DNA of 64,000 nucleotides from Sphaerotilus natans. Lineage in GTDB: Bacteria > Pseudomonadota > Gammaproteobacteria > Burkholderiales > Burkholderiaceae_C. Shown piece by piece: positions 1 to 64,000 of this stretch. The DNA lies in assembly GCF_900156335.1 (NCBI RefSeq), contig NZ_FTMZ01000013.1, positions 1-64,000 of the forward strand, read 5' to 3'. The position numbers were made by a program, and so were the translations under genes. Numbering within the stretch: position 1 is the first letter of the stretch; each line of letters starts with the position of its first letter. Under the pieces are notes generated by a model. That model made no database searches. It saw only the letters and a list, made by a program, of their open reading frames with translations, and was not told where the DNA came from.

Positions 1-326
1 TAGAACTCCTTGCCGATGTCGGCGCCGTCCTCGATGTACAGGCGGCGCACCTTCTGGCCCTCGGCGCCGGTCTGGTGCGTGACCAGCTGCATGCCCAGGA
101 TGTCGGTGGCGCGCGCGCGCACGTCGTCGAGCGACTTCGCGACCTTCACGCCGCCGCCCTTGCCGCGGCCGCCGGCATGGATCTGCGCCTTCACGACCCA
201 CACCGGGCCGCCCAGCTTCTCGGCGGCTTCCACCGCCTCCTGGACCGTGAACGCCGGGTAGCCGCGCGGCACCGGCACGTCGAACTGGCGCAGGATTTCC
301 TTGCCTTGGTATTCGTGGATCTTCAT
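1..326 (-). CDS. sucC: Succinyl-CoA ligase (ADP-forming) beta subunit, N-terminal part
   Basis: TCA-cycle enzyme subunit that, with SucD, couples succinyl-CoA cleavage to nucleoside triphosphate formation in the cytoplasm. Only the first 108 codons are in the window; the gene continues past position 1. The protein opens [12 protein letters not shown] and carries the ATP-grasp stretch [19 protein letters not shown] (about residues 44-62), which matches the family's nucleotide-binding start closely. The ATG at 324-326 is chosen because the family always begins M-x-I/L-H-E-Y-Q. sucC next to recX/recA on the same strand is a common Burkholderiales arrangement; sucD would be expected beyond the left edge. 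Confidence 0.95.
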
Positions 327-487
327 CGCTTGAGCTCTGTTCTGAAGGGATTCAGGAATGAATGCGTCCTGGCGCGCTGCGGCGGCGCCCTGGTCGGCGG
401 CTTTGCCGAGGCGCGCGAACTGTAGCATGTTGCGCCGCATCAACAGGATGCGTGCTTCCCACAGTGTTGGGATGTCGTATGACTGGG

Positions 488-973
488 TCAGCCCGGCAGA
501 TCCTGCTCGTCAGCGCTGTCGATCTCGGCCTGTGCCGCGGCCTGCAGCACCTGGCGGACGATGGCGGACGAGAAGCCGCGAGCGAGCAGAAAGCGCGTCT
601 GGCGCGCACGTTCGTTCAGGTCGGACGGCGCGCTGGCGTAGCGGCGTGACCAGATGGCCCGCGCCCGACTCAGCTCGCTGTCCTTCAGGGCGTCGAGCGC
701 TTCCTGGTGATCGGCGGGATCGATGCCGCTGGCGTTCAGCTCCTGGCGGATGCGGCTGCTGCCGTGGCGCGCGGCGCGCCGGTGCAGCAGCGATTCGACG
801 AAGCGCTGCTCGCTGAGAAAGCCCAGCGTGGTCAGTTCGTCGAGCAGGGCTTCGACCTGCTCGGCGCTCTCGGCGTGCGGTGCCAGCTTGCGCGCGAGCT
901 CGCTGCGCGAGTGCTCGCGCAGGCTCAGGGAGCGCAGCGCGCGTCCCTTCAGACTGAGGCTGGGCGCCGGCAC
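488..973 (-). CDS. recX: Regulatory protein RecX
   Basis: Small cytoplasmic modulator that binds RecA filaments and limits their extension. The 161-residue product has the expected RecX size and three-helix-repeat character: [14 protein letters not shown] near residue 17, then [23 protein letters not shown] and the C-terminal [20 protein letters not shown] repeat. It starts 14 nt after the recA stop codon on the same strand, so it is probably co-transcribed with recA and shares its SOS control. No oddities seen. Confidence 0.93.
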
Positions 974-987
974 GGGTGCCTGCCGGC

Positions 988-2043
<1,056 letters not shown>

Positions 2044-2068
2044 CGAGGTTCTCCTGGGTGTGGCGGCC

Positions 2069-2100
2069 ATTATCTCAGAGACTGTCTATTTGTACAGTGT
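2069..2100 (-). promoter_or_regulatory. recA promoter with LexA (SOS) box
   Basis: CTGT-N8-ACAG (CTGTCTATTTGTACAG, 2082-2097) matches the classical LexA operator core. On the minus strand GATAAT at about 2069-2074 makes a good -10, and the operator covers the region where the -35 would lie, as expected for LexA repression of recA. The SOS role is established for recA; the site itself is read directly from the sequence. Confidence 0.85.
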
Positions 2101-2162
2101 TGATGTGATGATCCTGCAGGCCTGTTGCCTGACGAGACGCAAGGTGTCGGCGGCATCATCGC

Positions 2163-2217
2163 ATCTGTCCCGATCTGTCCCGATGCGGTACGGTGCGGGG
2201 CTTTCTACAATCGGGAC
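2163..2217 (+). promoter_or_regulatory. Candidate promoter/operator of the TctD-like regulator
   Basis: Two perfect tandem copies of ATCTGTCCCG (2163-2172 and 2173-2182) lie just upstream of a TACAAT -10-like hexamer (2206-2211). No good -35 is present. GTCCCGAT (2177-2184) is also mirrored as ATCGGGAC (2210-2217). Ten-bp direct repeats in place of a -35 are what OmpR/PhoB-family activators bind, so this may be an autoregulatory site. That role is inference. Confidence 0.4.
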
Positions 2218-2265
2218 CAGAAGCAGGGATCCCTCAGGGTCCGGCAGGATACAGAGGAGACTGAC

Positions 2266-2935
2266 ATGCGCATTCTGATCGCCGAAGATGACCAGGTCCT
2301 GGCCGACGGACTGCTGCGCAGCCTGCGCAGCGCCGGCTATGCCGTCGACCATGTGGCCAGCGGATCGGAAGCCGATGCCGCGCTGGCGGCCCACGAGTTC
2401 GATCTGCTGATCCTCGATCTGGGGCTGCCCAAGATGCACGGCCTGGAAGTGCTGAAGAAGCTGCGCGCGCGGCTCGGCGGTGCCGGTGCTGATCCTGACC
2501 GCGGCCGACTCGATCGAGCAGCGCGTCAAGGGCCTGGACCTGGGGGCCGACGACTACATGGCCAAGCCTTTCTCGCTGCAGGAGCTGGAGGCCCGGGTGC
2601 GCGCGCTCACCCGGCGCGGCCTGGGCTCGGCCAGCAGCCTGATCAAGCACGGCCCGCTGACCTTCGACGCGACCGGCCGCGTGGCTTACATCAACGAGCA
2701 GATGGTGGATCTGTCGGCGCGCGAGCTCAGCCTGCTGGAGGTGCTGCTGCAGCGCGCCGGCCGGCTGGTGAGCAAGGACCAGCTGGTCGAGCGCCTGTGC
2801 GAGTGGGGCGAGGAGGTGAGCAACAACGCCATCGAGGTCTACATCCACCGGCTGCGCAAGAAGATCGAGCAGGGCCCGATCCGCATCGCCACCGTGCGCG
2901 GCCTGGGCTACTGCCTTGAGAAGATCGCCGCCTGA
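2266..2935 (+). pseudogene. TctD/QseB-type response regulator, frameshifted
   Basis: OmpR-family response regulator: receiver domain plus winged-helix DNA-binding domain. The ATG at 2266 opens MRILIAEDDQ with acidic residues D8/D9 and phospho-acceptor D51 (LLILDLGLPK). The frame is lost around 2464-2475 in a CGCGCGCG run, and the rest of the protein continues in the +1 frame: VPVLILTAADS, then GADDYMAKPFS, then the winged helix ending RGLGYCLEKIAA. Restoring one CG dinucleotide gives a family-typical junction (KKLRARGSAVPVLILTA). This is either a true inactivating/phase-variable slip or a sequencing error. The cognate kinase follows immediately and is intact. Confidence 0.85.
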
Positions 2936-2939
2936 GACG

Positions 2940-4481
2940 GTGGAGGCGCCGCCGCGTCGGCGCGAGCAGCGCTCGCTGTTCGGCGAGATCCTCGACTGGA
3001 TGCTCGCGCCGCTGCTGCTGCTGTGGCCGATGAGCCTGGCGCTGACCTGGCTGGCCGCGCAGGGCATCGCCAGCCTGCCCTATGACCGGGCGCTGATCGA
3101 GTCGGTGCGCTCGCTGGGCCAGCGCGTCGAGGTGCGGGGCGATGACATCCTGTTCGACCTGTCGCGCGAGACGGCGCGCATGCTGCGCGCCGACGAGGTC
3201 GACAATGTCTATTACCTGGTGCGCGGTCCGCGCGGCGAGACTGTCAGCGGTGACCGCGACCTGCCGCTGCCGCCCGAGGGCGAGCCGCGCACGCCCGGCC
3301 AGGTCAAGGTGCGCGACGACGAGATCCATGGCGACAGCGTGCGGGTGGCCTACCAGGGGATCGTGCCCGGCTCGGACGCGCGTGCGGTGCTGGTGCAGGT
3401 GGCCGAGACGCAGGCCAAGCGCTCGCGGCTGGCCACCGAGATCATCAAGGGCGTGATCCTGCCGCAGTTCGTCATCCTGCCGGTGGCGGTGCTGCTGGTG
3501 TGGATGGCGCTGGTGCGCGGGCTGGCGCCGCTGACGGCGCTGCAGCAGCGCATCCGCGAGCGCGCCAGCGACGATGTCTCGCCGATCGACGTGCGTGAGG
3601 TGCCCGAGGAGGTCTCCCCGCTGGTGCAGGCGATCAACGATCTGCTCGAGCGCCAGCAGTCCTCGCTGGCGACGCAGAAGCGCTTCCTGGCGGACGCGGC
3701 GCACCAGCTCAAGACGCCGCTGGCGGGGCTGCGCATGCAGGCCGAGCTGGCCGCGCGCGAGATCGACGCCGGCCACGGTGATCCGCAGCTGCTGCGCGTC
3801 TCGCTGCAGCAGATGGCGCGGGCCTCGCAGCGGGCGGCACACATGGTCAACCAGTTGCTGTCGATGGCGCGTGCCGATGCCCGCGCCGGCGTCGAGGCCC
3901 GCGACCGCATCGATCTGGAGGCCCTGGCCACCGACGTGGTGCGCGACTTCGTGCCGCGCTCGCTCGATGCCGGCATCGATCTGGGCTACGAGGGCGCGGA
4001 CTCCCAGCTGCCCGATGCCCTGCAGCGCCCCGGCCAGGCCGAGGTGCTGGGTCACGCCCTGCTGCTGCGCGAGCTGATCTCCAATCTGGTCGACAACGCG
4101 CTGCACTACACCCCGCGCGGCGGCACGGTCACGGTGCGGGTGGTGCCCGATCCCTTCGCGCAGACGGTGGTGCTGCAGGTCGAGGATTCGGGGCCGGGCA
4201 TTCCGGCGGCCGAGCGCGAGCTGGTCTTCCAGCCTTTCTACCGTGCGCTGGGCACCACGGTCGACGGCTCGGGCCTGGGGCTGGCGATCGTCGCGGAAAT
4301 CGCCCACCAGCACGGCAGTGCGGTCCAGCTCGACGATGCCCGCGATCCGGTCCAGGTGCCCGCCGGGGAGGGGCCCGGCGCTCGCTTCACCATCCGGCTG
4401 CGCCAGGCGCCGGTGCCGGAGGCCATGTCGCCGGAAGGGCCTGCGGTCGAGCCTGCGCGCTCCGACGAGATGCCGGTCTGA
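2940..4481 (+). CDS. Sensor histidine kinase, TctE type
   Basis: Inner-membrane two-component kinase partner of the preceding regulator. Order of parts: a first membrane segment (about residues 22-42), a periplasmic 2CSK_N-like sensor domain, a second membrane segment (about 175-195), then a HAMP-like linker. The H-box AAHQLKTPLAGL has its phospho-acceptor near His255, followed by the N-box LVDNALHYTPRGG and G-boxes DSGPGIP and GSGLGLAIV. The GTG at 2940, 4 nt after the regulator's stop, is preferred; a TTG at 2916 overlapping the regulator is the alternative. TctDE-like pairs often control carboxylate uptake, but the signal cannot be read here. Confidence 0.9.
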   Translation: MEAPPRRREQRSLFGEILDWMLAPLLLLWPMSLALTWLAAQGIASLPYDRALIESVRSLGQRVEVRGDDILFDLSRETARMLRADEVDNVYYLVRGPRGETVSGDRDLPLPPEGEPRTPGQVKVRDDEIHGDSVRVAYQGIVPGSDARAVLVQVAETQAKRSRLATEIIKGVILPQFVILPVAVLLVWMALVRGLAPLTALQQRIRERASDDVSPIDVREVPEEVSPLVQAINDLLERQQSSLATQKRFLADAAHQLKTPLAGLRMQAELAAREIDAGHGDPQLLRVSLQQMARASQRAAHMVNQLLSMARADARAGVEARDRIDLEALATDVVRDFVPRSLDAGIDLGYEGADSQLPDALQRPGQAEVLGHALLLRELISNLVDNALHYTPRGGTVTVRVVPDPFAQTVVLQVEDSGPGIPAAERELVFQPFYRALGTTVDGSGLGLAIVAEIAHQHGSAVQLDDARDPVQVPAGEGPGARFTIRLRQAPVPEAMSPEGPAVEPARSDEMPV

Positions 4482-4508
4482 GCCGCGCGGCCCGGCTTCA
4501 GCGCTGCA

Positions 4509-5675
4509 TCAGCTCTGCATCAGCCGGCGCGATCTTGCGATCGACATCAGGATGCCCAGCGACAGCCCGAGCGTGACCAGCGCGGTGCCGCCGTAGCTCA
4601 TGAAGGGCAGCGGCACGCCCACCACCGGCAGGATGCCGCTGACCATGCCCATGTTGACGAAGGCATAGACGAAGAAGCTCATCGTGATCGAGCCGGCCAG
4701 CAGGCGCGAGAAGGTGGTCGGCGCTTCGTACGCGATCACCAGGCCACGGAAGATCAGGAAGGTGTAGGCCATCAGCAGCACGCAGCCGCCGGCCAGACCG
4801 AATTCCTCGGCGAAGGCGGCGAAGATGAAGTCGGAGGTGCGCTCCGGGATGAACTCCAGGTGGGTCTGGGTGCCCTGCATGAAGCCCTTGCCGGTCAGGC
4901 CGCCCGAGCCGATGGCGATCATGCCCTGGATGATGTGGAAGCCCTTGCCCAGCGGATCGCGGTTCGGATCGAGCAGGGTGCAGACGCGGCCTTTCTGGTA
5001 GCCGTGCAGCACATGCCAGTCCACCCCGGGCTGGCAGATGGTCGGCTCGGCCAGGATCAGCGCGATGATGCCGACGCTGCCCAGCGCGATGGCTGGCAGG
5101 ATCAGCTTCCACGACAAGCCGGCGAAGAAGATGACGAAGAAGCCGGCGAAGAAGATCAGCAGGCCGGTGCCCAGGTCAGGCTGCTTGGCCACCAGCAGGA
5201 AGGGCACCAGCACCAGCACGAAGGCCTTGGCGATGTCGCCGGTCTGCCCGCGACCTTCGCGGCGCTGGAACCACCAGGCGGCCATCAGCGGGGTGGCGAT
5301 CTTCAGGATCTCGCTGGGCTGGATGACGATGCCGACATTGAGCCAGCGCCGGGCGCCCTTGTTCGTCGGGTCGATGCCGAAGGCGGCGGTGAGCAGCAGC
5401 AGGATGACGCCCAGCGTGTACAGCGGCACCGCCAGCGACATCAGCCGCTGCTGCGGCGCCTGGGCCACCAGGAAGAAGACCAGGCCAGCCAGCAGCATGT
5501 TGCGCACCTGCAGTCCGAAGCGCGCGCCGTTGTCGTAGCCGGCCGAGTACATCGCGGTCAGGCCGATGGTGGCGATGATCAGGATGGCCAGCAGCAGCGG
5601 CAGATCGAAGCCGTGGAACAGCGGCTGTACCCGCTGCCACAGCGTCGGGCGGTCGAACGGGGTGTTGATGATCAT
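4509..5675 (-). CDS. rodA: Rod-shape peptidoglycan glycosyltransferase RodA
   Basis: SEDS-family polytopic membrane protein that polymerises lipid II during cell elongation together with PBP2. The 388-residue product has about ten hydrophobic helices and the SEDS signatures GVPLPFMSYGGTALVT near the C terminus and LGKGFHIIQGMIAIGSGGLTGKG in the middle. The start MIINTPFDRP at 5673-5675 overlaps the end of mrdA (ATGA), indicating translational coupling; a longer reading frame upstream is inside mrdA. It is the last gene of the mreBCD-mrdA-rodA block. Confidence 0.96.
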   Translation of the reverse strand: MIINTPFDRPTLWQRVQPLFHGFDLPLLLAILIIATIGLTAMYSAGYDNGARFGLQVRNMLLAGLVFFLVAQAPQQRLMSLAVPLYTLGVILLLLTAAFGIDPTNKGARRWLNVGIVIQPSEILKIATPLMAAWWFQRREGRGQTGDIAKAFVLVLVPFLLVAKQPDLGTGLLIFFAGFFVIFFAGLSWKLILPAIALGSVGIIALILAEPTICQPGVDWHVLHGYQKGRVCTLLDPNRDPLGKGFHIIQGMIAIGSGGLTGKGFMQGTQTHLEFIPERTSDFIFAAFAEEFGLAGGCVLLMAYTFLIFRGLVIAYEAPTTFSRLLAGSITMSFFVYAFVNMGMVSGILPVVGVPLPFMSYGGTALVTLGLSLGILMSIARSRRLMQS

Positions 5676-7840
5676 GGCGCGGAATCCTTCGGTGAGGAGG
5701 CCGGAGCGCTGGGGGCCGGCTGCACGGGCGGCGCATCGCGTCGGGGCACCCACCAGCGCTGCAGCGCGCGGGCCTGCGGCGGCTCGCCCGGCGGGGTCGG
5801 GTCGATCTGGCGCGGCGGGCTGGCGGTCGCGGCAGCGGCGGCCGAGGAGGCCGCCGCCGCAGGCAGATCGCTTTCCATGCCGCCGCTGCGCGCCGGCGGC
5901 AGCGGCACGTCGGCGACGGCGACAAAGGGGCCGACCGGTGCCGCGCCCTGGCCCTTCTGGACCATCGCGATGTCCTCGGGCGAGGGGTAGCGGCCGGCGA
6001 TCACGTAGTCGAGCACGCGGCGCGCGATCGGCGCGGCGGCCTCGGCGCCGAAGCCGGCGTTCTCCACCACGATCGCCAGCGCGATGCGCGGCTCGTCCAG
6101 CGGCGCGAAGGCGGTGTAGAGCGAGTGGTCGCGCTTGTACTCGGCCAGCCGGGAGGCGTTGTACTTCTCGTTCTGGCGAATGGTGACCGCCTGCGCGGTG
6201 CCGGTCTTGCCGCCGCTGGCGTAGGCCGCGCCGGCGAAGACCCGGGTAGCGGTGCCGGACTGGGTCACGCCGAACATCGCGTTCTTGATCACGTCGACAT
6301 CGGGCTCGCGCAGCTTCATGTCGAGCACCAGCTGCGAGGACAGGATGCGCGTCTCGCGCGTCACCGCGTCCTCAATGCCGCGCACCACGCGCGGCGCGTA
6401 GCGCTTGCCGCCGGCCACCAGCGTGGCCTGCGCGCTGGCCAGCTGCAGCATGGTGAAGTTGTTGTAGCCCTGGCCGATGCCCAGCGAGATGGTTTCGCCG
6501 GCGTACCAGCGCTTCTGCTCCGGGCGCTTGTACTTGTTGCGCTTCCACTCGGTCGAGGGCAGGTCGCCGGTGGCTTCGCCTTGCAGGTCGATGCCGGTCT
6601 TCTCGCCGAAGCCGTAGGGCGCCATCTGGTCGTGGATCATGTCCACGCCCATCTCGCTGGCGAGCATGTAGTAGTAGACGTTGCTCGACTGCACGATCGA
6701 GCGGGCCATGTCGACCGAGCCCAGGCCGTGATCGCCGTGGCTGCGGAAGCGGTGGTTGCCGAACATGAACGAGCCGTTGTCGAAGATGGCCTGGCCGGCG
6801 GTGCGCTTGCCGGTGATCAGCGCGGCCATCGCCATGAAGGGCTTGTAGGTCGAGCCCGGCGGGTAGGTGCCGCGCAGCGCGCGGTTGAGCAGCGGCTTGT
6901 CGAGCGACTCGTTGAGCTCCTTCCAGGAGTCCTGGTCGATGCCGCCGACGAACAGGTTGGGATCGAAGCCGGGCTGGCTGACGAAGGCCAGCACCTCGCC
7001 GTTGCGCGGGTCGATCGCCACCAGCGCGCCGCGGCGCTTGCCGAACAGCTCCTCGACCAGCGACTGCAGCTTGATGTCGATCGACAGCCGCACGGTGTTG
7101 CCCGGCGTGGCGGGCTCCGAGCGCAGCAGCCGCACCGGATGGCCGCCAGCCGAGGTCTCGACCTCCTCGAAGCCGGTGATGCCGTGCAGCTCGCGCTCGT
7201 AGCTCTGCTCGATGCCGAGCTTGCCGATCACCTCGGTGCCGCGGTAGTTGGCCTGGTCCTCGTCGGACCACTCGGCCATCATGTCCTTCTCTCGCTGGTT
7301 GATGCGGCCGATGTAGCCGATCAGGTGACCGGCCGTCTCGCCGAAGGGATAGTTGCGGAACAGCCGCGCCTTGATCTCCACGCCGGGGAAGCGGTAGCGC
7401 TGCGCGGTGAAGCGTGCGACCTCCTCGTCGGTGAGCTTGGTGCGGATCGGCAGCGACTCGAAGCGCTTGGACTCGACCATCACCCGCTTGAAGCGGCGGC
7501 GGTCGCGCGGCGCGATCTCCACCACCTCCGCGAGCTGGTCGATCACGGTGTCCAGATCGTCGACCAGCTGCGAGCGGGTGATCTCCAGCGTGTAGGCGGA
7601 GTAGTTGTCGGCCAGCACCACGCCGTTGCGGTCGACGATCAGGCCCCGGTTGGGCACGATCGGCACGATCGAGATGCGGTTCTTCTCGGCACGGGTCGAG
7701 AGCTCCTCGTGCTTGACCACCTGCAGCACCAGCAGCCGCGCCACGATCAGGCCGAAGCAGATCAGCACCAGCAGCGCGGCCGCCAGCAGGCGTGTGCGGA
7801 AGCGGTCGAGCTCCTGTTCGACGTTGCGCAGTTCGGTCAT
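5672..7840 (-). CDS. mrdA: Penicillin-binding protein 2 (elongation transpeptidase)
   Basis: Class B PBP that cross-links peptidoglycan in the elongasome. One N-terminal membrane anchor (about residues 18-40) is followed by a PBP dimerisation region and the transpeptidase domain with STYK (330-333, nucleophile Ser330), SSN (385-387) and KTG (545-547). At 722 residues it is about 90 longer than the E. coli enzyme. The extra length is a Pro/Ala-rich tail after about residue 640 (AAAASSAAAAATASPP and onward). It lies between mreD and rodA in the same orientation. Confidence 0.96.
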   Translation of the reverse strand: MTELRNVEQELDRFRTRLLAAALLVLICFGLIVARLLVLQVVKHEELSTRAEKNRISIVPIVPNRGLIVDRNGVVLADNYSAYTLEITRSQLVDDLDTVIDQLAEVVEIAPRDRRRFKRVMVESKRFESLPIRTKLTDEEVARFTAQRYRFPGVEIKARLFRNYPFGETAGHLIGYIGRINQREKDMMAEWSDEDQANYRGTEVIGKLGIEQSYERELHGITGFEEVETSAGGHPVRLLRSEPATPGNTVRLSIDIKLQSLVEELFGKRRGALVAIDPRNGEVLAFVSQPGFDPNLFVGGIDQDSWKELNESLDKPLLNRALRGTYPPGSTYKPFMAMAALITGKRTAGQAIFDNGSFMFGNHRFRSHGDHGLGSVDMARSIVQSSNVYYYMLASEMGVDMIHDQMAPYGFGEKTGIDLQGEATGDLPSTEWKRNKYKRPEQKRWYAGETISLGIGQGYNNFTMLQLASAQATLVAGGKRYAPRVVRGIEDAVTRETRILSSQLVLDMKLREPDVDVIKNAMFGVTQSGTATRVFAGAAYASGGKTGTAQAVTIRQNEKYNASRLAEYKRDHSLYTAFAPLDEPRIALAIVVENAGFGAEAAAPIARRVLDYVIAGRYPSPEDIAMVQKGQGAAPVGPFVAVADVPLPPARSGGMESDLPAAAASSAAAAATASPPRQIDPTPPGEPPQARALQRWWVPRRDAPPVQPAPSAPASSPKDSAP

Positions 7841-7880
7841 CGTGACGGCGGGGCGGCGCGGCGGCGGATCACGGCCGGCC

Positions 7881-8399
7881 TCACAGCGGCCGGTTCTCGT
7901 CCGGGTCGGGGGCGCGGCGCTGCGGCACCAGCAGCAGCCAGCTTGCCAGCGGCCACAGCAGCGCCTCGAACAGCGGCGCCAGCAGCATCGGCCAGCCGGG
8001 GAACTCGGCGCCGGTGGCCAGGCGCAGCAGCAGCGAGGTCACATGGGCGGCGGCGAACAGCGGCAGCACATGCACCGCCTGCGCGCCCGGCGTGAACCAC
8101 AGGATGCGGCGGTGGATGGTGATCGCGAAATAGCTCAGCAGCGTGTAGGCGAGCGCATGCTGACCCAGCAGCGCGCTGTCGTGCACATCCATCAGCAGGC
8201 CGAACATGAAGGCGGCGCCGACGCCGACGCGGCGCGGCTGGTGCACGTTCCAGAACACCAGCGCCAGCGCCATCAGGTCCGGCATCGCCGGCTGGCGACC
8301 CAGCGGGATCAGGTTGAGCAGCAGCGCGCCGACCAGCGTGGTCCACATGAACCACGGGTTGACCGGCAGCAGCAGCTGGTCCGACGAGCGGGGCATCAT
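7881..8399 (-). CDS. mreD: Rod shape-determining protein MreD
   Basis: Small inner-membrane member of the elongasome that associates with MreC. The 172-residue sequence has five to six hydrophobic helices and the family-like segments PDLMALALVFWNVHQPRRVGVGAAFMFGLLMDV and LAYTLLSYFAI. It begins 11 nt after mreC ends. Two adjacent Met codons (MMP) make either start possible. The C-terminal tail is short and polar. Confidence 0.93.
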   Translation of the reverse strand: MMPRSSDQLLLPVNPWFMWTTLVGALLLNLIPLGRQPAMPDLMALALVFWNVHQPRRVGVGAAFMFGLLMDVHDSALLGQHALAYTLLSYFAITIHRRILWFTPGAQAVHVLPLFAAAHVTSLLLRLATGAEFPGWPMLLAPLFEALLWPLASWLLLVPQRRAPDPDENRPL

Positions 8400-8410
8400 C
8401 GGCGATCTCC

Positions 8411-9406
8411 TCAGGGCGAGCGGCGCGACGCCGAGGCGGCGGAGGCCGCGGCCGAGGCGGCTGCGCTGGCAGCGCCCGTGCGTTCGCGGGCTTCCTTGCC
8501 GTCCTTGCCGTGGGCCGGCAGCGAGGGCTCGTCGGCACCCGGGCGGGGCGGCTGGTGCAGGCCGATCGGCTCGAGCACCAGCACATGGCGCACATGGTCG
8601 GGCGAGGCCATCGGCTGCAGCATGATCTTGGCGAAGTCGGACTGGGTGCGCCGGTCGAGCCGGCTGACCTTGGCCACCGCGAGGCCGGGCGGATAGACGC
8701 CGTCCAGGCCGGAGGTCTGCAGCAGGTCGCCGACCTGCACGTCGGCGTTGGCCGCCACGAAGCGCAGCTCCATGCTGTCGCTCGAGGGCGAGCCGAAGAC
8801 CACGCCGCGCTGGCCGGTGCGCAGGTTGTGCACCGGGATGGCGGCGTCCTCGTCGATGGCCAGCGTGATCTCGGCGGTCATCGGATAGACCCGGGTGACC
8901 TGGCCGAGCACGCCGTCCTCGTTGACCACCGGCGAGCCTGGCAGGATGCCGTGGCTGCTGCCGCGGTCGATGATGATCTTGCGGGTGTAGGGGTCGGGCG
9001 CGTCGTAGAGCACCTCGGCGGCGCGCGCGCGCAGCGACAGCCGCTCACGCAGCTCCAGCAGCGCGCGCAGCCGGGCGTTCTCCTGCTGCAGCTGGCCGGC
9101 TTGCAGGGAGCGTTCCGACTGGCGGGTCAGCTCGGCGCGGGCCTGGTCGGCGCGGGTCTGGGCCTGGGCGACGCCGTCCACATACAGGCCGGCCGACAGC
9201 GCGCCGCGCACCGGGGCCAGCAGCACCCGTTCGATCGGGTGCAGGATCACGGCCGCCGCGGCCCGCAGCGGACCGGTCAGACCCAGCCGGGTGTCGGCGG
9301 CCATCAGGAACACCGACAGCGATGCGAACACGATCAGCCGCGTCAGGGCCGACGGGCCCTGGCGGAAGAACGGTGGCGGCGTGCGGTCGAGGGTGCCCAG
9401 CGGCAT
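8411..9406 (-). CDS. mreC: Rod shape-determining protein MreC
   Basis: Bitopic elongasome scaffold: short cytoplasmic N-terminus, one membrane helix (about residues 23-45), a coiled coil (about 70-115, rich in QAQTRADQARAELTRQ-type heptads), then the periplasmic beta-barrel domain including DRGSSHGILPGSPVV and DGVLGQVTRVYP. It is 331 residues long. The last roughly 50 residues are Ala/Arg-rich and low complexity. Neighbours mreB and mreD confirm the identification. Confidence 0.95.
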   Translation of the reverse strand: MPLGTLDRTPPPFFRQGPSALTRLIVFASLSVFLMAADTRLGLTGPLRAAAAVILHPIERVLLAPVRGALSAGLYVDGVAQAQTRADQARAELTRQSERSLQAGQLQQENARLRALLELRERLSLRARAAEVLYDAPDPYTRKIIIDRGSSHGILPGSPVVNEDGVLGQVTRVYPMTAEITLAIDEDAAIPVHNLRTGQRGVVFGSPSSDSMELRFVAANADVQVGDLLQTSGLDGVYPPGLAVAKVSRLDRRTQSDFAKIMLQPMASPDHVRHVLVLEPIGLHQPPRPGADEPSLPAHGKDGKEARERTGAASAAASAAASAASASRRSP

Positions 9407-9451
9407 GTCGGGAAGCGATCGGCGCGGCCGGCAGCGTCGGCGCGCGGCCGC

Positions 9452-10513
<1,062 letters not shown>

Positions 10514-10625
10514 TCAGTGGCGTGACGACCAGCCACGAAACGCGGGTCTGAACTGGAAACCGTGAACCCTGCCTGTCCGGCGCCATCGGGCCGGCGCCCG
10601 GCAGGGCATCAAGCAAGGGCGGGTG

Positions 10626-10631
10626 ATAATA
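10626..10631 (-). promoter_or_regulatory. Possible mreB -10 element
   Basis: In the 261-bp divergent region between mreB and gatC, the minus strand reads GGGGTATTATCACCC. TATTAT is a good -10 hexamer, but no convincing -35 is seen 16-18 nt upstream, so the call is tentative. I see no other clear signal in this intergenic region. Confidence 0.3.
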
Positions 10632-10756
10632 CCCCATGGCTTGTGGCACGCATCCGGCGGCCCGGCCAAGCCACTGCATGTCGGCGCTCGCTGTCCTTCG
10701 TTGGAGGGATAGGGTCGGCGCCTGTATTGCTCAAACCACCAAATCCGTCACGAAAA

Positions 10757-11056
10757 ATGGCACTCACGCCTCAGGATGTGAGCCGCATCGCAAACCTTGC
10801 GCGGCTTGAACTCAGCCCGGCCGAGCAGGCGAGCCTGCTGGGCGAGCTCAACGGCTTCTTCGCGATCGTCGAGCAGATGCGGGCGGTCGACACCACCGGC
10901 GTGGCGCCGCTGTACACGCCCCTGTCGGCCATCCAGGAGGTGGCGCTGCGCCTGCGCGAGGACGCGGTGACCGAGCCGGACAACCGCGAAGCCAACCAGA
11001 AGAGCGCGCCGGCGGTCGAGGCCGGCCTGTTCCTGGTGCCGCGGGTGATCGAGTGA
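10757..11056 (+). CDS. gatC: Asp-tRNA(Asn)/Glu-tRNA(Gln) amidotransferase subunit C
   Basis: Small stabilising subunit of the GatCAB amidotransferase, which makes Gln-tRNA(Gln) and/or Asn-tRNA(Asn) by transamidation. The 99-residue sequence [20 protein letters not shown] through [13 protein letters not shown] and [10 protein letters not shown] is typical. The ATG at 10757 is chosen over upstream in-frame starts because the family begins at this point. gatA follows with a 20-nt gap. Confidence 0.95.
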
Positions 11057-11076
11057 GACCGGGGGAGAACCAGACG

Positions 11077-12570
11077 ATGACCCAGCTGCATGAACTCGGC
11101 GTGGCCGAGCTGTCGCGCCTGCTCGACGAGAAGCAGGTCTCCAGCGTCGAGCTGACGAAGCACCTGCTGGCCCGCGTGGCCGCGCACGCGTCGCTCGGCG
11201 CCTTCCTGGCGGTCGACGAGGAGATCGCGCTGGCGCAGGCCGGCGCGGCCGACCTCTGGCGCGCGCGCGGCGTCGACGGCCCGGCCCATCCGCTGCTGGG
11301 CGTGCCGATCGCCCACAAGGACATCTTCGTCACCCGCGATCTGCCCAGCACCGCCGGCTCGAAGATGCTTGAGGGCTACCGCAGCCCCTTCGATGCCACG
11401 GTGGTCAGCCGTCTGGCTGCGGCCGGCGCGGTGACGCTGGGCAAGCTCAACTGCGACGAGTTCGCGATGGGCGGCTCCAACGAGAACTCGGCCTACTTTC
11501 CGGCGCGCAATCCGTGGGATGCGTCGCGCATCGCCGGCGGCTCGTCGGGCGGCAGCGCGGTGGCGGTGGCCGCGCGCCTGGTGCCGGCCACGACCGGCAC
11601 CGACACCGGCGGCTCGGTGCGCCAGCCCGCCAGCCTGACCGGCGTGACCGGCATCAAGCCGACCTACGGCCGCTGCTCGCGCTACGGCATGATCGCCTTC
11701 GCCTCCAGCCTGGATCAGGCCGGCCCGATGGCGCGCTCGGCGCTGGACTGCGCGCACCTGCTGCAGGCGATGAGCGGCTTCGACCCGCGTGATGCGACCA
11801 GCGCCGAACAGCCGGTGCCCGACTTCGTCGCCGCCACGACCGCGCGGCGAGAGGTCGCCACCGCGGACCAGCCGCTCAAGGGCCTGCGCGTCGGCCTGCC
11901 GAAGGAGTTCTTCGGCGAGGGCGTGTCGGCCGACGTGCTGACGGCGGTGCGCGCCGCGCTGGCCGAGCTCGAGCGCCTGGGCGCCACGCTGGTCGAGGTC
12001 AGCCTGCCGCGCACCGAGCTGTCGATTCCGGTCTACTACATCATCGCCCCGGCCGAGGCCAGCTCGAACCTGAGCCGCTTCGACGGTGTGCGCTACGGCC
12101 ACCGCGCCGCGCAGTACAAGGACCTGAACGATCTGTACCGCAAGAGCCGCAGCGAGGGCTTCGGCCCCGAGGTCAAGCGCCGCATCATGATCGGCACCTA
12201 TGTGCTGAGCCACGGCTACTACGACGCCTACTATCTGCAGGCGCAAAAGCTGCGCCGCATGATCGCCGACGACTTCCAGGCCGCCTTCAAGGACTGTGAC
12301 CTGATCGCCGGCCCGGTCGCGCCGACGGTGGCGCGCCCGATCGGCAGCCAGACCGACCCGGTGGCCGAATATCTGGCCGACATCTTCACGCTGCCGGCCT
12401 CGCTGGCGGGGCTGCCGGGCATCAGCGTGCCGGCGGGCTTCGGCGCCGGCGGCCTGCCGGTGGGCCTGCAGCTGATCGGCAACTACTGGCAGGAGGGCGC
12501 GCTGCTGCACGCCGGCCACGCGCTGCAGCAGGCGACCGACTGGCATCTGAAGGCGCCGGCGGGATTCTGA
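11077..12570 (+). CDS. gatA: Asp-tRNA(Asn)/Glu-tRNA(Gln) amidotransferase subunit A
   Basis: Amidase-signature subunit that releases ammonia from glutamine for the GatB active site. The product has 497 residues, and the Ser-cisSer-Lys triad is evident as Lys81 (AHKDIF), Ser156 (GGSSGGSA) and Ser180 ([12 protein letters not shown]). The ATG at 11077 is preceded by GGGGGAGAA, a good ribosome site; an in-frame GTG at 11053 would overlap gatC. Unusually, gatB does not follow: the next gene is an Hsp70 homologue. Confidence 0.96.
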
Positions 12571-12594
12571 GCCTGCGGTCGACGGATCAGGAGC

Positions 12595-12618
12595 GGGGCG
12601 CCGGTATCATCGCGCCCC
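12595..12618 (+). terminator. Hairpin between gatA and the Hsp70 gene
   Basis: GGGGCGC (12595-12601) pairs with GCGCCCC (12612-12618) around a 10-nt loop, followed only by TT. It could be a weak terminator for gatCA. The loop also contains TATCAT (12605-12610), which would serve as a -10 for the downstream gene, so the element may equally be a promoter. Confidence 0.35.
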
Positions 12619-12641
12619 TTCCGCCCGTCCGCCCGCCGCTC

Positions 12642-13946
12642 ATGACTGCCTCCCCGATCCCCGACTTCTGCGCCATCGACTTCGGCACCTCCAATTCCGC
12701 GATCGCGGTGCCTGACGCCCGCGGCGCGATGCGGCTGGTGCCGCTGGAAGACGGCGCGGTCACGATGCCGACCGCCACCTTCTACCTGGCCGAGGGCCCG
12801 GGCCTGCAGGATCTGCCGCGGCTGCACGGCCGCGCCGCGCTCGCGGCCTATGTCGAGGGCAGCGAGGGCCGGCTGATGCGCTCGATGAAGAGCGCGCTGG
12901 GCACCGGCCTGATGACGCAGCAGACCGACATCGGCGCCGGCCGCGCGATCGGCTTCGCCGACGTCATCTCCGGCTATCTGCGCCACCTGCGCCGCGCCGC
13001 CGAGCAGCACAACGGTGTCGCGCCGCGCCGCGCGGTCATCGGCCGGCCGGTGCATTTTGTCGACGAGGACGCGCAGCGCGACGCGCAGGCCCAGGCCGCG
13101 CTGGAGCAGGCCGCGCGCGAGGCCGGCTTCGAGGAGGTCGCCTTCCAGTTCGAGCCGCTGGCGGCGGCCTTCGACCACGAGTCGCGCATCGAGGCCGAGC
13201 AGCGGGTGCTGATCGCCGACATCGGCGGGGGCACCTCCGACTTCTCGATCGTGCGCGTCGGCCCGCAGCGGCGCGACCGCATCGACCGCGCCGACGACGT
13301 GCTGGCCCACCACGGCCTGCATGTGGCCGGCACCGACTTCGACCGCCGCGTCGAGCTGGCATCGGTCATGCCGGCGCTGGGCTTCGGCGCGCTCGGGCCC
13401 TCGATCGGCGGCCAGCCCCCGCGCGAGGTGCCCAGCCGCGTCTACTTCGATCTGGCCACCTGGCACCTGATCAACACCGTCTACCGTCCGGCGCGCCTGC
13501 AGGAGCTGCGCATGATGCGCGGCGACTATGCCGATCCGGTCCAGCATGCCAGGCTGATGAAGGTGGTGGGTGATCAGCTCGGCCACGACCTGCTCGGCCG
13601 TGCCGAGCGCGCCAAGATCGACACCGCTGCCGGCGAGGCTGCACGCATCGACCTGGCCTGGGTCGAGCGCGGCCTGGCGGTCGAGGTGACGGCGCAGCAG
13701 GCGCGCGAGGCGCTGGAGGAGGACATCGGCCGTATCGTCGAGGCCGCCCGCGAGACGGTGCGTCGCGCCGGCCTCTCGGCCGAGGGCATCGATGCGGTCT
13801 ATTTCACCGGCGGCTCGACCGGGCTGAAGGCGCTGACCGAGCGGCTGGCTGCGGCCTTCCCGCAGGCGCAGGCGCTGCACGGCGACCGCCTGGCCAGCGT
13901 GGCCAGCGGCCTGGGGCTGGACGCGCGCCGGCGCTTCCGGGGCTGA
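12642..13946 (+). CDS. Hsp70-family protein, YegD-like
   Basis: ATPase-domain-only Hsp70 relative. The 434-residue sequence has the phosphate-1 loop CAIDFGTSNSAIAV, the phosphate-2 loop LIADIGGGTSDFSIVRV (about residues 190-206) and the C-terminal adenosine motif VYFTGGSTGLKALTERL. At two thirds the length of DnaK it lacks a substrate-binding domain, as YegD proteins do. Their substrates are unknown. It occupies the place where gatB is usually found after gatA. Confidence 0.85.
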   Translation: MTASPIPDFCAIDFGTSNSAIAVPDARGAMRLVPLEDGAVTMPTATFYLAEGPGLQDLPRLHGRAALAAYVEGSEGRLMRSMKSALGTGLMTQQTDIGAGRAIGFADVISGYLRHLRRAAEQHNGVAPRRAVIGRPVHFVDEDAQRDAQAQAALEQAAREAGFEEVAFQFEPLAAAFDHESRIEAEQRVLIADIGGGTSDFSIVRVGPQRRDRIDRADDVLAHHGLHVAGTDFDRRVELASVMPALGFGALGPSIGGQPPREVPSRVYFDLATWHLINTVYRPARLQELRMMRGDYADPVQHARLMKVVGDQLGHDLLGRAERAKIDTAAGEAARIDLAWVERGLAVEVTAQQAREALEEDIGRIVEAARETVRRAGLSAEGIDAVYFTGGSTGLKALTERLAAAFPQAQALHGDRLASVASGLGLDARRRFRG

Positions 13947-13955
13947 GGCGTTCGC

Positions 13956-15206
13956 TCACTGCTGGCGCTGGGCGCGGCGCAGCTCCTCGGACGCCTCCCG
14001 GGCGGCGGGCGACATCATGTTCTCGTGAATGCGGCGGTCCGGGCGCGGCGCGGCCTCCCGGATCGGCGCGGGTGCCGGCGGCTGGATCGGCTGTGGCGTC
14101 GGCTGCGGGGCCGGGCGAACGATGATTGGCGCCGGGGCCGGCATGACCGGGGCCACTGGCGCGGCCGGCACGATGCGCACGACCGGCGGGGCCGGGGCGG
14201 GCCGGACCGGCGTGTCGGGATAGATCGGCCGAGCGGGCCGGGTCTCGATGATGACCGGGGCCGGCTGCACGATGACACGCGGCGGCGGTGCCTCCCAGAC
14301 CGGTGCGACCGGCTCGACATGGCGCAGCGCAGGCCCGGGCAGCCAGGCCCAGTGGCTGTCCCAGCGCACCCAGCGGCCGTGGCGGAAGGTCGCCACGCCC
14401 CAGGGTGCGCTGTCGATCCAGAGCCAGCCGTCGGCGCTGCGGCGCCAGCGGCCCTGGCGGTAGGGCGCCCAGCTCAGGCTCGCGCGCGGCACCCAGACCC
14501 AGCCCCAGTCCGAGGCATGTTCCCAGCGGCCATGCCGATCCAGGGTGTCGACGCCGTCGATGTCGTCCGGGAGTTCCACCGGGGCTCGGGGGCGCAGGCT
14601 GCTGCGGCGCCCGTCCTCATCCTGGCCATCCCAGCGCTCCCGCGTGTCGTCCATGGCCCAGCGGGCGAAGCGGTCGGCCACCGGCAGGCCGGTCTGCCAG
14701 CCGCGTCGGCCCTCCAGCTCGGCCCGGCGGCCCGGCTGCAGCAGCAGCGAGTCGTCGGCGCTCTCGAGGTGCATCGGGCTGCGCCAGGCGGTGGCCGAGG
14801 CCCCGTCGAACCAGCGCCCCGACTCCGGCGCGTCGATGCGGAACAGGCCTGGGCCCTGCGGCCGATGCATCGCCGCGGCGGTCTCGATGCGCCAGCGCAG
14901 CGGATCGTCGTCGCCTTCGAGCAGCAGCGCGAGGCTGCCTTGCTCCAGGCGCAGCTCGATGCGGCCGGCGCTGAGCCGGCGCACGCTCAGCACGCTGTTC
15001 TCGTCCAGGCGCAGGCGGTCGCTGCCGAAGGCGATCTCGGTGCGTGATCCGGCGGCGCTGCGCAGGCGCTCGCCCTCGCGCATCGGCGCGCGACGCTCGA
15101 TGCGCAGCTCGTCCGTGCCTTGCCAGGCCGCAGCGGGCTGCGCCAGCAGCAGGGCCGCCCCAAGGGCCAGGGCGGCAGGCACCGACCGGTGCAGGATTCG
15201 ATCCAT
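13956..15206 (-). CDS. Exported DUF6600/FecR-like protein with Pro-rich tail
   Basis: No enzymatic function recognised. From the ATG at 15204-15206 (GGAG six bases upstream; an alternative ATG lies at 15216-15218) a signal peptide runs to about residue 28 (AALALGAALLLAQPAAAW). A FecR-like beta region follows (FGSDRLRLDENSVLSVRRL), then WGWVWVPRASLSWAPYRQG-type Trp-rich repeats typical of DUF6600. The last about 140 residues are Pro/Ala/Val-rich and probably unstructured or wall-spanning. It is likely periplasmic, and converges on the Hsp70 gene with a 9-nt gap. Confidence 0.75.
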   Translation of the reverse strand: MDRILHRSVPAALALGAALLLAQPAAAWQGTDELRIERRAPMREGERLRSAAGSRTEIAFGSDRLRLDENSVLSVRRLSAGRIELRLEQGSLALLLEGDDDPLRWRIETAAAMHRPQGPGLFRIDAPESGRWFDGASATAWRSPMHLESADDSLLLQPGRRAELEGRRGWQTGLPVADRFARWAMDDTRERWDGQDEDGRRSSLRPRAPVELPDDIDGVDTLDRHGRWEHASDWGWVWVPRASLSWAPYRQGRWRRSADGWLWIDSAPWGVATFRHGRWVRWDSHWAWLPGPALRHVEPVAPVWEAPPPRVIVQPAPVIIETRPARPIYPDTPVRPAPAPPVVRIVPAAPVAPVMPAPAPIIVRPAPQPTPQPIQPPAPAPIREAAPRPDRRIHENMMSPAAREASEELRRAQRQQ

Positions 15207-15544
15207 CGCGTTCTCCATCGAAGTCCTGTCACCAACGGTCGGTCGGCCCGATCCGATGACCCGCGCCTCGCGCGTGCGACGCGCTCAATCGGCTGGCGAG
15301 CTCGGAAAATGAGCCTGTTTCATGCGCCGATAAGAAAGTCTTTCCTGCCGCTTCTTGGGGTCGCATCTGGGCATATTTCACATTTTTAGGCGGCTGGCTC
15401 AGGCGCTGATCTTCTGCCCGGCGCCGGGACATATTCCTAAGTGCTTCATCCACATGGTTTTTTTCAGCGCTGGCCCGATTCGTCGGCCAAAGGGCCGTGG
15501 TCACCTAAGTATTTGATTTCATTGGTGATTCGCGTGTGGCTTCC
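15207..15544. other. Non-coding region between the DUF6600 gene and the dcw promoter
   Basis: No convincing gene is visible. The sequence is less GC-rich than its surroundings and contains a short repeated word CCTAAGT (about 15435-15441 and 15504-15510). Reading frames here are short and lack ribosome sites. Confidence 0.5.
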
Positions 15545-15574
15545 TTGACCCTCGCGCAATTTGTCCGCTACAGT
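15545..15574 (+). promoter_or_regulatory. Promoter of the dcw cluster
   Basis: TTGACC (15545-15550) and TACAGT (15569-15574) are separated by 18 nt and sit directly before the MraZ-box array. This is the normal position of the mra promoter at the head of the division/cell-wall cluster. Confidence 0.6.
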
Positions 15575-15607
15575 GGGCGACCGTGTCGTTTTGTGGGTTT
15601 TTGTGGT
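15573..15607 (+). promoter_or_regulatory. MraZ-box operator array
   Basis: Four GTGKS-type pentamers occur at exact 10-bp spacing: GTGGG (15573), GTGTC (15583), GTGGG (15593), GTGGT (15603), with 5-nt spacers. Tandem TGGG repeats with 10-bp period are the known binding sites of MraZ in the mra promoter. The array overlaps and follows the promoter, which fits repression of the dcw cluster. Confidence 0.75.
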
Positions 15608-15614
15608 CGACTTT

Positions 15615-15785
15615 CACTTCCAGAGGACTTCGGCGCCTGCGCCGGATGTCGCAGGGCGCCTGAGCGTGCCTGCGCGTCCTCGCGGCGGCCTGGCCGCCGG
15701 AAGCGCGATGCCGGTCATGCGGCCCCGACCCTCCGGGCACTGCCTGCCGCCGCTGCCGTCGCGCTTGCGGGGTTTCCGCCTCTGA
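15615..15785 (+). pseudogene. mraZ: Truncated, start-less relict of mraZ
   Basis: One frame reads [20 protein letters not shown], then R-P-R-G-G-L-A-A. This parallels the MraZ N terminus (M-F-x-G-A-x-x-x-x-D-x-K-G-R-L-S-V-P-x-R-x-R-x-x-L). The position of the start codon holds CAC, and the frame stops at 15783-15785 after about 56 codons; MraZ is normally about 145-150 residues with a second DxxGR motif, which is absent. It sits exactly where mraZ belongs, after MraZ boxes and before rsmH. The resemblance is by eye. If real, mraZ has been lost from this cluster while its operator persists. Confidence 0.6.
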
Positions 15786-15798
15786 TTTCTCCCCCCTC

Positions 15799-16791
15799 AT
15801 GGCCGTTCCTGCCGAATCCACCAGCCGGCAGCACATCACCGTGCTGCTCCACGAGGCGGTCGACGCGCTGCTGCATCGCCCCGACGGCACCTACATCGAC
15901 GGCACCTTCGGCCGCGGCGGCCATTCGCGCCTGATCCTGTCGCGTCTGGCGCCGGGCGGGCGGCTGATGGCGATCGACCGTGACCCCGAGGCCGTCGCCC
16001 ATGCCCGCGAGGGCGACACCCGCATCGACGACGCCCGCTTCTCGATCGACCACACGCGCTTTGCCGACTATCCCGAGGTGATGGCCGCGCACGGCGTGGC
16101 GCAGGTCGACGGCCTCCTGCTCGACATCGGCGTGTCCTCGCCGCAGATCGACGATCCGGCGCGGGGCTTCAGCTTCCGCCACGACGGGCCGCTGGACATG
16201 CGCATGGACCCGACGCGCGGCCAGAGCGCGGCCGAATTCCTGGCCACCGCGCCCTTCGAGCGCATCGCCGAGGTGATCCGCGTCTATGGCGAGGAGCGCT
16301 TCGCCGGCCCGCTGGCGCGCGCGATCGTGGCGCGGCGCGAGGCTGGCCAGCCGCTGGCACGCACCTCCGAGCTGGCCGCGCTGGCCGCCACCGTGGTGCG
16401 CACCCGCGAGCGCGGCCAGGATCCGGCCACCCGCACCTTCCAGGCGCTGCGCATCCTGGTCAACGGCGAGCTCGACGAGCTCGAGCAGGCGCTGGAGGCC
16501 TCGCTGGCGGCGCTGGCGCCGGGCGGGCGGCTGGCCATCATCAGCTTCCACTCGCTGGAAGACCGCATCGTCAAGAATTTCATCCAGCGCCACGCCCGCG
16601 AGGAGTTCGACCGGCGCGCGCCCTTCGCCACGCCGAAGCCGGCGCTGCTCGAGGAGGTCGCGCGCATCAAGCCCTCGGAGGCCGAGATCGAGGCCAATGC
16701 GCGCTCGCGCTCGGCGATCCTGCGGGTGGCCCGGCGCACCGAGGTGCCGCTGCCGCCGGTGTCCGCGGCGCCGTCGCGGAGGCGCGCATGA
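15799..16791 (+). CDS. rsmH: 16S rRNA m4C1402 methyltransferase RsmH (MraW)
   Basis: SAM-dependent methyltransferase acting on the ribosomal P-site nucleotide C1402. The 330-residue product begins [24 protein letters not shown] and shows the SAM site [14 protein letters not shown], then [20 protein letters not shown] and [13 protein letters not shown]. There is no clear ribosome site (the leader is pyrimidine-rich), so initiation may depend on the short relict frame ending 13 nt upstream. It overlaps ftsL by 4 nt. Confidence 0.95.
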
Positions 16792-17081
16792 CCCGGATCA
16801 ACATCGTGCTGCTGCTGGCGGTCGTGGCCAGCGCGCTGTATCTGGTGCATGTCTCCTATGACTCGCGCCGCCAGTTCGTGCAGCTCGAGCGCGAGCGCAA
16901 CGAGGCCCGCCGCCTCGAGCAGGAGGCCGAGCGGCTGCGCCTGCAGCTGCGCACCGAGGCCACCCATGTGCGCGTCGATCTGGCCGCGCGCGAGCGGCTG
17001 CACATGAGCGTGGCCACGCCGGCAGTGACCCAGTATCTGGACGCGGCTCCGGCCTCGACGGCGCAGGAGGCACGGCCGTGA
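16788..17081 (+). CDS. ftsL: Cell division protein FtsL
   Basis: Small bitopic divisome protein that forms a complex with FtsB and FtsQ and helps activate FtsWI. It has 97 residues: a membrane helix at about 4-21 ([19 protein letters not shown]), then a periplasmic leucine-zipper-like coiled coil ([24 protein letters not shown]). Overlaps of 4 nt with both rsmH and ftsI show tight coupling. Confidence 0.92.
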
Positions 17082-18898
17082 GCGCCGGCTGGCTGGACCG
17101 GGCCCGCTCCCGGCTGGCGGCCCGGCTGGCGCCGGCGGCAGGCAAGAAGGGGGCGCCTGCCGGGGCGCGCTACGCCTCCAGCCCGCTGCTGACGGCCAAG
17201 ACGCCGATCTGGCGCTCCCGGCTGGCGCTGGTGGTGGTCGGCCTGAGCTTCGCGCTGCTGCTCGGCCGCGCGATGTATGTGCAGGCGATCGACAAGGAAT
17301 TCTTCCAGGCCCAGGGCGAGATGCGCTACCAGCGCACCTTCGAGCTGCAGGCCAGCCGCGGCCGCATCACCGACCGCAACGGCGAGGTGCTGGCCGCCAG
17401 CGTGCCCGCACCCTCGGTCTGGATGATGCCGAAGGATTTCCAGGCCACGTCGGCGCAGGTGGCCGAGCTGACCCGCCTGCTCGGCATCACCCCGGAAGAC
17501 CTGGCGGCCAAGGTGCGCGAAGGCGGCAACTTCGTCTGGCTGCGCCGCCTGATCGACGAGACCACCGCCGCACGCATCCGCGAGCTCAAGATCAAGGGCA
17601 TCACCATCGAGCGCGAATACCGGCGCGAATACCCGGAGGGCGAGGCCGCGGCGCATGTGGTCGGCTTCACCAACCTGCAGGAAAAAGGCCAGGAGGGCAT
17701 CGAGCTGGCCTTCCAGAAGCAGCTCCAGGGCCACAACGGCAGCCGCAGCGTGGTGCGCGACCGGCTCGGGCGTGTGGTCGAGGACATCGGCGAGATCGTC
17801 GAGCCGGAGGACGGCAAGGACATCGCGCTGTCGATCGACAGCAAGGTGCAGTTCGTCGCCTACCAGCGCCTGCGCGAGGCGGTGGCTCAGCACGAGGCGC
17901 AGGCCGGCAGCGTGGTGGTGCTGGACGTGCGCACCGGCGAGGTGCTGGCGCTGGCCAACTATCCCTCCTACACGCCCGGCGACCGGCGCACCCGCACCGG
18001 CGCGAACCTGCGCAACCGCGCGCTGACCGACACCTTCGAGCCCGGCTCGACGATGAAGCCCTTCATCGCCGCGCAGTCGATCCAGGCCGGCCGGGTGCGG
18101 CCGGAGACGGTGATCCAGACCGCGCCGGGCAGCATCACCATCACCGGCTCGACGATCCGCGACTCGCATCCGCTCGGCGTGATGACGGTCGAGCAGATCA
18201 TCCAGAAGTCCAGCAACGTCGGCACCGTCAAGATGGCGATGCAGATGCAGCCGCGCGAGATGTGGGAGCTGTACCGCTCGGTGGGCTTCGGCCAGAAGCC
18301 CGAGATGGAGTTTCCCGGTCTGGCCTCGGGTCGGCTGCGGCCCTACAAGAGCTGGCGGCCGATCGAGCAGGCGACGATGAGCTACGGCTACGGCCTGTCG
18401 GCCTCGCTGTTCCAGCTGGCGCAGGCCTACACCGTCTTCGCGCGCGACGGTCAGCTCGTGCCGGTCACGCTGCAGCGGCGCGAGCATCCGGTCGAGGGCA
18501 CGCAGGTCTTCCGGCCGGAGGTGGCCCGGGCGGTGCGCAAGATGCTCGGCATGGCCGCCGGCGAGGGCGGCACCGCGCCGAAGGCCCAGGCCCTGGGCTA
18601 CTCGGTCGGCGGCAAGACCGGCACCGCGCACAAGCAGGAGGGCAAGGGCTATGCCGGCAACAAGTACCGCTCGTGGTTCGTCGGGCTGGCCCCCCTCAAC
18701 CAGCCGCGCATCGTCGTGGCGGTCATGATCGACGAGCCGAGCAAGGGCCAGTACTACGGCGGCCTGGTCGCGGCACCCGTCTTCAGCCAGGTGGTGCAGC
18801 AGACGCTGCGGGTGCTGAGCGTGCCGCCGGATCGCGAGGTGACGCCGCAGATCATCGCCCGCACGCAGGCCGCCCGCACCGAGGAGGAATCGTTCTGA
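17078..18898 (+). CDS. ftsI: Peptidoglycan transpeptidase FtsI (PBP3)
   Basis: Septal class B PBP. The 606-residue product has one membrane anchor (about residues 48-64), the conserved RGRITDRNGEVLA segment, and the transpeptidase motifs STMK (324-327, nucleophile Ser324), SSN (378-380) and KTG (513-515). Its stop shares one base with the murE start (TGATG). Confidence 0.97.
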   Translation: MSAGWLDRARSRLAARLAPAAGKKGAPAGARYASSPLLTAKTPIWRSRLALVVVGLSFALLLGRAMYVQAIDKEFFQAQGEMRYQRTFELQASRGRITDRNGEVLAASVPAPSVWMMPKDFQATSAQVAELTRLLGITPEDLAAKVREGGNFVWLRRLIDETTAARIRELKIKGITIEREYRREYPEGEAAAHVVGFTNLQEKGQEGIELAFQKQLQGHNGSRSVVRDRLGRVVEDIGEIVEPEDGKDIALSIDSKVQFVAYQRLREAVAQHEAQAGSVVVLDVRTGEVLALANYPSYTPGDRRTRTGANLRNRALTDTFEPGSTMKPFIAAQSIQAGRVRPETVIQTAPGSITITGSTIRDSHPLGVMTVEQIIQKSSNVGTVKMAMQMQPREMWELYRSVGFGQKPEMEFPGLASGRLRPYKSWRPIEQATMSYGYGLSASLFQLAQAYTVFARDGQLVPVTLQRREHPVEGTQVFRPEVARAVRKMLGMAAGEGGTAPKAQALGYSVGGKTGTAHKQEGKGYAGNKYRSWFVGLAPLNQPRIVVAVMIDEPSKGQYYGGLVAAPVFSQVVQQTLRVLSVPPDREVTPQIIARTQAARTEEESF

Positions 18899-20469
18899 TG
18901 GGATCGACGCAACCGACCCTTTTGACCTTTTGCCGGGATGTCGACGAGACGCTGGCCTGGCTGCGCCGCGTCGCGCCGCAGGCGGTGCTGCGCACCGACA
19001 GCCGCCAGGTCCTGCCGGGGGATGTCTTCATCGCCTGGCCGGGCGCCGCCCAGGACGGGCGTCGTCATGTGCCGGCGGCGCTGGCTGCGGGTGCCGCCGC
19101 CTGTCTGGTCGAGGCCGACGGCGTCGAGGCCTTCGACTTCGGCGCGGCCGCGCAGGCGCGCATCGCGGCACTGCCGGCGCTGAAGGCGGCCACCGCGCCG
19201 CTGGCCGCGGCCTGGCACGACCATCCGAGCCGCCGGCTCGACGTGGTGGCCACCACCGGCACCAACGGCAAGACCTCCACCGCCTGGTGGCTGGCGCAGG
19301 CGCTCAGCCTGGCCGGGCGGCGCTGCGGCGTCGTCGGCACGCTGGGCGTGGGCGAGCCGCCCAGCCGCGTCGCGCCCGAGGCCCGGGTGATCTCCACCGG
19401 CCTGACCACGCCCGATCCGGTCACGCTGCAGCGCGCGCTGCGCGACTTTGCCGCACGCGGCTTCGCGGCCTGCGCGATGGAGGCCTCCTCGATCGGCGTG
19501 ACCGAGCACCGCCTCGACGCGGTGAAGATCGATGTCGCGCTGTTCACCAACTTCACGCCCGACCACCTCGATTACCACGGCAGCATGGCCGCCTACTGGC
19601 AGGCCAAGCGGGCGCTGTTCGACTGGCCGGGCCTGCGCGCGGCGGTCATCAACATCGACGATCCGCAGGGCGCCATCCTGGCCGACGAGCTGCAGGCGGC
19701 AGGGCGGATCGCGGTCTGGACCTGCTCGACCCGGCCCTCGGCCCGGCCGGCGCGGCTGCAGGCCAGCGATCTGCGCTACGACGGCGCCGGCCTGTGCCTG
19801 CGGCTGGCCGAGCAGGGCGAGCACGCCGACGCGCCGGTGGAGGTGCGCACCGCGCTGATCGGCGACTACAACGCCGCCAATGTCGTCGGCGTGATCGGCG
19901 TGCTGCGCGCGCTGGGCCTGCCGTTGGCGGAGGTCGCGGCGCTGGCGGCCGACTTCACCCCGGTGCCCGGGCGGATGCAGCGGGTCGAGCCACCGGCCGG
20001 CGCCGCGGACCTGCCGCAGGTGGTGGTCGACTACGCGCACACGCCGGACGCGCTGGAGAAGGCGCTGCAGGCGCTGCGCCCGTTCGCGCAGGCGCGCGGC
20101 GGGCGGCTGTGGTGCGTCTTCGGCTGCGGTGGCAACCGCGACGCCACCAAGCGTCCGGTCATGGGCCGCATCGCGCAGGCGCTGGCCGACGAGGTCGTGC
20201 TCACCAGCGACAATCCGCGCCACGAGGCGCCGGCGGCCATCCTCGGGCAGATCCTGGCCGGCTGCACTTCCGCGCCGACGCTGGCCGTCATCGAGGACCG
20301 GGCCGCGGCGATCGCCACCGTGCTGCATGACGCCGACGAGGCCGACGTGGTGCTGATCGCCGGCAAGGGCCATGAGGACTATCAGGAGACGGCAGGCGTC
20401 CGGCATCATTTTTCAGATCTGGAGCAGGCCGAGGCCGCGCTACAACGACGCACCTCCACCGCGGCCTGA
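18898..20469 (+). CDS. murE: UDP-MurNAc-tripeptide synthetase MurE
   Basis: Cytoplasmic Mur ligase adding the third amino acid to UDP-MurNAc-L-Ala-D-Glu. It has 523 residues, with the ATP loop TTGTNGKTSTAWW and the motif TSDNPRHE. The DNPR signature indicates meso-diaminopimelate specificity. The ATG at 18898 is fixed by the overlap with the ftsI stop; the open frame upstream runs antiphase within ftsI and is not used. Confidence 0.96.
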   Translation: MGSTQPTLLTFCRDVDETLAWLRRVAPQAVLRTDSRQVLPGDVFIAWPGAAQDGRRHVPAALAAGAAACLVEADGVEAFDFGAAAQARIAALPALKAATAPLAAAWHDHPSRRLDVVATTGTNGKTSTAWWLAQALSLAGRRCGVVGTLGVGEPPSRVAPEARVISTGLTTPDPVTLQRALRDFAARGFAACAMEASSIGVTEHRLDAVKIDVALFTNFTPDHLDYHGSMAAYWQAKRALFDWPGLRAAVINIDDPQGAILADELQAAGRIAVWTCSTRPSARPARLQASDLRYDGAGLCLRLAEQGEHADAPVEVRTALIGDYNAANVVGVIGVLRALGLPLAEVAALAADFTPVPGRMQRVEPPAGAADLPQVVVDYAHTPDALEKALQALRPFAQARGGRLWCVFGCGGNRDATKRPVMGRIAQALADEVVLTSDNPRHEAPAAILGQILAGCTSAPTLAVIEDRAAAIATVLHDADEADVVLIAGKGHEDYQETAGVRHHFSDLEQAEAALQRRTSTAA

Positions 20470-20485
20470 CCGCCTTTCCCTCACG

Positions 20486-21946
20486 ATGACTTCCGACGAC
20501 TTCATGACCCTGGGCGAGGCGCACGCGCTGCTGGCCGCGCGCCTGCCGTCCGTGCGCCTGATCGGCGATCCGGCCCAGGCCTTCGCCCGCGTCCATACCG
20601 ACACCCGCACGCTGCGCGCCGGTGACCTGTTCGTCGCGCTGCGCGGCGAGCGCTTCGATGCCAACGACTTTCTGGCACAGGCCCGCGAGGCCGGGGCCTG
20701 CGCCGCGCTGGCCGAGCGGGGTCTGGCCGAGGCCGGCCTGCCCGGCCTGGAGGTGCCCGACGCGCTGGCGGCGCTGCAGGCGCTGGCCGAGGGCTGGCGC
20801 GCCGCGCTGGACCTGCCGGTGATCGGCGTGACCGGCAGCAACGGCAAGACGACGGTCACGCAGATGATCGCCTCGATCCTGCGCGCGGCCGCGGGTGAGG
20901 CGGCGCATGCCACCGCCGGCAACCTCAACAACCACATCGGCGTGCCGCTGACGGTGCTGGGCCTGCGCTGCCATCACCGGCTGGCGGTCATCGAGCTGGG
21001 CATGAACCACCCCGGCGAGATCGCCGAGCTGGCGCGCATCGCGCAGCCGACGGTGGCGCTGGTCAACAACGCCCAGCGCGAGCACCAGGAATTCATGAAG
21101 ACGGTCGAGGCGGTCGCGCGCGAGAACGGCGCGGTGATCGCCGCGCTGCCGGCCGGCGGCACCGCCGTCTTCCCCGCGGGCGACACCTACACCGCGCTGT
21201 GGCGCGAGCTGGCTGGCGCGCGCCCGGTGCAGACCTTCGCGCTCGATCAGCCGGGTGCCGACCTGCGCGCCGAAGCCGCCTGGGCGGGCGACCACTGGAC
21301 CGCCACGCTGCACACGCCCGCGGGCGAGGCGGCGCTGGCGCTGCAGGTGGCCGGGCGCCACAACCTGCTCAACGCGCTGGCGGCGGCCGGCTGCGCGCTG
21401 GCCGCCGGCGTGCCGCTGGCGGCGGTGCGCGACGGGCTGGCGGCCTTCCGGCCGGTGCGCGGCCGCTCGGCGGTCGAGCAGCGCGCCTGGCGCGGGCGCA
21501 CGATCACGCTGATCGACGACAGCTACAACGCCAACCCCGACTCGGTGCGCGCGGCCATCGACGTGCTGGCGGCGCTGCCCGGCCCGCGCTGGCTGGTGCT
21601 GGGCGACATGGGCGAGGTCGGCGACGACGGCCCGGCCTTCCATGCCGAGGTCGGCGCCCACGCCGCGGCCAGCGGCATCGAGCTGTTCTGGAGCGCAGGC
21701 ATACTCGCGGCCCACGCCGCGCAGGCCGCGACGTCGGCCGGCGCCGGCACCGCGGTGCGCCACGAGGCCGACGCCGCGGCGCTGGTCGCGGCGATGCGCG
21801 CGGGCGCGGGTCGGGCGGCGCTGGGCGAGGTGCGCTCGGTGCTCGTCAAGGGCTCGCGCTTCATGAAGATGGAACAGGTGGTCGCGGCGATCCGCGAAGA
21901 GGGCGACCTCGGATCGGCCGCACCAGGAGAACGACATGCTCATTAG
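20486..21946 (+). CDS. murF: UDP-MurNAc-pentapeptide synthetase MurF
   Basis: Adds D-Ala-D-Ala to the UDP-MurNAc tripeptide. It has 486 residues with the ATP loop [14 protein letters not shown] (near residue 115), the substrate stretch [11 protein letters not shown] and [16 protein letters not shown]. The start [16 protein letters not shown] at 20486, 16 nt after murE, fits the family. The end overlaps mraY by 11 nt. Confidence 0.95.
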
Positions 21947-23117
21947 CCTCGCACAGTGGTTGCAAGGCCTGTATCCGGACACGCTGGGCTTCCTGCGCGT
22001 GTTCCAGTACATCACCTTCCGTGCGGTGATGGCCGCGATGACCGCGCTGCTGCTCGGTCTGGCCTTCGGCCCGTGGGTCATCCGGCGCCTGACCGAGCTG
22101 AAGATCGGCCAGCCGGTGCGCGAATATGGCGTGCAGGCCCACCTGGTCAAGCGCGGCACGCCGACGATGGGTGGCGTGCTGGTGCTGCTGTCGATCGCGG
22201 TCTCGACGCTGCTGTGGTTCGACTGGAGCAACCGCTTCGTCTGGATCGTGATGGTCGTCACCTTCGGCTACGGCGCGATCGGCTGGGTCGACGACTGGCG
22301 CAAGGTGGTGCAGAAGAACCCGGAGGGCATGCCCTCGGGCGAGAAGTACCTGTGGCAGTCGCTGATCGGCATCCTGGCGGCGCTCTACCTGGCCTTCAGC
22401 GTCTCGGAGACCTCCAACCTGCGCGTGCTCGAGCTGTTCTTCGACTGGGTGATGTCGGGCTTCTCGAACAGCCTGCCGCCGAAGGCCGACCTGATCGTGC
22501 CCTTCTTCAAGTCGGTCAGCTATCCGCTGGGCGTGTTCGGCTTCATCATCATGACCTACCTGGTCATCGTGGGCTTCAGCAACGCGGTCAACCTGACCGA
22601 CGGGCTGGACGGCCTGGCGATCATGCCGGTGGTGCTGGTGGGCGCGTCGCTGGGGCTGTTCGCCTATGCGACCGGCAACGCGGTCTACTCGAAGTACCTG
22701 TTCCTGCCGCACATTCCCGGCGCGGGCGAGCTGGCGATCTTCTGCGCCGCGATGGCCGGCGCGGGCCTGGCCTTCCTGTGGTTCAACGCGCATCCGGCGC
22801 AGGTCTTCATGGGCGATGTCGGCGCCTTGGCGCTGGGCGGCGCGCTGGGCACCATCGCGGTGATCGTGCGCCAGGAGATCGTGCTGGCGATCATGGGCGG
22901 CATCTTTGTCGTCGAGGCGCTCTCGGTCATGGTCCAGGTCGGCTGGTTCAAGTACACCAAGAAGAAGTACGGCCAGGGCCGGCGCATCCTGCTGATGGCG
23001 CCGCTGCACCACCACTTCGAGAAGAAGGGCTGGGTGGAGACGCAGGTGGTGATCCGCTTCTGGATCATCACGATGCTGCTGTGCCTGGTCGGTCTGTCGA
23101 CGATGAAGCTGCGCTGA
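21936..23117 (+). CDS. mraY: Phospho-MurNAc-pentapeptide transferase MraY
   Basis: Polytopic membrane enzyme that forms lipid I from UDP-MurNAc-pentapeptide and undecaprenyl phosphate. The 393 residues carry about ten membrane helices and the catalytic Asp motifs WVDDWRKV and [10 protein letters not shown], plus the C-terminal [24 protein letters not shown] lies upstream of the ATG within the murF tail. murD begins 1 nt after its stop. Confidence 0.97.
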
Positions 23118-23118
23118 C

Positions 23119-24708
23119 ATGGAAGCACTCAAGGACACCGCCCTGCTGATCCTGGGCCTGGGCGATTCGGGCCTGGCGATGGCACGCTGGGCACGGCGCT
23201 GCGGCGCCGCACGTATCGTCGTGGCCGATACCCGCGCCGCGCCACCGCAGGCCGGCGCGCTCGAGCGCGACGTGCCCGGCGCCGAGCTGCGCTGCGGCGC
23301 GCCCGACCCGGCGCTGCTCGACGGCGTGAAGGCAGTCTTCAAGAGCCCCGGCCTGGCCCCGAACGATCCGGTGCTGCGGCCGCTGCTCGACGAGGCCGCC
23401 CGGCGCGGTCTGCCGGTGCAGGGCGAGCTCACGCTGTTCGCCTGGGCGCTGCGCGACCTGCAGCGCCTGGAAAGCTATGCGCCCAAGGTGCTGGCCATCA
23501 CCGGGACCAACGGCAAGACGACCACCACCTCGCTGACCGCGCAGCTGTGCGAGCGCGCCGGCCTGCGCGTGGGCCTGGCCGGCAACATCGGCCCGACGCT
23601 GCTGGGCACGCTGGGCGAGGCGCTGGACCGCCGCGCCGCCGCGCCCGACGAGGCCACGGCCGCGCTGCCCGAGGTCTGGGTGCTCGAGCTGTCGAGCTTC
23701 CAGCTCGACGGCGTGACCGACTTCGAGCCGACCGCCGCCACCGTGCTCAACATCACCCAGGACCACCTCGACTGGCACGGCTCGATGGCCGCCTATGCCG
23801 AGGCGAAGGCGCGCATCTTCGGCCGCCGGGGCGTGCGGGTGCTCAACCGCGACGACGCGGTGGTCGAGGCGATGGCCCCGGCCGAACCGGTGGCTCGCCC
23901 GACGCGCGGACGCGCGGCGGCGCCAACCGAGGATGCCACCGCGCCCGCCATGGTGCGCTTCGGGCTGGACGCGCCGCGCCGCCCCGGCGACTGGGGCCTG
24001 GTGGTCGAGAACGGCATGGCCTGGCTGGCGCGTGCGCAGGCGGCCGAGGACGAGCTGCCGCGCGGGCGCCGTGGCGGCGCGGGCATCGGCGCCGCGCCGG
24101 TGGTGCTGCAGCGCCTGATGCCGGCCGACGCGCTGCGCATCCGCGGCCGCCACAACGCCGCCAACGCGCTGGCGGCGCTCGCACTGGCCAGCGCCGCCGG
24201 CGTGCCGCTGGCGCCGATGCTGCACGGCCTGCGCGAATACCGCGGCGAGCCGCACCGGGTCGAGTTCATCCGCACGATCGACGGCATCGACGCCTACGAC
24301 GACAGCAAGGGCACCAATGTCGGTGCCACCGTCGCGGCGCTGACCGGCCTGGGCGCCGACCGGCTGCCCGGCCGGCTGGCGCTGATCCTGGGCGGCGACG
24401 GCAAGGGCCAGGATTTTTCGTCGCTGGCCGCGCCAGTGGCCGCGCATGCACGCTCGGTCGCGCTGATCGGGCGTGACGCGGGCGAGATCGCCGCCGTGCT
24501 GGCCGACGCGGCGCTGCCGGTCGAGCGCTTCGACACGCTGGAGGCGGCGGTGCGCTGGAGCTTCGTGCAGGCGCGCTCGGGCGACGCGGTGCTGCTGAGC
24601 CCGGCCTGCGCCAGCCTCGACATGTTCCGCAACTACGCCCACCGCGCCGAGGTCTTCGTCGCCGAGGTCGAGGCGATCGCGCAGGAGCGCGGGGAGTTCG
24701 GGCCGTGA
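23119..24708 (+). CDS. murD: UDP-MurNAc-L-Ala-D-Glu ligase MurD
   Basis: Adds D-glutamate to UDP-MurNAc-L-Ala. It has the ATP loop [14 protein letters not shown] (near residue 130), [24 protein letters not shown] and the C-terminal [11 protein letters not shown]. At 529 residues it is clearly longer than typical MurD (about 440-450). Much of the excess is an insertion at roughly residues 255-330, rich in Ala/Arg/Pro ([19 protein letters not shown] to [10 protein letters not shown]), between conserved blocks. It overlaps ftsW by 4 nt. Confidence 0.95.
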
Positions 24709-25952
24709 GCGCCGCACCAGGAGGATTCGGCGGGCTGTGGCAGCGCCTGCGCGGCGGCGCCGGCGGCGACGTGCCGGTGCGCAGCTGGAACAGCCTGTCC
24801 TCGGGCACGCCGCCGCGCTGGGTCGGCTTCGACGAGACGCTGGCCTGGGTGATCGCCGGGCTGATCTCGCTCGGGCTGGTGATGGTCTACTCGGCCTCCA
24901 TCCAGCTGCCCGACAGTCCGAAATACAGCAACTACACGCCGACCCACTTCATGTCGCGCCATGTGCTGTCGGTGGGGCTGGCGGTGATCGCCGCCTGCGT
25001 GACGCTGGCCATCCCGATGCGGACCTGGGAGAAGATGGCACCGTGGCTGTTCGTCGCGGCGCTGCTGCTGCTGATCCTGGTGCTGATCCCGGGGGTCGGC
25101 AAGGTGGTCAACCGCTCGAGGCGCTGGATTCCGCTGGGCGTCATGAATTTCCAGCCCAGCGAGCTGGCCAAGATGGCGATGGCCATGTACGCGGCCAGCT
25201 ACATGATGCGCAAGATGGACGTGAAGGAAAGCTTCACCCGCGCGGTGCTGCCGATGGCCATCGCGCTGGGCGTGGTGGGCCTGCTGCTGCTGGCCGAGCC
25301 GGACATGGGCGCCTTCATGGTGATCGCGATCATCTCGATGGGCATCCTGTTCCTGGGTGGCGTCAATGGCCGGGTGTTCGTGATCATGATCGGCGTGCTG
25401 GTCTCGGCCCTGGTGCTGGTGATCACCGTGTCGCCCGAGAAGCGCGGACGCATCTTCGCCTTCCTGGATCCCTGGGCCAAGGACAACGCCGACGGCAAGG
25501 CCTACCAGCTGACGCACTCGCTGATCGCCTTCGGCCGGGGCGAGTACTTCGGCCAGGGCCTGGGCCAGTCGCTCGAGAAGCTGCACTACCTGCCCGAGGC
25601 GCACACCGACTTCCTGCTGGCCATCATCGGCGAGGAGCTCGGTCTGGTCGGCGTGAGCGTCGTCATCGTCGCCTTCTTCTGGATGGTGAGGCGCATCTTC
25701 GTGATCGGCCGCCAGGCGGTGGCGCTCGACCGGGTGTTCTCGGGCCTGACCGCGCAGGGCATCGGCCTGTGGATGGGCGGGCAGACCTTCATCAACATGG
25801 GCGTCAATCTGGGCGTGCTGCCCACCAAGGGCCTGACGCTGCCGCTGATGAGCTACGGCGGATCGGCGATCATCATGACCTGCGTGGCCTTGGCGGTGGT
25901 GCTGCGCATCGACATGGAAAACCGCCAGATCCTGAGAGGAGGGCGCCCATGA
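24705..25952 (+). CDS. ftsW: Septal peptidoglycan polymerase FtsW
   Basis: SEDS glycosyltransferase partner of FtsI at the septum. It has 415 residues, a cytoplasmic N-terminal extension of about 45 residues, then about ten membrane helices. SEDS signatures are [38 protein letters not shown] and [17 protein letters not shown] overlaps link it to murD and murG. Confidence 0.96.
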
Positions 25953-27079
25953 GCGCGTCGGCACAGCGTCATCTGGTCATCATGGCTGCCGGCACCGGCG
26001 GCCACATCATGCCGGGCCTGGCGGTGGCGCGCGAAATGATGCGCCGCGGCTGGACCGTGAGCTGGCTGGGCACTCCGAAGGGCATGGAGAACCGCCTGGT
26101 GCCGCCGACCGGCATTCCGATGGACACCATCGGCTTCGCCGGCCTGCGCGGCAAGGGCGCGCTCGGGCTGCTGCGCGGTGGCCTGCAGCTCGCGCGCGCG
26201 CTGGCGCAGTGCCTGGGCATCCTGAAGCGGCGCTCGACCACCGCGGTGCTGGGCATGGGCGGCTATGTCTGCTTTCCCGGCGGGCTGATCGCGCGGCTGC
26301 TGGGGCGGCCGCTGATGCTGGTCAACGCGGACGCGGGCCTGCTGCTGTCGAACCGCTCGCTGCTGCGCTTCGCCGACCGGGTGGCCTTCGGCTTCGATGG
26401 CGAGGCCGCGCGCGGCGTGGCCCAGGGCATCGTGACCGGCAATCCGGTGCGTGCCGAGATCGAGGCGATCGCACCGCCCGAGCAGCGCTTTGCCGGCCGC
26501 AGCGGTCCGTTGCGGGTGCTGGTGGTCGGCGGCAGCCTGGGCGCGCAGGTGCTCAACGAGACGCTGCCGCGCGCGCTGGCCCGGCTGCTGCCGGCCGAGC
26601 GCCCGGTCGTCACCCACCAGACCGGCGTGGCCCATCTCGAGACCGTGCGTGCGGCCTATGTGCAGGCCGGGCTCGACCCGTCGGCGGCCGGGCTGGAGGT
26701 GCTGCCCTTCATCGAGGACATGCCGCGCCGCCTGGCCGAGTGCGACCTGATCGTCTGCCGCGCCGGCGCGGTGACCGTCAGCGAGCTGTGCGCGGCCGGC
26801 GTGCCCAGCGTGCTGGTGCCGCTGATCGTCAGCACCACCGCGCACCAGCGCGACAATGCGATCTGGATGGACCGGCAGAAGGCCGCCATCCATCTGCCGC
26901 AGGCCGAGCTCTCGCCTGAATCGCTGGCCGAGCTGCTGCGTCGGCTCGACCGCACCCGGCTGCTGCAGATGGCGCAGCGCGCACGCACGCTGGCGCAGCC
27001 GCGCGCGGCCCAGCGCGTCGCCGACGAGATCGAGCACCTCACGAATCCCCTGATGACGACCCCCCTCAAGCAAGCATGA
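25949..27079 (+). CDS. murG: Lipid II synthase MurG
   Basis: Peripheral membrane GT28 glycosyltransferase that adds GlcNAc to lipid I. The 376-residue product has the glycine loop [31 protein letters not shown], and the UDP-GlcNAc site [22 protein letters not shown]. The start at 25949 overlaps the ftsW stop; the open frame running upstream lies in ftsW out of phase. Confidence 0.96.
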
Positions 27080-28497
27080 AGCACGCCGTCAAGCACATCC
27101 ACTTCGTCGGTGTCGGCGGCGCCGGCATGAGCGGCATCGCCGAGATCCTGCACAACCTCGGCTACACCGTTTCCGGCTCCGACCAGGCCGATGGCGCGGT
27201 GACCCGCCGGCTGGCCGAGCTGGGCATCCGCATCCACATCGGCCACGACGCCGCGCACATCGCCGGCGCCGAGGCGCTCGTCACCTCCACCGCGGTGAAG
27301 GGCGACAACCCCGAGGTGATCGCCGCGCGCTCGCGGCGCATCCCGGTGGTGCCGCGCGCCGTCATGCTGGCCGAGCTGATGCGCCTGAAGAAGGGCATCG
27401 CCATCGCCGGCACGCACGGCAAGACGACCACCACCTCGCTGGTGACCAGCGTGCTGGCCGAGGCCGGCGTCGACCCCACCTTCGTCATCGGCGGCAAGCT
27501 CAACTCGGCCGGTGCCAACTCGGCGCTGGGCTCGGGCGAGTACATCGTCGTCGAGGCCGACGAGTCCGACGCCTCCTTCCTGAACCTGCTGCCCATCCTG
27601 TCGGTCGTCACCAACATCGACGCCGACCACATGGACACCTACGGCCACGACTTCGCGCGGCTGAAGGCGGCCTTCGTCGACTTCCTGCACAAGATGCCGT
27701 TCTACGGCTCGGCGGTGCTGTGCGCGGACGACCCCGGCGTGCGCTCGATCCTGCCGATGATCTCGCGCCCGGTCATCACCTACGGCCTGGACGAGGGCGT
27801 GCAGGTGCGCGCGGTGGACGTGCAGGCGCTGCCCGGCGGCCAGATGCGCTTCACCTGCCAGCGCCGCAACGGCGTGACGCTGCCGGACCTGCAGATCACG
27901 CTGAACCTGCCCGGCGAACACAATGTGCGCAATGCGCTGGCGGCCATCGCCATCGCCACCGAGCTGGAGCTGCCGGATGCGCCGATCGTCGCCGCGCTGG
28001 CGAAGTTCGGCGGCGTGGGCCGGCGCTTCCAGCGCTGGGGCGACCACCCGGCGCGCGAGGGCGGCCTGTTCACGCTGATCGACGACTACGGCCACCACCC
28101 GGTCGAGATGGCTGCGGTGATCGCCGCCGCGCGCGGCGCCTTTCCCGGCCAGCGCCTGGTGCTGGCCTTCCAGCCGCACCGCTACACCCGCACCCGCGAC
28201 TGCTTCGAGGACTTCGTCAAGGTGCTGGGCACGGCGGATGCGGTGCTGCTCACCGAGGTCTACGCGGCCGGCGAGGCGCCGATCGTCGCCGCCGACGGCC
28301 GCGCGATGACGCGCGCGCTGCGGGTGGCTGGCCGGGTCGATCCGGTCTTCGTCGACGACATCGCCGAGCTGCCGCAGGTGATCCTGGAGCAGGCGCGGGC
28401 CGGCGACGTCGTCATCGCGATGGGCGCCGGCTCCATCGGCGGCGTGCCCGCCAAGGTGATCGAGCGGCTGAACGATCTGCTGAAGGAGCGTGCGTGA
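27076..28497 (+). CDS. murC: UDP-MurNAc-L-alanine ligase MurC
   Basis: First Mur ligase, joining L-Ala to UDP-MurNAc. It has 473 residues, with the N-terminal [17 protein letters not shown] Rossmann loop, the ATP loop [26 protein letters not shown], and [16 protein letters not shown] near the C terminus. It overlaps murG by 4 nt and ddl by one base. Confidence 0.97.
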
Positions 28498-29492
28498 TGA
28501 GTGCCCAGGAACCTGTCGTGACTGTCGATGTCCGCGCGCTGGGCAAGGTCGCCGTGCTGATGGGCGGCACCTCCGCCGAGCGCGAGATCTCGCTGATGAG
28601 CGGCGCGGGCGTGCTGGCGGCGCTGCGCGCGCGCGGCGTCGACGCGCAGGCCTTCGATCCGGCCGAGCGCGACCTGCACGAGCTCAAGGAGCAGGGCTTC
28701 GACCGTGCCTTCATCGCGCTGCATGGCCGCCACGGCGAGGACGGCTGCGTGCAGGGCGCGCTCGAGATGATGGGCATCCCCTACACCGGCTCCGGCGTGA
28801 TGGCCTCGGCGATCGCGATGGACAAGGTGATGACCAAGCGCGTCTGGATCGCCGAAGGCCTGCCGACGCCGGCGCACGTGCGCCTGGCCCCCGAGGAGCA
28901 GTCGCCCGAGGCGATTGCCGCGCTGCCCGCGCGCCTGGGCCTGCCGCTGATCGTCAAGCCGCCGCGCGAGGGCTCGTCGATCGGCGTGACCAAGGTGCTG
29001 GAGGCGGCGCAGGTGGCCGCGGCGGTCGAGGAATCGCTGCGCCATGACCCGGACGTGCTCGCCGAGGCCTTCATCGCCGGCGACGAGATCACCTGCCCGG
29101 TGCTGGGCGAGGGCGAGAGCGCGCACGCGTTGCCGGTCATCCGTATCGTGCCGCCCGAGGCCGGCTACGACTACCAGAACAAGTACTTCACCGACGAGGT
29201 GCGCTACCTCTGCCCGAGCGGCCTGCCCGAGCACGAGGAGCGCGAGATCCAGCGCATCGTCGTGGCGGCCTACAAGGCGCTGGGCTGCCGCGGCTGGGGC
29301 CGCGCCGACCTGATGATCCGCGCCAGCGACCGCCAGGCCTTCCTGCTGGAGATGAACACCTCGCCGGGCATGACCGGCCACTCGCTGGTGCCGATGTCGG
29401 CCCGCGCGGCCGGCGTCAGCTACGAGGACCTGTGCCTGCGGCTGCTGGCGGCCGCGCGCCTGGATGTGGCTCCGGCCGCGCCTCGCGAGTGA
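28497..29492 (+). CDS. ddlB: D-alanine-D-alanine ligase
   Basis: ATP-grasp ligase making the D-Ala-D-Ala dipeptide used by MurF. From the ATG at 28497 it has 331 residues, with [61 protein letters not shown] and [17 protein letters not shown] (metal/ATP and D-Ala sites). It sits between murC and ftsQ as is usual for the dcw cluster. Confidence 0.96.
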
Positions 29493-29512
29493 AGGCGAAC
29501 GAAGGCGCTGGT

Positions 29513-30325
29513 ATGACGACACGCGACAGCTCCGCCCCGTCCGATCCGGTCATGCTGCCGCTCGACGTGCAGCTGATGCGCTCGGGCTCGTCGGTGCTGG
29601 TCTGGCTGCTGGTGCTGGGCCTGCTGCTGGTCGGCGGCCACTGGCTGGTCCATTCGCCCTGGTTCGCGCTCAAGCAGGTCCATGTCGAGGGCGAGGTCGA
29701 GCACAGCACCACCGACTCGATCCGACGCCATGCGCTGCCCCGGCTGGAAGGCAACTACCTGACGCTGGATCTGGTCGAGGCGCGGGCCGCCTTCGAGTCG
29801 ATTCCCTGGGTGCGGCGCGCCGAGGTGCGCCGCGTCTGGCCGCACGACCTGATCGTGCGGCTGGAGGAGCACCAGCCGGTCGCCTACTGGGAACGCGAGG
29901 CGCGCGAGCCCTTGCTGGTCAACAGCTTCGGCGAGGTCTTTGAGGTCAACCTCGGCGATGTCGAGGACGAGACGCTGCCGACGCTGCGCGGGCCGCGCGA
30001 CACCTCGGCCCAGGTCCTGGCGATGTGGAAGCGCCTGGTGCCGGTCTTCGCCTCGATGCGCAGCCGGGTGGACCGGCTGGAGCTGTCAGACCGCGGATCG
30101 TGGCGTGCCCATCTCGACCGGGGCGCGGTCATCGAGCTGGGGCGGGGTGATGCCGACGAGATCGTCGATCGCACCCGGCGCTTCGTGGCCAGCGTCGGCC
30201 AGGTGTCGCGCCGCTTCGAGAACCGCGCCATCGAATATGCCGATCTGCGGCATGTCGAGGGCTATGCGCTGAAGCTGGCCGGCATGGGCACCACCGCCCA
30301 TCCGGCACCGGCCAGGAAGCACTGA
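29513..30325 (+). CDS. ftsQ: Cell division protein FtsQ
   Basis: Bitopic divisome protein bridging early and late division proteins. It has 270 residues, a membrane helix at about 24-44 (VLVWLLVLGLLLVGGHWLV), then a POTRA domain (FALKQVHVEGEVEHSTTDSI) and a beta domain. The ATG at 29513 is chosen because it places the helix after a short cytoplasmic tail; earlier in-frame starts lie inside ddlB. Confidence 0.93.
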   Translation: MTTRDSSAPSDPVMLPLDVQLMRSGSSVLVWLLVLGLLLVGGHWLVHSPWFALKQVHVEGEVEHSTTDSIRRHALPRLEGNYLTLDLVEARAAFESIPWVRRAEVRRVWPHDLIVRLEEHQPVAYWEREAREPLLVNSFGEVFEVNLGDVEDETLPTLRGPRDTSAQVLAMWKRLVPVFASMRSRVDRLELSDRGSWRAHLDRGAVIELGRGDADEIVDRTRRFVASVGQVSRRFENRAIEYADLRHVEGYALKLAGMGTTAHPAPARKH

Positions 30326-30350
30326 GCACGCTCGCGAGAAAGACGCAGCC

Positions 30351-31592
30351 ATGTCCAAGGAATACAACGAACTCGTCGTCGCGCTCGACATCGGGACCGC
30401 CAAGGTGATGGCGGTGGTGGCCGAGCTGCTGCCGGACGGCGAGCTGCGTCTGGCCGGGCTGGGCGTGGCCCCCTCGCTCGGACTCAAGCGCGGCAGCGTC
30501 GTCAACATCGACGCGACGATGCACTCGATCCAGCAGGCGCTGAAAGAGGCCGAGATGATGGCCGACTGCAAGATCGGCCGGGTCCATGTCGGCATTTCCG
30601 GCAGCCATGTGCGCGGGCGCAACTCCACCGGCATGGTCATCGTGCGCGACCAGGAGGTCACGCCCTTCGATGTGTCGCGGGTGGTGGAGACCGCCAAGGC
30701 GATCAACATTCCCAACGACCAGCGCCTGCTGCTGGTCGAGCCGCAGGAATTTGTCATCGACGGCCAGGAGGTGCGCGAGCCGGTCGGCATGAGCGGCGCG
30801 CGGCTCGAGGTCAGGGTGCATATCGTTACCGGCTCGCACAGCGCGGCCGAGAACATCGTCAAGTGCGTGCGGCGCTGCGGGCTGGAGGTCGAGCAGCTGG
30901 TGCTCAACCCGAGCGCCTCCAGCCTGTCGGTGCTGACGCCCGATGAAAAGGCGCTTGGCGTGGCGCTGGTCGACATCGGTGCCGGCACCACCGATGTGGC
31001 GATTTTCACGGATGGCGCGATCCGTCATACTGCCGTGATTCCGATTGCGGGGGATCTGATCACCAGCGACATCGCGATGGCGCTGCGCACGCCGACGAAG
31101 GATGCCGAGGAGATCAAGATCGAACATGGGGTGGCCAAGCAGCTGCTGGCCGATCCGGCCGAGCAGCTCGAGGTGCCCGGACTCGGTGACCGGGTTCCGA
31201 AGATCTTGAGCCGTCAGGCGCTGGCGGGCGTGATCGAACCCCGCGTAGAAGAGATATTTGCGCTTGTCCAGCAGGTGATCCGGGAAAGTGGCCATGAGGA
31301 ACTTCTCTCATCGGGCATTGTCCTGACCGGGGGATCGGCTGTGATGCCGGGTATGGTCGAACTGGCCGAGGACATCTTCCTCAAGCCGGTGCGCAAGGGG
31401 GTTCCGACCTATGGCGGGGCCCTCTACGACATGGTGGCGAGCCCCCGCTCGGCGACCGCGATGGGTCTGCTGGAGGAGGCGCGCCTGGCAAGAGTGCGCG
31501 GCATGCGATCGGCGCCGAGCGGTGCAGCATCCCCGGGAGTGGCCCAGGGACTGTTCGTCCGGGCCAGGGATTGGTTCCTGAAAAGTTTCTGA
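30351..31592 (+). CDS. ftsA: Cell division protein FtsA
   Basis: Actin-like membrane tether of FtsZ. It has 413 residues: LVVALDIGTAKVMAVVAELL at the N terminus, the 1C domain region, VDIGAGTTDVAIFTDGAI, GIVLTGGSAVMPGM, and a short C-terminal amphipathic helix (LFVRARDWFLKSF) for membrane binding. It lies 32 nt before ftsZ. Confidence 0.97.
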   Translation: MSKEYNELVVALDIGTAKVMAVVAELLPDGELRLAGLGVAPSLGLKRGSVVNIDATMHSIQQALKEAEMMADCKIGRVHVGISGSHVRGRNSTGMVIVRDQEVTPFDVSRVVETAKAINIPNDQRLLLVEPQEFVIDGQEVREPVGMSGARLEVRVHIVTGSHSAAENIVKCVRRCGLEVEQLVLNPSASSLSVLTPDEKALGVALVDIGAGTTDVAIFTDGAIRHTAVIPIAGDLITSDIAMALRTPTKDAEEIKIEHGVAKQLLADPAEQLEVPGLGDRVPKILSRQALAGVIEPRVEEIFALVQQVIRESGHEELLSSGIVLTGGSAVMPGMVELAEDIFLKPVRKGVPTYGGALYDMVASPRSATAMGLLEEARLARVRGMRSAPSGAASPGVAQGLFVRARDWFLKSF

Positions 31593-31624
31593 TGTAATTC
31601 AGACGCAGACACAAGGAGAGCGGC

Positions 31625-32842
31625 ATGGGTATCGAGATGATCGAAGAGTTCAATCAGGGCACGCAGATCAAGGTGATCGGCGTGGGTGGCGGCGGCGGCA
31701 ATGCGGTCGACCACATGATCAACCGCGGCGTGCAGGGCGTGGAGTTCATCTGCGCCAACACCGACGCACAGGCACTGAACCGTTCCAAGGCGCACACGCT
31801 GCTGCAGCTCGGCCACACCGGTCTGGGCGCAGGCTCGCGTCCGGAGGCCGGCAAGGCCTCGGCCGAAGAAGCGGTCGACCGCATCAAGGCGGCGCTGGAA
31901 GGCGCCCACATGGTCTTCATCACCGCCGGCATGGGCGGTGGCACCGGCACCGGCGCGGCCCCGGTCATTGCCCGCCTGGCCAAGGACATGGGCATCCTGA
32001 CCGTCGGCGTGGTCACCAAGCCCTTCGAGTTCGAGGGCCCGCGCCGCATGAAGCAGGCCGACACCGGGCTCAACGAGCTCGAGGCCAATGTCGATTCGCT
32101 GATCGTCGTGCTCAACGAGAAGCTGCTCGAGGTCCTCGGTGACGACATCACCCAGGAAGAGGCCTTTGCCGAGGCCAACGACGTGCTGCGCAATGCCGTC
32201 GGCGGCATCAGCGACATCATCCACATTCCTGGCCTGGTCAACGTCGACTTCGAGGACGTCAAGACCGTCATGAGCGAGCCGGGCAAGGCGATGATGGGCA
32301 CCGCCACCTCCAGCGGCCCGGACCGCGCCAAGAAGGCCGCCGAGGCGGCCGTGGCCTGCCCGCTGCTCGAGGGCGTCGACCTGTCCGGCGCGCGCGGCGT
32401 GCTGGTGCTGATCGCCGCGAGCAAGCAGAACTTCAAGCTGTCGGAAAGCCGCAACGCGATGCAGACGATCCGTCGCTACGCGGCGGAAGAGGCCCATGTG
32501 ATCTACGGCACCGCCTACGACGAGAGCCTGGGCGACGCGCTGCGGGTGACCGTCATCGCGACCGGTCTGTCCTCGGGCGCCAAGGTCCAGCCGGTGGCGC
32601 CGCAGCAGCGTGTGGTCCAGGTGGTGCCGCCCGCAGTAGGGCAACGCACCGGCACCGACAACATCCCGGTCCTGACGCATCCGCTGGTCGACCAGCAGCG
32701 CGGCGGTGCCTCGGTCGGCTCGTCCTCGCCGAGCGTGTGGCGTCCGAACCGCACCCAGGCCGCGGCCCGGGTCGACGCGATGGCCTCGAAGGGCATGGAC
32801 GAGATCGAGATCCCGGCCTTCCTGCGCAAGCAGGCGGACTGA
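31625..32842 (+). CDS. ftsZ: Cell division protein FtsZ
   Basis: Tubulin-like GTPase that forms the division ring. It has 405 residues with the glycine loop VGGGGGNAVDHM, the tubulin signature GGGTGTG (104-110), and NDVLRNAVGGISDII. The C-terminal conserved peptide DEIEIPAFLRKQAD, which binds FtsA and ZipA-type partners, is present. AAGGAGAG precedes the ATG. A strong hairpin follows the gene. Confidence 0.98.
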   Translation: MGIEMIEEFNQGTQIKVIGVGGGGGNAVDHMINRGVQGVEFICANTDAQALNRSKAHTLLQLGHTGLGAGSRPEAGKASAEEAVDRIKAALEGAHMVFITAGMGGGTGTGAAPVIARLAKDMGILTVGVVTKPFEFEGPRRMKQADTGLNELEANVDSLIVVLNEKLLEVLGDDITQEEAFAEANDVLRNAVGGISDIIHIPGLVNVDFEDVKTVMSEPGKAMMGTATSSGPDRAKKAAEAAVACPLLEGVDLSGARGVLVLIAASKQNFKLSESRNAMQTIRRYAAEEAHVIYGTAYDESLGDALRVTVIATGLSSGAKVQPVAPQQRVVQVVPPAVGQRTGTDNIPVLTHPLVDQQRGGASVGSSSPSVWRPNRTQAAARVDAMASKGMDEIEIPAFLRKQAD

Positions 32843-32886
32843 CACGCCCGCACGCTCCCGTTCCCTTTCCTTGCTGCTTCCTGTTT

Positions 32887-32912
32887 GCCCGGTGTCCTCG
32901 CGGACACCGGGC
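32887..32912 (+). terminator. Rho-independent-type terminator after ftsZ
   Basis: An 11-bp perfect stem GCCCGGTGTCC / GGACACCGGGC closes a TCGC loop and is followed by CTTGTCGTTT, a weak T-rich tail. It lies 45 nt after the ftsZ stop and before lpxC, so it should end most dcw transcription. Confidence 0.75.
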
Positions 32913-32963
32913 CTTGTCGTTTGCGCAACGCCCGCGCGACATCGTGCTGCCTAGAATGTGGTC

Positions 32964-33899
32964 ATGCTGCCCCAACGCACCCTCAAGTCGCTGACCCGCG
33001 CCGTCGGTGTCGGCCTGCACAGCGGCCAGAAGGTCGAGCTCGTGCTGCGCCCGGCCGCGCCGGACACCGGTCTGGTCTTCCACCGCATCGACCTGCCCAC
33101 GCCGGTCGACATTCCGGTCACGCCGCAGTCGGTCTGCGACACCCGCATGGCGACGACGATCTCGCCCGGCGGTGATCCCGGTGCGCCGAAGGTGCAGACC
33201 ATCGAGCATCTGCTGTCGGCGGTCGCCGGTCTGGGCATCGACAACCTGCACATCGACATCACCGCCGACGAGGTGCCGATTCTCGACGGCTCCTCGGCCA
33301 GCTTCGTCTTCCTGCTGCAGAGCGCCGGCATCGCGCTGCAGGACGCGCCCAAGCGCTTCATCCGGGTGCGCAAGCCGGTGGAGATCCGTGAAGGCGAGGG
33401 CCGCACGCTGAAGTGGGCGCGGCTGGCGCCTTACCACGGCTATCGGCTCGGCTTCGAGATCGAGTTCGGCCATCCGGCGGTGGACGCCACCGGGCAGCGC
33501 GTCGTCTTCGACTTCGCTTCAGGGCGCTACAAGCAGGACATCGCGCGGGCGCGCACTTTCGGCTTCACGAAGGATGTCGAGATGATGCGCTCGCGTGGCC
33601 TCAGCCTGGGCGGCAGCATGGACAACGCGATCGTCGTCGACGACTACCGCGTGCTCAACGCCGAGGGGCTTCGCTACGACGACGAGTTCGTCAAGCACAA
33701 GATCCTTGATGCCATCGGCGACCTGCATGTCTGCGGCCGGCCGCTGCTGGCCGACTACACCGCCTACAAGAGCGGCCATGCGCTCAACAACCGCCTGCTG
33801 CGCGCGCTCCTGGCCGACGAGTCCGCCTGGGAGATCGTGACCTTCCAGGACGAGCGCCTGGCGCCGCGGGGTCTGGCCGATCTGGCGCCGGCCTGGTGA
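32964..33899 (+). CDS. lpxC: UDP-3-O-acyl-N-acetylglucosamine deacetylase LpxC
   Basis: Zn-dependent deacetylase, the committed step of lipid A synthesis. It has 311 residues. [21 protein letters not shown] is the canonical start, so the ATG at 32964 is preferred over the GTG at 32958. The zinc/catalytic motifs [16 protein letters not shown] and [11 protein letters not shown] are present. TAGAAT (32952-32957) lies only 6 nt before the ATG, so the transcript from it would be nearly leaderless; no good -35 is visible. Confidence 0.97.
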
Positions 33900-33903
33900 T
33901 CCC

Positions 33904-34089
33904 GTGCTGGTCTTCCGCACCCTGGTCTTTCTGCTGATGGTGGCCGGGCTGCTGAGCTTCGCGGTCTACCTGGCCACTGGCGAGGCGCGCTGGCGTCGGC
34001 TGGGGCTGCTGATCGTGCGCTGGACCGTCATCGCCGCGCTGGGATTCTTCGCGGTGCTGCTGCTGCAGCGGCTCGCGCTGGTGCTGTAG
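33904..34089 (+). CDS. Small two-helix membrane protein
   Basis: Function unknown. The 61-residue frame starts at a GTG 4 nt after lpxC and consists almost entirely of two membrane helices (about residues 5-24 and 36-58) separated by a short basic loop (GEARWRRLG). The close spacing to lpxC suggests co-transcription. High G+C makes chance open frames common here, but the hydrophobic pattern is protein-like. Confidence 0.6.
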   Translation: MLVFRTLVFLLMVAGLLSFAVYLATGEARWRRLGLLIVRWTVIAALGFFAVLLLQRLALVL

Positions 34090-34250
34090 GTCACGCGGCG
34101 GGGCCGGGTGCGCGCCAGGCTCCAGTCGGCATCGCTCAATTTCCGCAGATTTTCTCCGATCTCCCCGGCGGGATGCTCCGTGGGGAGCCTCCCACCGTTT
34201 CCGGGCTGCTCAGCCCGTCGAGCCCCGACCGGGGCAGGGAGGTACGACAC

Positions 34251-34925
34251 ATGAGCACTGGCGCATCCGGTGGCGTTCAAGCCGCCTCGCACACGCTCTA
34301 CATCACTGCGGGTTCTGGCAACAGCTACAAGCCGGTCCAGGTGCTGGCCCAGCGCGGCGCCGGGACACCTGCGGTGCACTGCCATCTGCAGCCGATCGAC
34401 GTGCTCGGCGGCGAGACGCGCCGGCCTGGCTTCCTGGCCATCAATCCGCGCGGGCAGGTGCCTTTCCTGCTGACCGACCGTGGCGAGCGCCTGGGCGAGT
34501 CGAACGCGATCGCCTGGTATCTGGCCGAGGGCAGCGCGCTGATCCCGGCCGCGCCGCTGCACCGGGCGCAGGCCATCCAGTGGATGATCTTCGAACAGAC
34601 CGCGCTGGAGCCGAACATCTCGCCGGCACGCTTCTTCTCGACCCTCGTGCCGGCGCTGCGCGAGGCCAACGCGGCACGCTTTCCCGGCTGGCTGGACGCC
34701 GGCCATGCCGGGCTGGCGCTGCTGGACGCGCATCTGGCCGAGCGCGAGTTCCTGTGCGACAGCGGCTACGGCATCGCCGACATCGCGGTCTTCGGCTACA
34801 CGCACCTGGCCCGCGAGGGCGGCTTCGATCTCGATCGCCATCCGGCCGTGCTGCGCTGGATCGAGCGGGTGCGCTCGCAGCCCGGCCACCGTCCGGTGGC
34901 CGATCTGCTTCAGCCTCTGGCCTGA
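34251..34925 (+). CDS. Glutathione S-transferase family protein
   Basis: Cytosolic GST-like enzyme of 224 residues. The N-terminal thioredoxin fold is seen in GSGNSYKPVQVLAQRG, NPRGQVPFLLTDRGERLGESNAIAWYLAEG (cis-Pro and Glu-Ser glutathione motif). The C-terminal helical domain contains YGIADIAVFGYTH. GGGAGG eight bases before the ATG supports this start. Substrate unknown. Confidence 0.85.
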   Translation: MSTGASGGVQAASHTLYITAGSGNSYKPVQVLAQRGAGTPAVHCHLQPIDVLGGETRRPGFLAINPRGQVPFLLTDRGERLGESNAIAWYLAEGSALIPAAPLHRAQAIQWMIFEQTALEPNISPARFFSTLVPALREANAARFPGWLDAGHAGLALLDAHLAEREFLCDSGYGIADIAVFGYTHLAREGGFDLDRHPAVLRWIERVRSQPGHRPVADLLQPLA

Positions 34926-34939
34926 GCGGGAGTGCGCCG

Positions 34940-37009
34940 ATGCAGGCTCTGACTCTCGAGCCCGCGCGGGTCGACGCGGCCGTGCTGCTCGACCGGCTCG
35001 ATCATCCGGTGTGGATCTTCGACATCGATCGTGGCCGGGTGCACTGGGCCAATGCCGAGGCGGTGCGGATGTGGCAGGCCGGCAGCCTCGAGGACCTGCG
35101 CGCCCGCGACATGGGCCGTGGCATGTCGGTGGCGGTGGCGCGGCGGCTGCGCCAGTACCAGGCCGACTTCCAGTCCGGCGAGCGCTTCGGCGAGCAGTGG
35201 ACGCTGTATCCGGCCGGCGTGCCGGTCACGCTGTGGGTCGACTTCAGCGGCTGGCGGCTCGACGACGGCCGCATGGCGATGCTGTGCGACGCCCGGCGTG
35301 CCGAGACGGCTGCGCCGCCGGACTCGCTGCGCAGCGTCGACGCGCTGCTGCACACCGAGGTGATGACCACGCTGTACAGCCGTGCTGGTCGTGCGCTCTA
35401 CCGCAATCCGGCCTCGCGCTCCAGCGTGGCCGAAGGGTCGGAGCGGCTGTCGTCCCGGCTGGTCGACCGCGAGGACCTGCGTGATCTGGTCACCGCGCTG
35501 CAGGTCTGCGGCGAAGGCAAGATCATCGCGCGGGTGCGCACCGCGGCGGGCGAGCGCTGGCACGACCTGTCGGCGCGGCTGTGCAGCGATCCGGTGACCG
35601 GACGGCGCGCGCTGCTGGTCACCGAGATCGACATCAGCGGCCTGAAGCAGGCCCAGGCCCAGGCGCAGTATCTGGCCGACCACGACCAGCTCACCGGCCT
35701 GCCCAACCGCAACCAGGTCATCAAGGACTTCTCCCAGACCCTGAAGGCCTGCCGGCTGCGCGGCGACGAGGCGGCGCTGGTCTTCGTCGATCTGGACCAT
35801 TTCAAGCGGGTCAACGATTCGCTCGGCCATGCGGTCGGCGACGAGCTGCTGGTGCAGCTGGCACGGCGCCTGAACGATGCGCTCGAGCCGGGCGAGCGGG
35901 TGGCACGGCTGGGCGGCGACGAGTTCCTGCTGCTGCTGCCGCACCGCGAGGCCGCCGCGCGGGCCGAGCGGCGCGCTGACGCGCTGGTGGCGCTGATCTC
36001 CCAGCCGGTGGTGCTGCCGCAGACCGAGCTGCGCGTCACGCCCTCGATCGGCATCAGTGTCTTCCCGCACGACGGCGAGGACATCGACACGCTGATGCGC
36101 CACGCCGATCTGGCGATGTACGGCGCCAAGGCGGCCGGGCGCGGTGGTGCGATGCGCTTCCGTCCCGAGATGACCGCCTCGGCGCAGTCGCGCCTGGCGC
36201 TGGAAGTCGAGCTGCGCCGGGCGTTGGCGCAGGGGCAGATCAGCGTCCATTACCAGCCGCGGGTCGATGTGGTCAGCGGCGGCATCGTCGGCGCCGAGGC
36301 GCTGGTGCGCTGGCACCATCCCGAGCGCGGCATGATCCCGCCGGATGTCTTCATCTCGGTCTGCGAGGACTGCGGCCTGATCTGCGAGCTCGGCGCGCTG
36401 GTGCTGGAGAAGGCCTGCGCGCAGCAGGTGGCCTGGGCGGGGGCCGGGCGCGTGCTGACCGTGTCGGTCAACCTGTCGCCGCGCCAGTTCTTCCACGCCG
36501 GCCTGATCGACGAGATCGACGCGATCCTGAAGCGCACCGGCTGCGATCCGCGCCGCATCGAGCTGGAGATCACCGAGTCGGTGCTGCTCGGCCACGACGA
36601 CCGCACCGTCACTGCGCTGGAGTCGCTCGGTCAGATGGGCCTGCGCATCGCCATCGACGATTTCGGCACCGGCTACTCCAACCTGGCCTATCTGCACCGC
36701 TATCCGGTCGACACGCTGAAGATCGACCGATCCTTCATCCGCGCGCTGTCCGACCGCCCGGCGATCACCGAGATGATCGTCACCATGTGCCGCATGCTCG
36801 GCGTGACCATGGTGGCCGAGGGCGTCGAGCTGGCCGGGCAGCTGGAATGGCTGCGTGGCCACGGCGTGCACGAGTATCAGGGCTGGCTGTTCGGCCCGGC
36901 CGTGCCGCCGGACGAGTTCGAGCGGCGCTGGCCGATCCTCACAGCTGCGTGCGCAGCGCCCACAGCTCCGGGAACAGCTCCGTGTCCAGCATCCGGCGCA
37001 GGTAGCTGA
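34940..37009 (+). CDS. PAS-GGDEF-EAL cyclic di-GMP signalling protein
   Basis: Bifunctional-type c-di-GMP protein of 689 residues: a PAS-like N terminus ([21 protein letters not shown], about 22-45), a second PAS-like segment (about 136-235), a GGDEF domain with intact GGDEF (325-329), and an EAL domain with EAL (453-455), [12 protein letters not shown] and EGVE. No RxxD inhibitory site is seen ahead of GGDEF. No transmembrane segment is visible, so it is probably cytoplasmic. Its last 71 nt overlap the convergent kynA gene. Confidence 0.9.
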
Positions 37010-37805
37010 CGCCGCCGGTGCCGCCGGTGCCGCGCTTGAAGCCGATCACCCGCTCCACCGTGGTCAGGTGGCGGAAGCGCCAGAGCCGGAAGGCGTCCTC
37101 CAGATCGGTCAGCTCCTCGCCGAGCTGATAGAGATCCCAGTGGCGCTGGGGATCGCGGTAGACGGTGAGCCACGCCTGCTCGACCGCCTCGTCGGCCACG
37201 TAGGGCTGGGTCCAGTCGCGCTCCAGGTGGCTGATGGGCACGGCGATGCCGCGGCGCGCCAGCAGGCGCAGCGCCTCGTCGTACAGGCCCGGCGCCTGCC
37301 AGGCCGCCTCCACCGTGGCCAGCAGGTCCGGCCGGTGCGCGTGCGGCTGCAGCATGGCGGCGTTCTTGTTGCCCAGGCTGAACTCGATGCAGCGGTACTG
37401 CCAGCTCTGGAAGCCGCTGGAGTGGCCCAGGTAGGGCCGGATGGCCGAGTACTCGGGCGGCGTCATCGTGGCCAGCACATCCCAGGCGTGGACCAGCTGT
37501 TCCATGATCTTGGAGACGCGGGCCAGCATCTTGAACGCCGGCTGCAGTTCGTCGCGCGCGATGGCGCCGACCGCGGTGGTCAGCTCGTGCAGCATCAGCT
37601 TCATCCACAGCTCGGAGGTCTGGTGCTGGACGATGAACAGCAGCTCGTTGTGGTCCGGCGAGAGAGGCTTCTGCGCGGTGAGGATCTGGTCGAGCTGCAG
37701 ATAGTCGCCATAGCTCATGTCGCCGGAGAAATCGAGCTGCGCGCCTTCGTCGCGCACGATGGCCTCGCCGCGGGGTGCGGACGGGGCGTGGTAGGGGCAG
37801 GACAT
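36939..37805 (-). CDS. kynA: Tryptophan 2,3-dioxygenase
   Basis: Haem enzyme opening the indole ring of tryptophan to N-formylkynurenine, the first step of the kynurenine pathway. It has 288 residues and includes [25 protein letters not shown]-like [19 protein letters not shown], and [29 protein letters not shown] near the haem site. It is the third gene of kynB-kynU-kynA. Its 3' end overlaps the GGDEF-EAL gene. Confidence 0.97.
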
Positions 37806-37848
37806 GCGGTCTCCTTGTTCTTGTTCCGGTCGTCGTTTCGGTCGTCGT

Positions 37849-39165
37849 TCAGGTCACCGCGGCCTTGGCCATGAAGCGGGCCTCGCGCCATTCGCCGCGG
37901 GCCAGCACCTCGGCCAGGGCCTGGATGGCGTCGAACACGTCGACGAAGCGGGTGTAGAGCGGCGTGAAGCCGAAGCGCAGCAGGTGCGGCTCGGCGGCGG
38001 TGCCGTCGCCGGCGCGGTAGTCGCCGATCACGCCGCGGGCGATCAGGGCCTGCATCACCGCATAGCCGTCGATCGAGCCATCGGCCGGCACGCCCAGCGA
38101 CACCTGGCTGCCGCGCTGCGCGGCGTCCAGCGGGGTGTGGATCGTCAGGCCGCTGCCGGCCAGGTGCTGGCGCACCAGCGCGATGAACAGCTCGGACAGG
38201 GCGACCGACTTGGTCCGCAGCGCGGCCATGCCGCCCAGGGGCTCGGCGGCCAGCATGGCGTCCACGCCGCATTCCAGCGCGCTGGCGCCGATCACCGGTG
38301 GCGTGCCGCACAGGTAGCGCTGCATGCCGGGCGCCGGGCGGTAGCCGGGCTCGAAGACGAAGGGCGCGGCGTGGCCCATCCAGCCCGACAGCGGCTGCCA
38401 GAAGCGCTCGGCGTGGCGCGGGTGGGCCCAGCAGAAGGCCGGCGCGCCGGGGCCGCCGTTGAGGTACTTGTAGCCGCAGCCCACGGCGAAGTCGGCGTTG
38501 GCGCCGTTCAGGTCCACCGGCACCGCGCCGGCCGAGTGTGCCAGGTCCCACAGCATCAGCGCGCCGGCGGCGTGGGCCTGGGCGGTGACGGCGGCCATGT
38601 CGGCCATGCGGCCGCTGCGGTAGTTGACCTGGGTGAGCATCAGCACGGCCACGTCCGAACCGGCGCCGGACGCCAGGCGGGCCGGGATCGCGTCGATGTC
38701 GTGCAGCTCCAGCACCATGCCGTGCTGGGCCGCGACCGACTCGGCGATGTAGAGGTCGGTGGGGAAGTTGCTGCGCTCGGAGACGATCACCCGGCGTGCC
38801 GGGTCGTCGGCCTGGGCGATGCGGGCGGCGGCGCTCAGCACCTTGAACAGGTTGACCGAGGTCGAGTCGGCCACCACCAGCTCGCCCGGGGCGGCGCCCA
38901 CCAGGCGGCCGATCTTGTCGCCCACGCGGCGCGGCAGGTCGATCCAGCCGGCGCTGTTCCAGCTGCGGATCAGGCCCTGGCCCCATTCCTGGGTCACCAC
39001 GTCCTGCACGCGGGCGGCGGTGGCGCGCGGCAGCACGCCCAGCGAGTTGCCGTCGAGGTAGTTCACGCCGGCGGGCAGATCGAACTGCTCGCGCAGCGGG
39101 GCCAGCGGGTCGGCGGTGTCACGGGCGGCGCAGGCAGCGCGGTCCAGGGCTTGGGGGTCGGTCAT
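37849..39165 (-). CDS. kynU: Kynureninase
   Basis: PLP enzyme cleaving kynurenine to anthranilate and alanine. From the ATG at 39163-39165 it has 438 residues, with [14 protein letters not shown] at the N terminus and the PLP lysine Lys233 in [16 protein letters not shown], preceded by [20 protein letters not shown] at 39180 could extend it by five residues. It lies 43 nt upstream of kynA. Confidence 0.96.
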
Positions 39166-39190
39166 GGATGTCGGCTCCACGGGGTTCGGT

Positions 39191-39820
39191 TCAGAGGGTT
39201 CGCAGCACGGCGCGCACCGGCGAGGCGCAGGCGCCGGCCAGCTTCAGGGGCAGCGCGATCAGTTCGTAGTCGCCGGCGGGCACCGCGTCGAGCACCAGGT
39301 TCTCCAGCACGCGCAGGTCGCGCTGGCGCAGGATCTGGTGGGCGTCGAGCGTCTTGCTGTCGCCGGGGTCCACGCTGGGCGTGTCGATGCCGACCAGGCG
39401 CACGCCCTGATCGGCCAGCCAGGCCAGGGTCTCGGGGGCGTAGGCGCTGAAGGTAGGGTTCCAGACCGTGTCGGCGCGCTCGCAGGTGCGCACCAGCACG
39501 CGCGGCGGCAGGCCGGCGGCGGCGTGGCGCAGGTGGTCGATGGTGATCAGCGGGCCGCAGCCGATGGCGTGGATCACCCGGCACGGGCCCAGGTAGGCGT
39601 GCAGGTCCACCGCGTCGATGGCGGGCGCGTCGTCGGCGTAGTGCAGCGGCGCGTCGGCATGAGCGCCGACGTGCGGCGACATCGTCACCGCGCTCAGGTT
39701 GACCGGGCAGCCGGGGCCCAGGCGGGCGGTCCAGCGCAGCGCGTAGGGCTCGTCACCGGGGAAGATCGGCGCCGCTGCGCTGACCAGGGGCGAGATGTCG
39801 TGCAGGGTGGGCGGGTTCAT
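39191..39820 (-). CDS. kynB: Arylformamidase (kynurenine formamidase)
   Basis: Hydrolyses N-formylkynurenine to kynurenine, linking KynA and KynU. It has 209 residues of the metal-dependent cyclase-like family, with the metal motif [14 protein letters not shown] and [19 protein letters not shown]. It is the first gene of the operon kynB-kynU-kynA. Confidence 0.95.
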
Positions 39821-39861
39821 GGCGGCGGCACGTTAAGGGCGTTCCGCAGGCCATGGTGTCG

Positions 39862-39873
39862 GTTGTTTGCAAC
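39862..39873. promoter_or_regulatory. Short palindrome upstream of kynB
   Basis: GTTGTTTGCAAC has perfect GTTG/CAAC arms and lies 42 nt upstream of the kynB start, where an operator of a kyn regulator (for example a KynR/Lrp-type protein) could sit. This is only a positional argument. Confidence 0.25.
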
Positions 39874-39921
39874 GGGGAGGGGAAATACGGGCCACCTCTG
39901 AGGCGAGGGCGTGGGCCACCA

Positions 39922-40668
39922 TCACTTGCAGTTCGCTTCGATCCGCTGAATGGATGAGGCGTCGGAGAAGTTGAACTCGGGGCCGACGTACAGACGCAGG
40001 CATTGCCCGGCGCGAGCCTTCTGGAAGGTGCGCCAGACAGCTTCGCTGGCATTGACCGCGAACATCGAATGCCGGCCTTGAGCGCTCTGGATGTGAATGC
40101 CTTCTTGGCTGAGTTGTGGCGCCGTCGTCAGGTGCAGGTCGATGACCCGGCCCGCCGGTGCAGCCGGCTTGGGGGCCGCCGCGGCCGCCGGCGCTGAGAT
40201 GCGGATGGGCATCGGCTTGAAGACGCGAGGCGTGAGCTGTCCGGTGCGCAACAGGTCGATGCGCTTGCCGTTGGCGACGGCTGTGGCGGAGGTGATCTGC
40301 AGTTGCAGTTGCTCGTCGCAGAGCGCCTCGCCGTCGATCATGACTTCGGCGAAGCGTTCTGCGGAGCTGGAGCCGATGCTGGGCAGATCGAGGGTTTGGG
40401 CCATCAGCCGCCGCCCGGCCTTGTCGAGCACAGTGGCCTGCAGTCGCACCTGCCGGAACTCGTCGAGCCCGCTGTCAAGCGTGAGCGTGGCGACGCATTG
40501 GCCCTGGCCGCCGAAGACCGTGTTGCTGTGCCAGACCTCGATGGCCTGGGCGGGCAGGTTCAGCAGGCTGCCCAGTGCGAGCAAGGGGAGATGGCGCCAC
40601 AGCGCTGGGCGGGACCGGGCCGTGGAAGTCGTGGATGGTCGCAGGGGAGGGCGTGCGGTCAGCGGCAT
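39922..40668 (-). CDS. Secreted protein of unknown function
   Basis: No family recognised. From the ATG at 40666-40668 the 248-residue product has a basic N terminus followed by a hydrophobic signal segment ending near LPAQA (about residue 42), then a beta-rich mature part with four Cys and an Ala/Pro linker (SAPAAAAAPKPAAPAG). The upstream in-frame ATG at 40842 would put about 58 polar residues before the signal, so it is rejected. A CGCGACA palindrome lies 55 bp upstream of the start. It borders the accessory region. Confidence 0.65.
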   Translation of the reverse strand: MPLTARPPLRPSTTSTARSRPALWRHLPLLALGSLLNLPAQAIEVWHSNTVFGGQGQCVATLTLDSGLDEFRQVRLQATVLDKAGRRLMAQTLDLPSIGSSSAERFAEVMIDGEALCDEQLQLQITSATAVANGKRIDLLRTGQLTPRVFKPMPIRISAPAAAAAPKPAAPAGRVIDLHLTTAPQLSQEGIHIQSAQGRHSMFAVNASEAVWRTFQKARAGQCLRLYVGPEFNFSDASSIQRIEANCK

Positions 40669-40719
40669 GAGTTTCGTTGAGTGCGTTGCAGATTCAAATC
40701 GAGTGGTGAGCGTATGAGT

Positions 40720-40742
40720 CGCTCGCGACAGGTGATGTCGCG
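40720..40742 (-). repeat. Left copy of a 23-bp palindrome-containing element
   Basis: On the plus strand the core is CGCGACAGGTGATGTCGCG (40724-40742), a 7-bp inverted repeat with a 5-nt spacer. On the minus strand it is followed by an extra base and GCG. The same element, in the same orientation and with two mismatches over 23 positions, is found at 45171-45193. It could be an operator or a recombination-type repeat. Confidence 0.7.
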
Positions 40743-40790
40743 TGGTCTGCTTGTTGCGCTCGATTACAGTCTCAGGTTTTTCTGAATTTT

Positions 40791-41081
40791 TCAGCCGAGG
40801 CGACGTGTTGGGTGGAAATGAATTTTCTCTATGGCTTTGCATGCGTGGGTATTTATTTCCACAAATTCATTCCACGAGTATTTTCCAGAATATTTTTCCT
40901 CGTACTGTACATCTACCCGGCAAATGGAAGGCCGGTCTGCATATATAGTGCATATTTTATTTTCCTCGCCGTAGTGACGGCAGGTGCCATCACCACGATC
41001 AAGAAGCCGGGTCTCGGCGCTCAGATCAACATGCTGGCAACACAGGCCACATTGGGTGCAGGGAAATTCTGATGGCGTCAT
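40791..41081 (-). CDS. YkgJ-family Cys-cluster protein
   Basis: Probable small metal-binding protein of 96 residues. The Cys pattern is CTQCGLCC (Cys8, 11, 14, 15), Cys34 in GTCRHY, Cys44 in CTIYADRPSIC and Cys54, matching the CxxCxxCC zinc/iron-chelating family. The ATG at 41079-41081 overlaps the stop of the upstream gene (ATGA), which decides the start and implies coupled expression with the HNH-like membrane protein. Function unknown. Its G+C is clearly lower than in core genes. Confidence 0.75.
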   Translation of the reverse strand: MTPSEFPCTQCGLCCQHVDLSAETRLLDRGDGTCRHYGEENKICTIYADRPSICRVDVQYEEKYSGKYSWNEFVEINTHACKAIEKIHFHPTRRLG

Positions 41082-42700
41082 ACCAGAGATGCCAGCCACT
41101 TTCGCGTGCTTGCTGAATTTCCCATCTCAAACGGCAATTCTATGCCACGTGCCTCGATGGTCTTCTTTAGTAGCTTGCCGCGCTGGATTTCGTCATTGAC
41201 CGAATCAAGTTCGTCGGTGAAGGATTTTAATTCTGCCGTGTTCAAATTGAAATCCAGTCGGCTCAGCTCCAACAGGTAGCGGTCTAACTCGGCGTTGATT
41301 GCTTGAAATTCACGTACCGTGCTGGCGTGTGGCGACAAATCTTCTATGAAATTCCAGAGCTTGCCTGCCATCTCACTGTGCAGCAGGAAGTAGTTCAATC
41401 CAAGGGTGATTAGGCCCGTTACGAGCGCGCCTGCAAAGGAGGCCAACTCAGAGCCAAACGGGAAGCTGCAGAGCGGCACTAGTTGGGTGTATGCCATGGT
41501 CCCCACGACCGAGGCAACGCCAACTGACAGCAATGAGGTGACTGCTTTGCATTGCTCTACGAGGCTTAGCTCGTCGGGGTTGAATGCCAGCAATTTGATG
41601 GCCTTGACCAACTGACTCCACAGTTCTCTGATGATCTTGATCGCCATTGCTTGAGTGGTGGCGAAGATGTTGAAGATCGTGGTTGTCAAGCTGCCTAATA
41701 CACCGGCGAATACCCCATCCTTAAATGCCATAAGAAAATCATTGAAACGTAATTGAACCCGCTTCCAGATCCCCTTGAGTGAGCTGTTGATGCTCTCAAC
41801 AAATGATTCGAGGTTGAAATTTTTCTTGAGATTTTCCAGTAATTTTGGCAGTTGCTCACGCAGTTCGAACCAGACTTCCGCCATCACCAATCCAAGCATC
41901 TGTCGGGTGCCCATTGAGATGCCTGCCAGGCCGGCAGAGCTGGCTGTCTGTTGCAGGAATTTGCTGCTGGTATAGTATGTCTTGTTGATTTGTCCTTCGT
42001 AGGCATGCCGCGCTTCAGCATCGCGTTTTCTCATGCCGTCCAAATCAACCGTTTTAAGGGCTTTAATTTTTTCTTCGTTTTTTCTGATGCTGTCTTCTAG
42101 GCCGCGCGCGGCATTATTTTGTTGCGGCGTTTCGCGCGGCATTTTTGTCAGTCGTTCGCGATCTTTTGTCAGTTCGCTTTCAAGATTGGATATCCGGCTG
42201 GGAAGATTGTCAATCCATTCGTCGATCGGGGTGGCTTGCTTCGACCGGTTGATCGTGCTGAGGGTGCTTTGCAGGTTGCTGCTCTGGTTGGCCAGTTCTA
42301 CGCCATTCAGTTCGGCGAGTACCCGACCTGCATCATTGTGGATCTCCTTGGCGCTGATGACGTGATCTAGGTCCCGCCGTTCGTTGGCGGACATCGCCTT
42401 GTTTCTGTAAGGGTCCTCCAATGTGCCTGCAGCGTGGCTGGCTTTGTCTTCCGTGCCCTTGGCAACATAATTTTCATGTTGATGGTAGGGCGTGGAATCG
42501 TATTCCCCGCGTTGGTCAAAGCGATTCTTCTCTGCTGCGGTTGCCCATACGCCGTTGCGTACGTTGTGAATGGTATCTACTTCGCCGCCGAGCTTGTCCT
42601 TGAATAGTAGAAAATCTAAGCCAAAGCTGGTGGTGAGACTGGTGATTACGGTTTTCTCGAGTTCGTCTGCCCAAGGGAAATTTTTTGCTGCGGCGTGCAT
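41078..42700 (-). CDS. HNH-nuclease-like protein with C-terminal membrane region
   Basis: No named family recognised for the whole 540-residue protein. Residues 93-154 resemble a small HNH (beta-beta-alpha metal) core: LEDPYRNKAMS, then DLDHVISA with Asp112-His113, SNLQ (Asn142) and INRSK (Asn151). Coiled-coil-like helices follow (about 165-235). Three or more hydrophobic segments are seen at about 327-350, 386-402 and 418-440, then a final coiled coil. The architecture suggests a membrane-held nuclease-like effector, but activity is inference. The gene is low in G+C, has no clear ribosome site, and is followed by the coupled Cys-cluster gene. Confidence 0.7.
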   Translation of the reverse strand: MHAAAKNFPWADELEKTVITSLTTSFGLDFLLFKDKLGGEVDTIHNVRNGVWATAAEKNRFDQRGEYDSTPYHQHENYVAKGTEDKASHAAGTLEDPYRNKAMSANERRDLDHVISAKEIHNDAGRVLAELNGVELANQSSNLQSTLSTINRSKQATPIDEWIDNLPSRISNLESELTKDRERLTKMPRETPQQNNAARGLEDSIRKNEEKIKALKTVDLDGMRKRDAEARHAYEGQINKTYYTSSKFLQQTASSAGLAGISMGTRQMLGLVMAEVWFELREQLPKLLENLKKNFNLESFVESINSSLKGIWKRVQLRFNDFLMAFKDGVFAGVLGSLTTTIFNIFATTQAMAIKIIRELWSQLVKAIKLLAFNPDELSLVEQCKAVTSLLSVGVASVVGTMAYTQLVPLCSFPFGSELASFAGALVTGLITLGLNYFLLHSEMAGKLWNFIEDLSPHASTVREFQAINAELDRYLLELSRLDFNLNTAELKSFTDELDSVNDEIQRGKLLKKTIEARGIELPFEMGNSASTRKWLASLV

Positions 42701-42734
42701 GCTGGTGTTGATGTTGAATAAATTTTAAGTGGTG

Positions 42735-42754
42735 GCGGAGCCTCGTGGCTCCGC
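42735..42754 (-). other. Perfect stem-loop between two accessory genes
   Basis: GCGGAGCC and GGCTCCGC form an 8-bp stem around a 4-nt loop in the 71-nt gap between the glycine-rich gene and the HNH-like gene. In the direction of transcription (minus) it is followed by CACCACTT and then AT-rich sequence rather than a T-run, so an attenuator or RNA-processing hairpin is as likely as a terminator. Confidence 0.55.
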
Positions 42755-42771
42755 ATAAAAATTCTTCCTTG

Positions 42772-43863
42772 TTATCGACCCTGTGCCTCGGTTCGGGTCT
42801 TGTCGATTTGCTCATCTAGCTCGTTGCTGTTGAGCAGCATTGAGCCATCAGCATCGGTGTCCATGATGGGGACATTATTTTTGTCCTTGACCACATTGCC
42901 ATTGAATTTCTTGACCTTGAATAGTGGGGTGGTGATCAGGTCGACCATTATTGCGGCCAAGGCGTAGCCATTCTCGATTGCTTGCATGATGCTGTCACTC
43001 ATGCTGGCCAAGTCAGCGCTCGGGTCAATATTTCTTGAGCGGAGATCGTTGAGGCGATTATTAACGTACTTGATATTTTCGAAATGCTTGTCGAATTGCC
43101 TGTATGTTGACTTCAAAACAGATCTGATCTCAAAGGCATACTCTTCCACTTTGACCAATTGCTGCTGAGCCTTCTGCTGCTTGGCAATCGCACTGTCCAC
43201 TTCGCGGTCGGCCTTGTGCGCGTTCTTCAGGGCTTCATCACCATGACTGTCATAAGCCCAGCCAGCGATGGCCAGCACCGGGCCCGCCACAGCGGCACCT
43301 AGTATTGCGGTGCCGCCAGCCATGCCCAAACCGCCGGCACTAAGCGAACCTCCACCGATTGCTGCAAGTGTTGCATTGGTCGCTGCCACGCCTGCCAGCG
43401 AGGAAATGGCCGTGCCGGTGGATGCTGCACCCAGCGCCATGACACCGCCGTATACTGCGAATCCAGTCGCTGCACCTGCAAGGCCTGCCCCAGCGGTGGC
43501 ACCCAGTACCCCAACAGCGGTATAGCTGTAACTTTCGATGCTTTGTAGCTTGTGCTGAGGAATGTTGATCTTCAGCTTGTCTTGGCGGTCCGCATTGAGC
43601 TTTTTCAGCAGCTCATTGGCGATAGTCTTGAATTCGTTGAAATTTCTGCCAATCTCCAGTTCTTCTCGCCCCAGTGCCTCCAGTGCCTTGTTGGTTGACT
43701 TTTCCTGTGCGTCGAACTCATCCTTGTTTTTGGCGTAACGTGCTTTGGCCGAATTGACGATGTCATCGGCTTCCGAGTGCTTCTGGTAGCCGTCATAGCC
43801 TTTTTTGGCGCCATAGGCGGCCGTGACCAGCGCAGCCGCACCGATGATGAGGGGAAGAGGCAT
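42772..43863 (-). CDS. Glycine-rich hydrophobic membrane protein flanked by coiled coils
   Basis: Function unknown. The ATG at 43861-43863 is preceded by GAAGGAAA and yields 363 residues; an upstream ATG at 43902 lacks a ribosome site. Parts in order: N-terminal hydrophobic helix (about 3-18), charged coiled coil (about 28-95), a long Gly/Ala-rich hydrophobic block (about 112-205) including AIGGGSLSAGGLGMAGGTAIL and GAAVAGPVLAIAGW, then a second coiled coil (about 215-275). The coil, glycine-rich hydrophobic hairpin, coil plan recalls helical pore-forming proteins, which is inference only. It lies between the WYL regulator and the HNH-like gene on the same strand. Confidence 0.7.
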   Translation of the reverse strand: MPLPLIIGAAALVTAAYGAKKGYDGYQKHSEADDIVNSAKARYAKNKDEFDAQEKSTNKALEALGREELEIGRNFNEFKTIANELLKKLNADRQDKLKINIPQHKLQSIESYSYTAVGVLGATAGAGLAGAATGFAVYGGVMALGAASTGTAISSLAGVAATNATLAAIGGGSLSAGGLGMAGGTAILGAAVAGPVLAIAGWAYDSHGDEALKNAHKADREVDSAIAKQQKAQQQLVKVEEYAFEIRSVLKSTYRQFDKHFENIKYVNNRLNDLRSRNIDPSADLASMSDSIMQAIENGYALAAIMVDLITTPLFKVKKFNGNVVKDKNNVPIMDTDADGSMLLNSNELDEQIDKTRTEAQGR

Positions 43864-43972
43864 GAGATTTCCTTCTGAGGGCTTGAACGGCCCTGGTTTC
43901 ATGAATGCTCGAGTCCTTGAGAAGACAGAGCGACGGAGAATGTTCTTGTTTTAAAAATTTTGAAGTCGATTT

Positions 43973-44887
43973 TTATGCTTGACTGACATACGTCGCCAAC
44001 TCTCGCTTCAGATCTTTCTGCCACCCCTCCGGACTCACGATCCGCACATTCGGCACCCAATACCGCACGATCGGCAGGATCTGGTTGGGATGGGCGACGC
44101 GGGACGACACCAGCAGGCTGCCGTCCTCGAGGTGGCGGACGATCTCCTGGGCGGGCACGAGCTTGCGGCGCAGGAAATAGCCGGCGGCGTCGCGCGAGAC
44201 CTTCAGGACGACTTCGGTCTTCTGCTCGTTGAGCCAGATGCCGTCCTCGGCATCGAGCCGGGCGGTCAAGGCCGGCTCGGGCTCGAAGCGCTCGGGCGAG
44301 ACCAGCAGCGCGCTGATCCGGCTGAAGGCGAAGCTCTTGAGCGTGCTGCCGTCGAGCGCCATCAGGTACCAGATGCCGGTGTGGTTGACCAGCCGGTAGG
44401 GGTGCAGGGCCTCGTAGGTCTTCTCGCCCTCGGGCTTGCGGTAGCGAAAGCCGATGAGCTGGCGCTCGCGGGTGGCCGCCTCGACCTGCCGGAAGCGCTG
44501 CTGCTGCGCGCTGTCGAGCGCCTCGTAGCTGTGGCCGCGCACCTGCAGCACCGACTCCAGCCGGCTGTCGAGCAGCTCGCGCACGAAGTTGTCATCGAAG
44601 ACCGGATACAGGCCGCTCAGGCCGGTCAGCGCGGCGAATCGCTCCAGATCGGTGAGCGTCAGCTTGCCGAAGTACTGCGGCGCCATCCGGTAGCCGCCGT
44701 CCTCGGTGCGTTCGATCAGGTCACCGAGCTGGCCGAGACGCTGCGACAGATCGCGCTGGATGGTGCGCACGCTCACGGCGAACTCGTCCGCGAGATCGGC
44801 CGGATGCAGCGTGTGACCCTGGTTGAGCCTGCAAAGAATGAGCGTCAGCCGGTCAGCCAGCGTGTCGTGCCCTGCGCTTCTTGTCAT
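43973..44887 (-). CDS. WYL-domain transcriptional regulator
   Basis: Cytoplasmic DNA-binding regulator of 304 residues. The N-terminal helix-turn-helix (about 26-50, LADEFAVSVRTIQRDLSQRL) is followed by the WYL ligand-binding domain with the literal Trp-Tyr-Leu at 173-175 (GIWYLMALDG) and a WYL C-terminal extension. WYL regulators such as BrxR and CapW commonly control phage-defence operons and respond to nucleic-acid or nucleotide signals. That knowledge, with its position ahead of two unknown membrane proteins, suggests it controls the cassette. The 109-nt gap to the next gene may hold a second promoter. Its G+C is near core level, unlike its neighbours. Confidence 0.88.
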   Translation of the reverse strand: MTRSAGHDTLADRLTLILCRLNQGHTLHPADLADEFAVSVRTIQRDLSQRLGQLGDLIERTEDGGYRMAPQYFGKLTLTDLERFAALTGLSGLYPVFDDNFVRELLDSRLESVLQVRGHSYEALDSAQQQRFRQVEAATRERQLIGFRYRKPEGEKTYEALHPYRLVNHTGIWYLMALDGSTLKSFAFSRISALLVSPERFEPEPALTARLDAEDGIWLNEQKTEVVLKVSRDAAGYFLRRKLVPAQEIVRHLEDGSLLVSSRVAHPNQILPIVRYWVPNVRIVSPEGWQKDLKRELATYVSQA

Positions 44888-44916
44888 GGAAAGCGGATCG
44901 TTGACAGTCGATCGGA

Positions 44917-44949
44917 GGGCTGACTTCTGGTCTTTTTCTCTATCAGCCC
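44917..44949. promoter_or_regulatory. Inverted repeat upstream of the WYL regulator
   Basis: GGGCTGA (44917-44923) is mirrored by TCAGCCC (44943-44949) around a 19-nt pyrimidine-rich spacer, starting 29 nt before the regulator's ATG. A spaced inverted repeat here could be an autoregulatory operator. Confidence 0.35.
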
Positions 44950-44974
44950 GGTGTTCTTGTTTGTTTTCTTTGGA

Positions 44975-45151
44975 TCAAGAGGGTAGGTCTTGTTGCGGCT
45001 TGCCCCGCATTCCGGGGTGGAGGCTGCTGTGAATTTTTTCTGGTTCCGGATGGTTTTGCTGCGTGAGCGTGGCATCGGCACCATGGGTCAGCCGGGCCGT
45101 GGCCAGCAGCAGCAGGTAGAGCAGCGTCAGAAGGAACATCAGCGGTTTCAT
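44975..45151 (-). CDS. Putative small secreted peptide
   Basis: A 58-residue frame starting MKPLMFLLTLLYLLLLATARLT, a convincing signal-peptide-like hydrophobic start ending near HGA. The short polar remainder is rich in Gln, Pro and His. There is no good ribosome site. The 23-bp palindrome element lies 19 bp upstream of the ATG. It could be a real small gene or a chance frame. Confidence 0.35.
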   Translation of the reverse strand: MKPLMFLLTLLYLLLLATARLTHGADATLTQQNHPEPEKIHSSLHPGMRGKPQQDLPS

Positions 45152-45170
45152 GACGCGCAAGCCTAGACAC

Positions 45171-45193
45171 CGCCCGCGACAGGTGGTGTCGCG
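45171..45193 (-). repeat. Right copy of the 23-bp palindrome-containing element
   Basis: The core on the plus strand is CGCGACAGGTGGTGTCGCG (45175-45193), again a 7-bp inverted repeat with a 5-nt spacer. It matches the copy at 40720-40742 in the same orientation, 4.45 kb away, so the two bracket the accessory cassette. Each copy lies just upstream of a gene for a putative secreted product. Confidence 0.7.
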
Positions 45194-45257
45194 CTCGTTC
45201 TGCAAGTGAACGATCTGAAGGGCCCGAGGGCCGGGTGCCGCGATGCGGCGACGGGCC

Positions 45258-45812
45258 TCAATAGCTCCGCCCGCCCCGATACAGCGCGTGCTGCCGGCGT
45301 GCCAGCGGCGTGGCCTGGGCCAGCGCGGCGAAGCTGCGGCTGGCGTGGGCGTGGGTGATGGCGATCCCGAGCGCGTCGGCGGCGTCCTTGCCGGGCTGGC
45401 CGGGCAGCTTGAGCAGGTGCTGCACCATCGCCTGGATCTGCGCCTTGGCGGCGCCGCCGTGGCCGGTGACGGCCTGCTTCATCTGCACTGCGGTGTATTC
45501 GCCCACCGGCAGCGGCGGGCTGCCGGCCACCAGCGCGGCCAGCGCCGCGCCGCGCGCCTGCCCGAGCAGCAGCGTGCTCTGCGGGTTGACGTTGACGAAG
45601 ACGATCTCGAGCGCGGCCGCGTCGGGCTGGTAGGTCGAGACGACCTCGCGCACGCCGTCGAAGATCAGCCGGATGCGCGCGGGCAGGTCGCCGCGCGGTG
45701 CCTCGGCGGTGCGGATGGTGCCGCTGGCGACATAGGCCAGGTGCGGCCCGTCGACGTCGATCAGGCCGAAGCCGGTGATCTGCAGGCCCGGATCGATGCC
45801 GAGGATGCGCAT
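45258..45812 (-). CDS. ruvC: Holliday junction resolvase RuvC
   Basis: Endonuclease resolving four-way junctions with RuvAB. It has 184 residues with the catalytic acids in [16 protein letters not shown] (Asp7), [23 protein letters not shown], and [17 protein letters not shown]. It marks the return to core sequence right of the accessory region. Confidence 0.96.
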
Positions 45813-45832
45813 GGCGGCGGCCGTGTCCGGAC

Positions 45833-46306
45833 TCAGCCTGCGACGCGGCGGGTGTAGGTGCGGAAGACGGTGTCGTGCACCCAGCCGAGCGACTCGTACA
45901 GGCGCTGGGCGGTGTGGTTGTCGTGCGCGGTGGTCAGGTCCATGCGCACGCGGCGGCCCTGGCGCGCCTGGGCCTCGGCCGCGCGCAGCAGCGCCGCGCC
46001 CAGCCCGCTGCGGCGCGCCTCGGGCGCGACGAACAGGTCGTAGAGCACGAAGATCGGCGCCGCCTCGACCGAGCAGAAGCTCGGATAGAGCTGGCAGAAG
46101 CCCACCGACTCGGCCGGGCCGGCCGGCGGCACGCGCTCGGCCAGCAGGATGACCGATTCGCCCGCCTGCATCCGCGCCTGGATGAAGGCGGTGGCGCGCG
46201 CCCGGTCGGGCGCCTGCGCGTAGAACTGGCGGTAGGCGTCGAAGAGCGCCGCGACCGCGTCGAGATCGGCCAGTCCGGCCGGGCGGATCGAGATCGGGGC
46301 GCTCAT
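45833..46306 (-). CDS. GNAT-family N-acetyltransferase
   Basis: Cytoplasmic acetyl-CoA-dependent acetyltransferase of 157 residues. The acetyl-CoA loop motif is [23 protein letters not shown], with the late [19 protein letters not shown] typical of GNAT folds. The start [18 protein letters not shown] at 46304-46306 fits the family; the longer frame lies in purH. Substrate unknown. Confidence 0.85.
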
Positions 46307-46325
46307 CGGACGCGGCTCGCCGGGC

Positions 46326-47900
46326 TCAGTGGCGGAAGTGGCGGGTGCCGGTGAAGACCATCGCGATGCCGCGCTCGTCGGCCGCGTCGATGACTTCCTG
46401 GTCGCGCATCGAGCCACCCGGGTGGATGACGCAGGTGGCGCCGGCATCGACGACCACGTCCAGGCCGTCACGGAACGGGAAGAAGGCGTCGCTGGCCACG
46501 GCCGTGCCGTCCAGGCTCAGGCCGGCGGCCTTGGCCTTGATCGAGGCGATGCGGGCCGAGTCCAGGCGGCTCATCTGGCCGGCGCCGACGCCGTAGGTCA
46601 TGCCGTCCTTGCAGAAGACGATCGCGTTGCTCTTGACGAAGCGGCCGACCTTCCACGCGAACAGCAGGTCCTGCATCTGCTGCTCGGTCGGGGCCAGCTT
46701 CGTCACCACCTTGATCTCGCCGACGATGTCGACGTTGTCGGCCGACTGCAGCAGCATGCCGCCGCCCACGCGCTTGAAGTCCAGCGCGTTGACCGCCTGG
46801 CTCACCGGTACTTCCAGCAGGCGCACGTTGACCTTGCTGGCGTAGGCTGCGCGGGCTGCCGGGGTGATCACCGGGGCGATCGCCACTTCGACGAAGTGCT
46901 TGTTGGCGTTGATCTTCTCGACCACGTCGGCGTCGAGCGGGCGGTTGAAGGCGATGATGCCGCCGAAGGCCGAGGTCGGGTCGGTCTTCAGGGCCTTCTC
47001 GTAGGCTTCGAGCAGCGTCGCGCCCACGGCCACGCCGCAGGGGTTGGCGTGCTTGACGATCACGCAGGCCGGCACGTCGAAGGCCTTGACGCATTCCCAG
47101 GCGGCGTCGGCGTCGGCGATGTTGTTGAAGCTGAGCTCCTTGCCCTGAATCTGCGTCCAGCCGGCCAGCAGGCCGTTCGCGACCTGGGCTTCCTTGTAGA
47201 AGGCGGCCGACTGGTGCGGGTTCTCGCCGTAGCGCATGCCCTGCACCTTGTGCAGCTGCAGGTTGAAGACGCTCGGGTATTCCTCGCGGGCGGGCACGTC
47301 GGCGGTCTTGTCTTCCGCGCCGGCTTCCAGCGAGGTCAGGTAGTTGCTGATCATGCCGTCGTAGGCGGCGGTGTGCGAGAACACCTTCTTCGCGAAGCCG
47401 AACTTGGTCTTGCGGGTCAGGCCTGCGCCGTCGAGCTCGGCCAGCACCTGGGCGTAGTCGCTCGGGTCGATGACCACGGCCACGTCCTGCCAGTTCTTGG
47501 CCGCCGCGCGCAGCATCGCCGGGCCGCCGATGTCGATGTTCTCGATGGCGTCTTCCAGCGTGCAGTCGGCCTTGGCGGTGGCCTGCGCGAAGGGGTAGAG
47601 GTTGATGATCAGCAGATCGATCGTGTCGATGCCGTGCTCTTTCAGCGCGGCCATGTGCTCGGGGAAGTCGCGCCGGGCCAGCAGGCCGCCGTGCACGCGC
47701 GGGTGCAGCGTCTTGACGCGGCCGTCGAGCATCTCGGGGAAGCCGGTGATCTCGCTCACTTCGGTGACCGGCAGGTCGTTCTGGGCCAGCAGCTTGGCGG
47801 TGCCGCCGGTGGAGAGCAGGCGGATGCCGCGCGCGTGCAGCGCCTGGGCGAACTCGACGATGCCGGTCTTGTCGGAGACGGAAAGGAGGGCGGTGGTCAT
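46326..47900 (-). CDS. purH: Bifunctional AICAR transformylase/IMP cyclohydrolase PurH
   Basis: Catalyses the last two steps of IMP synthesis. It has 524 residues: the N-terminal MGS-like cyclohydrolase domain ([37 protein letters not shown]) and the AICARFT domain with [24 protein letters not shown] and [12 protein letters not shown]. The ATG at 47898-47900 is set by the family start. It lies downstream of dusB-fis with a 53-nt gap. Confidence 0.97.
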
Positions 47901-47953
47901 GGTGGGATGACGATCGGTGGGGAATCGGGAAGGGGCGGAGGCGGCCGGGCGGC

Positions 47954-48283
47954 TCAGTCGATCAGCCGGTGCTCGACCAGCTTGCGGCGCAGCGTGTTGC
48001 GGTTGATGCCGAGCCATTCGGCGGCGCGGCTCTGGTTGCCGTCGGCGCGCGCCATCACCACGTCGAGCAGCGGACGCTCGACCGCCTTGATGACCATGTC
48101 GTACAGGCCGTGCGGCGTGGTGCCGTCGAGGTCGTCGAAATAGGTGCCAAGCGTGCTGCGGATCGACTGGTCGATCGGGCTGCCGGAGGGCGGGGCGTCG
48201 GCGGGCTCGTCCACCAGATCGTCCACCAGAGAGTCCGGCAGGGAGGTCAGGGCGCGGATGCTCATGTCGTTCATGGATGTCAT
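47954..48283 (-). CDS. fis: Fis-family nucleoid/DNA-binding protein
   Basis: Small DNA-binding protein with the Fis-type C-terminal helix-turn-helix ([30 protein letters not shown]). It has 109 residues from the ATG that overlaps the dusB stop (ATGA). dusB-fis is a classical conserved operon, and the Fis assignment rests on both the HTH and this context. Confidence 0.9.
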
Positions 48284-49320
48284 GCCGCCAGGGCGTCGAC
48301 GGGTTCTGCGGGAAACGGGGCGGCCTCGGGCCAGAGCGGATGCGCGCCGGCGAGTTCGCCCAGGAAGTCATGCACCGCGCGCGATTGCTCGGCGGTGGTC
48401 TCGATCCGGTTCATGCGGCGGCGGAAGTCCTCGCCGCCGGGCAGGGCGTGCACCGCCCAGCCGATGTGCTTGCGCGCGGTGCGCACGCCGGCCAGCTCGC
48501 CGTACAGGCCGTAGTGGTCCTCGAGGTGCTCGAGCAGCCATTCGCGCACCTGCAGCGTGGCCGGTGGCGCGGCGTGCTCGCCGGTGGCCAGGAAATGCGC
48601 GATCTCCTGGAAGATCCACGGCCGGCCCTGCGCGGCGCGGCCGATCATGATGGCGTCGGCGCCGGTGGCGGCCAGCACGTCGCGGGCCTTCTCCGGACTG
48701 TCGATGTCGCCGTTGGCGCAGACCGGAATCGACAGCGCGGCCTTGACCGCGGCGATGGTCTCGTACTCGGCCTGGCCGCTGTAGCCTTGCTCGCGGGTGC
48801 GGCCGTGCACCGTGACCAGCGCGACGCCGCGGGCCTCGGCGCCGCGCGCGATCGTCAGCGCGTTCTTCGCCTGCTGGCACCAGCCGGTGCGCATCTTCAG
48901 CGTCACCGGCACGCCGTGCGGCGCGCTGGCCTCGACCACCGCCGCGACGATGTCCAGCGCCAGCGTCTCGTCCTGCATCAGCGCCGAGCCGGCCCACTTG
49001 TTGCAGACCTTCTTGGCCGGGCAGCCCATGTTGATGTCGATGATCTGCGCGCCGCGCGCGATGTTGTAGCGCGCGGCCTCGGCCATCATCTCGGCGTCGG
49101 TGCCGGCGATCTGCACCGCGATCGGCGCGGATTCGCCGTCGTGGTTCAGACGGCGCGAGGTCTTCAGGCTGTCGCGCAGATCGGCACGCGAGGTCACCAT
49201 CTCGCTGACGGCATGGCCCGCGCCGAGCCGCTTGCACAGCTGGCGGAAAGGCCGGTCGGTCACGCCGGCCATCGGCGCGACGAACAGGCGGTTGGGCAAC
49301 TCGTGGGGACCGATGCGCAT
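48280..49320 (-). CDS. dusB: tRNA-dihydrouridine synthase B
   Basis: FMN enzyme reducing uridines in the tRNA D-loop. It has 346 residues with [19 protein letters not shown] at the N terminus, the catalytic Cys in [21 protein letters not shown], and FMN-phosphate contacts [17 protein letters not shown]. The start [10 protein letters not shown] at 49318-49320 is family-like; the frame upstream is non-coding. Confidence 0.96.
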
Positions 49321-49420
49321 CGGGAACGGGCAGAGAACAGGGTGAAGGGCCGGGCGAAGCGGGAGTCGGGCGCGTCCGGCCGGAGCGGTGCCGGCCGGGA
49401 ACTGCTGAAAAAGGAGGCAG

Positions 49421-49426
49421 AGTATA
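49421..49426 (-). promoter_or_regulatory. Possible dusB-fis -10 element
   Basis: On the minus strand GCTATACTCTGCC contains TATACT, a near-consensus -10, about 100 nt upstream of dusB. A TTCTGC -35-like word is 15 nt away, which is short, so the assignment is tentative. Confidence 0.3.
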
Positions 49427-49455
49427 GCGGCTCGCCTTCGCGCAGAATCCGCGCC

Positions 49456-49941
49456 ATGGAAACCTGGATCGAGTCCCTGCTGGCCGCGCTGGCCCTGCCG
49501 AAGTTCGGCCTGAGCACCGTCTTCATCGTCTCGCTGATCTCGGCCACGCTGCTGCCGCTGGGCTCGGAGCCGGCGGTCTTCGGGCTGGTCAAGCTCGATC
49601 CGGCGCTGTTCTGGCCGGCGGTGGGCGTGGCCACCGTCGGCAACACGCTTGGCGGGGCGATTTCCTGGTGGATGGGCTTCGGCGCCGAGAAGGCCTGGGA
49701 GCAGGTCGCGAACCGGCCCGCCACCGAGCACCGCGCGCTGGCGATGCTGCGCCGCTTCGGCCCGAAGGCCTGCCTGCTGAGCTGGCTGCCGGGCGTGGGC
49801 GATCCGCTGTGCGCGGTCGCCGGCTGGCTGCGCCTCCCTTTCTGGCCCTGCGTGCTCTACATGGCGATCGGCAAGTTCGGCCGCTATCTGGTGATGACGG
49901 CGGCGCTGCTGTGGGTGTTTCCGGGGCAGTTCACGCCCTGA
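49456..49941 (+). CDS. YqaA/DedA-type small membrane protein
   Basis: SNARE-associated (DedA-like) inner-membrane protein of 161 residues with about four hydrophobic segments and the polar loop [20 protein letters not shown] plus [23 protein letters not shown], characteristic of the YqaA subgroup. Relatives are implicated in lipid flipping and envelope integrity; the specific role is unknown. Its end overlaps convergent mobA by 11 nt. Confidence 0.85.
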
Positions 49942-50530
49942 GGTCCTCGGGCGTGTTGGCGTTGAAGAAGGCGCTGGCGCCCGGGTCCTTGTCCTCGAAC
50001 AGCACGTTCGCGCAGCGGTGCTGGCCGGTCCAGCGGTCGATGCGGCGCTGCCCGCCGGCCATGAAGGCCACCAGGCTGTCCATCAGCGAGGCGCGCATCA
50101 GGCAGAAGACCGGATGCGGCTGCTCGCGCCCGTCGGCCTCGCGCGTCACCGCCATCGCCAGATCGGCCTGCTGCGCATGCAGCGCCTCGGCCAGCCGCGC
50201 CACCAGATCGAGCGGGAAGCGCGGCGAGTCGCACGGCACCGTCACCAGATACGGGGTCTCGCAGCGCTCCAGCCCGGCCAGGAAGCCGGCCAGCGGGCCG
50301 GGAAAGTCGCTGTCGGCATCCGGCCAGACTGGCACGCCGAAGGACTCGTAGGCGCCCAGGTTGCGGTTGGCGTTGACCATCACGCTGCCGACCTGCGGCT
50401 GCAGCCGCATCAGGGCGTGCAGCGCCAGCGGCAGGCCCTGGTAGTTCTGCAGCCCCTTGTCGACGCCGCCCATGCGGCTGCCGCGTCCGCCGGCCAGGAT
50501 CAGGCCGGTGATGTCCTGCGGATCGATCAT
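49931..50530 (-). CDS. mobA: Molybdenum cofactor guanylyltransferase MobA
   Basis: Attaches GMP to molybdopterin to make the guanine-dinucleotide cofactor used by enzymes such as formate dehydrogenase. It has 199 residues with the nucleotide-binding start [19 protein letters not shown] and [12 protein letters not shown]. Its position next to the formate dehydrogenase maturation genes, 14 nt after the TorD-like gene, fits a joint supply of cofactor. Confidence 0.95.
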
Positions 50531-50544
50531 CGTGCCGGCTCCCT

Positions 50545-51180
50545 TCACAGTTCCAGCAGATCGAAGCCCTGCGCCTCGACCTGCACGAAGGCGCGCGTCA
50601 GCGCGCCGATCGGGCGCCACAGCAGCGCCTGCGGATGGGCCTCGACCGCGTCGCACAGGCGCTCGACCCAGGTCTGCACATGCGCCCGGAAGAAGCGGCG
50701 CTGCTGCTCGAGGTTGCACACCGCGATGTCGTCGCCGGCGATCAGGAAGCGCATCACCTCGAAGACGCCTGCGATGTGGTCCTCGGTCTCGCCGCGGGTC
50801 TCGTCACGGGCCAGGCCGAGCGCGGCCAGGTCGCCGCGCAGCGCCGCCAGCGGCTTCTCGTTCAGGAAGCCGGCGAGGTAGAAGGAGCCGTAGACGAAGA
50901 CTTCCGGCTTGCCGACGCCGCCGAACAGCGCGTCGAACTCGGCGGCAGCGGCCTCAGGCGTGGTCGCGCGCATCGCGGCCACCAGCGCCTGCCACGGCGC
51001 CTCCAGGAAGCCGCCGGCCTCGGGCGCCTCGGTGACAGCGACGCGGAACTGCTGCAGCAGCGCCGCATCCGGCGGCGCGAACCACAGCCGGGCCAGCAGG
51101 CCGTAGAGCTCGGCGCGGGCCAGCTCCTCGGCGTCGTCGGCGCTGGCGAAGCTCAGCGCGCGGATCTCGTGCGGTTTCAT
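50545..51180 (-). CDS. TorD/DmsD-family molecular chaperone
   Basis: Cytoplasmic chaperone that binds the signal peptide of a molybdoenzyme and helps cofactor insertion before Tat export. It has 211 residues, all helical in character, with [38 protein letters not shown] and [17 protein letters not shown] (the E-x-x-D-H-I/L motif of the family). It overlaps the polyferredoxin gene by 4 nt. The client is most likely the formate dehydrogenase catalytic subunit nearby. Confidence 0.88.
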
Positions 51181-53384
51181 GGGCGGGGCAGGTCGGTGAT
51201 GCGGACCTCGTCGGTCCGGCTGTGCAGGTCGATGACGCGGCAGTCGCCGCACATCTTCAGCCGCTCGGCGCCGGCGCCCTGGAAGGCGGGGTGGCCGGCG
51301 AGCTTGCCGATCATCGTCTCGATGGCCTTGAGCGTGCCGAAGGGCTTGCTGCAGCGGATGCAGCGGTAGGGCTGGGCCTCGTGCAGCACGCGGGGCTGGC
51401 GCCGCGCGCGGCCCTCGTCGGCCAGCCACAGGCGCGGCACCAGCGTGATCGCCTGCTCCGGGCAGGTGCTCTCGCACAGGCCGCACTGCACGCAGGCGCG
51501 CTCGGTGAAGCGCAGCTGCGGCTTCTCGGGGTTGTCGCCCAGCGCGTTTTCCGGGCAGGCGCCGACGCAGCTCAGGCACAGCGTGCACTTGTCGGCATCG
51601 ACCACCACCGCGCCGAAGGCACTGCCTGCGGCCGGCAGCGCGATCGGCTCGGCCTGTGCCGCCGCCCGCTCGGCGCGGCGCGGCGCCTGGGCGAGCAGGT
51701 GGTCGAGCATCACGTCGAGCGTGGCGCGCTTGTCGGCCTGCGCGACGACCGCCGTCGGCTGCGCGACGCCCTGCGCCGGCGCCACCCGCAGCGCCGCGTC
51801 CAGCGCCGCCAGGTCGCGGGCATCGCGCGCCTCGACCAGGCCGAAGTGCTCGCCGGCATAGCCCAGGCCGTGCAGGATGGCCTGGGCCTGCGCCATCTGC
51901 GCGGCCAGCGCGTCGCGGTATTCGGGCGCCTCCTCGGCGGTCAGCAGCACGCGGATCTGGCTGGCGCCCTGCGCGATCGCCGCCAGCCACAGGTCGAGGC
52001 CGACGCTGGCGGTGTGCCACAGCGCCAGCGGGATCACCCGGGCCGGCACGCCCTGGATGTCGCGGTCGACCCGCGCGGCGCGGCCCAGCTCGTCGATCAG
52101 CGCCGCACCGGCGCCCTCGCTGTGGAACAGCAGCATCGCGTCGCGGCCGCCCGCCTTGGCGTAGGTCGCCAGCAGGCGCTGCAGCCGCCGGCCCTGGTCG
52201 ACCGGACCGGGATAGGTGAAGGACAGCGCTCCGCTCGGGCAGACGGTGGTGCAGGCGCCGCAGCCGGCGCACAGATGCGGCTCGACGATGATGCCGCCGG
52301 CCGCCTCGGTCTTCGCCTTGCCCTTGCGCGAGGCGTCGCTGCGGATCGCGCGGGTGGAGCACACGTCGATGCAGGCGCTGCAGCCGATTTGCTCGTTGCG
52401 GCTGTGCGCGCACAGCCGCGGCTCGTAGCGGAAGAACTTCGGCTTGTCGAACTCGCCCACCCACTCGCGCAGCTTCAGCACCGCCTCGCCCAGCGCGGCG
52501 GTCTGCTGGCTGCCCGGCGGCACATGGACATAGCCCTGCGGCGGCTGGTGCTGGCTGAAGGCCGGCGTGGCGCGCAGGTCGAGGATCAGGTCGAAGCGCT
52601 CGTCGGTGCGCAGCGGTGGGCGCTCGAAGTCGATCGCCGCGGCCGCGTCGCAGACGCGCACGCAGTCGCGGTGGCCGCCGCAGCGCGACAGGTCGATCTG
52701 GTAGCTGAAGTCGATCGCGCCTTCGGGGCAGGCGTCCAGACAGGCGTTGCAGCGGGTGCAGAGGTCCAGGTCGATCGGGTTGCCGGAGGTCCACTGCACC
52801 TCGAAGGCGCCGAGCCAGCCCGTCACCCGGCTCAGCCGGCCGGCGAACACCGGCAGGTCGCGGCGCTGCGCCAGCGCGCCGGCGCCGTCGACCAGCAGCG
52901 TGACGTCGAGCCGGTCGGCCAGCAGTGCCCCGGCGCGCTGCGCGCTGTCGGCGTCGCCCACCACCAGGCAGCGTCCGGCCGAGCGGTAGCCCACGCCCGG
53001 CACCGGCGCCGGATCGGGCAGCTGCGCCGCCGCGATCAGCGCCGCCAGCTTCGGCGTGGCGGCCCGGGCGTCGCGCGACCAGCCGCCGGTCTCGCGCAGG
53101 TTGACGAAGCGGATCGGCCGCTCGGCCACCGGCGTGCTGCCGGCGGTGGCGTCGTTCAGCTCGGTGAACAGCCGCGCCTCCTGCGTGCAGGCGACGATCA
53201 GCCGGTCGCCTGGGCCGACCGCCTTGGCCGCACGCTGGAAGGCCGGCGCCTCACGCCGGCACAGCAGGCTGTGCGTCGTCTCCAGGCCCTCTGAGCGGGC
53301 GCCCGGCGTCGTCGCCAGCGCGCGGGCGATCGCCGCCGTGTCCAGCGGCATCGTTCGGTTGCAGTCGCAGATCAGGGTCTTCAT
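51177..53384 (-). CDS. Multi-cluster 4Fe-4S ferredoxin-type protein of the formate dehydrogenase locus
   Basis: Large cytoplasmic Fe-S protein of 735 residues with at least four 4Fe-4S binding motifs: CTRCNACLDACPEGAIDF, CAGCGACTTVCPSGALSF, CTLCLSCVGACPENALG and CVQCGLCESTCPEQAI. Extra Cys groups are CSACIDVC and the terminal CIRCSKPFG and CGDC. Proteins of this kind accompany DUF3305/DUF3306 formate dehydrogenases and probably serve in electron supply or maturation (inference). The ATG at 53382-53384 lies inside the DUF3306 gene, giving a 134-nt overlap. Confidence 0.85.
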   Translation of the reverse strand: MKTLICDCNRTMPLDTAAIARALATTPGARSEGLETTHSLLCRREAPAFQRAAKAVGPGDRLIVACTQEARLFTELNDATAGSTPVAERPIRFVNLRETGGWSRDARAATPKLAALIAAAQLPDPAPVPGVGYRSAGRCLVVGDADSAQRAGALLADRLDVTLLVDGAGALAQRRDLPVFAGRLSRVTGWLGAFEVQWTSGNPIDLDLCTRCNACLDACPEGAIDFSYQIDLSRCGGHRDCVRVCDAAAAIDFERPPLRTDERFDLILDLRATPAFSQHQPPQGYVHVPPGSQQTAALGEAVLKLREWVGEFDKPKFFRYEPRLCAHSRNEQIGCSACIDVCSTRAIRSDASRKGKAKTEAAGGIIVEPHLCAGCGACTTVCPSGALSFTYPGPVDQGRRLQRLLATYAKAGGRDAMLLFHSEGAGAALIDELGRAARVDRDIQGVPARVIPLALWHTASVGLDLWLAAIAQGASQIRVLLTAEEAPEYRDALAAQMAQAQAILHGLGYAGEHFGLVEARDARDLAALDAALRVAPAQGVAQPTAVVAQADKRATLDVMLDHLLAQAPRRAERAAAQAEPIALPAAGSAFGAVVVDADKCTLCLSCVGACPENALGDNPEKPQLRFTERACVQCGLCESTCPEQAITLVPRLWLADEGRARRQPRVLHEAQPYRCIRCSKPFGTLKAIETMIGKLAGHPAFQGAGAERLKMCGDCRVIDLHSRTDEVRITDLPRP

Positions 53385-53862
53385 CGGGCAGGTCGCCGGG
53401 CGGGGCGTCGGCAAGGGATTCGGGGGCAGGGGCGGAGGCGGGTCTGTCCTCGTCGAACAGGCCCAGGAAGCGCGACTGCGCCATCTGGCGCAGCATCGCC
53501 GCCGGCAGCGGGTCGGGCCGGCCGTAGTCGTCGATGTAGATGTCCAGGCCGTCCATGACGTTGAAGTGCGGATCGGCGAAGAGCTTCTTCAGCGCGGCGT
53601 TCTTCACCGACGGATCGACGCCGCGGGCCACGAAGCGCGCGACCTCCGCGCCGTCGGGCAGGCGCGCGACCTCGTCGAGCGTGGGCGGCGGCAGCGCGGG
53701 TCCGGCCGGGGCCAGGGCTGGGGCCGGCGGGGCGATCCCCGTCGCGGCCTGCGGCGCAGGCGCCGGCACGGCTGCGTGGGCGGGCTCGGGCGGCGCCTCG
53801 CCCTGGCGCACCTGCACCTTGCGCTGCGACCAGCGCGAGAAGAAGCCTTCGCTGCCGCTCAT
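53251..53862 (-). CDS. DUF3306 domain protein
   Basis: Conserved protein of unknown function found with formate dehydrogenase genes. It has 203 residues: GFFSRWSQRKVQVRQGE start, Pro/Ala-rich linker (about 24-60), then the conserved block RGVDPSVKNAALKKLFADPHFNVMDGLDIYIDDYGRPDPLP. The ATG at 53860-53862 overlaps the DUF3305 stop (ATGA). The last 45 codons overlap the ferredoxin gene in another frame. Confidence 0.85.
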   Translation of the reverse strand: MSGSEGFFSRWSQRKVQVRQGEAPPEPAHAAVPAPAPQAATGIAPPAPALAPAGPALPPPTLDEVARLPDGAEVARFVARGVDPSVKNAALKKLFADPHFNVMDGLDIYIDDYGRPDPLPAAMLRQMAQSRFLGLFDEDRPASAPAPESLADAPPGDLPDEDPDLRLQPNDAAGHGGDRPRAGDDAGRPLRGPGDDAQPAVPA

Positions 53863-54392
53863 GCGCACTCCGGCGCGTCGCCGCCCGGCCCGCGCCGCGC
53901 CGGATCGACGAAGGAGGCCGGCCGGCGGCGCTTCTTCGGCTCGGGCCGGTAGTTGGCGTCGGTCCAGGCCTGCAGCCAGGCGCGCACCGCCTCGGGCAGC
54001 GGCAGGTTGTCGACCCGCTCCTGCGCGTCGAGCAGCCGCCCGGCCTCGTTGTAGGACAGCGTGACGGTTTCCGGCGCGGCCTGCGACGCATTCTCGTCAT
54101 CGACGCGCCACATCACGAACCAGACCGGCGCGCCCGAACTCAGGTTCAGGTAATAACCCTCGCCCTCGTCGCGGTGCAGGCGCACCGGGAAACCCGGGTA
54201 CAGGAAACTCGCGCGCTGGCCGTCGTCGCGCAGGCAGCGCGGCTGGTTTCCCCACTGGCCTTCGTCGATCAGCACCTCGGCCAGCGAGAATCTCCATTCC
54301 TCCCAGACGCTGGGACGCGCGTGGCGTTCGATCACCACCGCGACCCGGATCTCGGGCGGCGCGGGCGGGCTTTCATCGGTGGGCTGGGTCAT
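53859..54392 (-). CDS. DUF3305 domain protein
   Basis: Conserved partner of DUF3306 in formate dehydrogenase loci; function unknown. It has 177 residues with IRVAVVIERHARPSVWEEWRFSLAEVL, YPGFPVRLHRDEGEGYYLNLSSGAPVWFVMWR, and a basic C-terminal stretch (PEPKKRRRP). First gene of the minus-strand maturation operon, divergent from the structural genes. Confidence 0.85.
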   Translation of the reverse strand: MTQPTDESPPAPPEIRVAVVIERHARPSVWEEWRFSLAEVLIDEGQWGNQPRCLRDDGQRASFLYPGFPVRLHRDEGEGYYLNLSSGAPVWFVMWRVDDENASQAAPETVTLSYNEAGRLLDAQERVDNLPLPEAVRAWLQAWTDANYRPEPKKRRRPASFVDPARRGPGGDAPECA

Positions 54393-54516
54393 GGCGGCGG
54401 GTCGGCAAAGCCGGGCAGTCTAGCGCCGGCCACCCGGTCTTGCCGCGGATCAAGGGTTTGTATCGATTCGGAGACAGCGGGCTCCGATGTTTTTCCGGGC
54501 CCTCGGGGGCCGCCCT

Positions 54517-54643
54517 GCGACGAATTGCCAGCCGGGTGGCGACATTCTGCGCAACCGGTCGGGGCCGGCAAATCCCAGAGGCTGCGGCGGGCTGCGGCAA
54601 ACTGACGCGACAAATTGTCGCGACACCAGCGACAAACTGTCGC
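54517..54643. promoter_or_regulatory. Two pairs of GCGACA palindromic sites in the divergent fdh control region
   Basis: The 432-nt region between DUF3305 and the first plus-strand fdh gene holds two strong palindromes, GCGACA-AAT-TGTCGC (54607-54621) and GCGACA-AAC-TGTCGC (54629-54643), exactly 22 bp apart. Degenerate relatives GCGACGAATTGCC (54517) and GCGACATTCTGCGC (54539) are also 22 bp apart. Two-helical-turn spacing suggests cooperative binding by a dimeric regulator. No clear sigma-54 element is seen. The rest of the region shows nothing recognisable. Confidence 0.65.
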
Positions 54644-54824
54644 GATTCCCTTGCCATGCGCTGCGTGACAACCCTTATTGCCGCGCTTGCATAGGCTGCG
54701 CCCAATACGGTTCAATCCTTCGCTCGCAGGCTCGGCCGATCCCTGATCGCGCCGGCCCTGGCCTGCCTGAATCCCTTTTCTCCCTTTCCTTCCCCCTTCC
54801 ATCCGACCTGTCCGGAGTTCCGTG

Positions 54825-55037
54825 ATGAGCACTTCCGACCGCCCCGCGCCGACCCGCCGCCGTGTCTTCGCCGCTGCCGGCACCGTTGGCGCGCTGGCCG
54901 CCGTGGCGGCGGTGCTGCCGGGCACGTCCCGCCCGGTGGCCGCACCGGCCGAGCCTGCTGCGCCGACGCCCTCGAGCGGCGGCGGCTACCAGCTGTCGGA
55001 GCATGTGCAGCGCTACTACCGCACCGCCCGCGTCTGA
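54825..55037 (+). CDS. Formate dehydrogenase region Tat-signal small protein
   Basis: A 70-residue protein with a twin-arginine type start (TRRRVFAAAGTVGALAAVAAVLPG) and a short tail ending HVQRYYRTARV. This matches the small Tat-target proteins encoded directly before formate dehydrogenase alpha subunits. Role unknown, perhaps assembly. GGAG seven bases before the ATG fixes the start. The catalytic subunit follows after 35 nt. Confidence 0.8.
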   Translation: MSTSDRPAPTRRRVFAAAGTVGALAAVAAVLPGTSRPVAAPAEPAAPTPSSGGGYQLSEHVQRYYRTARV

Positions 55038-55072
55038 CCGCGTCTGAGTCAGAGGATCCCGGAGACATCGAC

Positions 55073-58069
55073 ATGCTGCTGACCCGCCGTCCGACGCCGA
55101 CTGCCGCCCCCGCGGCCGGCGCCGCCCCTTCTTCCCTCGTCTCCAGCCTGGCCCGTGGCCTGCAGCGCTCGATCCCGACGCTGGACCGCCGCAGCTTCCT
55201 GCGCCGCTCCGGCCTGGGCGTGGGCGCCGGCCTGGCGGCTTCGCAGCTGACGCTGGTCAAGCGCGCCGACGCCTCCGAGTCGGCGCGCACCGCGCTGACC
55301 GGCACCGGCAAGGTCGAGGTCAAGCGCACCGTCTGCGGTCACTGCTCGGTGGGCTGCGCGGTCGACGCGGTGGTCGAGAACGGCGTCTGGGTGCGCCAGG
55401 AGCCGGTGTTCGACTCGCCGATCAACATGGGCGCGCACTGCGCCAAGGGCGCGGCGCTGCGCGAGCACGGCCACGGCGAATACCGCCTGAAGACCCCGAT
55501 GAAGCTGGTCGACGGCAAGTACCAGCGCATCTCCTGGGACCAGGCGCTCACCGAGATCAGCGCGCGCATGCTCGAGCTGAAGAAGCAGAGCGGCCCGGAC
55601 TCGCTGTTCGTCGTCGGATCCAGCAAGCACAACAACGAGCAGGCCTACCTGCTGCGCAAGTGGATCAGCTTCTGGGGCTCGAACAACACCGACCACCAGG
55701 CCCGCATCTGCCACTCGACCACCGTCGCCGGCGTCGCCAACACCTGGGGCTACGGCGCGATGACGAACTCGTACAACGACATGCAGAACGCCCGTGCGGC
55801 GATCTACATCGGCTCGAACGCGGCGGAAGCGCACCCGGTGTCGATGCTGCACATGCTCCATGCCAAGGAGCGCGGCTGCAAGATGATCGTGGTCGATCCG
55901 CGCTTCACCCGCACCGCGGCCAAGGCCGACGAGTACGTGCGCATCCGCTCGGGCTCGGACATTCCCTTCCTGTTCGGGGTGATGCACCACATCTTCAAGA
56001 ACGGCTGGGAAGACAAGAAGTACCTCGAGGACCGCGTCTGGGGCATGGACAAGGTCCGCGAGGAGTGTCTGACCAAGTGGACGCCGGACAAGGTGCAGGA
56101 GGCCTGCGGCGTCGACGAGGCCACCACCTACAAGGTCGCGAAGATCCTGGCCGACAACCGCCCCGGCACCATCGTCTGGTGCATGGGCCAGACGCAGCAC
56201 ACCATCGGCAACGCGATCGTGCGGGCGTCCTGCCTGCTGCAGCTGGCGCTGGGCAATGTCGGCAAGTCCGGCGGCGGCACCAACATCTTCCGCGGCCACG
56301 ACAACGTGCAGGGCGCCACCGACGTCGGCCCGAACCCGGACTCGCTGCCGGGCTACTACGGCCTGGCCGAGGGCGCGTGGAAGCACTTCGCCAAGGTCTG
56401 GGGCGTCGACTTCGAGTGGATCAAGAAGCAGTACGCGCCGGGCATGATGACCAAGTCCGGCATGACGGTCTCGCGCTGGATCGACGGCGTGCTCGAGAAG
56501 AACGAGCTGATCGACCAGGACAGCAATCTGCGCGGCCTGATCTTCTGGGGCCATGCGCCGAACTCGCAGACGCGCGGTCTCGAGATGAAGAAGGCGATGG
56601 ACAGGCTCGACCTGCTGGTCGTCATCGACCCGTTCCCGAGCGCCACCGCGGCGATGGCGGCGATGCCGCCGATGAACAAGGATGACCTGAATCCGAACCG
56701 CGCGGTCTACCTGCTGCCGGCGTGCACGCAGTTCGAGACCTCGGGCTCGTGCACCGCGTCGAACCGCTCGGTGCAGTGGCGCGAGAAGGTCATCGAGCCG
56801 CTGTGGGAGTCGCGCACCGATCACATGATCATGGTGCAGCTCGCCGACAAGCTCGGCTTCGGCAAGGAGCTGGTGCAGAACTACAAGATGGTGCCGGGCA
56901 AGGGCGGCATGCTCGAGCCCGAGACCGAGTCCATCCTGCGCGAGATCAACCGCTCGGTCTGGACCATCGGCTACACCGGCCACAGCCCGGAGCGGCTGAA
57001 GGCGCACATGCGCAACATGCATGTCTTCGACGTGCGCACGCTCAAGGCCAAGGGCGGCATCGACAAGGAGAGCGGCTACGCGCTCGACGGCGACTACTTC
57101 GGCCTGCCGTGGCCGTGCTTCGGCACGCCGGAGATGAAGCACCCCGGCACGCCCAATCTCTACGACACCAGCCGGCATGTGATGGACGGCGGCGGCAACT
57201 TCCGCGCCAACTTCGGCGTCGAGCGCGACGGCCAGTCGCTGCTCGCCGGCGACGGCTCGCACTCGCTGGGCGCCGATCTCACCACCGGCTACCCCGAGTT
57301 CGACCACCTGCTGCTGAAGAAGCTCGGCTGGTGGGATGACCTGACCGAAGCCGAGAAGGCAGCAGCCGAAGGCAAGAACTGGAAGACCGATCCGTCGGGC
57401 GGCATCATCCGCGTCGCGATGAAGGTGCACGGCTGCCATCCCTTCGGCAATGCCAAGGCGCGCGCGGTGGTCTGGAACTTCCCCGATCCGATCCCGCAGC
57501 ACCGCGAGCCGCTGTTCTCGACCCGCCCGGACCTGATCGACAAGTACCCGACGCACGACGACAAGAAGGCCTTCTGGCGCCTGCCCACGCTCTACAAGTC
57601 GGTGCAGGAGAAGAACCGCGACGTGGGCAAGAGCTTCCCGCTGATCATGTCCAGCGGCCGTCTGGTCGAGTACGAGGGCGGGGGCGAGGAGACCCGCTCC
57701 AACCCCTGGCTGGCCGAGCTGCAGCAGGAGATGTTCGTCGAGATCAACCCGAAGGCGGCCAACGACCGCGGCATCCGCAACGGCGACTGGGTCTGGGTGA
57801 AGACCCCGCCGATGGCGGCGCTGCCCGACTTCAAGGGCCTGCGCGTGAAGGCGCTGGTGACCGAGCGGGTGGATGCCGACACCGTCTGGATGCCGTTCCA
57901 CTTCTCGGGCCGCTGGGGCGGCATCGACATGGCGCCGTACTACCCCGAGGGCGCGATGCCGGTGGTGCGCGGCGAGGCGATCAACACCGCCACCACCTAC
58001 GGCTACGACAGCGTCACGATGATGCAGGAAACCAAGACGACGGTCTGCCAGATCGAGAAGGCAGCCTGA
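55073..58069 (+). CDS. Formate dehydrogenase catalytic (alpha) subunit, Cys-type, Tat-exported
   Basis: Molybdo/tungsto-bis-MGD enzyme oxidising formate to CO2 at the periplasmic side of the membrane. It has 998 residues: Tat signal with RRSFLRRSG (about 39-47), the 4Fe-4S site Cys88-Cys91-Cys95-Cys123 (CGHCSVGC and HCAKG), and the metal ligand Cys213 followed by His214 in ARICHSTTVAG, where other enzymes have selenocysteine. The C-terminal MGD-binding domain includes SSGRLVEYEGGGEETRSNPWL. GGAG eight bases ahead of the ATG supports the start. First large gene of the structural operon. Confidence 0.95.
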   Translation: MLLTRRPTPTAAPAAGAAPSSLVSSLARGLQRSIPTLDRRSFLRRSGLGVGAGLAASQLTLVKRADASESARTALTGTGKVEVKRTVCGHCSVGCAVDAVVENGVWVRQEPVFDSPINMGAHCAKGAALREHGHGEYRLKTPMKLVDGKYQRISWDQALTEISARMLELKKQSGPDSLFVVGSSKHNNEQAYLLRKWISFWGSNNTDHQARICHSTTVAGVANTWGYGAMTNSYNDMQNARAAIYIGSNAAEAHPVSMLHMLHAKERGCKMIVVDPRFTRTAAKADEYVRIRSGSDIPFLFGVMHHIFKNGWEDKKYLEDRVWGMDKVREECLTKWTPDKVQEACGVDEATTYKVAKILADNRPGTIVWCMGQTQHTIGNAIVRASCLLQLALGNVGKSGGGTNIFRGHDNVQGATDVGPNPDSLPGYYGLAEGAWKHFAKVWGVDFEWIKKQYAPGMMTKSGMTVSRWIDGVLEKNELIDQDSNLRGLIFWGHAPNSQTRGLEMKKAMDRLDLLVVIDPFPSATAAMAAMPPMNKDDLNPNRAVYLLPACTQFETSGSCTASNRSVQWREKVIEPLWESRTDHMIMVQLADKLGFGKELVQNYKMVPGKGGMLEPETESILREINRSVWTIGYTGHSPERLKAHMRNMHVFDVRTLKAKGGIDKESGYALDGDYFGLPWPCFGTPEMKHPGTPNLYDTSRHVMDGGGNFRANFGVERDGQSLLAGDGSHSLGADLTTGYPEFDHLLLKKLGWWDDLTEAEKAAAEGKNWKTDPSGGIIRVAMKVHGCHPFGNAKARAVVWNFPDPIPQHREPLFSTRPDLIDKYPTHDDKKAFWRLPTLYKSVQEKNRDVGKSFPLIMSSGRLVEYEGGGEETRSNPWLAELQQEMFVEINPKAANDRGIRNGDWVWVKTPPMAALPDFKGLRVKALVTERVDADTVWMPFHFSGRWGGIDMAPYYPEGAMPVVRGEAINTATTYGYDSVTMMQETKTTVCQIEKAA

Positions 58070-58078
58070 GGAGCACCC

Positions 58079-58684
58079 ATGGCCCGAATGAAATTCATCT
58101 GCGACTCGGAGCGCTGCATCGAGTGCAACGGCTGCGTCACCGCCTGCAAGGCCGAGCATGACGTGCCCTGGGGCGTGAACCGCCGCCGCGTCGTCACCCT
58201 CAACGATGGCCTGCCGGGCGAGAAGTCGATCTCGGTGGCCTGCATGCACTGCTCGGACGCGCCGTGCATGGCGGTCTGCCCGGTGGACTGCTTCTACCGC
58301 ACCGACGAAGGCGTGGTGCTGCACGACAAGGATGTCTGCATCGGCTGCGGCTACTGCTCGTACGCCTGCCCGTTCGGCGCGCCGCAGTTCCCGTCGAACG
58401 GCACCTTCGGCCTGCGCGGCAAGATGGACAAGTGCACCTTCTGCGCCGGTGGCCCCGAGGAAAACGGCTCGGCCGCCGAGAACGAGAAGTACGGCCGCAA
58501 CCGCCTGAGCGAGGGAAAGCTGCCCGCCTGCGCCGAGATGTGCTCGACCAAGGCGCTGCTGGGCGGCGACGGCGATGTGGTGGCCGACATCTTCCGCACC
58601 CGCGTGATCCAGCGCGGCAAGGGCAGCGAGGTCTGGGGCTGGGGCACCGCCTACGGCCAGCCCAAGGCGGAGGTGAAGTCGTGA
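58079..58684 (+). CDS. Formate dehydrogenase iron-sulfur (beta) subunit
   Basis: Electron-transfer subunit of 201 residues carrying four Cys groups for 4Fe-4S clusters: CIECNGCVTACKAEHD, CMHCSDAPCMAVCPVDC, CIGCGYCSYACPFGAP and CTFCAGG with a late CAEMC. It passes electrons from the catalytic subunit to the cytochrome b subunit. It begins 9 nt after the alpha gene; its stop overlaps the GTG start of the lipoprotein gene. Confidence 0.95.
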   Translation: MARMKFICDSERCIECNGCVTACKAEHDVPWGVNRRRVVTLNDGLPGEKSISVACMHCSDAPCMAVCPVDCFYRTDEGVVLHDKDVCIGCGYCSYACPFGAPQFPSNGTFGLRGKMDKCTFCAGGPEENGSAAENEKYGRNRLSEGKLPACAEMCSTKALLGGDGDVVADIFRTRVIQRGKGSEVWGWGTAYGQPKAEVKS

Positions 58685-59019
58685 GCGCGCGCCGTCATCC
58701 TGTCGTGCGTCGTGCGCTGGGCGCGGTGCTGCTGGCCGGCCTGATGCTGAGCGGCTGTGGCGAGCGTGCCCAGGAGCTGCAGGCCAAGGGCCCCGACGCT
58801 TCTCCCTGGAGCGGCAAGTCGGGCGGCTTCAGCGCCAGTGGCTGGCAGGGCGGCGACCAGAGCGCCTGGCAGGAGCAGATCCGCCAGCGCGGTCAGCGCC
58901 AGAACGAGTACGCCCGCACCGGCGTGTCCGGGCCCGGCGCGGCCGGCAATGCGTCTCTGCCGGCGCTGGCTGCCGCACCGGTGGCGGCGGCTGCCGCCTC
59001 GGCCGCCAGCCAGCCCTGA
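58681..59019 (+). CDS. Small lipoprotein of the formate dehydrogenase operon
   Basis: A 112-residue protein starting at GTG (GTGA overlap with the beta-subunit stop). It has a signal peptide and lipobox LMLSGC (lipidated Cys near residue 27). The mature part is Gly/Gln/Trp-rich (SPWSGKSGGFSASGWQGGDQSAWQEQIRQRGQ) and ends in an Ala-rich tail. Similar small lipoproteins occur in some fdh operons; role unknown. Confidence 0.7.
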   Translation: MSARRHPVVRRALGAVLLAGLMLSGCGERAQELQAKGPDASPWSGKSGGFSASGWQGGDQSAWQEQIRQRGQRQNEYARTGVSGPGAAGNASLPALAAAPVAAAAASAASQP

Positions 59020-59044
59020 GGCCGACGCCGCGAGGAGCCCCGCC

Positions 59045-60178
59045 ATGTCCCGCCTGATTTCCTCCCTGCTGCTGGCGGCCGCGGCGCTGCTGGCGCAGCC
59101 GGCCGCGCTGGCCGCCGAGCCGGTCGCGCCAGCCGCCTCGGCTGCGACTGAAGCCGTTCCCGCGCCCCGCCCGAACGACACCCAGGCCGAGCGCGCCCGC
59201 GCTCAGCCCGGCAACAACGCGCCGTTCTGGCGTGGCGTGCGTGATTCCGGCCAGCAGGCCGGCTACAGCTCGCTGCCCGGCGCCGAGAAGGGCGTGCTGA
59301 TCCAGTCGCAGGTCCAGTATCCCGGCTCGCGGCTGACCACGGCCGGCGAGGCCTGGCGCCAGGTGCGCAACCAGTGGATCCTGCCGTATGGCGGCTCGCT
59401 GCTGCTGATCGTCAGCCTGGCCATCGGCCTGTTCTACTGGCGCAAGGGCGCGCTGGGCGGCCACCAGCCCGACACCGGTCGCATGATCGAGCGCTTCACC
59501 CCGCTGGAGCGCGCGGCGCACTGGGTCAATGCCGCGGCCTTCGTCGCGCTGGCGCTGTCGGGCATCGTGATGGCCTTCGGCAAGTTCTTCCTGCTGCCGC
59601 TGGTCGGGCACTCGGTCTTCGGGCTGCTGACCTTGGCGCTGAAGAATGTCCACAACTTCGCCGGCCCGCTGTTCGCGGTCTCGCTGCTGGTGGTGATCCT
59701 GGTCTTCGTGCGCGACAACATCGCCAACCGTGCCGACTTCGTCTGGCTGTCGAAGGCCGGCGGCATGTTCGGCGACGAAGAGGTGCCTTCCCACCGTTTC
59801 AACGCCGGCGAGAAGGGCATGTTCTGGTGGGGCGTGACGGTGCCGGGCGTGATCGTCGTGGCTTCCGGCCTAGTGCTCGACCGGCTGGTCCCTGGCTGGG
59901 GCGAGCTGCGCGGCGAGATGCAGGTCGCGCACATGGTCCATGCGGTCGCGGCGATCCTGATGATGTCGGTCCTGCTCGGCCACATCTACATGGGCACCAT
60001 CGGCATGAAGGGCGCCTACGCGGCGATGAAGACCGGCTATGTCGACGAGGGCTGGGCGCGCGAGCACCACGAGCTCTGGTACGACGACATCAAGGCGGGC
60101 AAGATCCCGGCCGTGCGCTCCAAGCCGGTCGCCAGCTCCGCCGCTCCCCGCTCACCTCAGACGAGTCCCTCCGCATGA
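59045..60178 (+). CDS. Formate dehydrogenase cytochrome b (gamma) subunit
   Basis: Membrane anchor delivering electrons to quinone. It has 377 residues: signal-like N terminus (about 1-22), a periplasmic stretch, a first membrane helix (about 118-138), then the four-helix cytochrome b core with haem-ligand candidates in RAAHWVNAAAFVALALSG, NVHNFAGPLF and HMVHAVAAILMMSVLLGHIYMG. The FdnI/FdoI-like core is extended by a long N-terminal region. Its stop overlaps the next start (ATGA). Confidence 0.93.
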   Translation: MSRLISSLLLAAAALLAQPAALAAEPVAPAASAATEAVPAPRPNDTQAERARAQPGNNAPFWRGVRDSGQQAGYSSLPGAEKGVLIQSQVQYPGSRLTTAGEAWRQVRNQWILPYGGSLLLIVSLAIGLFYWRKGALGGHQPDTGRMIERFTPLERAAHWVNAAAFVALALSGIVMAFGKFFLLPLVGHSVFGLLTLALKNVHNFAGPLFAVSLLVVILVFVRDNIANRADFVWLSKAGGMFGDEEVPSHRFNAGEKGMFWWGVTVPGVIVVASGLVLDRLVPGWGELRGEMQVAHMVHAVAAILMMSVLLGHIYMGTIGMKGAYAAMKTGYVDEGWAREHHELWYDDIKAGKIPAVRSKPVASSAAPRSPQTSPSA

Positions 60179-60570
60179 AGCGCCCCCATTCCTTTGCGGT
60201 TTCCTTCGCGGTGTCCCTGGCGGCCCGGGCCGCCCTGCCGCTGATGCTCTCGGTGCTGGCCGCACCGGCCCTGGCCAAGCTGCCGCCGCTGTCCGAGGAG
60301 GCCAAGGCCAAGGCCGAGGAGACCAAGGCCCGCGGCGCGCACGGCGACAAGGTCGCCGCCTACAAGCTCTGCCTGGCGATGGACAAGGTCGCCGCCGACT
60401 ACCGTGCGCGTGCGAAGAGCGCCGGCAAGGAGGTCCGCCCGGCCACCGAGACGCCGCCCTGTGCCGATCCGGGCGCCTTCGTGCCGGCGCCGCCGGCCGC
60501 GGCCGCCTCGGCGCCGGCCGCGCCGGTGGCGGCGGTGACTGCGCCGGCTGCCGCCGCCAGCAAGCCCTGA
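60175..60570 (+). CDS. Small exported protein of the formate dehydrogenase operon
   Basis: A 131-residue protein with a signal peptide (to about APALA, residue 34), a charged helical middle (EEAKAKAEETKARGAHGDKVAAYKLCLAMDKV) with two Cys, and a long Ala/Pro-rich tail. Function unknown. Coupled to the gamma subunit by a 4-nt overlap and followed by fdhD. Confidence 0.7.
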   Translation: MKRPHSFAVSFAVSLAARAALPLMLSVLAAPALAKLPPLSEEAKAKAEETKARGAHGDKVAAYKLCLAMDKVAADYRARAKSAGKEVRPATETPPCADPGAFVPAPPAAAASAPAAPVAAVTAPAAAASKP

Positions 60571-60603
60571 TCCCGCGTCGTCCGCTGTCCGGAGTCTCCT
60601 GCC

Positions 60604-61524
60604 ATGCCCGCCTTGCCGCACGCGCTGCCTGATCCCGCCGTCGTTGCGCCGGTCTCCGCGCCGGCCCCGGTCGCGCCGCGCATGACCGACGCGCGGCTGC
60701 CGCTGCTGCGCGAGATCGAGGTGATGGACGAATACGGCGTGCGCCGCCCGATCGCGATCCCGGCCGAGCAGGCGCTGACCGTCTTCGTCGATCGCCGCGA
60801 GCTGGTCACGCTGATGACGCTGGGCGCGATGCCCGAGCTGCTGGTGCTGGGCTGGCTGCGCAACCAGCGCCTGATCGCCTCGCCCGACGAGATCGAGTCG
60901 ATCACCGTCGACTGGGAGGTCGGCGCGGCGGCGGTGCGCACCCGCGCCGGCATCGCCGACCTGGACGCGCGCACCGGCCGCCGGGTGGTTACCACCGGCT
61001 GTGGCCAGGGCACCGTCTTCGGCGATCTGATGGCGCAGGTCGACGGCATCCGACTGCCGCCGCCCGCGCAGGCGCGCCTGCGCCAGGGCGCGCTGGTGGC
61101 GATGCTCGAGACGATGCGCCAGACCGACAGCATCCACCGCCGCGCCGGCTCGGTGCACGGCTGCGCGCTGTTCTCGGCCGACGGCCGCGAGCGGCTGATG
61201 TTCGTCGAGGATGTCGGCCGCCACAACGCGATCGACACCATTTCCGGCTGGATGGCGCTGCACGGCATCGACGGCGGCGACAAGGTGTTCTACACCACTG
61301 GCCGGCTGACCAGCGAGATGGTGATGAAGTCGGCGCACATGGGCGTGCCGATCATCGTCTCGCGCAACGGCGTGACCCAGATGGGCCACGACCTGGCCAC
61401 CCGCCTGGGCATGACGCTGTTCGGCCGCGCCGCCAACCGCCATTTTCTTTGCTACACCGGCTTCGACCGCTTCGACTCCGAGCCGGAGCCGCAGCGCGCG
61501 CCGGTGCGGGTTGTTGCCGGCTGA
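60604..61524 (+). CDS. fdhD: Formate dehydrogenase sulfurtransferase FdhD
   Basis: Cytoplasmic protein that transfers sulfur to the bis-MGD cofactor of formate dehydrogenase. It has 306 residues with VTTGCGQGTVFGDLM (Cys133), HGCALFSADG, VEDVGRHNAIDTISG and TTGRLTSEMVMKSAHMGVPIIVSRNGVT. The usual two-Cys CxxC loop has only one Cys here. The first about 35 residues are Pro/Ala-rich; the next in-frame Met is at residue 27. Confidence 0.93.
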   Translation: MPALPHALPDPAVVAPVSAPAPVAPRMTDARLPLLREIEVMDEYGVRRPIAIPAEQALTVFVDRRELVTLMTLGAMPELLVLGWLRNQRLIASPDEIESITVDWEVGAAAVRTRAGIADLDARTGRRVVTTGCGQGTVFGDLMAQVDGIRLPPPAQARLRQGALVAMLETMRQTDSIHRRAGSVHGCALFSADGRERLMFVEDVGRHNAIDTISGWMALHGIDGGDKVFYTTGRLTSEMVMKSAHMGVPIIVSRNGVTQMGHDLATRLGMTLFGRAANRHFLCYTGFDRFDSEPEPQRAPVRVVAG

Positions 61525-61585
61525 TCCGGGGCGCGGGCCTGCGCTACAGTGCGGCGGCCCACGCGCTGCCCGCTGTCTGTCGCCC

Positions 61586-63012
<1,427 letters not shown>

Positions 63013-63016
<4 letters not shown>

Positions 63017-64000
63017 CGGCCGTGCGCGCGGCCGGCGCCGGCTCGATCCGCACCCGGCTGCTGGCGCTGACGCTGGTGCCGCTGCTGGGCGTGCTGCCGC
63101 TGCTCGGGCTGATCCTGCTGCTGTGGGGCAACCAGGCCATCGACCTGCTGCTCTCGGGCCGGGTGCGCTCCGACCTGGCGGTCGCGCAGGGCTATTTCGA
63201 CCGGGTGCAGGCGGAGGTCGGCAGCGGCACGCAGGCGGTGGCCGGCTCGCATCTGCTGGTGCGCACGCTGGCGCTGACGCCGCCAGCCGAGCGCGAGGCG
63301 GCGCTGGCCGCGCTGCTGGCCCGCGAGCAGGTCCGGCACCGGCTCGACTTCCTGCGCATGCTGCCGCCGCAGGCGAGCGAGGCTGTGGCCGGCTCCGGGG
63401 GGGAGGCGGGGGTCGCGGTGATGGAGGCGGCGCAGCTCGAGGCGCTGGCGCCGGGTCTGGCCGAGCGGGCGCACATCGGTCTGGTCGACTCCGACGGCGC
63501 CGCTCCGAGCGAGCGGGTCACCGAATCGCGTGGCCTGGTGCTGATCGCGCAGGCGCGCATCGAGAACGCCGCCGGCGCCACGATCGGCTGGCTGCAGGGC
63601 GGCGTGCTGCTCAACCGCAATCTGGGCGTCATCGATCACATCAACCAGATCGTCTACCCGGACGGTGCGCTGGCCTTCGGCAGCCAGGGCACCGCGACGC
63701 TCTTTCTCGACGATGTGCGCATCAGCACCAATGTGCGGCTGTTCGGCGATCCGCAGGCCGAGCGCGCGGTCGGCACCCGGGTGTCGGCGGCGGTGCGCGA
63801 GGCGGTGCTCGGGCGCGGCGAGACCTGGCTGGGGCGCGCCTTCGTCGTCAAGGACTGGTATGTCTCGGGCTACCAGCCGTTGACGGATGCCAGCGGCCGG
63901 CGCGTCGGCATGCTGTATGTGGGCTTTCTCGAGCGGCCCTTCGTGGTGGTCAAGTACGCGGTGCTGGTCGGCATCGGGCTGCTGTTCTTCGTGGTGATGC
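63013..64000 (+). CDS. Cache-type sensor histidine kinase, N-terminal part
   Basis: Cut by the right edge; no stop in the window. From the GTG at 63013 the 329 visible codons give a short basic tail, a first membrane helix (about residues 16-38, LALTLVPLLGVLPLLGLILLLWG), a long extracytoplasmic domain of double-Cache character (RAHIGLVDSDGAAPSERV, then FVVKDWYVSGYQPLTDASGRRVGMLYVGF near the membrane) and the beginning of a second helix (VLVGIGLLFFVVM). The kinase core lies beyond 64000. Partner of the preceding regulator. Confidence 0.85.

Follow-up and report, generated by a model that had tools for sequence, protein, structure and literature searches.

As reported for regulators of the BrxR/CapW type (PMC9122601; PMC9122588), proteins of HTH-WYL-WCX architecture stand at the head of defence operons and repress them via an operator; WYL repressors such as CapW guard immune operons which kill the host cell (PMC9122588). 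Membrane-associated nucleases are a second theme. The SNIPE nuclease is tied to the membrane and cuts DNA during injection (PMC13190303), and Zorya combines a membrane part with a nuclease. The PADLOC candidates PDC-M40 and PDC-M09, and the dynamin-like LeoA/LeoBC proteins, also bear on the locus described here.

That locus lies in a 64,000-nt stretch of Sphaerotilus natans DNA (the window), where a WYL regulator precedes three genes that we call A, B and C. Their conservation and adjacency in other genomes show that A, B and C form one module, and we consider it an evenly balanced judgement that this module is exchanged horizontally and defends its host against phages or other DNA entering the cell. 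A first-pass annotation had proposed a regulated toxin- or defence-like cassette at this place, an interpretation which, taken as a whole, is partly supported.

The inserted block and its regulator

The kyn operon and ruvC flank an insertion of 5.36 kb (39,892-45,251, no strand assigned) that holds the WYL regulator, A, B, C and an IrmA-family gene. These limits follow from an empty site in a genome of the same genus (G001), which aligns up to window position 39891 and resumes at 45252 with 22 bp in between. Another genome of the genus (G006) has both flanks and the WYL gene (an 89% identical copy) in common with the window, and behind WYL, at the same site, it carries a ZorA/ZorB-like plus AAA-ATPase operon in place of A-B-C. 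The two comparisons indicate that the block is mobile and the site exchangeable. The annotation had recognized the insertion between kyn and ruvC, but its limits (40720..45193, the right end being upstream of the WYL gene) give way to those above, and the IrmA-family gene is now included. As it had also noted, the regulator and A, B and C are consecutive genes of one strand (minus), and G+C is reduced in the three downstream of the regulator: 0.54 in A, 0.51 in B and 0.49 in C, vs. 0.66 in WYL, 0.735 in ruvC and 0.70 in the window. In other genomes the dip at B is common rather than general, since B falls below its flanks in 60/78 loci.

The regulator (304 aa; 43973..44887, minus strand) matches the Pfam WYL (E 1.5e-12) and WCX (1.5e-9) models above cut-off, and HTH_11 just under it (E 3.8e-5; 23.9 bits vs. 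25). It thus has the HTH-WYL-WCX architecture of BrxR/CapW-type proteins and, by analogy, its predicted role is repression via an operator. That it governs a defence-like module, as proposed earlier, gains from the finding that the same WYL gene heads a Zorya-like module in the sister species, but WYL is found in only 46 of the 77 loci having sufficient upstream sequence, and we reject it as a fixed part of the cassette for that reason. The IrmA-family ORF between C and kyn (39922..40842, minus strand; PF18673, E 9.7e-22; start inferred near 40665) adjoins the cassette in 3/91 loci, the window counted; it is likely accessory, and was rejected as a core part on that count.

The three genes of the cassette

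Gene A (42772..43863, minus strand), as defined by the ORF list, alignment, structure model and hydropathy, encodes two long helices flanking a Gly/Ala-rich hydrophobic stretch. The full ORF is 42772-43902 (376 aa), and the start is likely at 43863 because M14 is the conserved start. The hydrophobic hairpin (43264..43506, minus strand; residues 133-213 in the numbering of the full ORF) has many Gly/Ala positions that are invariant across 72 sequences, and is modeled with pLDDT <50. A Pfam search of A gave no match, whereas the PADLOC model PDC-M09A is matched by 72/72 members. The hairpin also matches LeoBC positions 457-563 (E 4.5e-8 for the window protein; 58/72 members match), but Pfam finds no GTPase domain in A of the kind expected of dynamin-like Leo proteins. 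The bacterial dynamin-like protein 2j69 is among the fold matches listed, with E 0.56; Foldseek/VIA gave mostly long-helix matches, and we abandoned the identification of A with any known pore-former or dynamin. The public-record name, chemotaxis protein, was set aside as being without Pfam support.

Gene B (540 aa; 41078..42700, minus strand) was delimited by the same four kinds of evidence. It joins an N-terminal HNH-like domain with a C-terminal hydrophobic domain, DNA cleavage being its putative activity. The first-pass reading of B as HNH-like is borne out: the putative catalytic residues D112, H113, N142 and N151 (42248..42367, minus strand) do not vary in 94/94 B sequences, and in the model, where pLDDT is >90 across residues 41-250, strands 109-113 and 143-147 and helix 148-154 make the beta-beta-alpha pattern of HNH/beta-beta-alpha-metal nucleases, the last position being N, not H. 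Fold matches are weak overall, and Pfam gives only sub-cut-off matches (mainly coiled coil). Family-averaged hydropathy over 79 sequences places three hydrophobic segments near residues 338, 395 and 430 (41378..41716, minus strand). Membrane-type segments are thus found by hydropathy in both A and B, as the annotation had it. The names cobalamin adenosyltransferase and ATPase, given to B in public records, have no Pfam support in the window protein or the 79 B members.

A and B are distant relatives of PDC-M09A and PDC-M40B, respectively. B is homologous to PDC-M40B over most of its length: all 79 members match that model, and hhalign of the B family against the PDC-M40B-type protein P0004 gives Prob 99.8, E 1.7e-27 over 389 columns. 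An example locus of PDC-M40 (L106) has WYL upstream, as in the window, but differs in having no A or C by profile; the locus encodes instead a protein of 295 aa whose C-terminal part contains a hydrophobic segment, and its neighbor P0001 has no PADLOC match. PDC-M09 shares the Gly-rich hairpin of A (hhalign Prob 99.2, E 1.6e-19) and differs in its second component, PDC-M09B, which is not recognizably homologous to B (hhalign Prob 0.6); that relation was rejected. None of the B members match the PDC-M09B model, and the pairing of PDC-M09A beside PDC-M09B is accordingly not seen in A-B-C. In the PDC-M09 example (L107), C is not seen alongside. Pfam finds nothing above cut-off in PDC-M09B, and that it is a PD-(D/E)xK nuclease is an unproved guess.

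Gene C (40791..41081, minus strand; full ORF 40791-41099) belongs to the YkgJ/CxxCxxCC family (PF03692, E 2e-7, 32 bits vs. the curated cut-off of 23), and its eight Cys are invariant in 70 sequences. To our knowledge, the role of YkgJ-type Cys-cluster proteins is unsettled. The overlap of the last two genes by ATGA, pointed out earlier, is real: C starts at M7 (41081), overlapping the stop of B. An ATGA-type overlap exactly at the C ORF start recurs in 33/78 loci and, with the plasmid carriage described below, would suit a toxin-antitoxin or addiction module in which B, together with A, is the toxin and C the antitoxin, plasmid stability being the gain. We consider that reading very unlikely: the trio stays together despite altered gene order, C is unrecognized in several loci, E. 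coli has chromosomal copies, and B is under purifying selection (crude dN/dS 0.08-0.17).

Spread and neighborhood

Among loci fetched through B, both A and C adjoin B and share its strand in 85/90 loci other than the window, and all three genes are present in 86/91. (The adjacency count used the longest B per locus; L091 has two, and A adjoins the other one.) Two A-B-C gene orders occur, in several phyla; together with the 85/90 loci they argue against chance adjacency, which we dropped. The distance correlation drops 7 broken or cut loci, and its shuffle takes no account of shared descent. The homologues thus have a common neighborhood rather than being scattered without one, and no housekeeping family was matched. 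The earlier call of a candidate undescribed cassette is supported as well: it is conserved and mobile, and among the papers listed we found no description of an A-B-C system, although the DefensePredictor and PADLOC supplements may list the E. coli version.

An E. coli version matches 428/5,426 genomes (368/5,426 with at least 80% query coverage), and E. coli has chromosomal copies and copies on islands. Plasmids carry the cassette in 49 records, and it is also found in four jumbo phages. Phage LAh10 gave the only significant viral fold match, its A being detected by profile only; the viral_contigs search with A1 and with the phage protein returned no homologues, and tblastn with A no phage record. 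Sequence searches of the PDB gave no convincing relative. Such carriers could use the cassette for superinfection or entry exclusion against rival elements, host protection being a by-product. This seems quite unlikely: the inserted block of the window has no integrase or plasmid gene, and the mechanism would be identical to that of the defence reading.

Recurrence of the gene set near known defence genes, for which the annotation had asked, is supported in part: A-B-C recurs, but WYL is not fixed and the enrichment is modest. Among 130 nearest-neighbor proteins (of 158, after excluding 2 longer than 1,200 aa and another 26), 74 PADLOC models find a match, vs. 10 among 102 control proteins (out of 136 sampled across 15 regions in 9 genomes; E up to 1e-10), which is weak support because the models are redundant, no single one matches more than 3/130 neighbors (among the 25 of the 74 models listed), and the crude ORF caller accepts some false ORFs. 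In 4/9 E. coli contexts no known defence gene is visible.

Other neighbors would fit a role in envelope, metal or redox stress without any link to invading DNA, YkgJ acting as a chelator. A TerB-like gene is found in 11 loci (directly upstream in 6/77), an IrmA-type gene in the few loci noted above, and outer-membrane protein and phosphoethanolamine transferase genes adjoin the cassette on E. coli islands. The invariance of the HNH-like residues and the Zorya-like module swapped in at the same site both argue against this role, and we hold it to be highly improbable.

A proposed mechanism at the membrane

If A-B-C is a defence module, A and B would sit together in the inner membrane, where the hairpin of A may insert in the bilayer and hold or gate B. 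Delivery of phage or plasmid DNA at the envelope, or a disturbance of the membrane, would be the trigger, upon which the cytoplasmic HNH domain of B would nick or cut DNA close to the membrane. Self would be told from non-self by place, not sequence. C, with a metal or Fe-S center, might keep B off or license it, and WYL would keep the operon repressed until the cell is infected or its DNA is damaged. A-B-C may thus work like SNIPE, but the nuclease of the latter is of the GIY-YIG type (PMC13190303); A-B-C is multi-gene, and Pfam finds neither GIY-YIG nor DUF4041 in A, B, C or the 79 B members. It may work like Zorya also, but no PADLOC Zor model matches A, B or C, and the MotA-like ZorA and MotB-like ZorB genes, present in the module of G006, are absent from A-B-C.

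The same parts could serve abortive infection: A and B would be a suicide effector (leakage through the hairpin, chromosome damage by B), restrained by C and repressed by WYL until infection releases it. The host-killing operons guarded by CapW-type repressors (PMC9122588) set a precedent, the long helices and hydrophobic hairpin of A fit membrane insertion, and the C ORF overlaps the B stop. However, WYL is often not found, and A and B occur without a recognized C in phage LAh10 and in three other loci (L036, L084 and L088), which means that C cannot be a strict antidote; we regard abortive infection as unlikely.

Returning to defence by cutting at entry, a more general proposal, tentative and on the whole doubtful, takes A-B-C as type member for a hitherto unrecognized class of two-part membrane defence. 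Here A-type proteins with the Gly/Ala hairpin would dock exchangeable membrane-anchored enzymes (HNH-type B, or another protein, PDC-M09B), the Cys cluster would be a metal or redox switch, DNA would be cut according to its place of entry, and WYL-led slots would swap such modules for Zorya-like cassettes. If the defence reading is true, a widespread membrane nuclease defence has been masked by annotation as ‘chemotaxis protein’ and as ‘ATP--cob(I)alamin adenosyltransferase’, cutting at the entry point would have a second, unrelated case as a means of telling self from non-self, and YkgJ-type Cys-cluster proteins would acquire a testable job. At the site next to ruvC, a single WYL regulator fronts interchangeable modules.

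The cassette and its insertion site

The cassette comprises a WYL regulator, a glycine-rich hairpin protein (A), an HNH-like protein with a membrane domain (B) and an eight-cysteine YkgJ protein (C). The first-pass annotation had read them as four consecutive same-strand genes, and the ORF map bears this out, with all four on the minus strand. The regulator (43973-44887) matches Pfam WYL and WCX above cut-off. Gene A (42772-43863, in an ORF reaching 43902) probably starts at M14, a residue that is invariant across the 72 sequences of the family alignment. Pfam gave no match for A and none above cut-off for B (41078-42700). Gene C (40791-41081, in an ORF reaching 41099) matches Pfam CxxCxxCC above cut-off and overlaps B as ATGA, as had been claimed. 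The lower G+C proposed for the genes downstream of the regulator also holds, at 0.49-0.54 for A, B and C vs. 0.70 for the window; the values are 0.66 for WYL, 0.67 for an IrmA-family (PF18673) gene (39922-40842, minus strand) and 0.735 for ruvC.

In G001, a genome of the same genus, the counterparts of window positions 39891 and 45252 are separated by just 22 bp. Because these flanks nearly abut, the insertion spans 39,892-45,251 and includes the IrmA-family gene. Apart from the window, only two loci, both from Allochromatium (L003:11905-12714 and L031:11904-12668), showed such a gene after C. In a second congener (G007, 68% complete), alignment to the window reaches 36931 and restarts at 45245; given this break, the kyn genes are also absent from the site (L161; window 36932-45244). 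B was not found in any of the 59 other relatives searched (12 of the same genus, 23 of the same family and 24 of the same order).

A third congener, G006, has ruvC, the kyn side and the WYL gene (protein 89% identical) in common with the window, and lacks B. At the site of the window's insertion it carries a WYL-led four-gene operon (L159:5612-10369). The four genes encode an AAA ATPase (PADLOC IetA, 2e-31), a protein of 430 aa that no PADLOC model matched, a protein resembling ZorA (ZorA1, 1.4e-9) and an OmpA/MotB protein resembling ZorB (ZorB1, 2.7e-21). The same set of four recurs in G422 (L173:2532-7462), downstream of a relative of the WYL regulator with 43% identity. Found in two genomes of a single taxonomic order, this operon looks like a Zorya-like system, for which we know of no name. 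Behind the same regulator, the cassette and a Zorya-like module have been exchanged.

The surroundings of WYL relatives were viewed in nine genomes (G005, G006, G009, G312, G320, G333, G394, G422 and G425), all but G425 being scanned with PADLOC models. In four of the nine, the genes that come next on the same strand include some that resemble PADLOC models: Zorya-like in G006 and G422, a LeoBC-like gene (8.8e-9) in G005, and a LeoBC-hairpin-like second gene (1.6e-6) in G333. A PDC-M72A-like gene in G394 (3.9e-31) is separated from the WYL relative by an opposite-strand gene, and a phospholipase-effector-like gene in G312 (5.3e-8) lies about 4.6 kb down the same-strand run. That run (L171:692-7256), headed by the WYL relative, includes a patatin-like phospholipase gene, along with two larger genes for which no clear match was found. 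No PADLOC-like gene was recognised near the WYL relative in G320 and G009.

Linkage and mobility of the genes

Of 123 loci confirmed in the genome scan, the best 80 were retained; with ten plasmid loci they make up 90 loci besides the window. These are not independent, since several are almost the same copy from enterobacteria or from Photobacterium. A and C adjoin B on the same strand in 85 of the 90. By record titles, the order A-B-C (62 loci) occurs mostly in Proteobacteria, with one Veillonella, and the order B-C-A (23 loci) in Clostridia and other Firmicutes, Treponema, Desulfovibrio and one Gastranaerophilales MAG. The exceptions are L009, with neither A nor C beside B; L036, L084 and L088, with A present and C not recognised; and L091, with two B copies, A adjoining the shorter one and C not found. 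Pairwise distances of A, B and C co-vary (r 0.941, 0.881 and 0.826; 79 loci). Of the 77 loci with enough sequence, 46 have a WYL gene on the same strand no more than 2.5 kb upstream, and 6 have a TerB-like gene there. The TerB cluster is represented in 11 loci; no neighbour cluster other than this, A, B, C and WYL occurs in more than 8.

In an even draw of the phylum, a B-type match (E up to 1e-15) occurs in 4 of 398 genomes. Two of these, the window's genome and G750, have full-length B with A adjacent, and G750 has C as well. A-type matches number nine, the window's genome included. In two of these genomes, G735 (L183:4045-7967) and G826 (L185:492-2770), PDC-M09B follows the A-type gene, and in G735 a WYL gene precedes the pair. 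This is the plan of the cassette with another partner protein. In G561, TerB-like, C and A genes lie close to a contig end; among the genomes viewed, all but G760, no partner was recognised around the A-type gene in G700, G738 and G556.

The cassette is also mobile. By tblastn, B matched 49 plasmid records (11 conjugative, 7 mobilizable and 31 non-mobilizable) and A matched 41. Seven phage records (H81-H87) carry B as well; they belong to four jumbo phages of Aeromonas (D3, D6, D9 and LAh10). In LAh10, the one phage whose surroundings were viewed, A precedes B (L092:4970-7566) and C was not recognised. The tblastn search with A gave no phage record, and scans of viral_contigs no match. The jumbo-phage B, accompanied by A in LAh10, perhaps serves the exclusion of rivals.

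Proposed role and known systems

Besides its linkage, its mobility and the exchange at the site, the cassette shows conserved HNH-like residues and hydrophobic segments. A role in defence is probable. A and B could form a membrane complex in which B would cut the DNA of phages or plasmids as it enters at the membrane, with C as a putative metal or redox switch and WYL as a putative repressor. We give this mechanism in full about an even chance of being right.

The comparison with SNIPE, whose membrane-bound nuclease cuts DNA while it is being injected (PMC13190303), extends only to how the cassette might work; the cassette is not a SNIPE system. Zorya and Kiwa, as summarised in PMC12904381, likewise compare with the way the cassette might work, and it is not a Zorya member. 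The PADLOC 2.0.0 candidates PDC-M40B and PDC-M09A are distantly related to B and A, respectively, so parts of the cassette had been flagged by others earlier. A description of the cassette was not found in the titles, abstract starts and passages searched, passages of PMC13092281, PMC12409345 and PMC9122601 included.

The version in E. coli

A 3,858-bp query taken from a plasmid record matched 428 of 5,426 E. coli genomes, and in 368 of them the match spans 80% or more of its length; some of the other matches are WYL or B remnants. All 471 places are chromosomal. Nine contexts were viewed, two of them remnants (L132 and L133). Locations include islands at selC (L129), glnH/dps (L131) and tRNA-Phe (L133), with others elsewhere. 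Type I restriction-modification genes lie close to the cassette in four of the nine (L130, L177, L178 and L180), all of one island type, and Zorya II adjoins the WYL remnant in one (L132). No known defence gene was seen in L129, L131, L133 and L179. In the shared island type an outer-membrane protein gene precedes the cassette, and in three of the four a phosphoethanolamine transferase gene comes after it.

Crude dN/dS in three comparisons was 0.17, 0.13 and 0.08 for B, 0.35, 0.26 and 0.23 for WYL, and 0.88, 0.59 and 0.34 for A, on few changes. The ORF of gene C is intact, with the ATGA overlap start each time, in all seven full copies (L129-L131 and L177-L180) and in L054; annotation omits the gene in five of the seven. 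In the same seven copies the public name of B is often 'ATP--cob(I)alamin adenosyltransferase', and A is called 'chemotaxis protein' or hypothetical.
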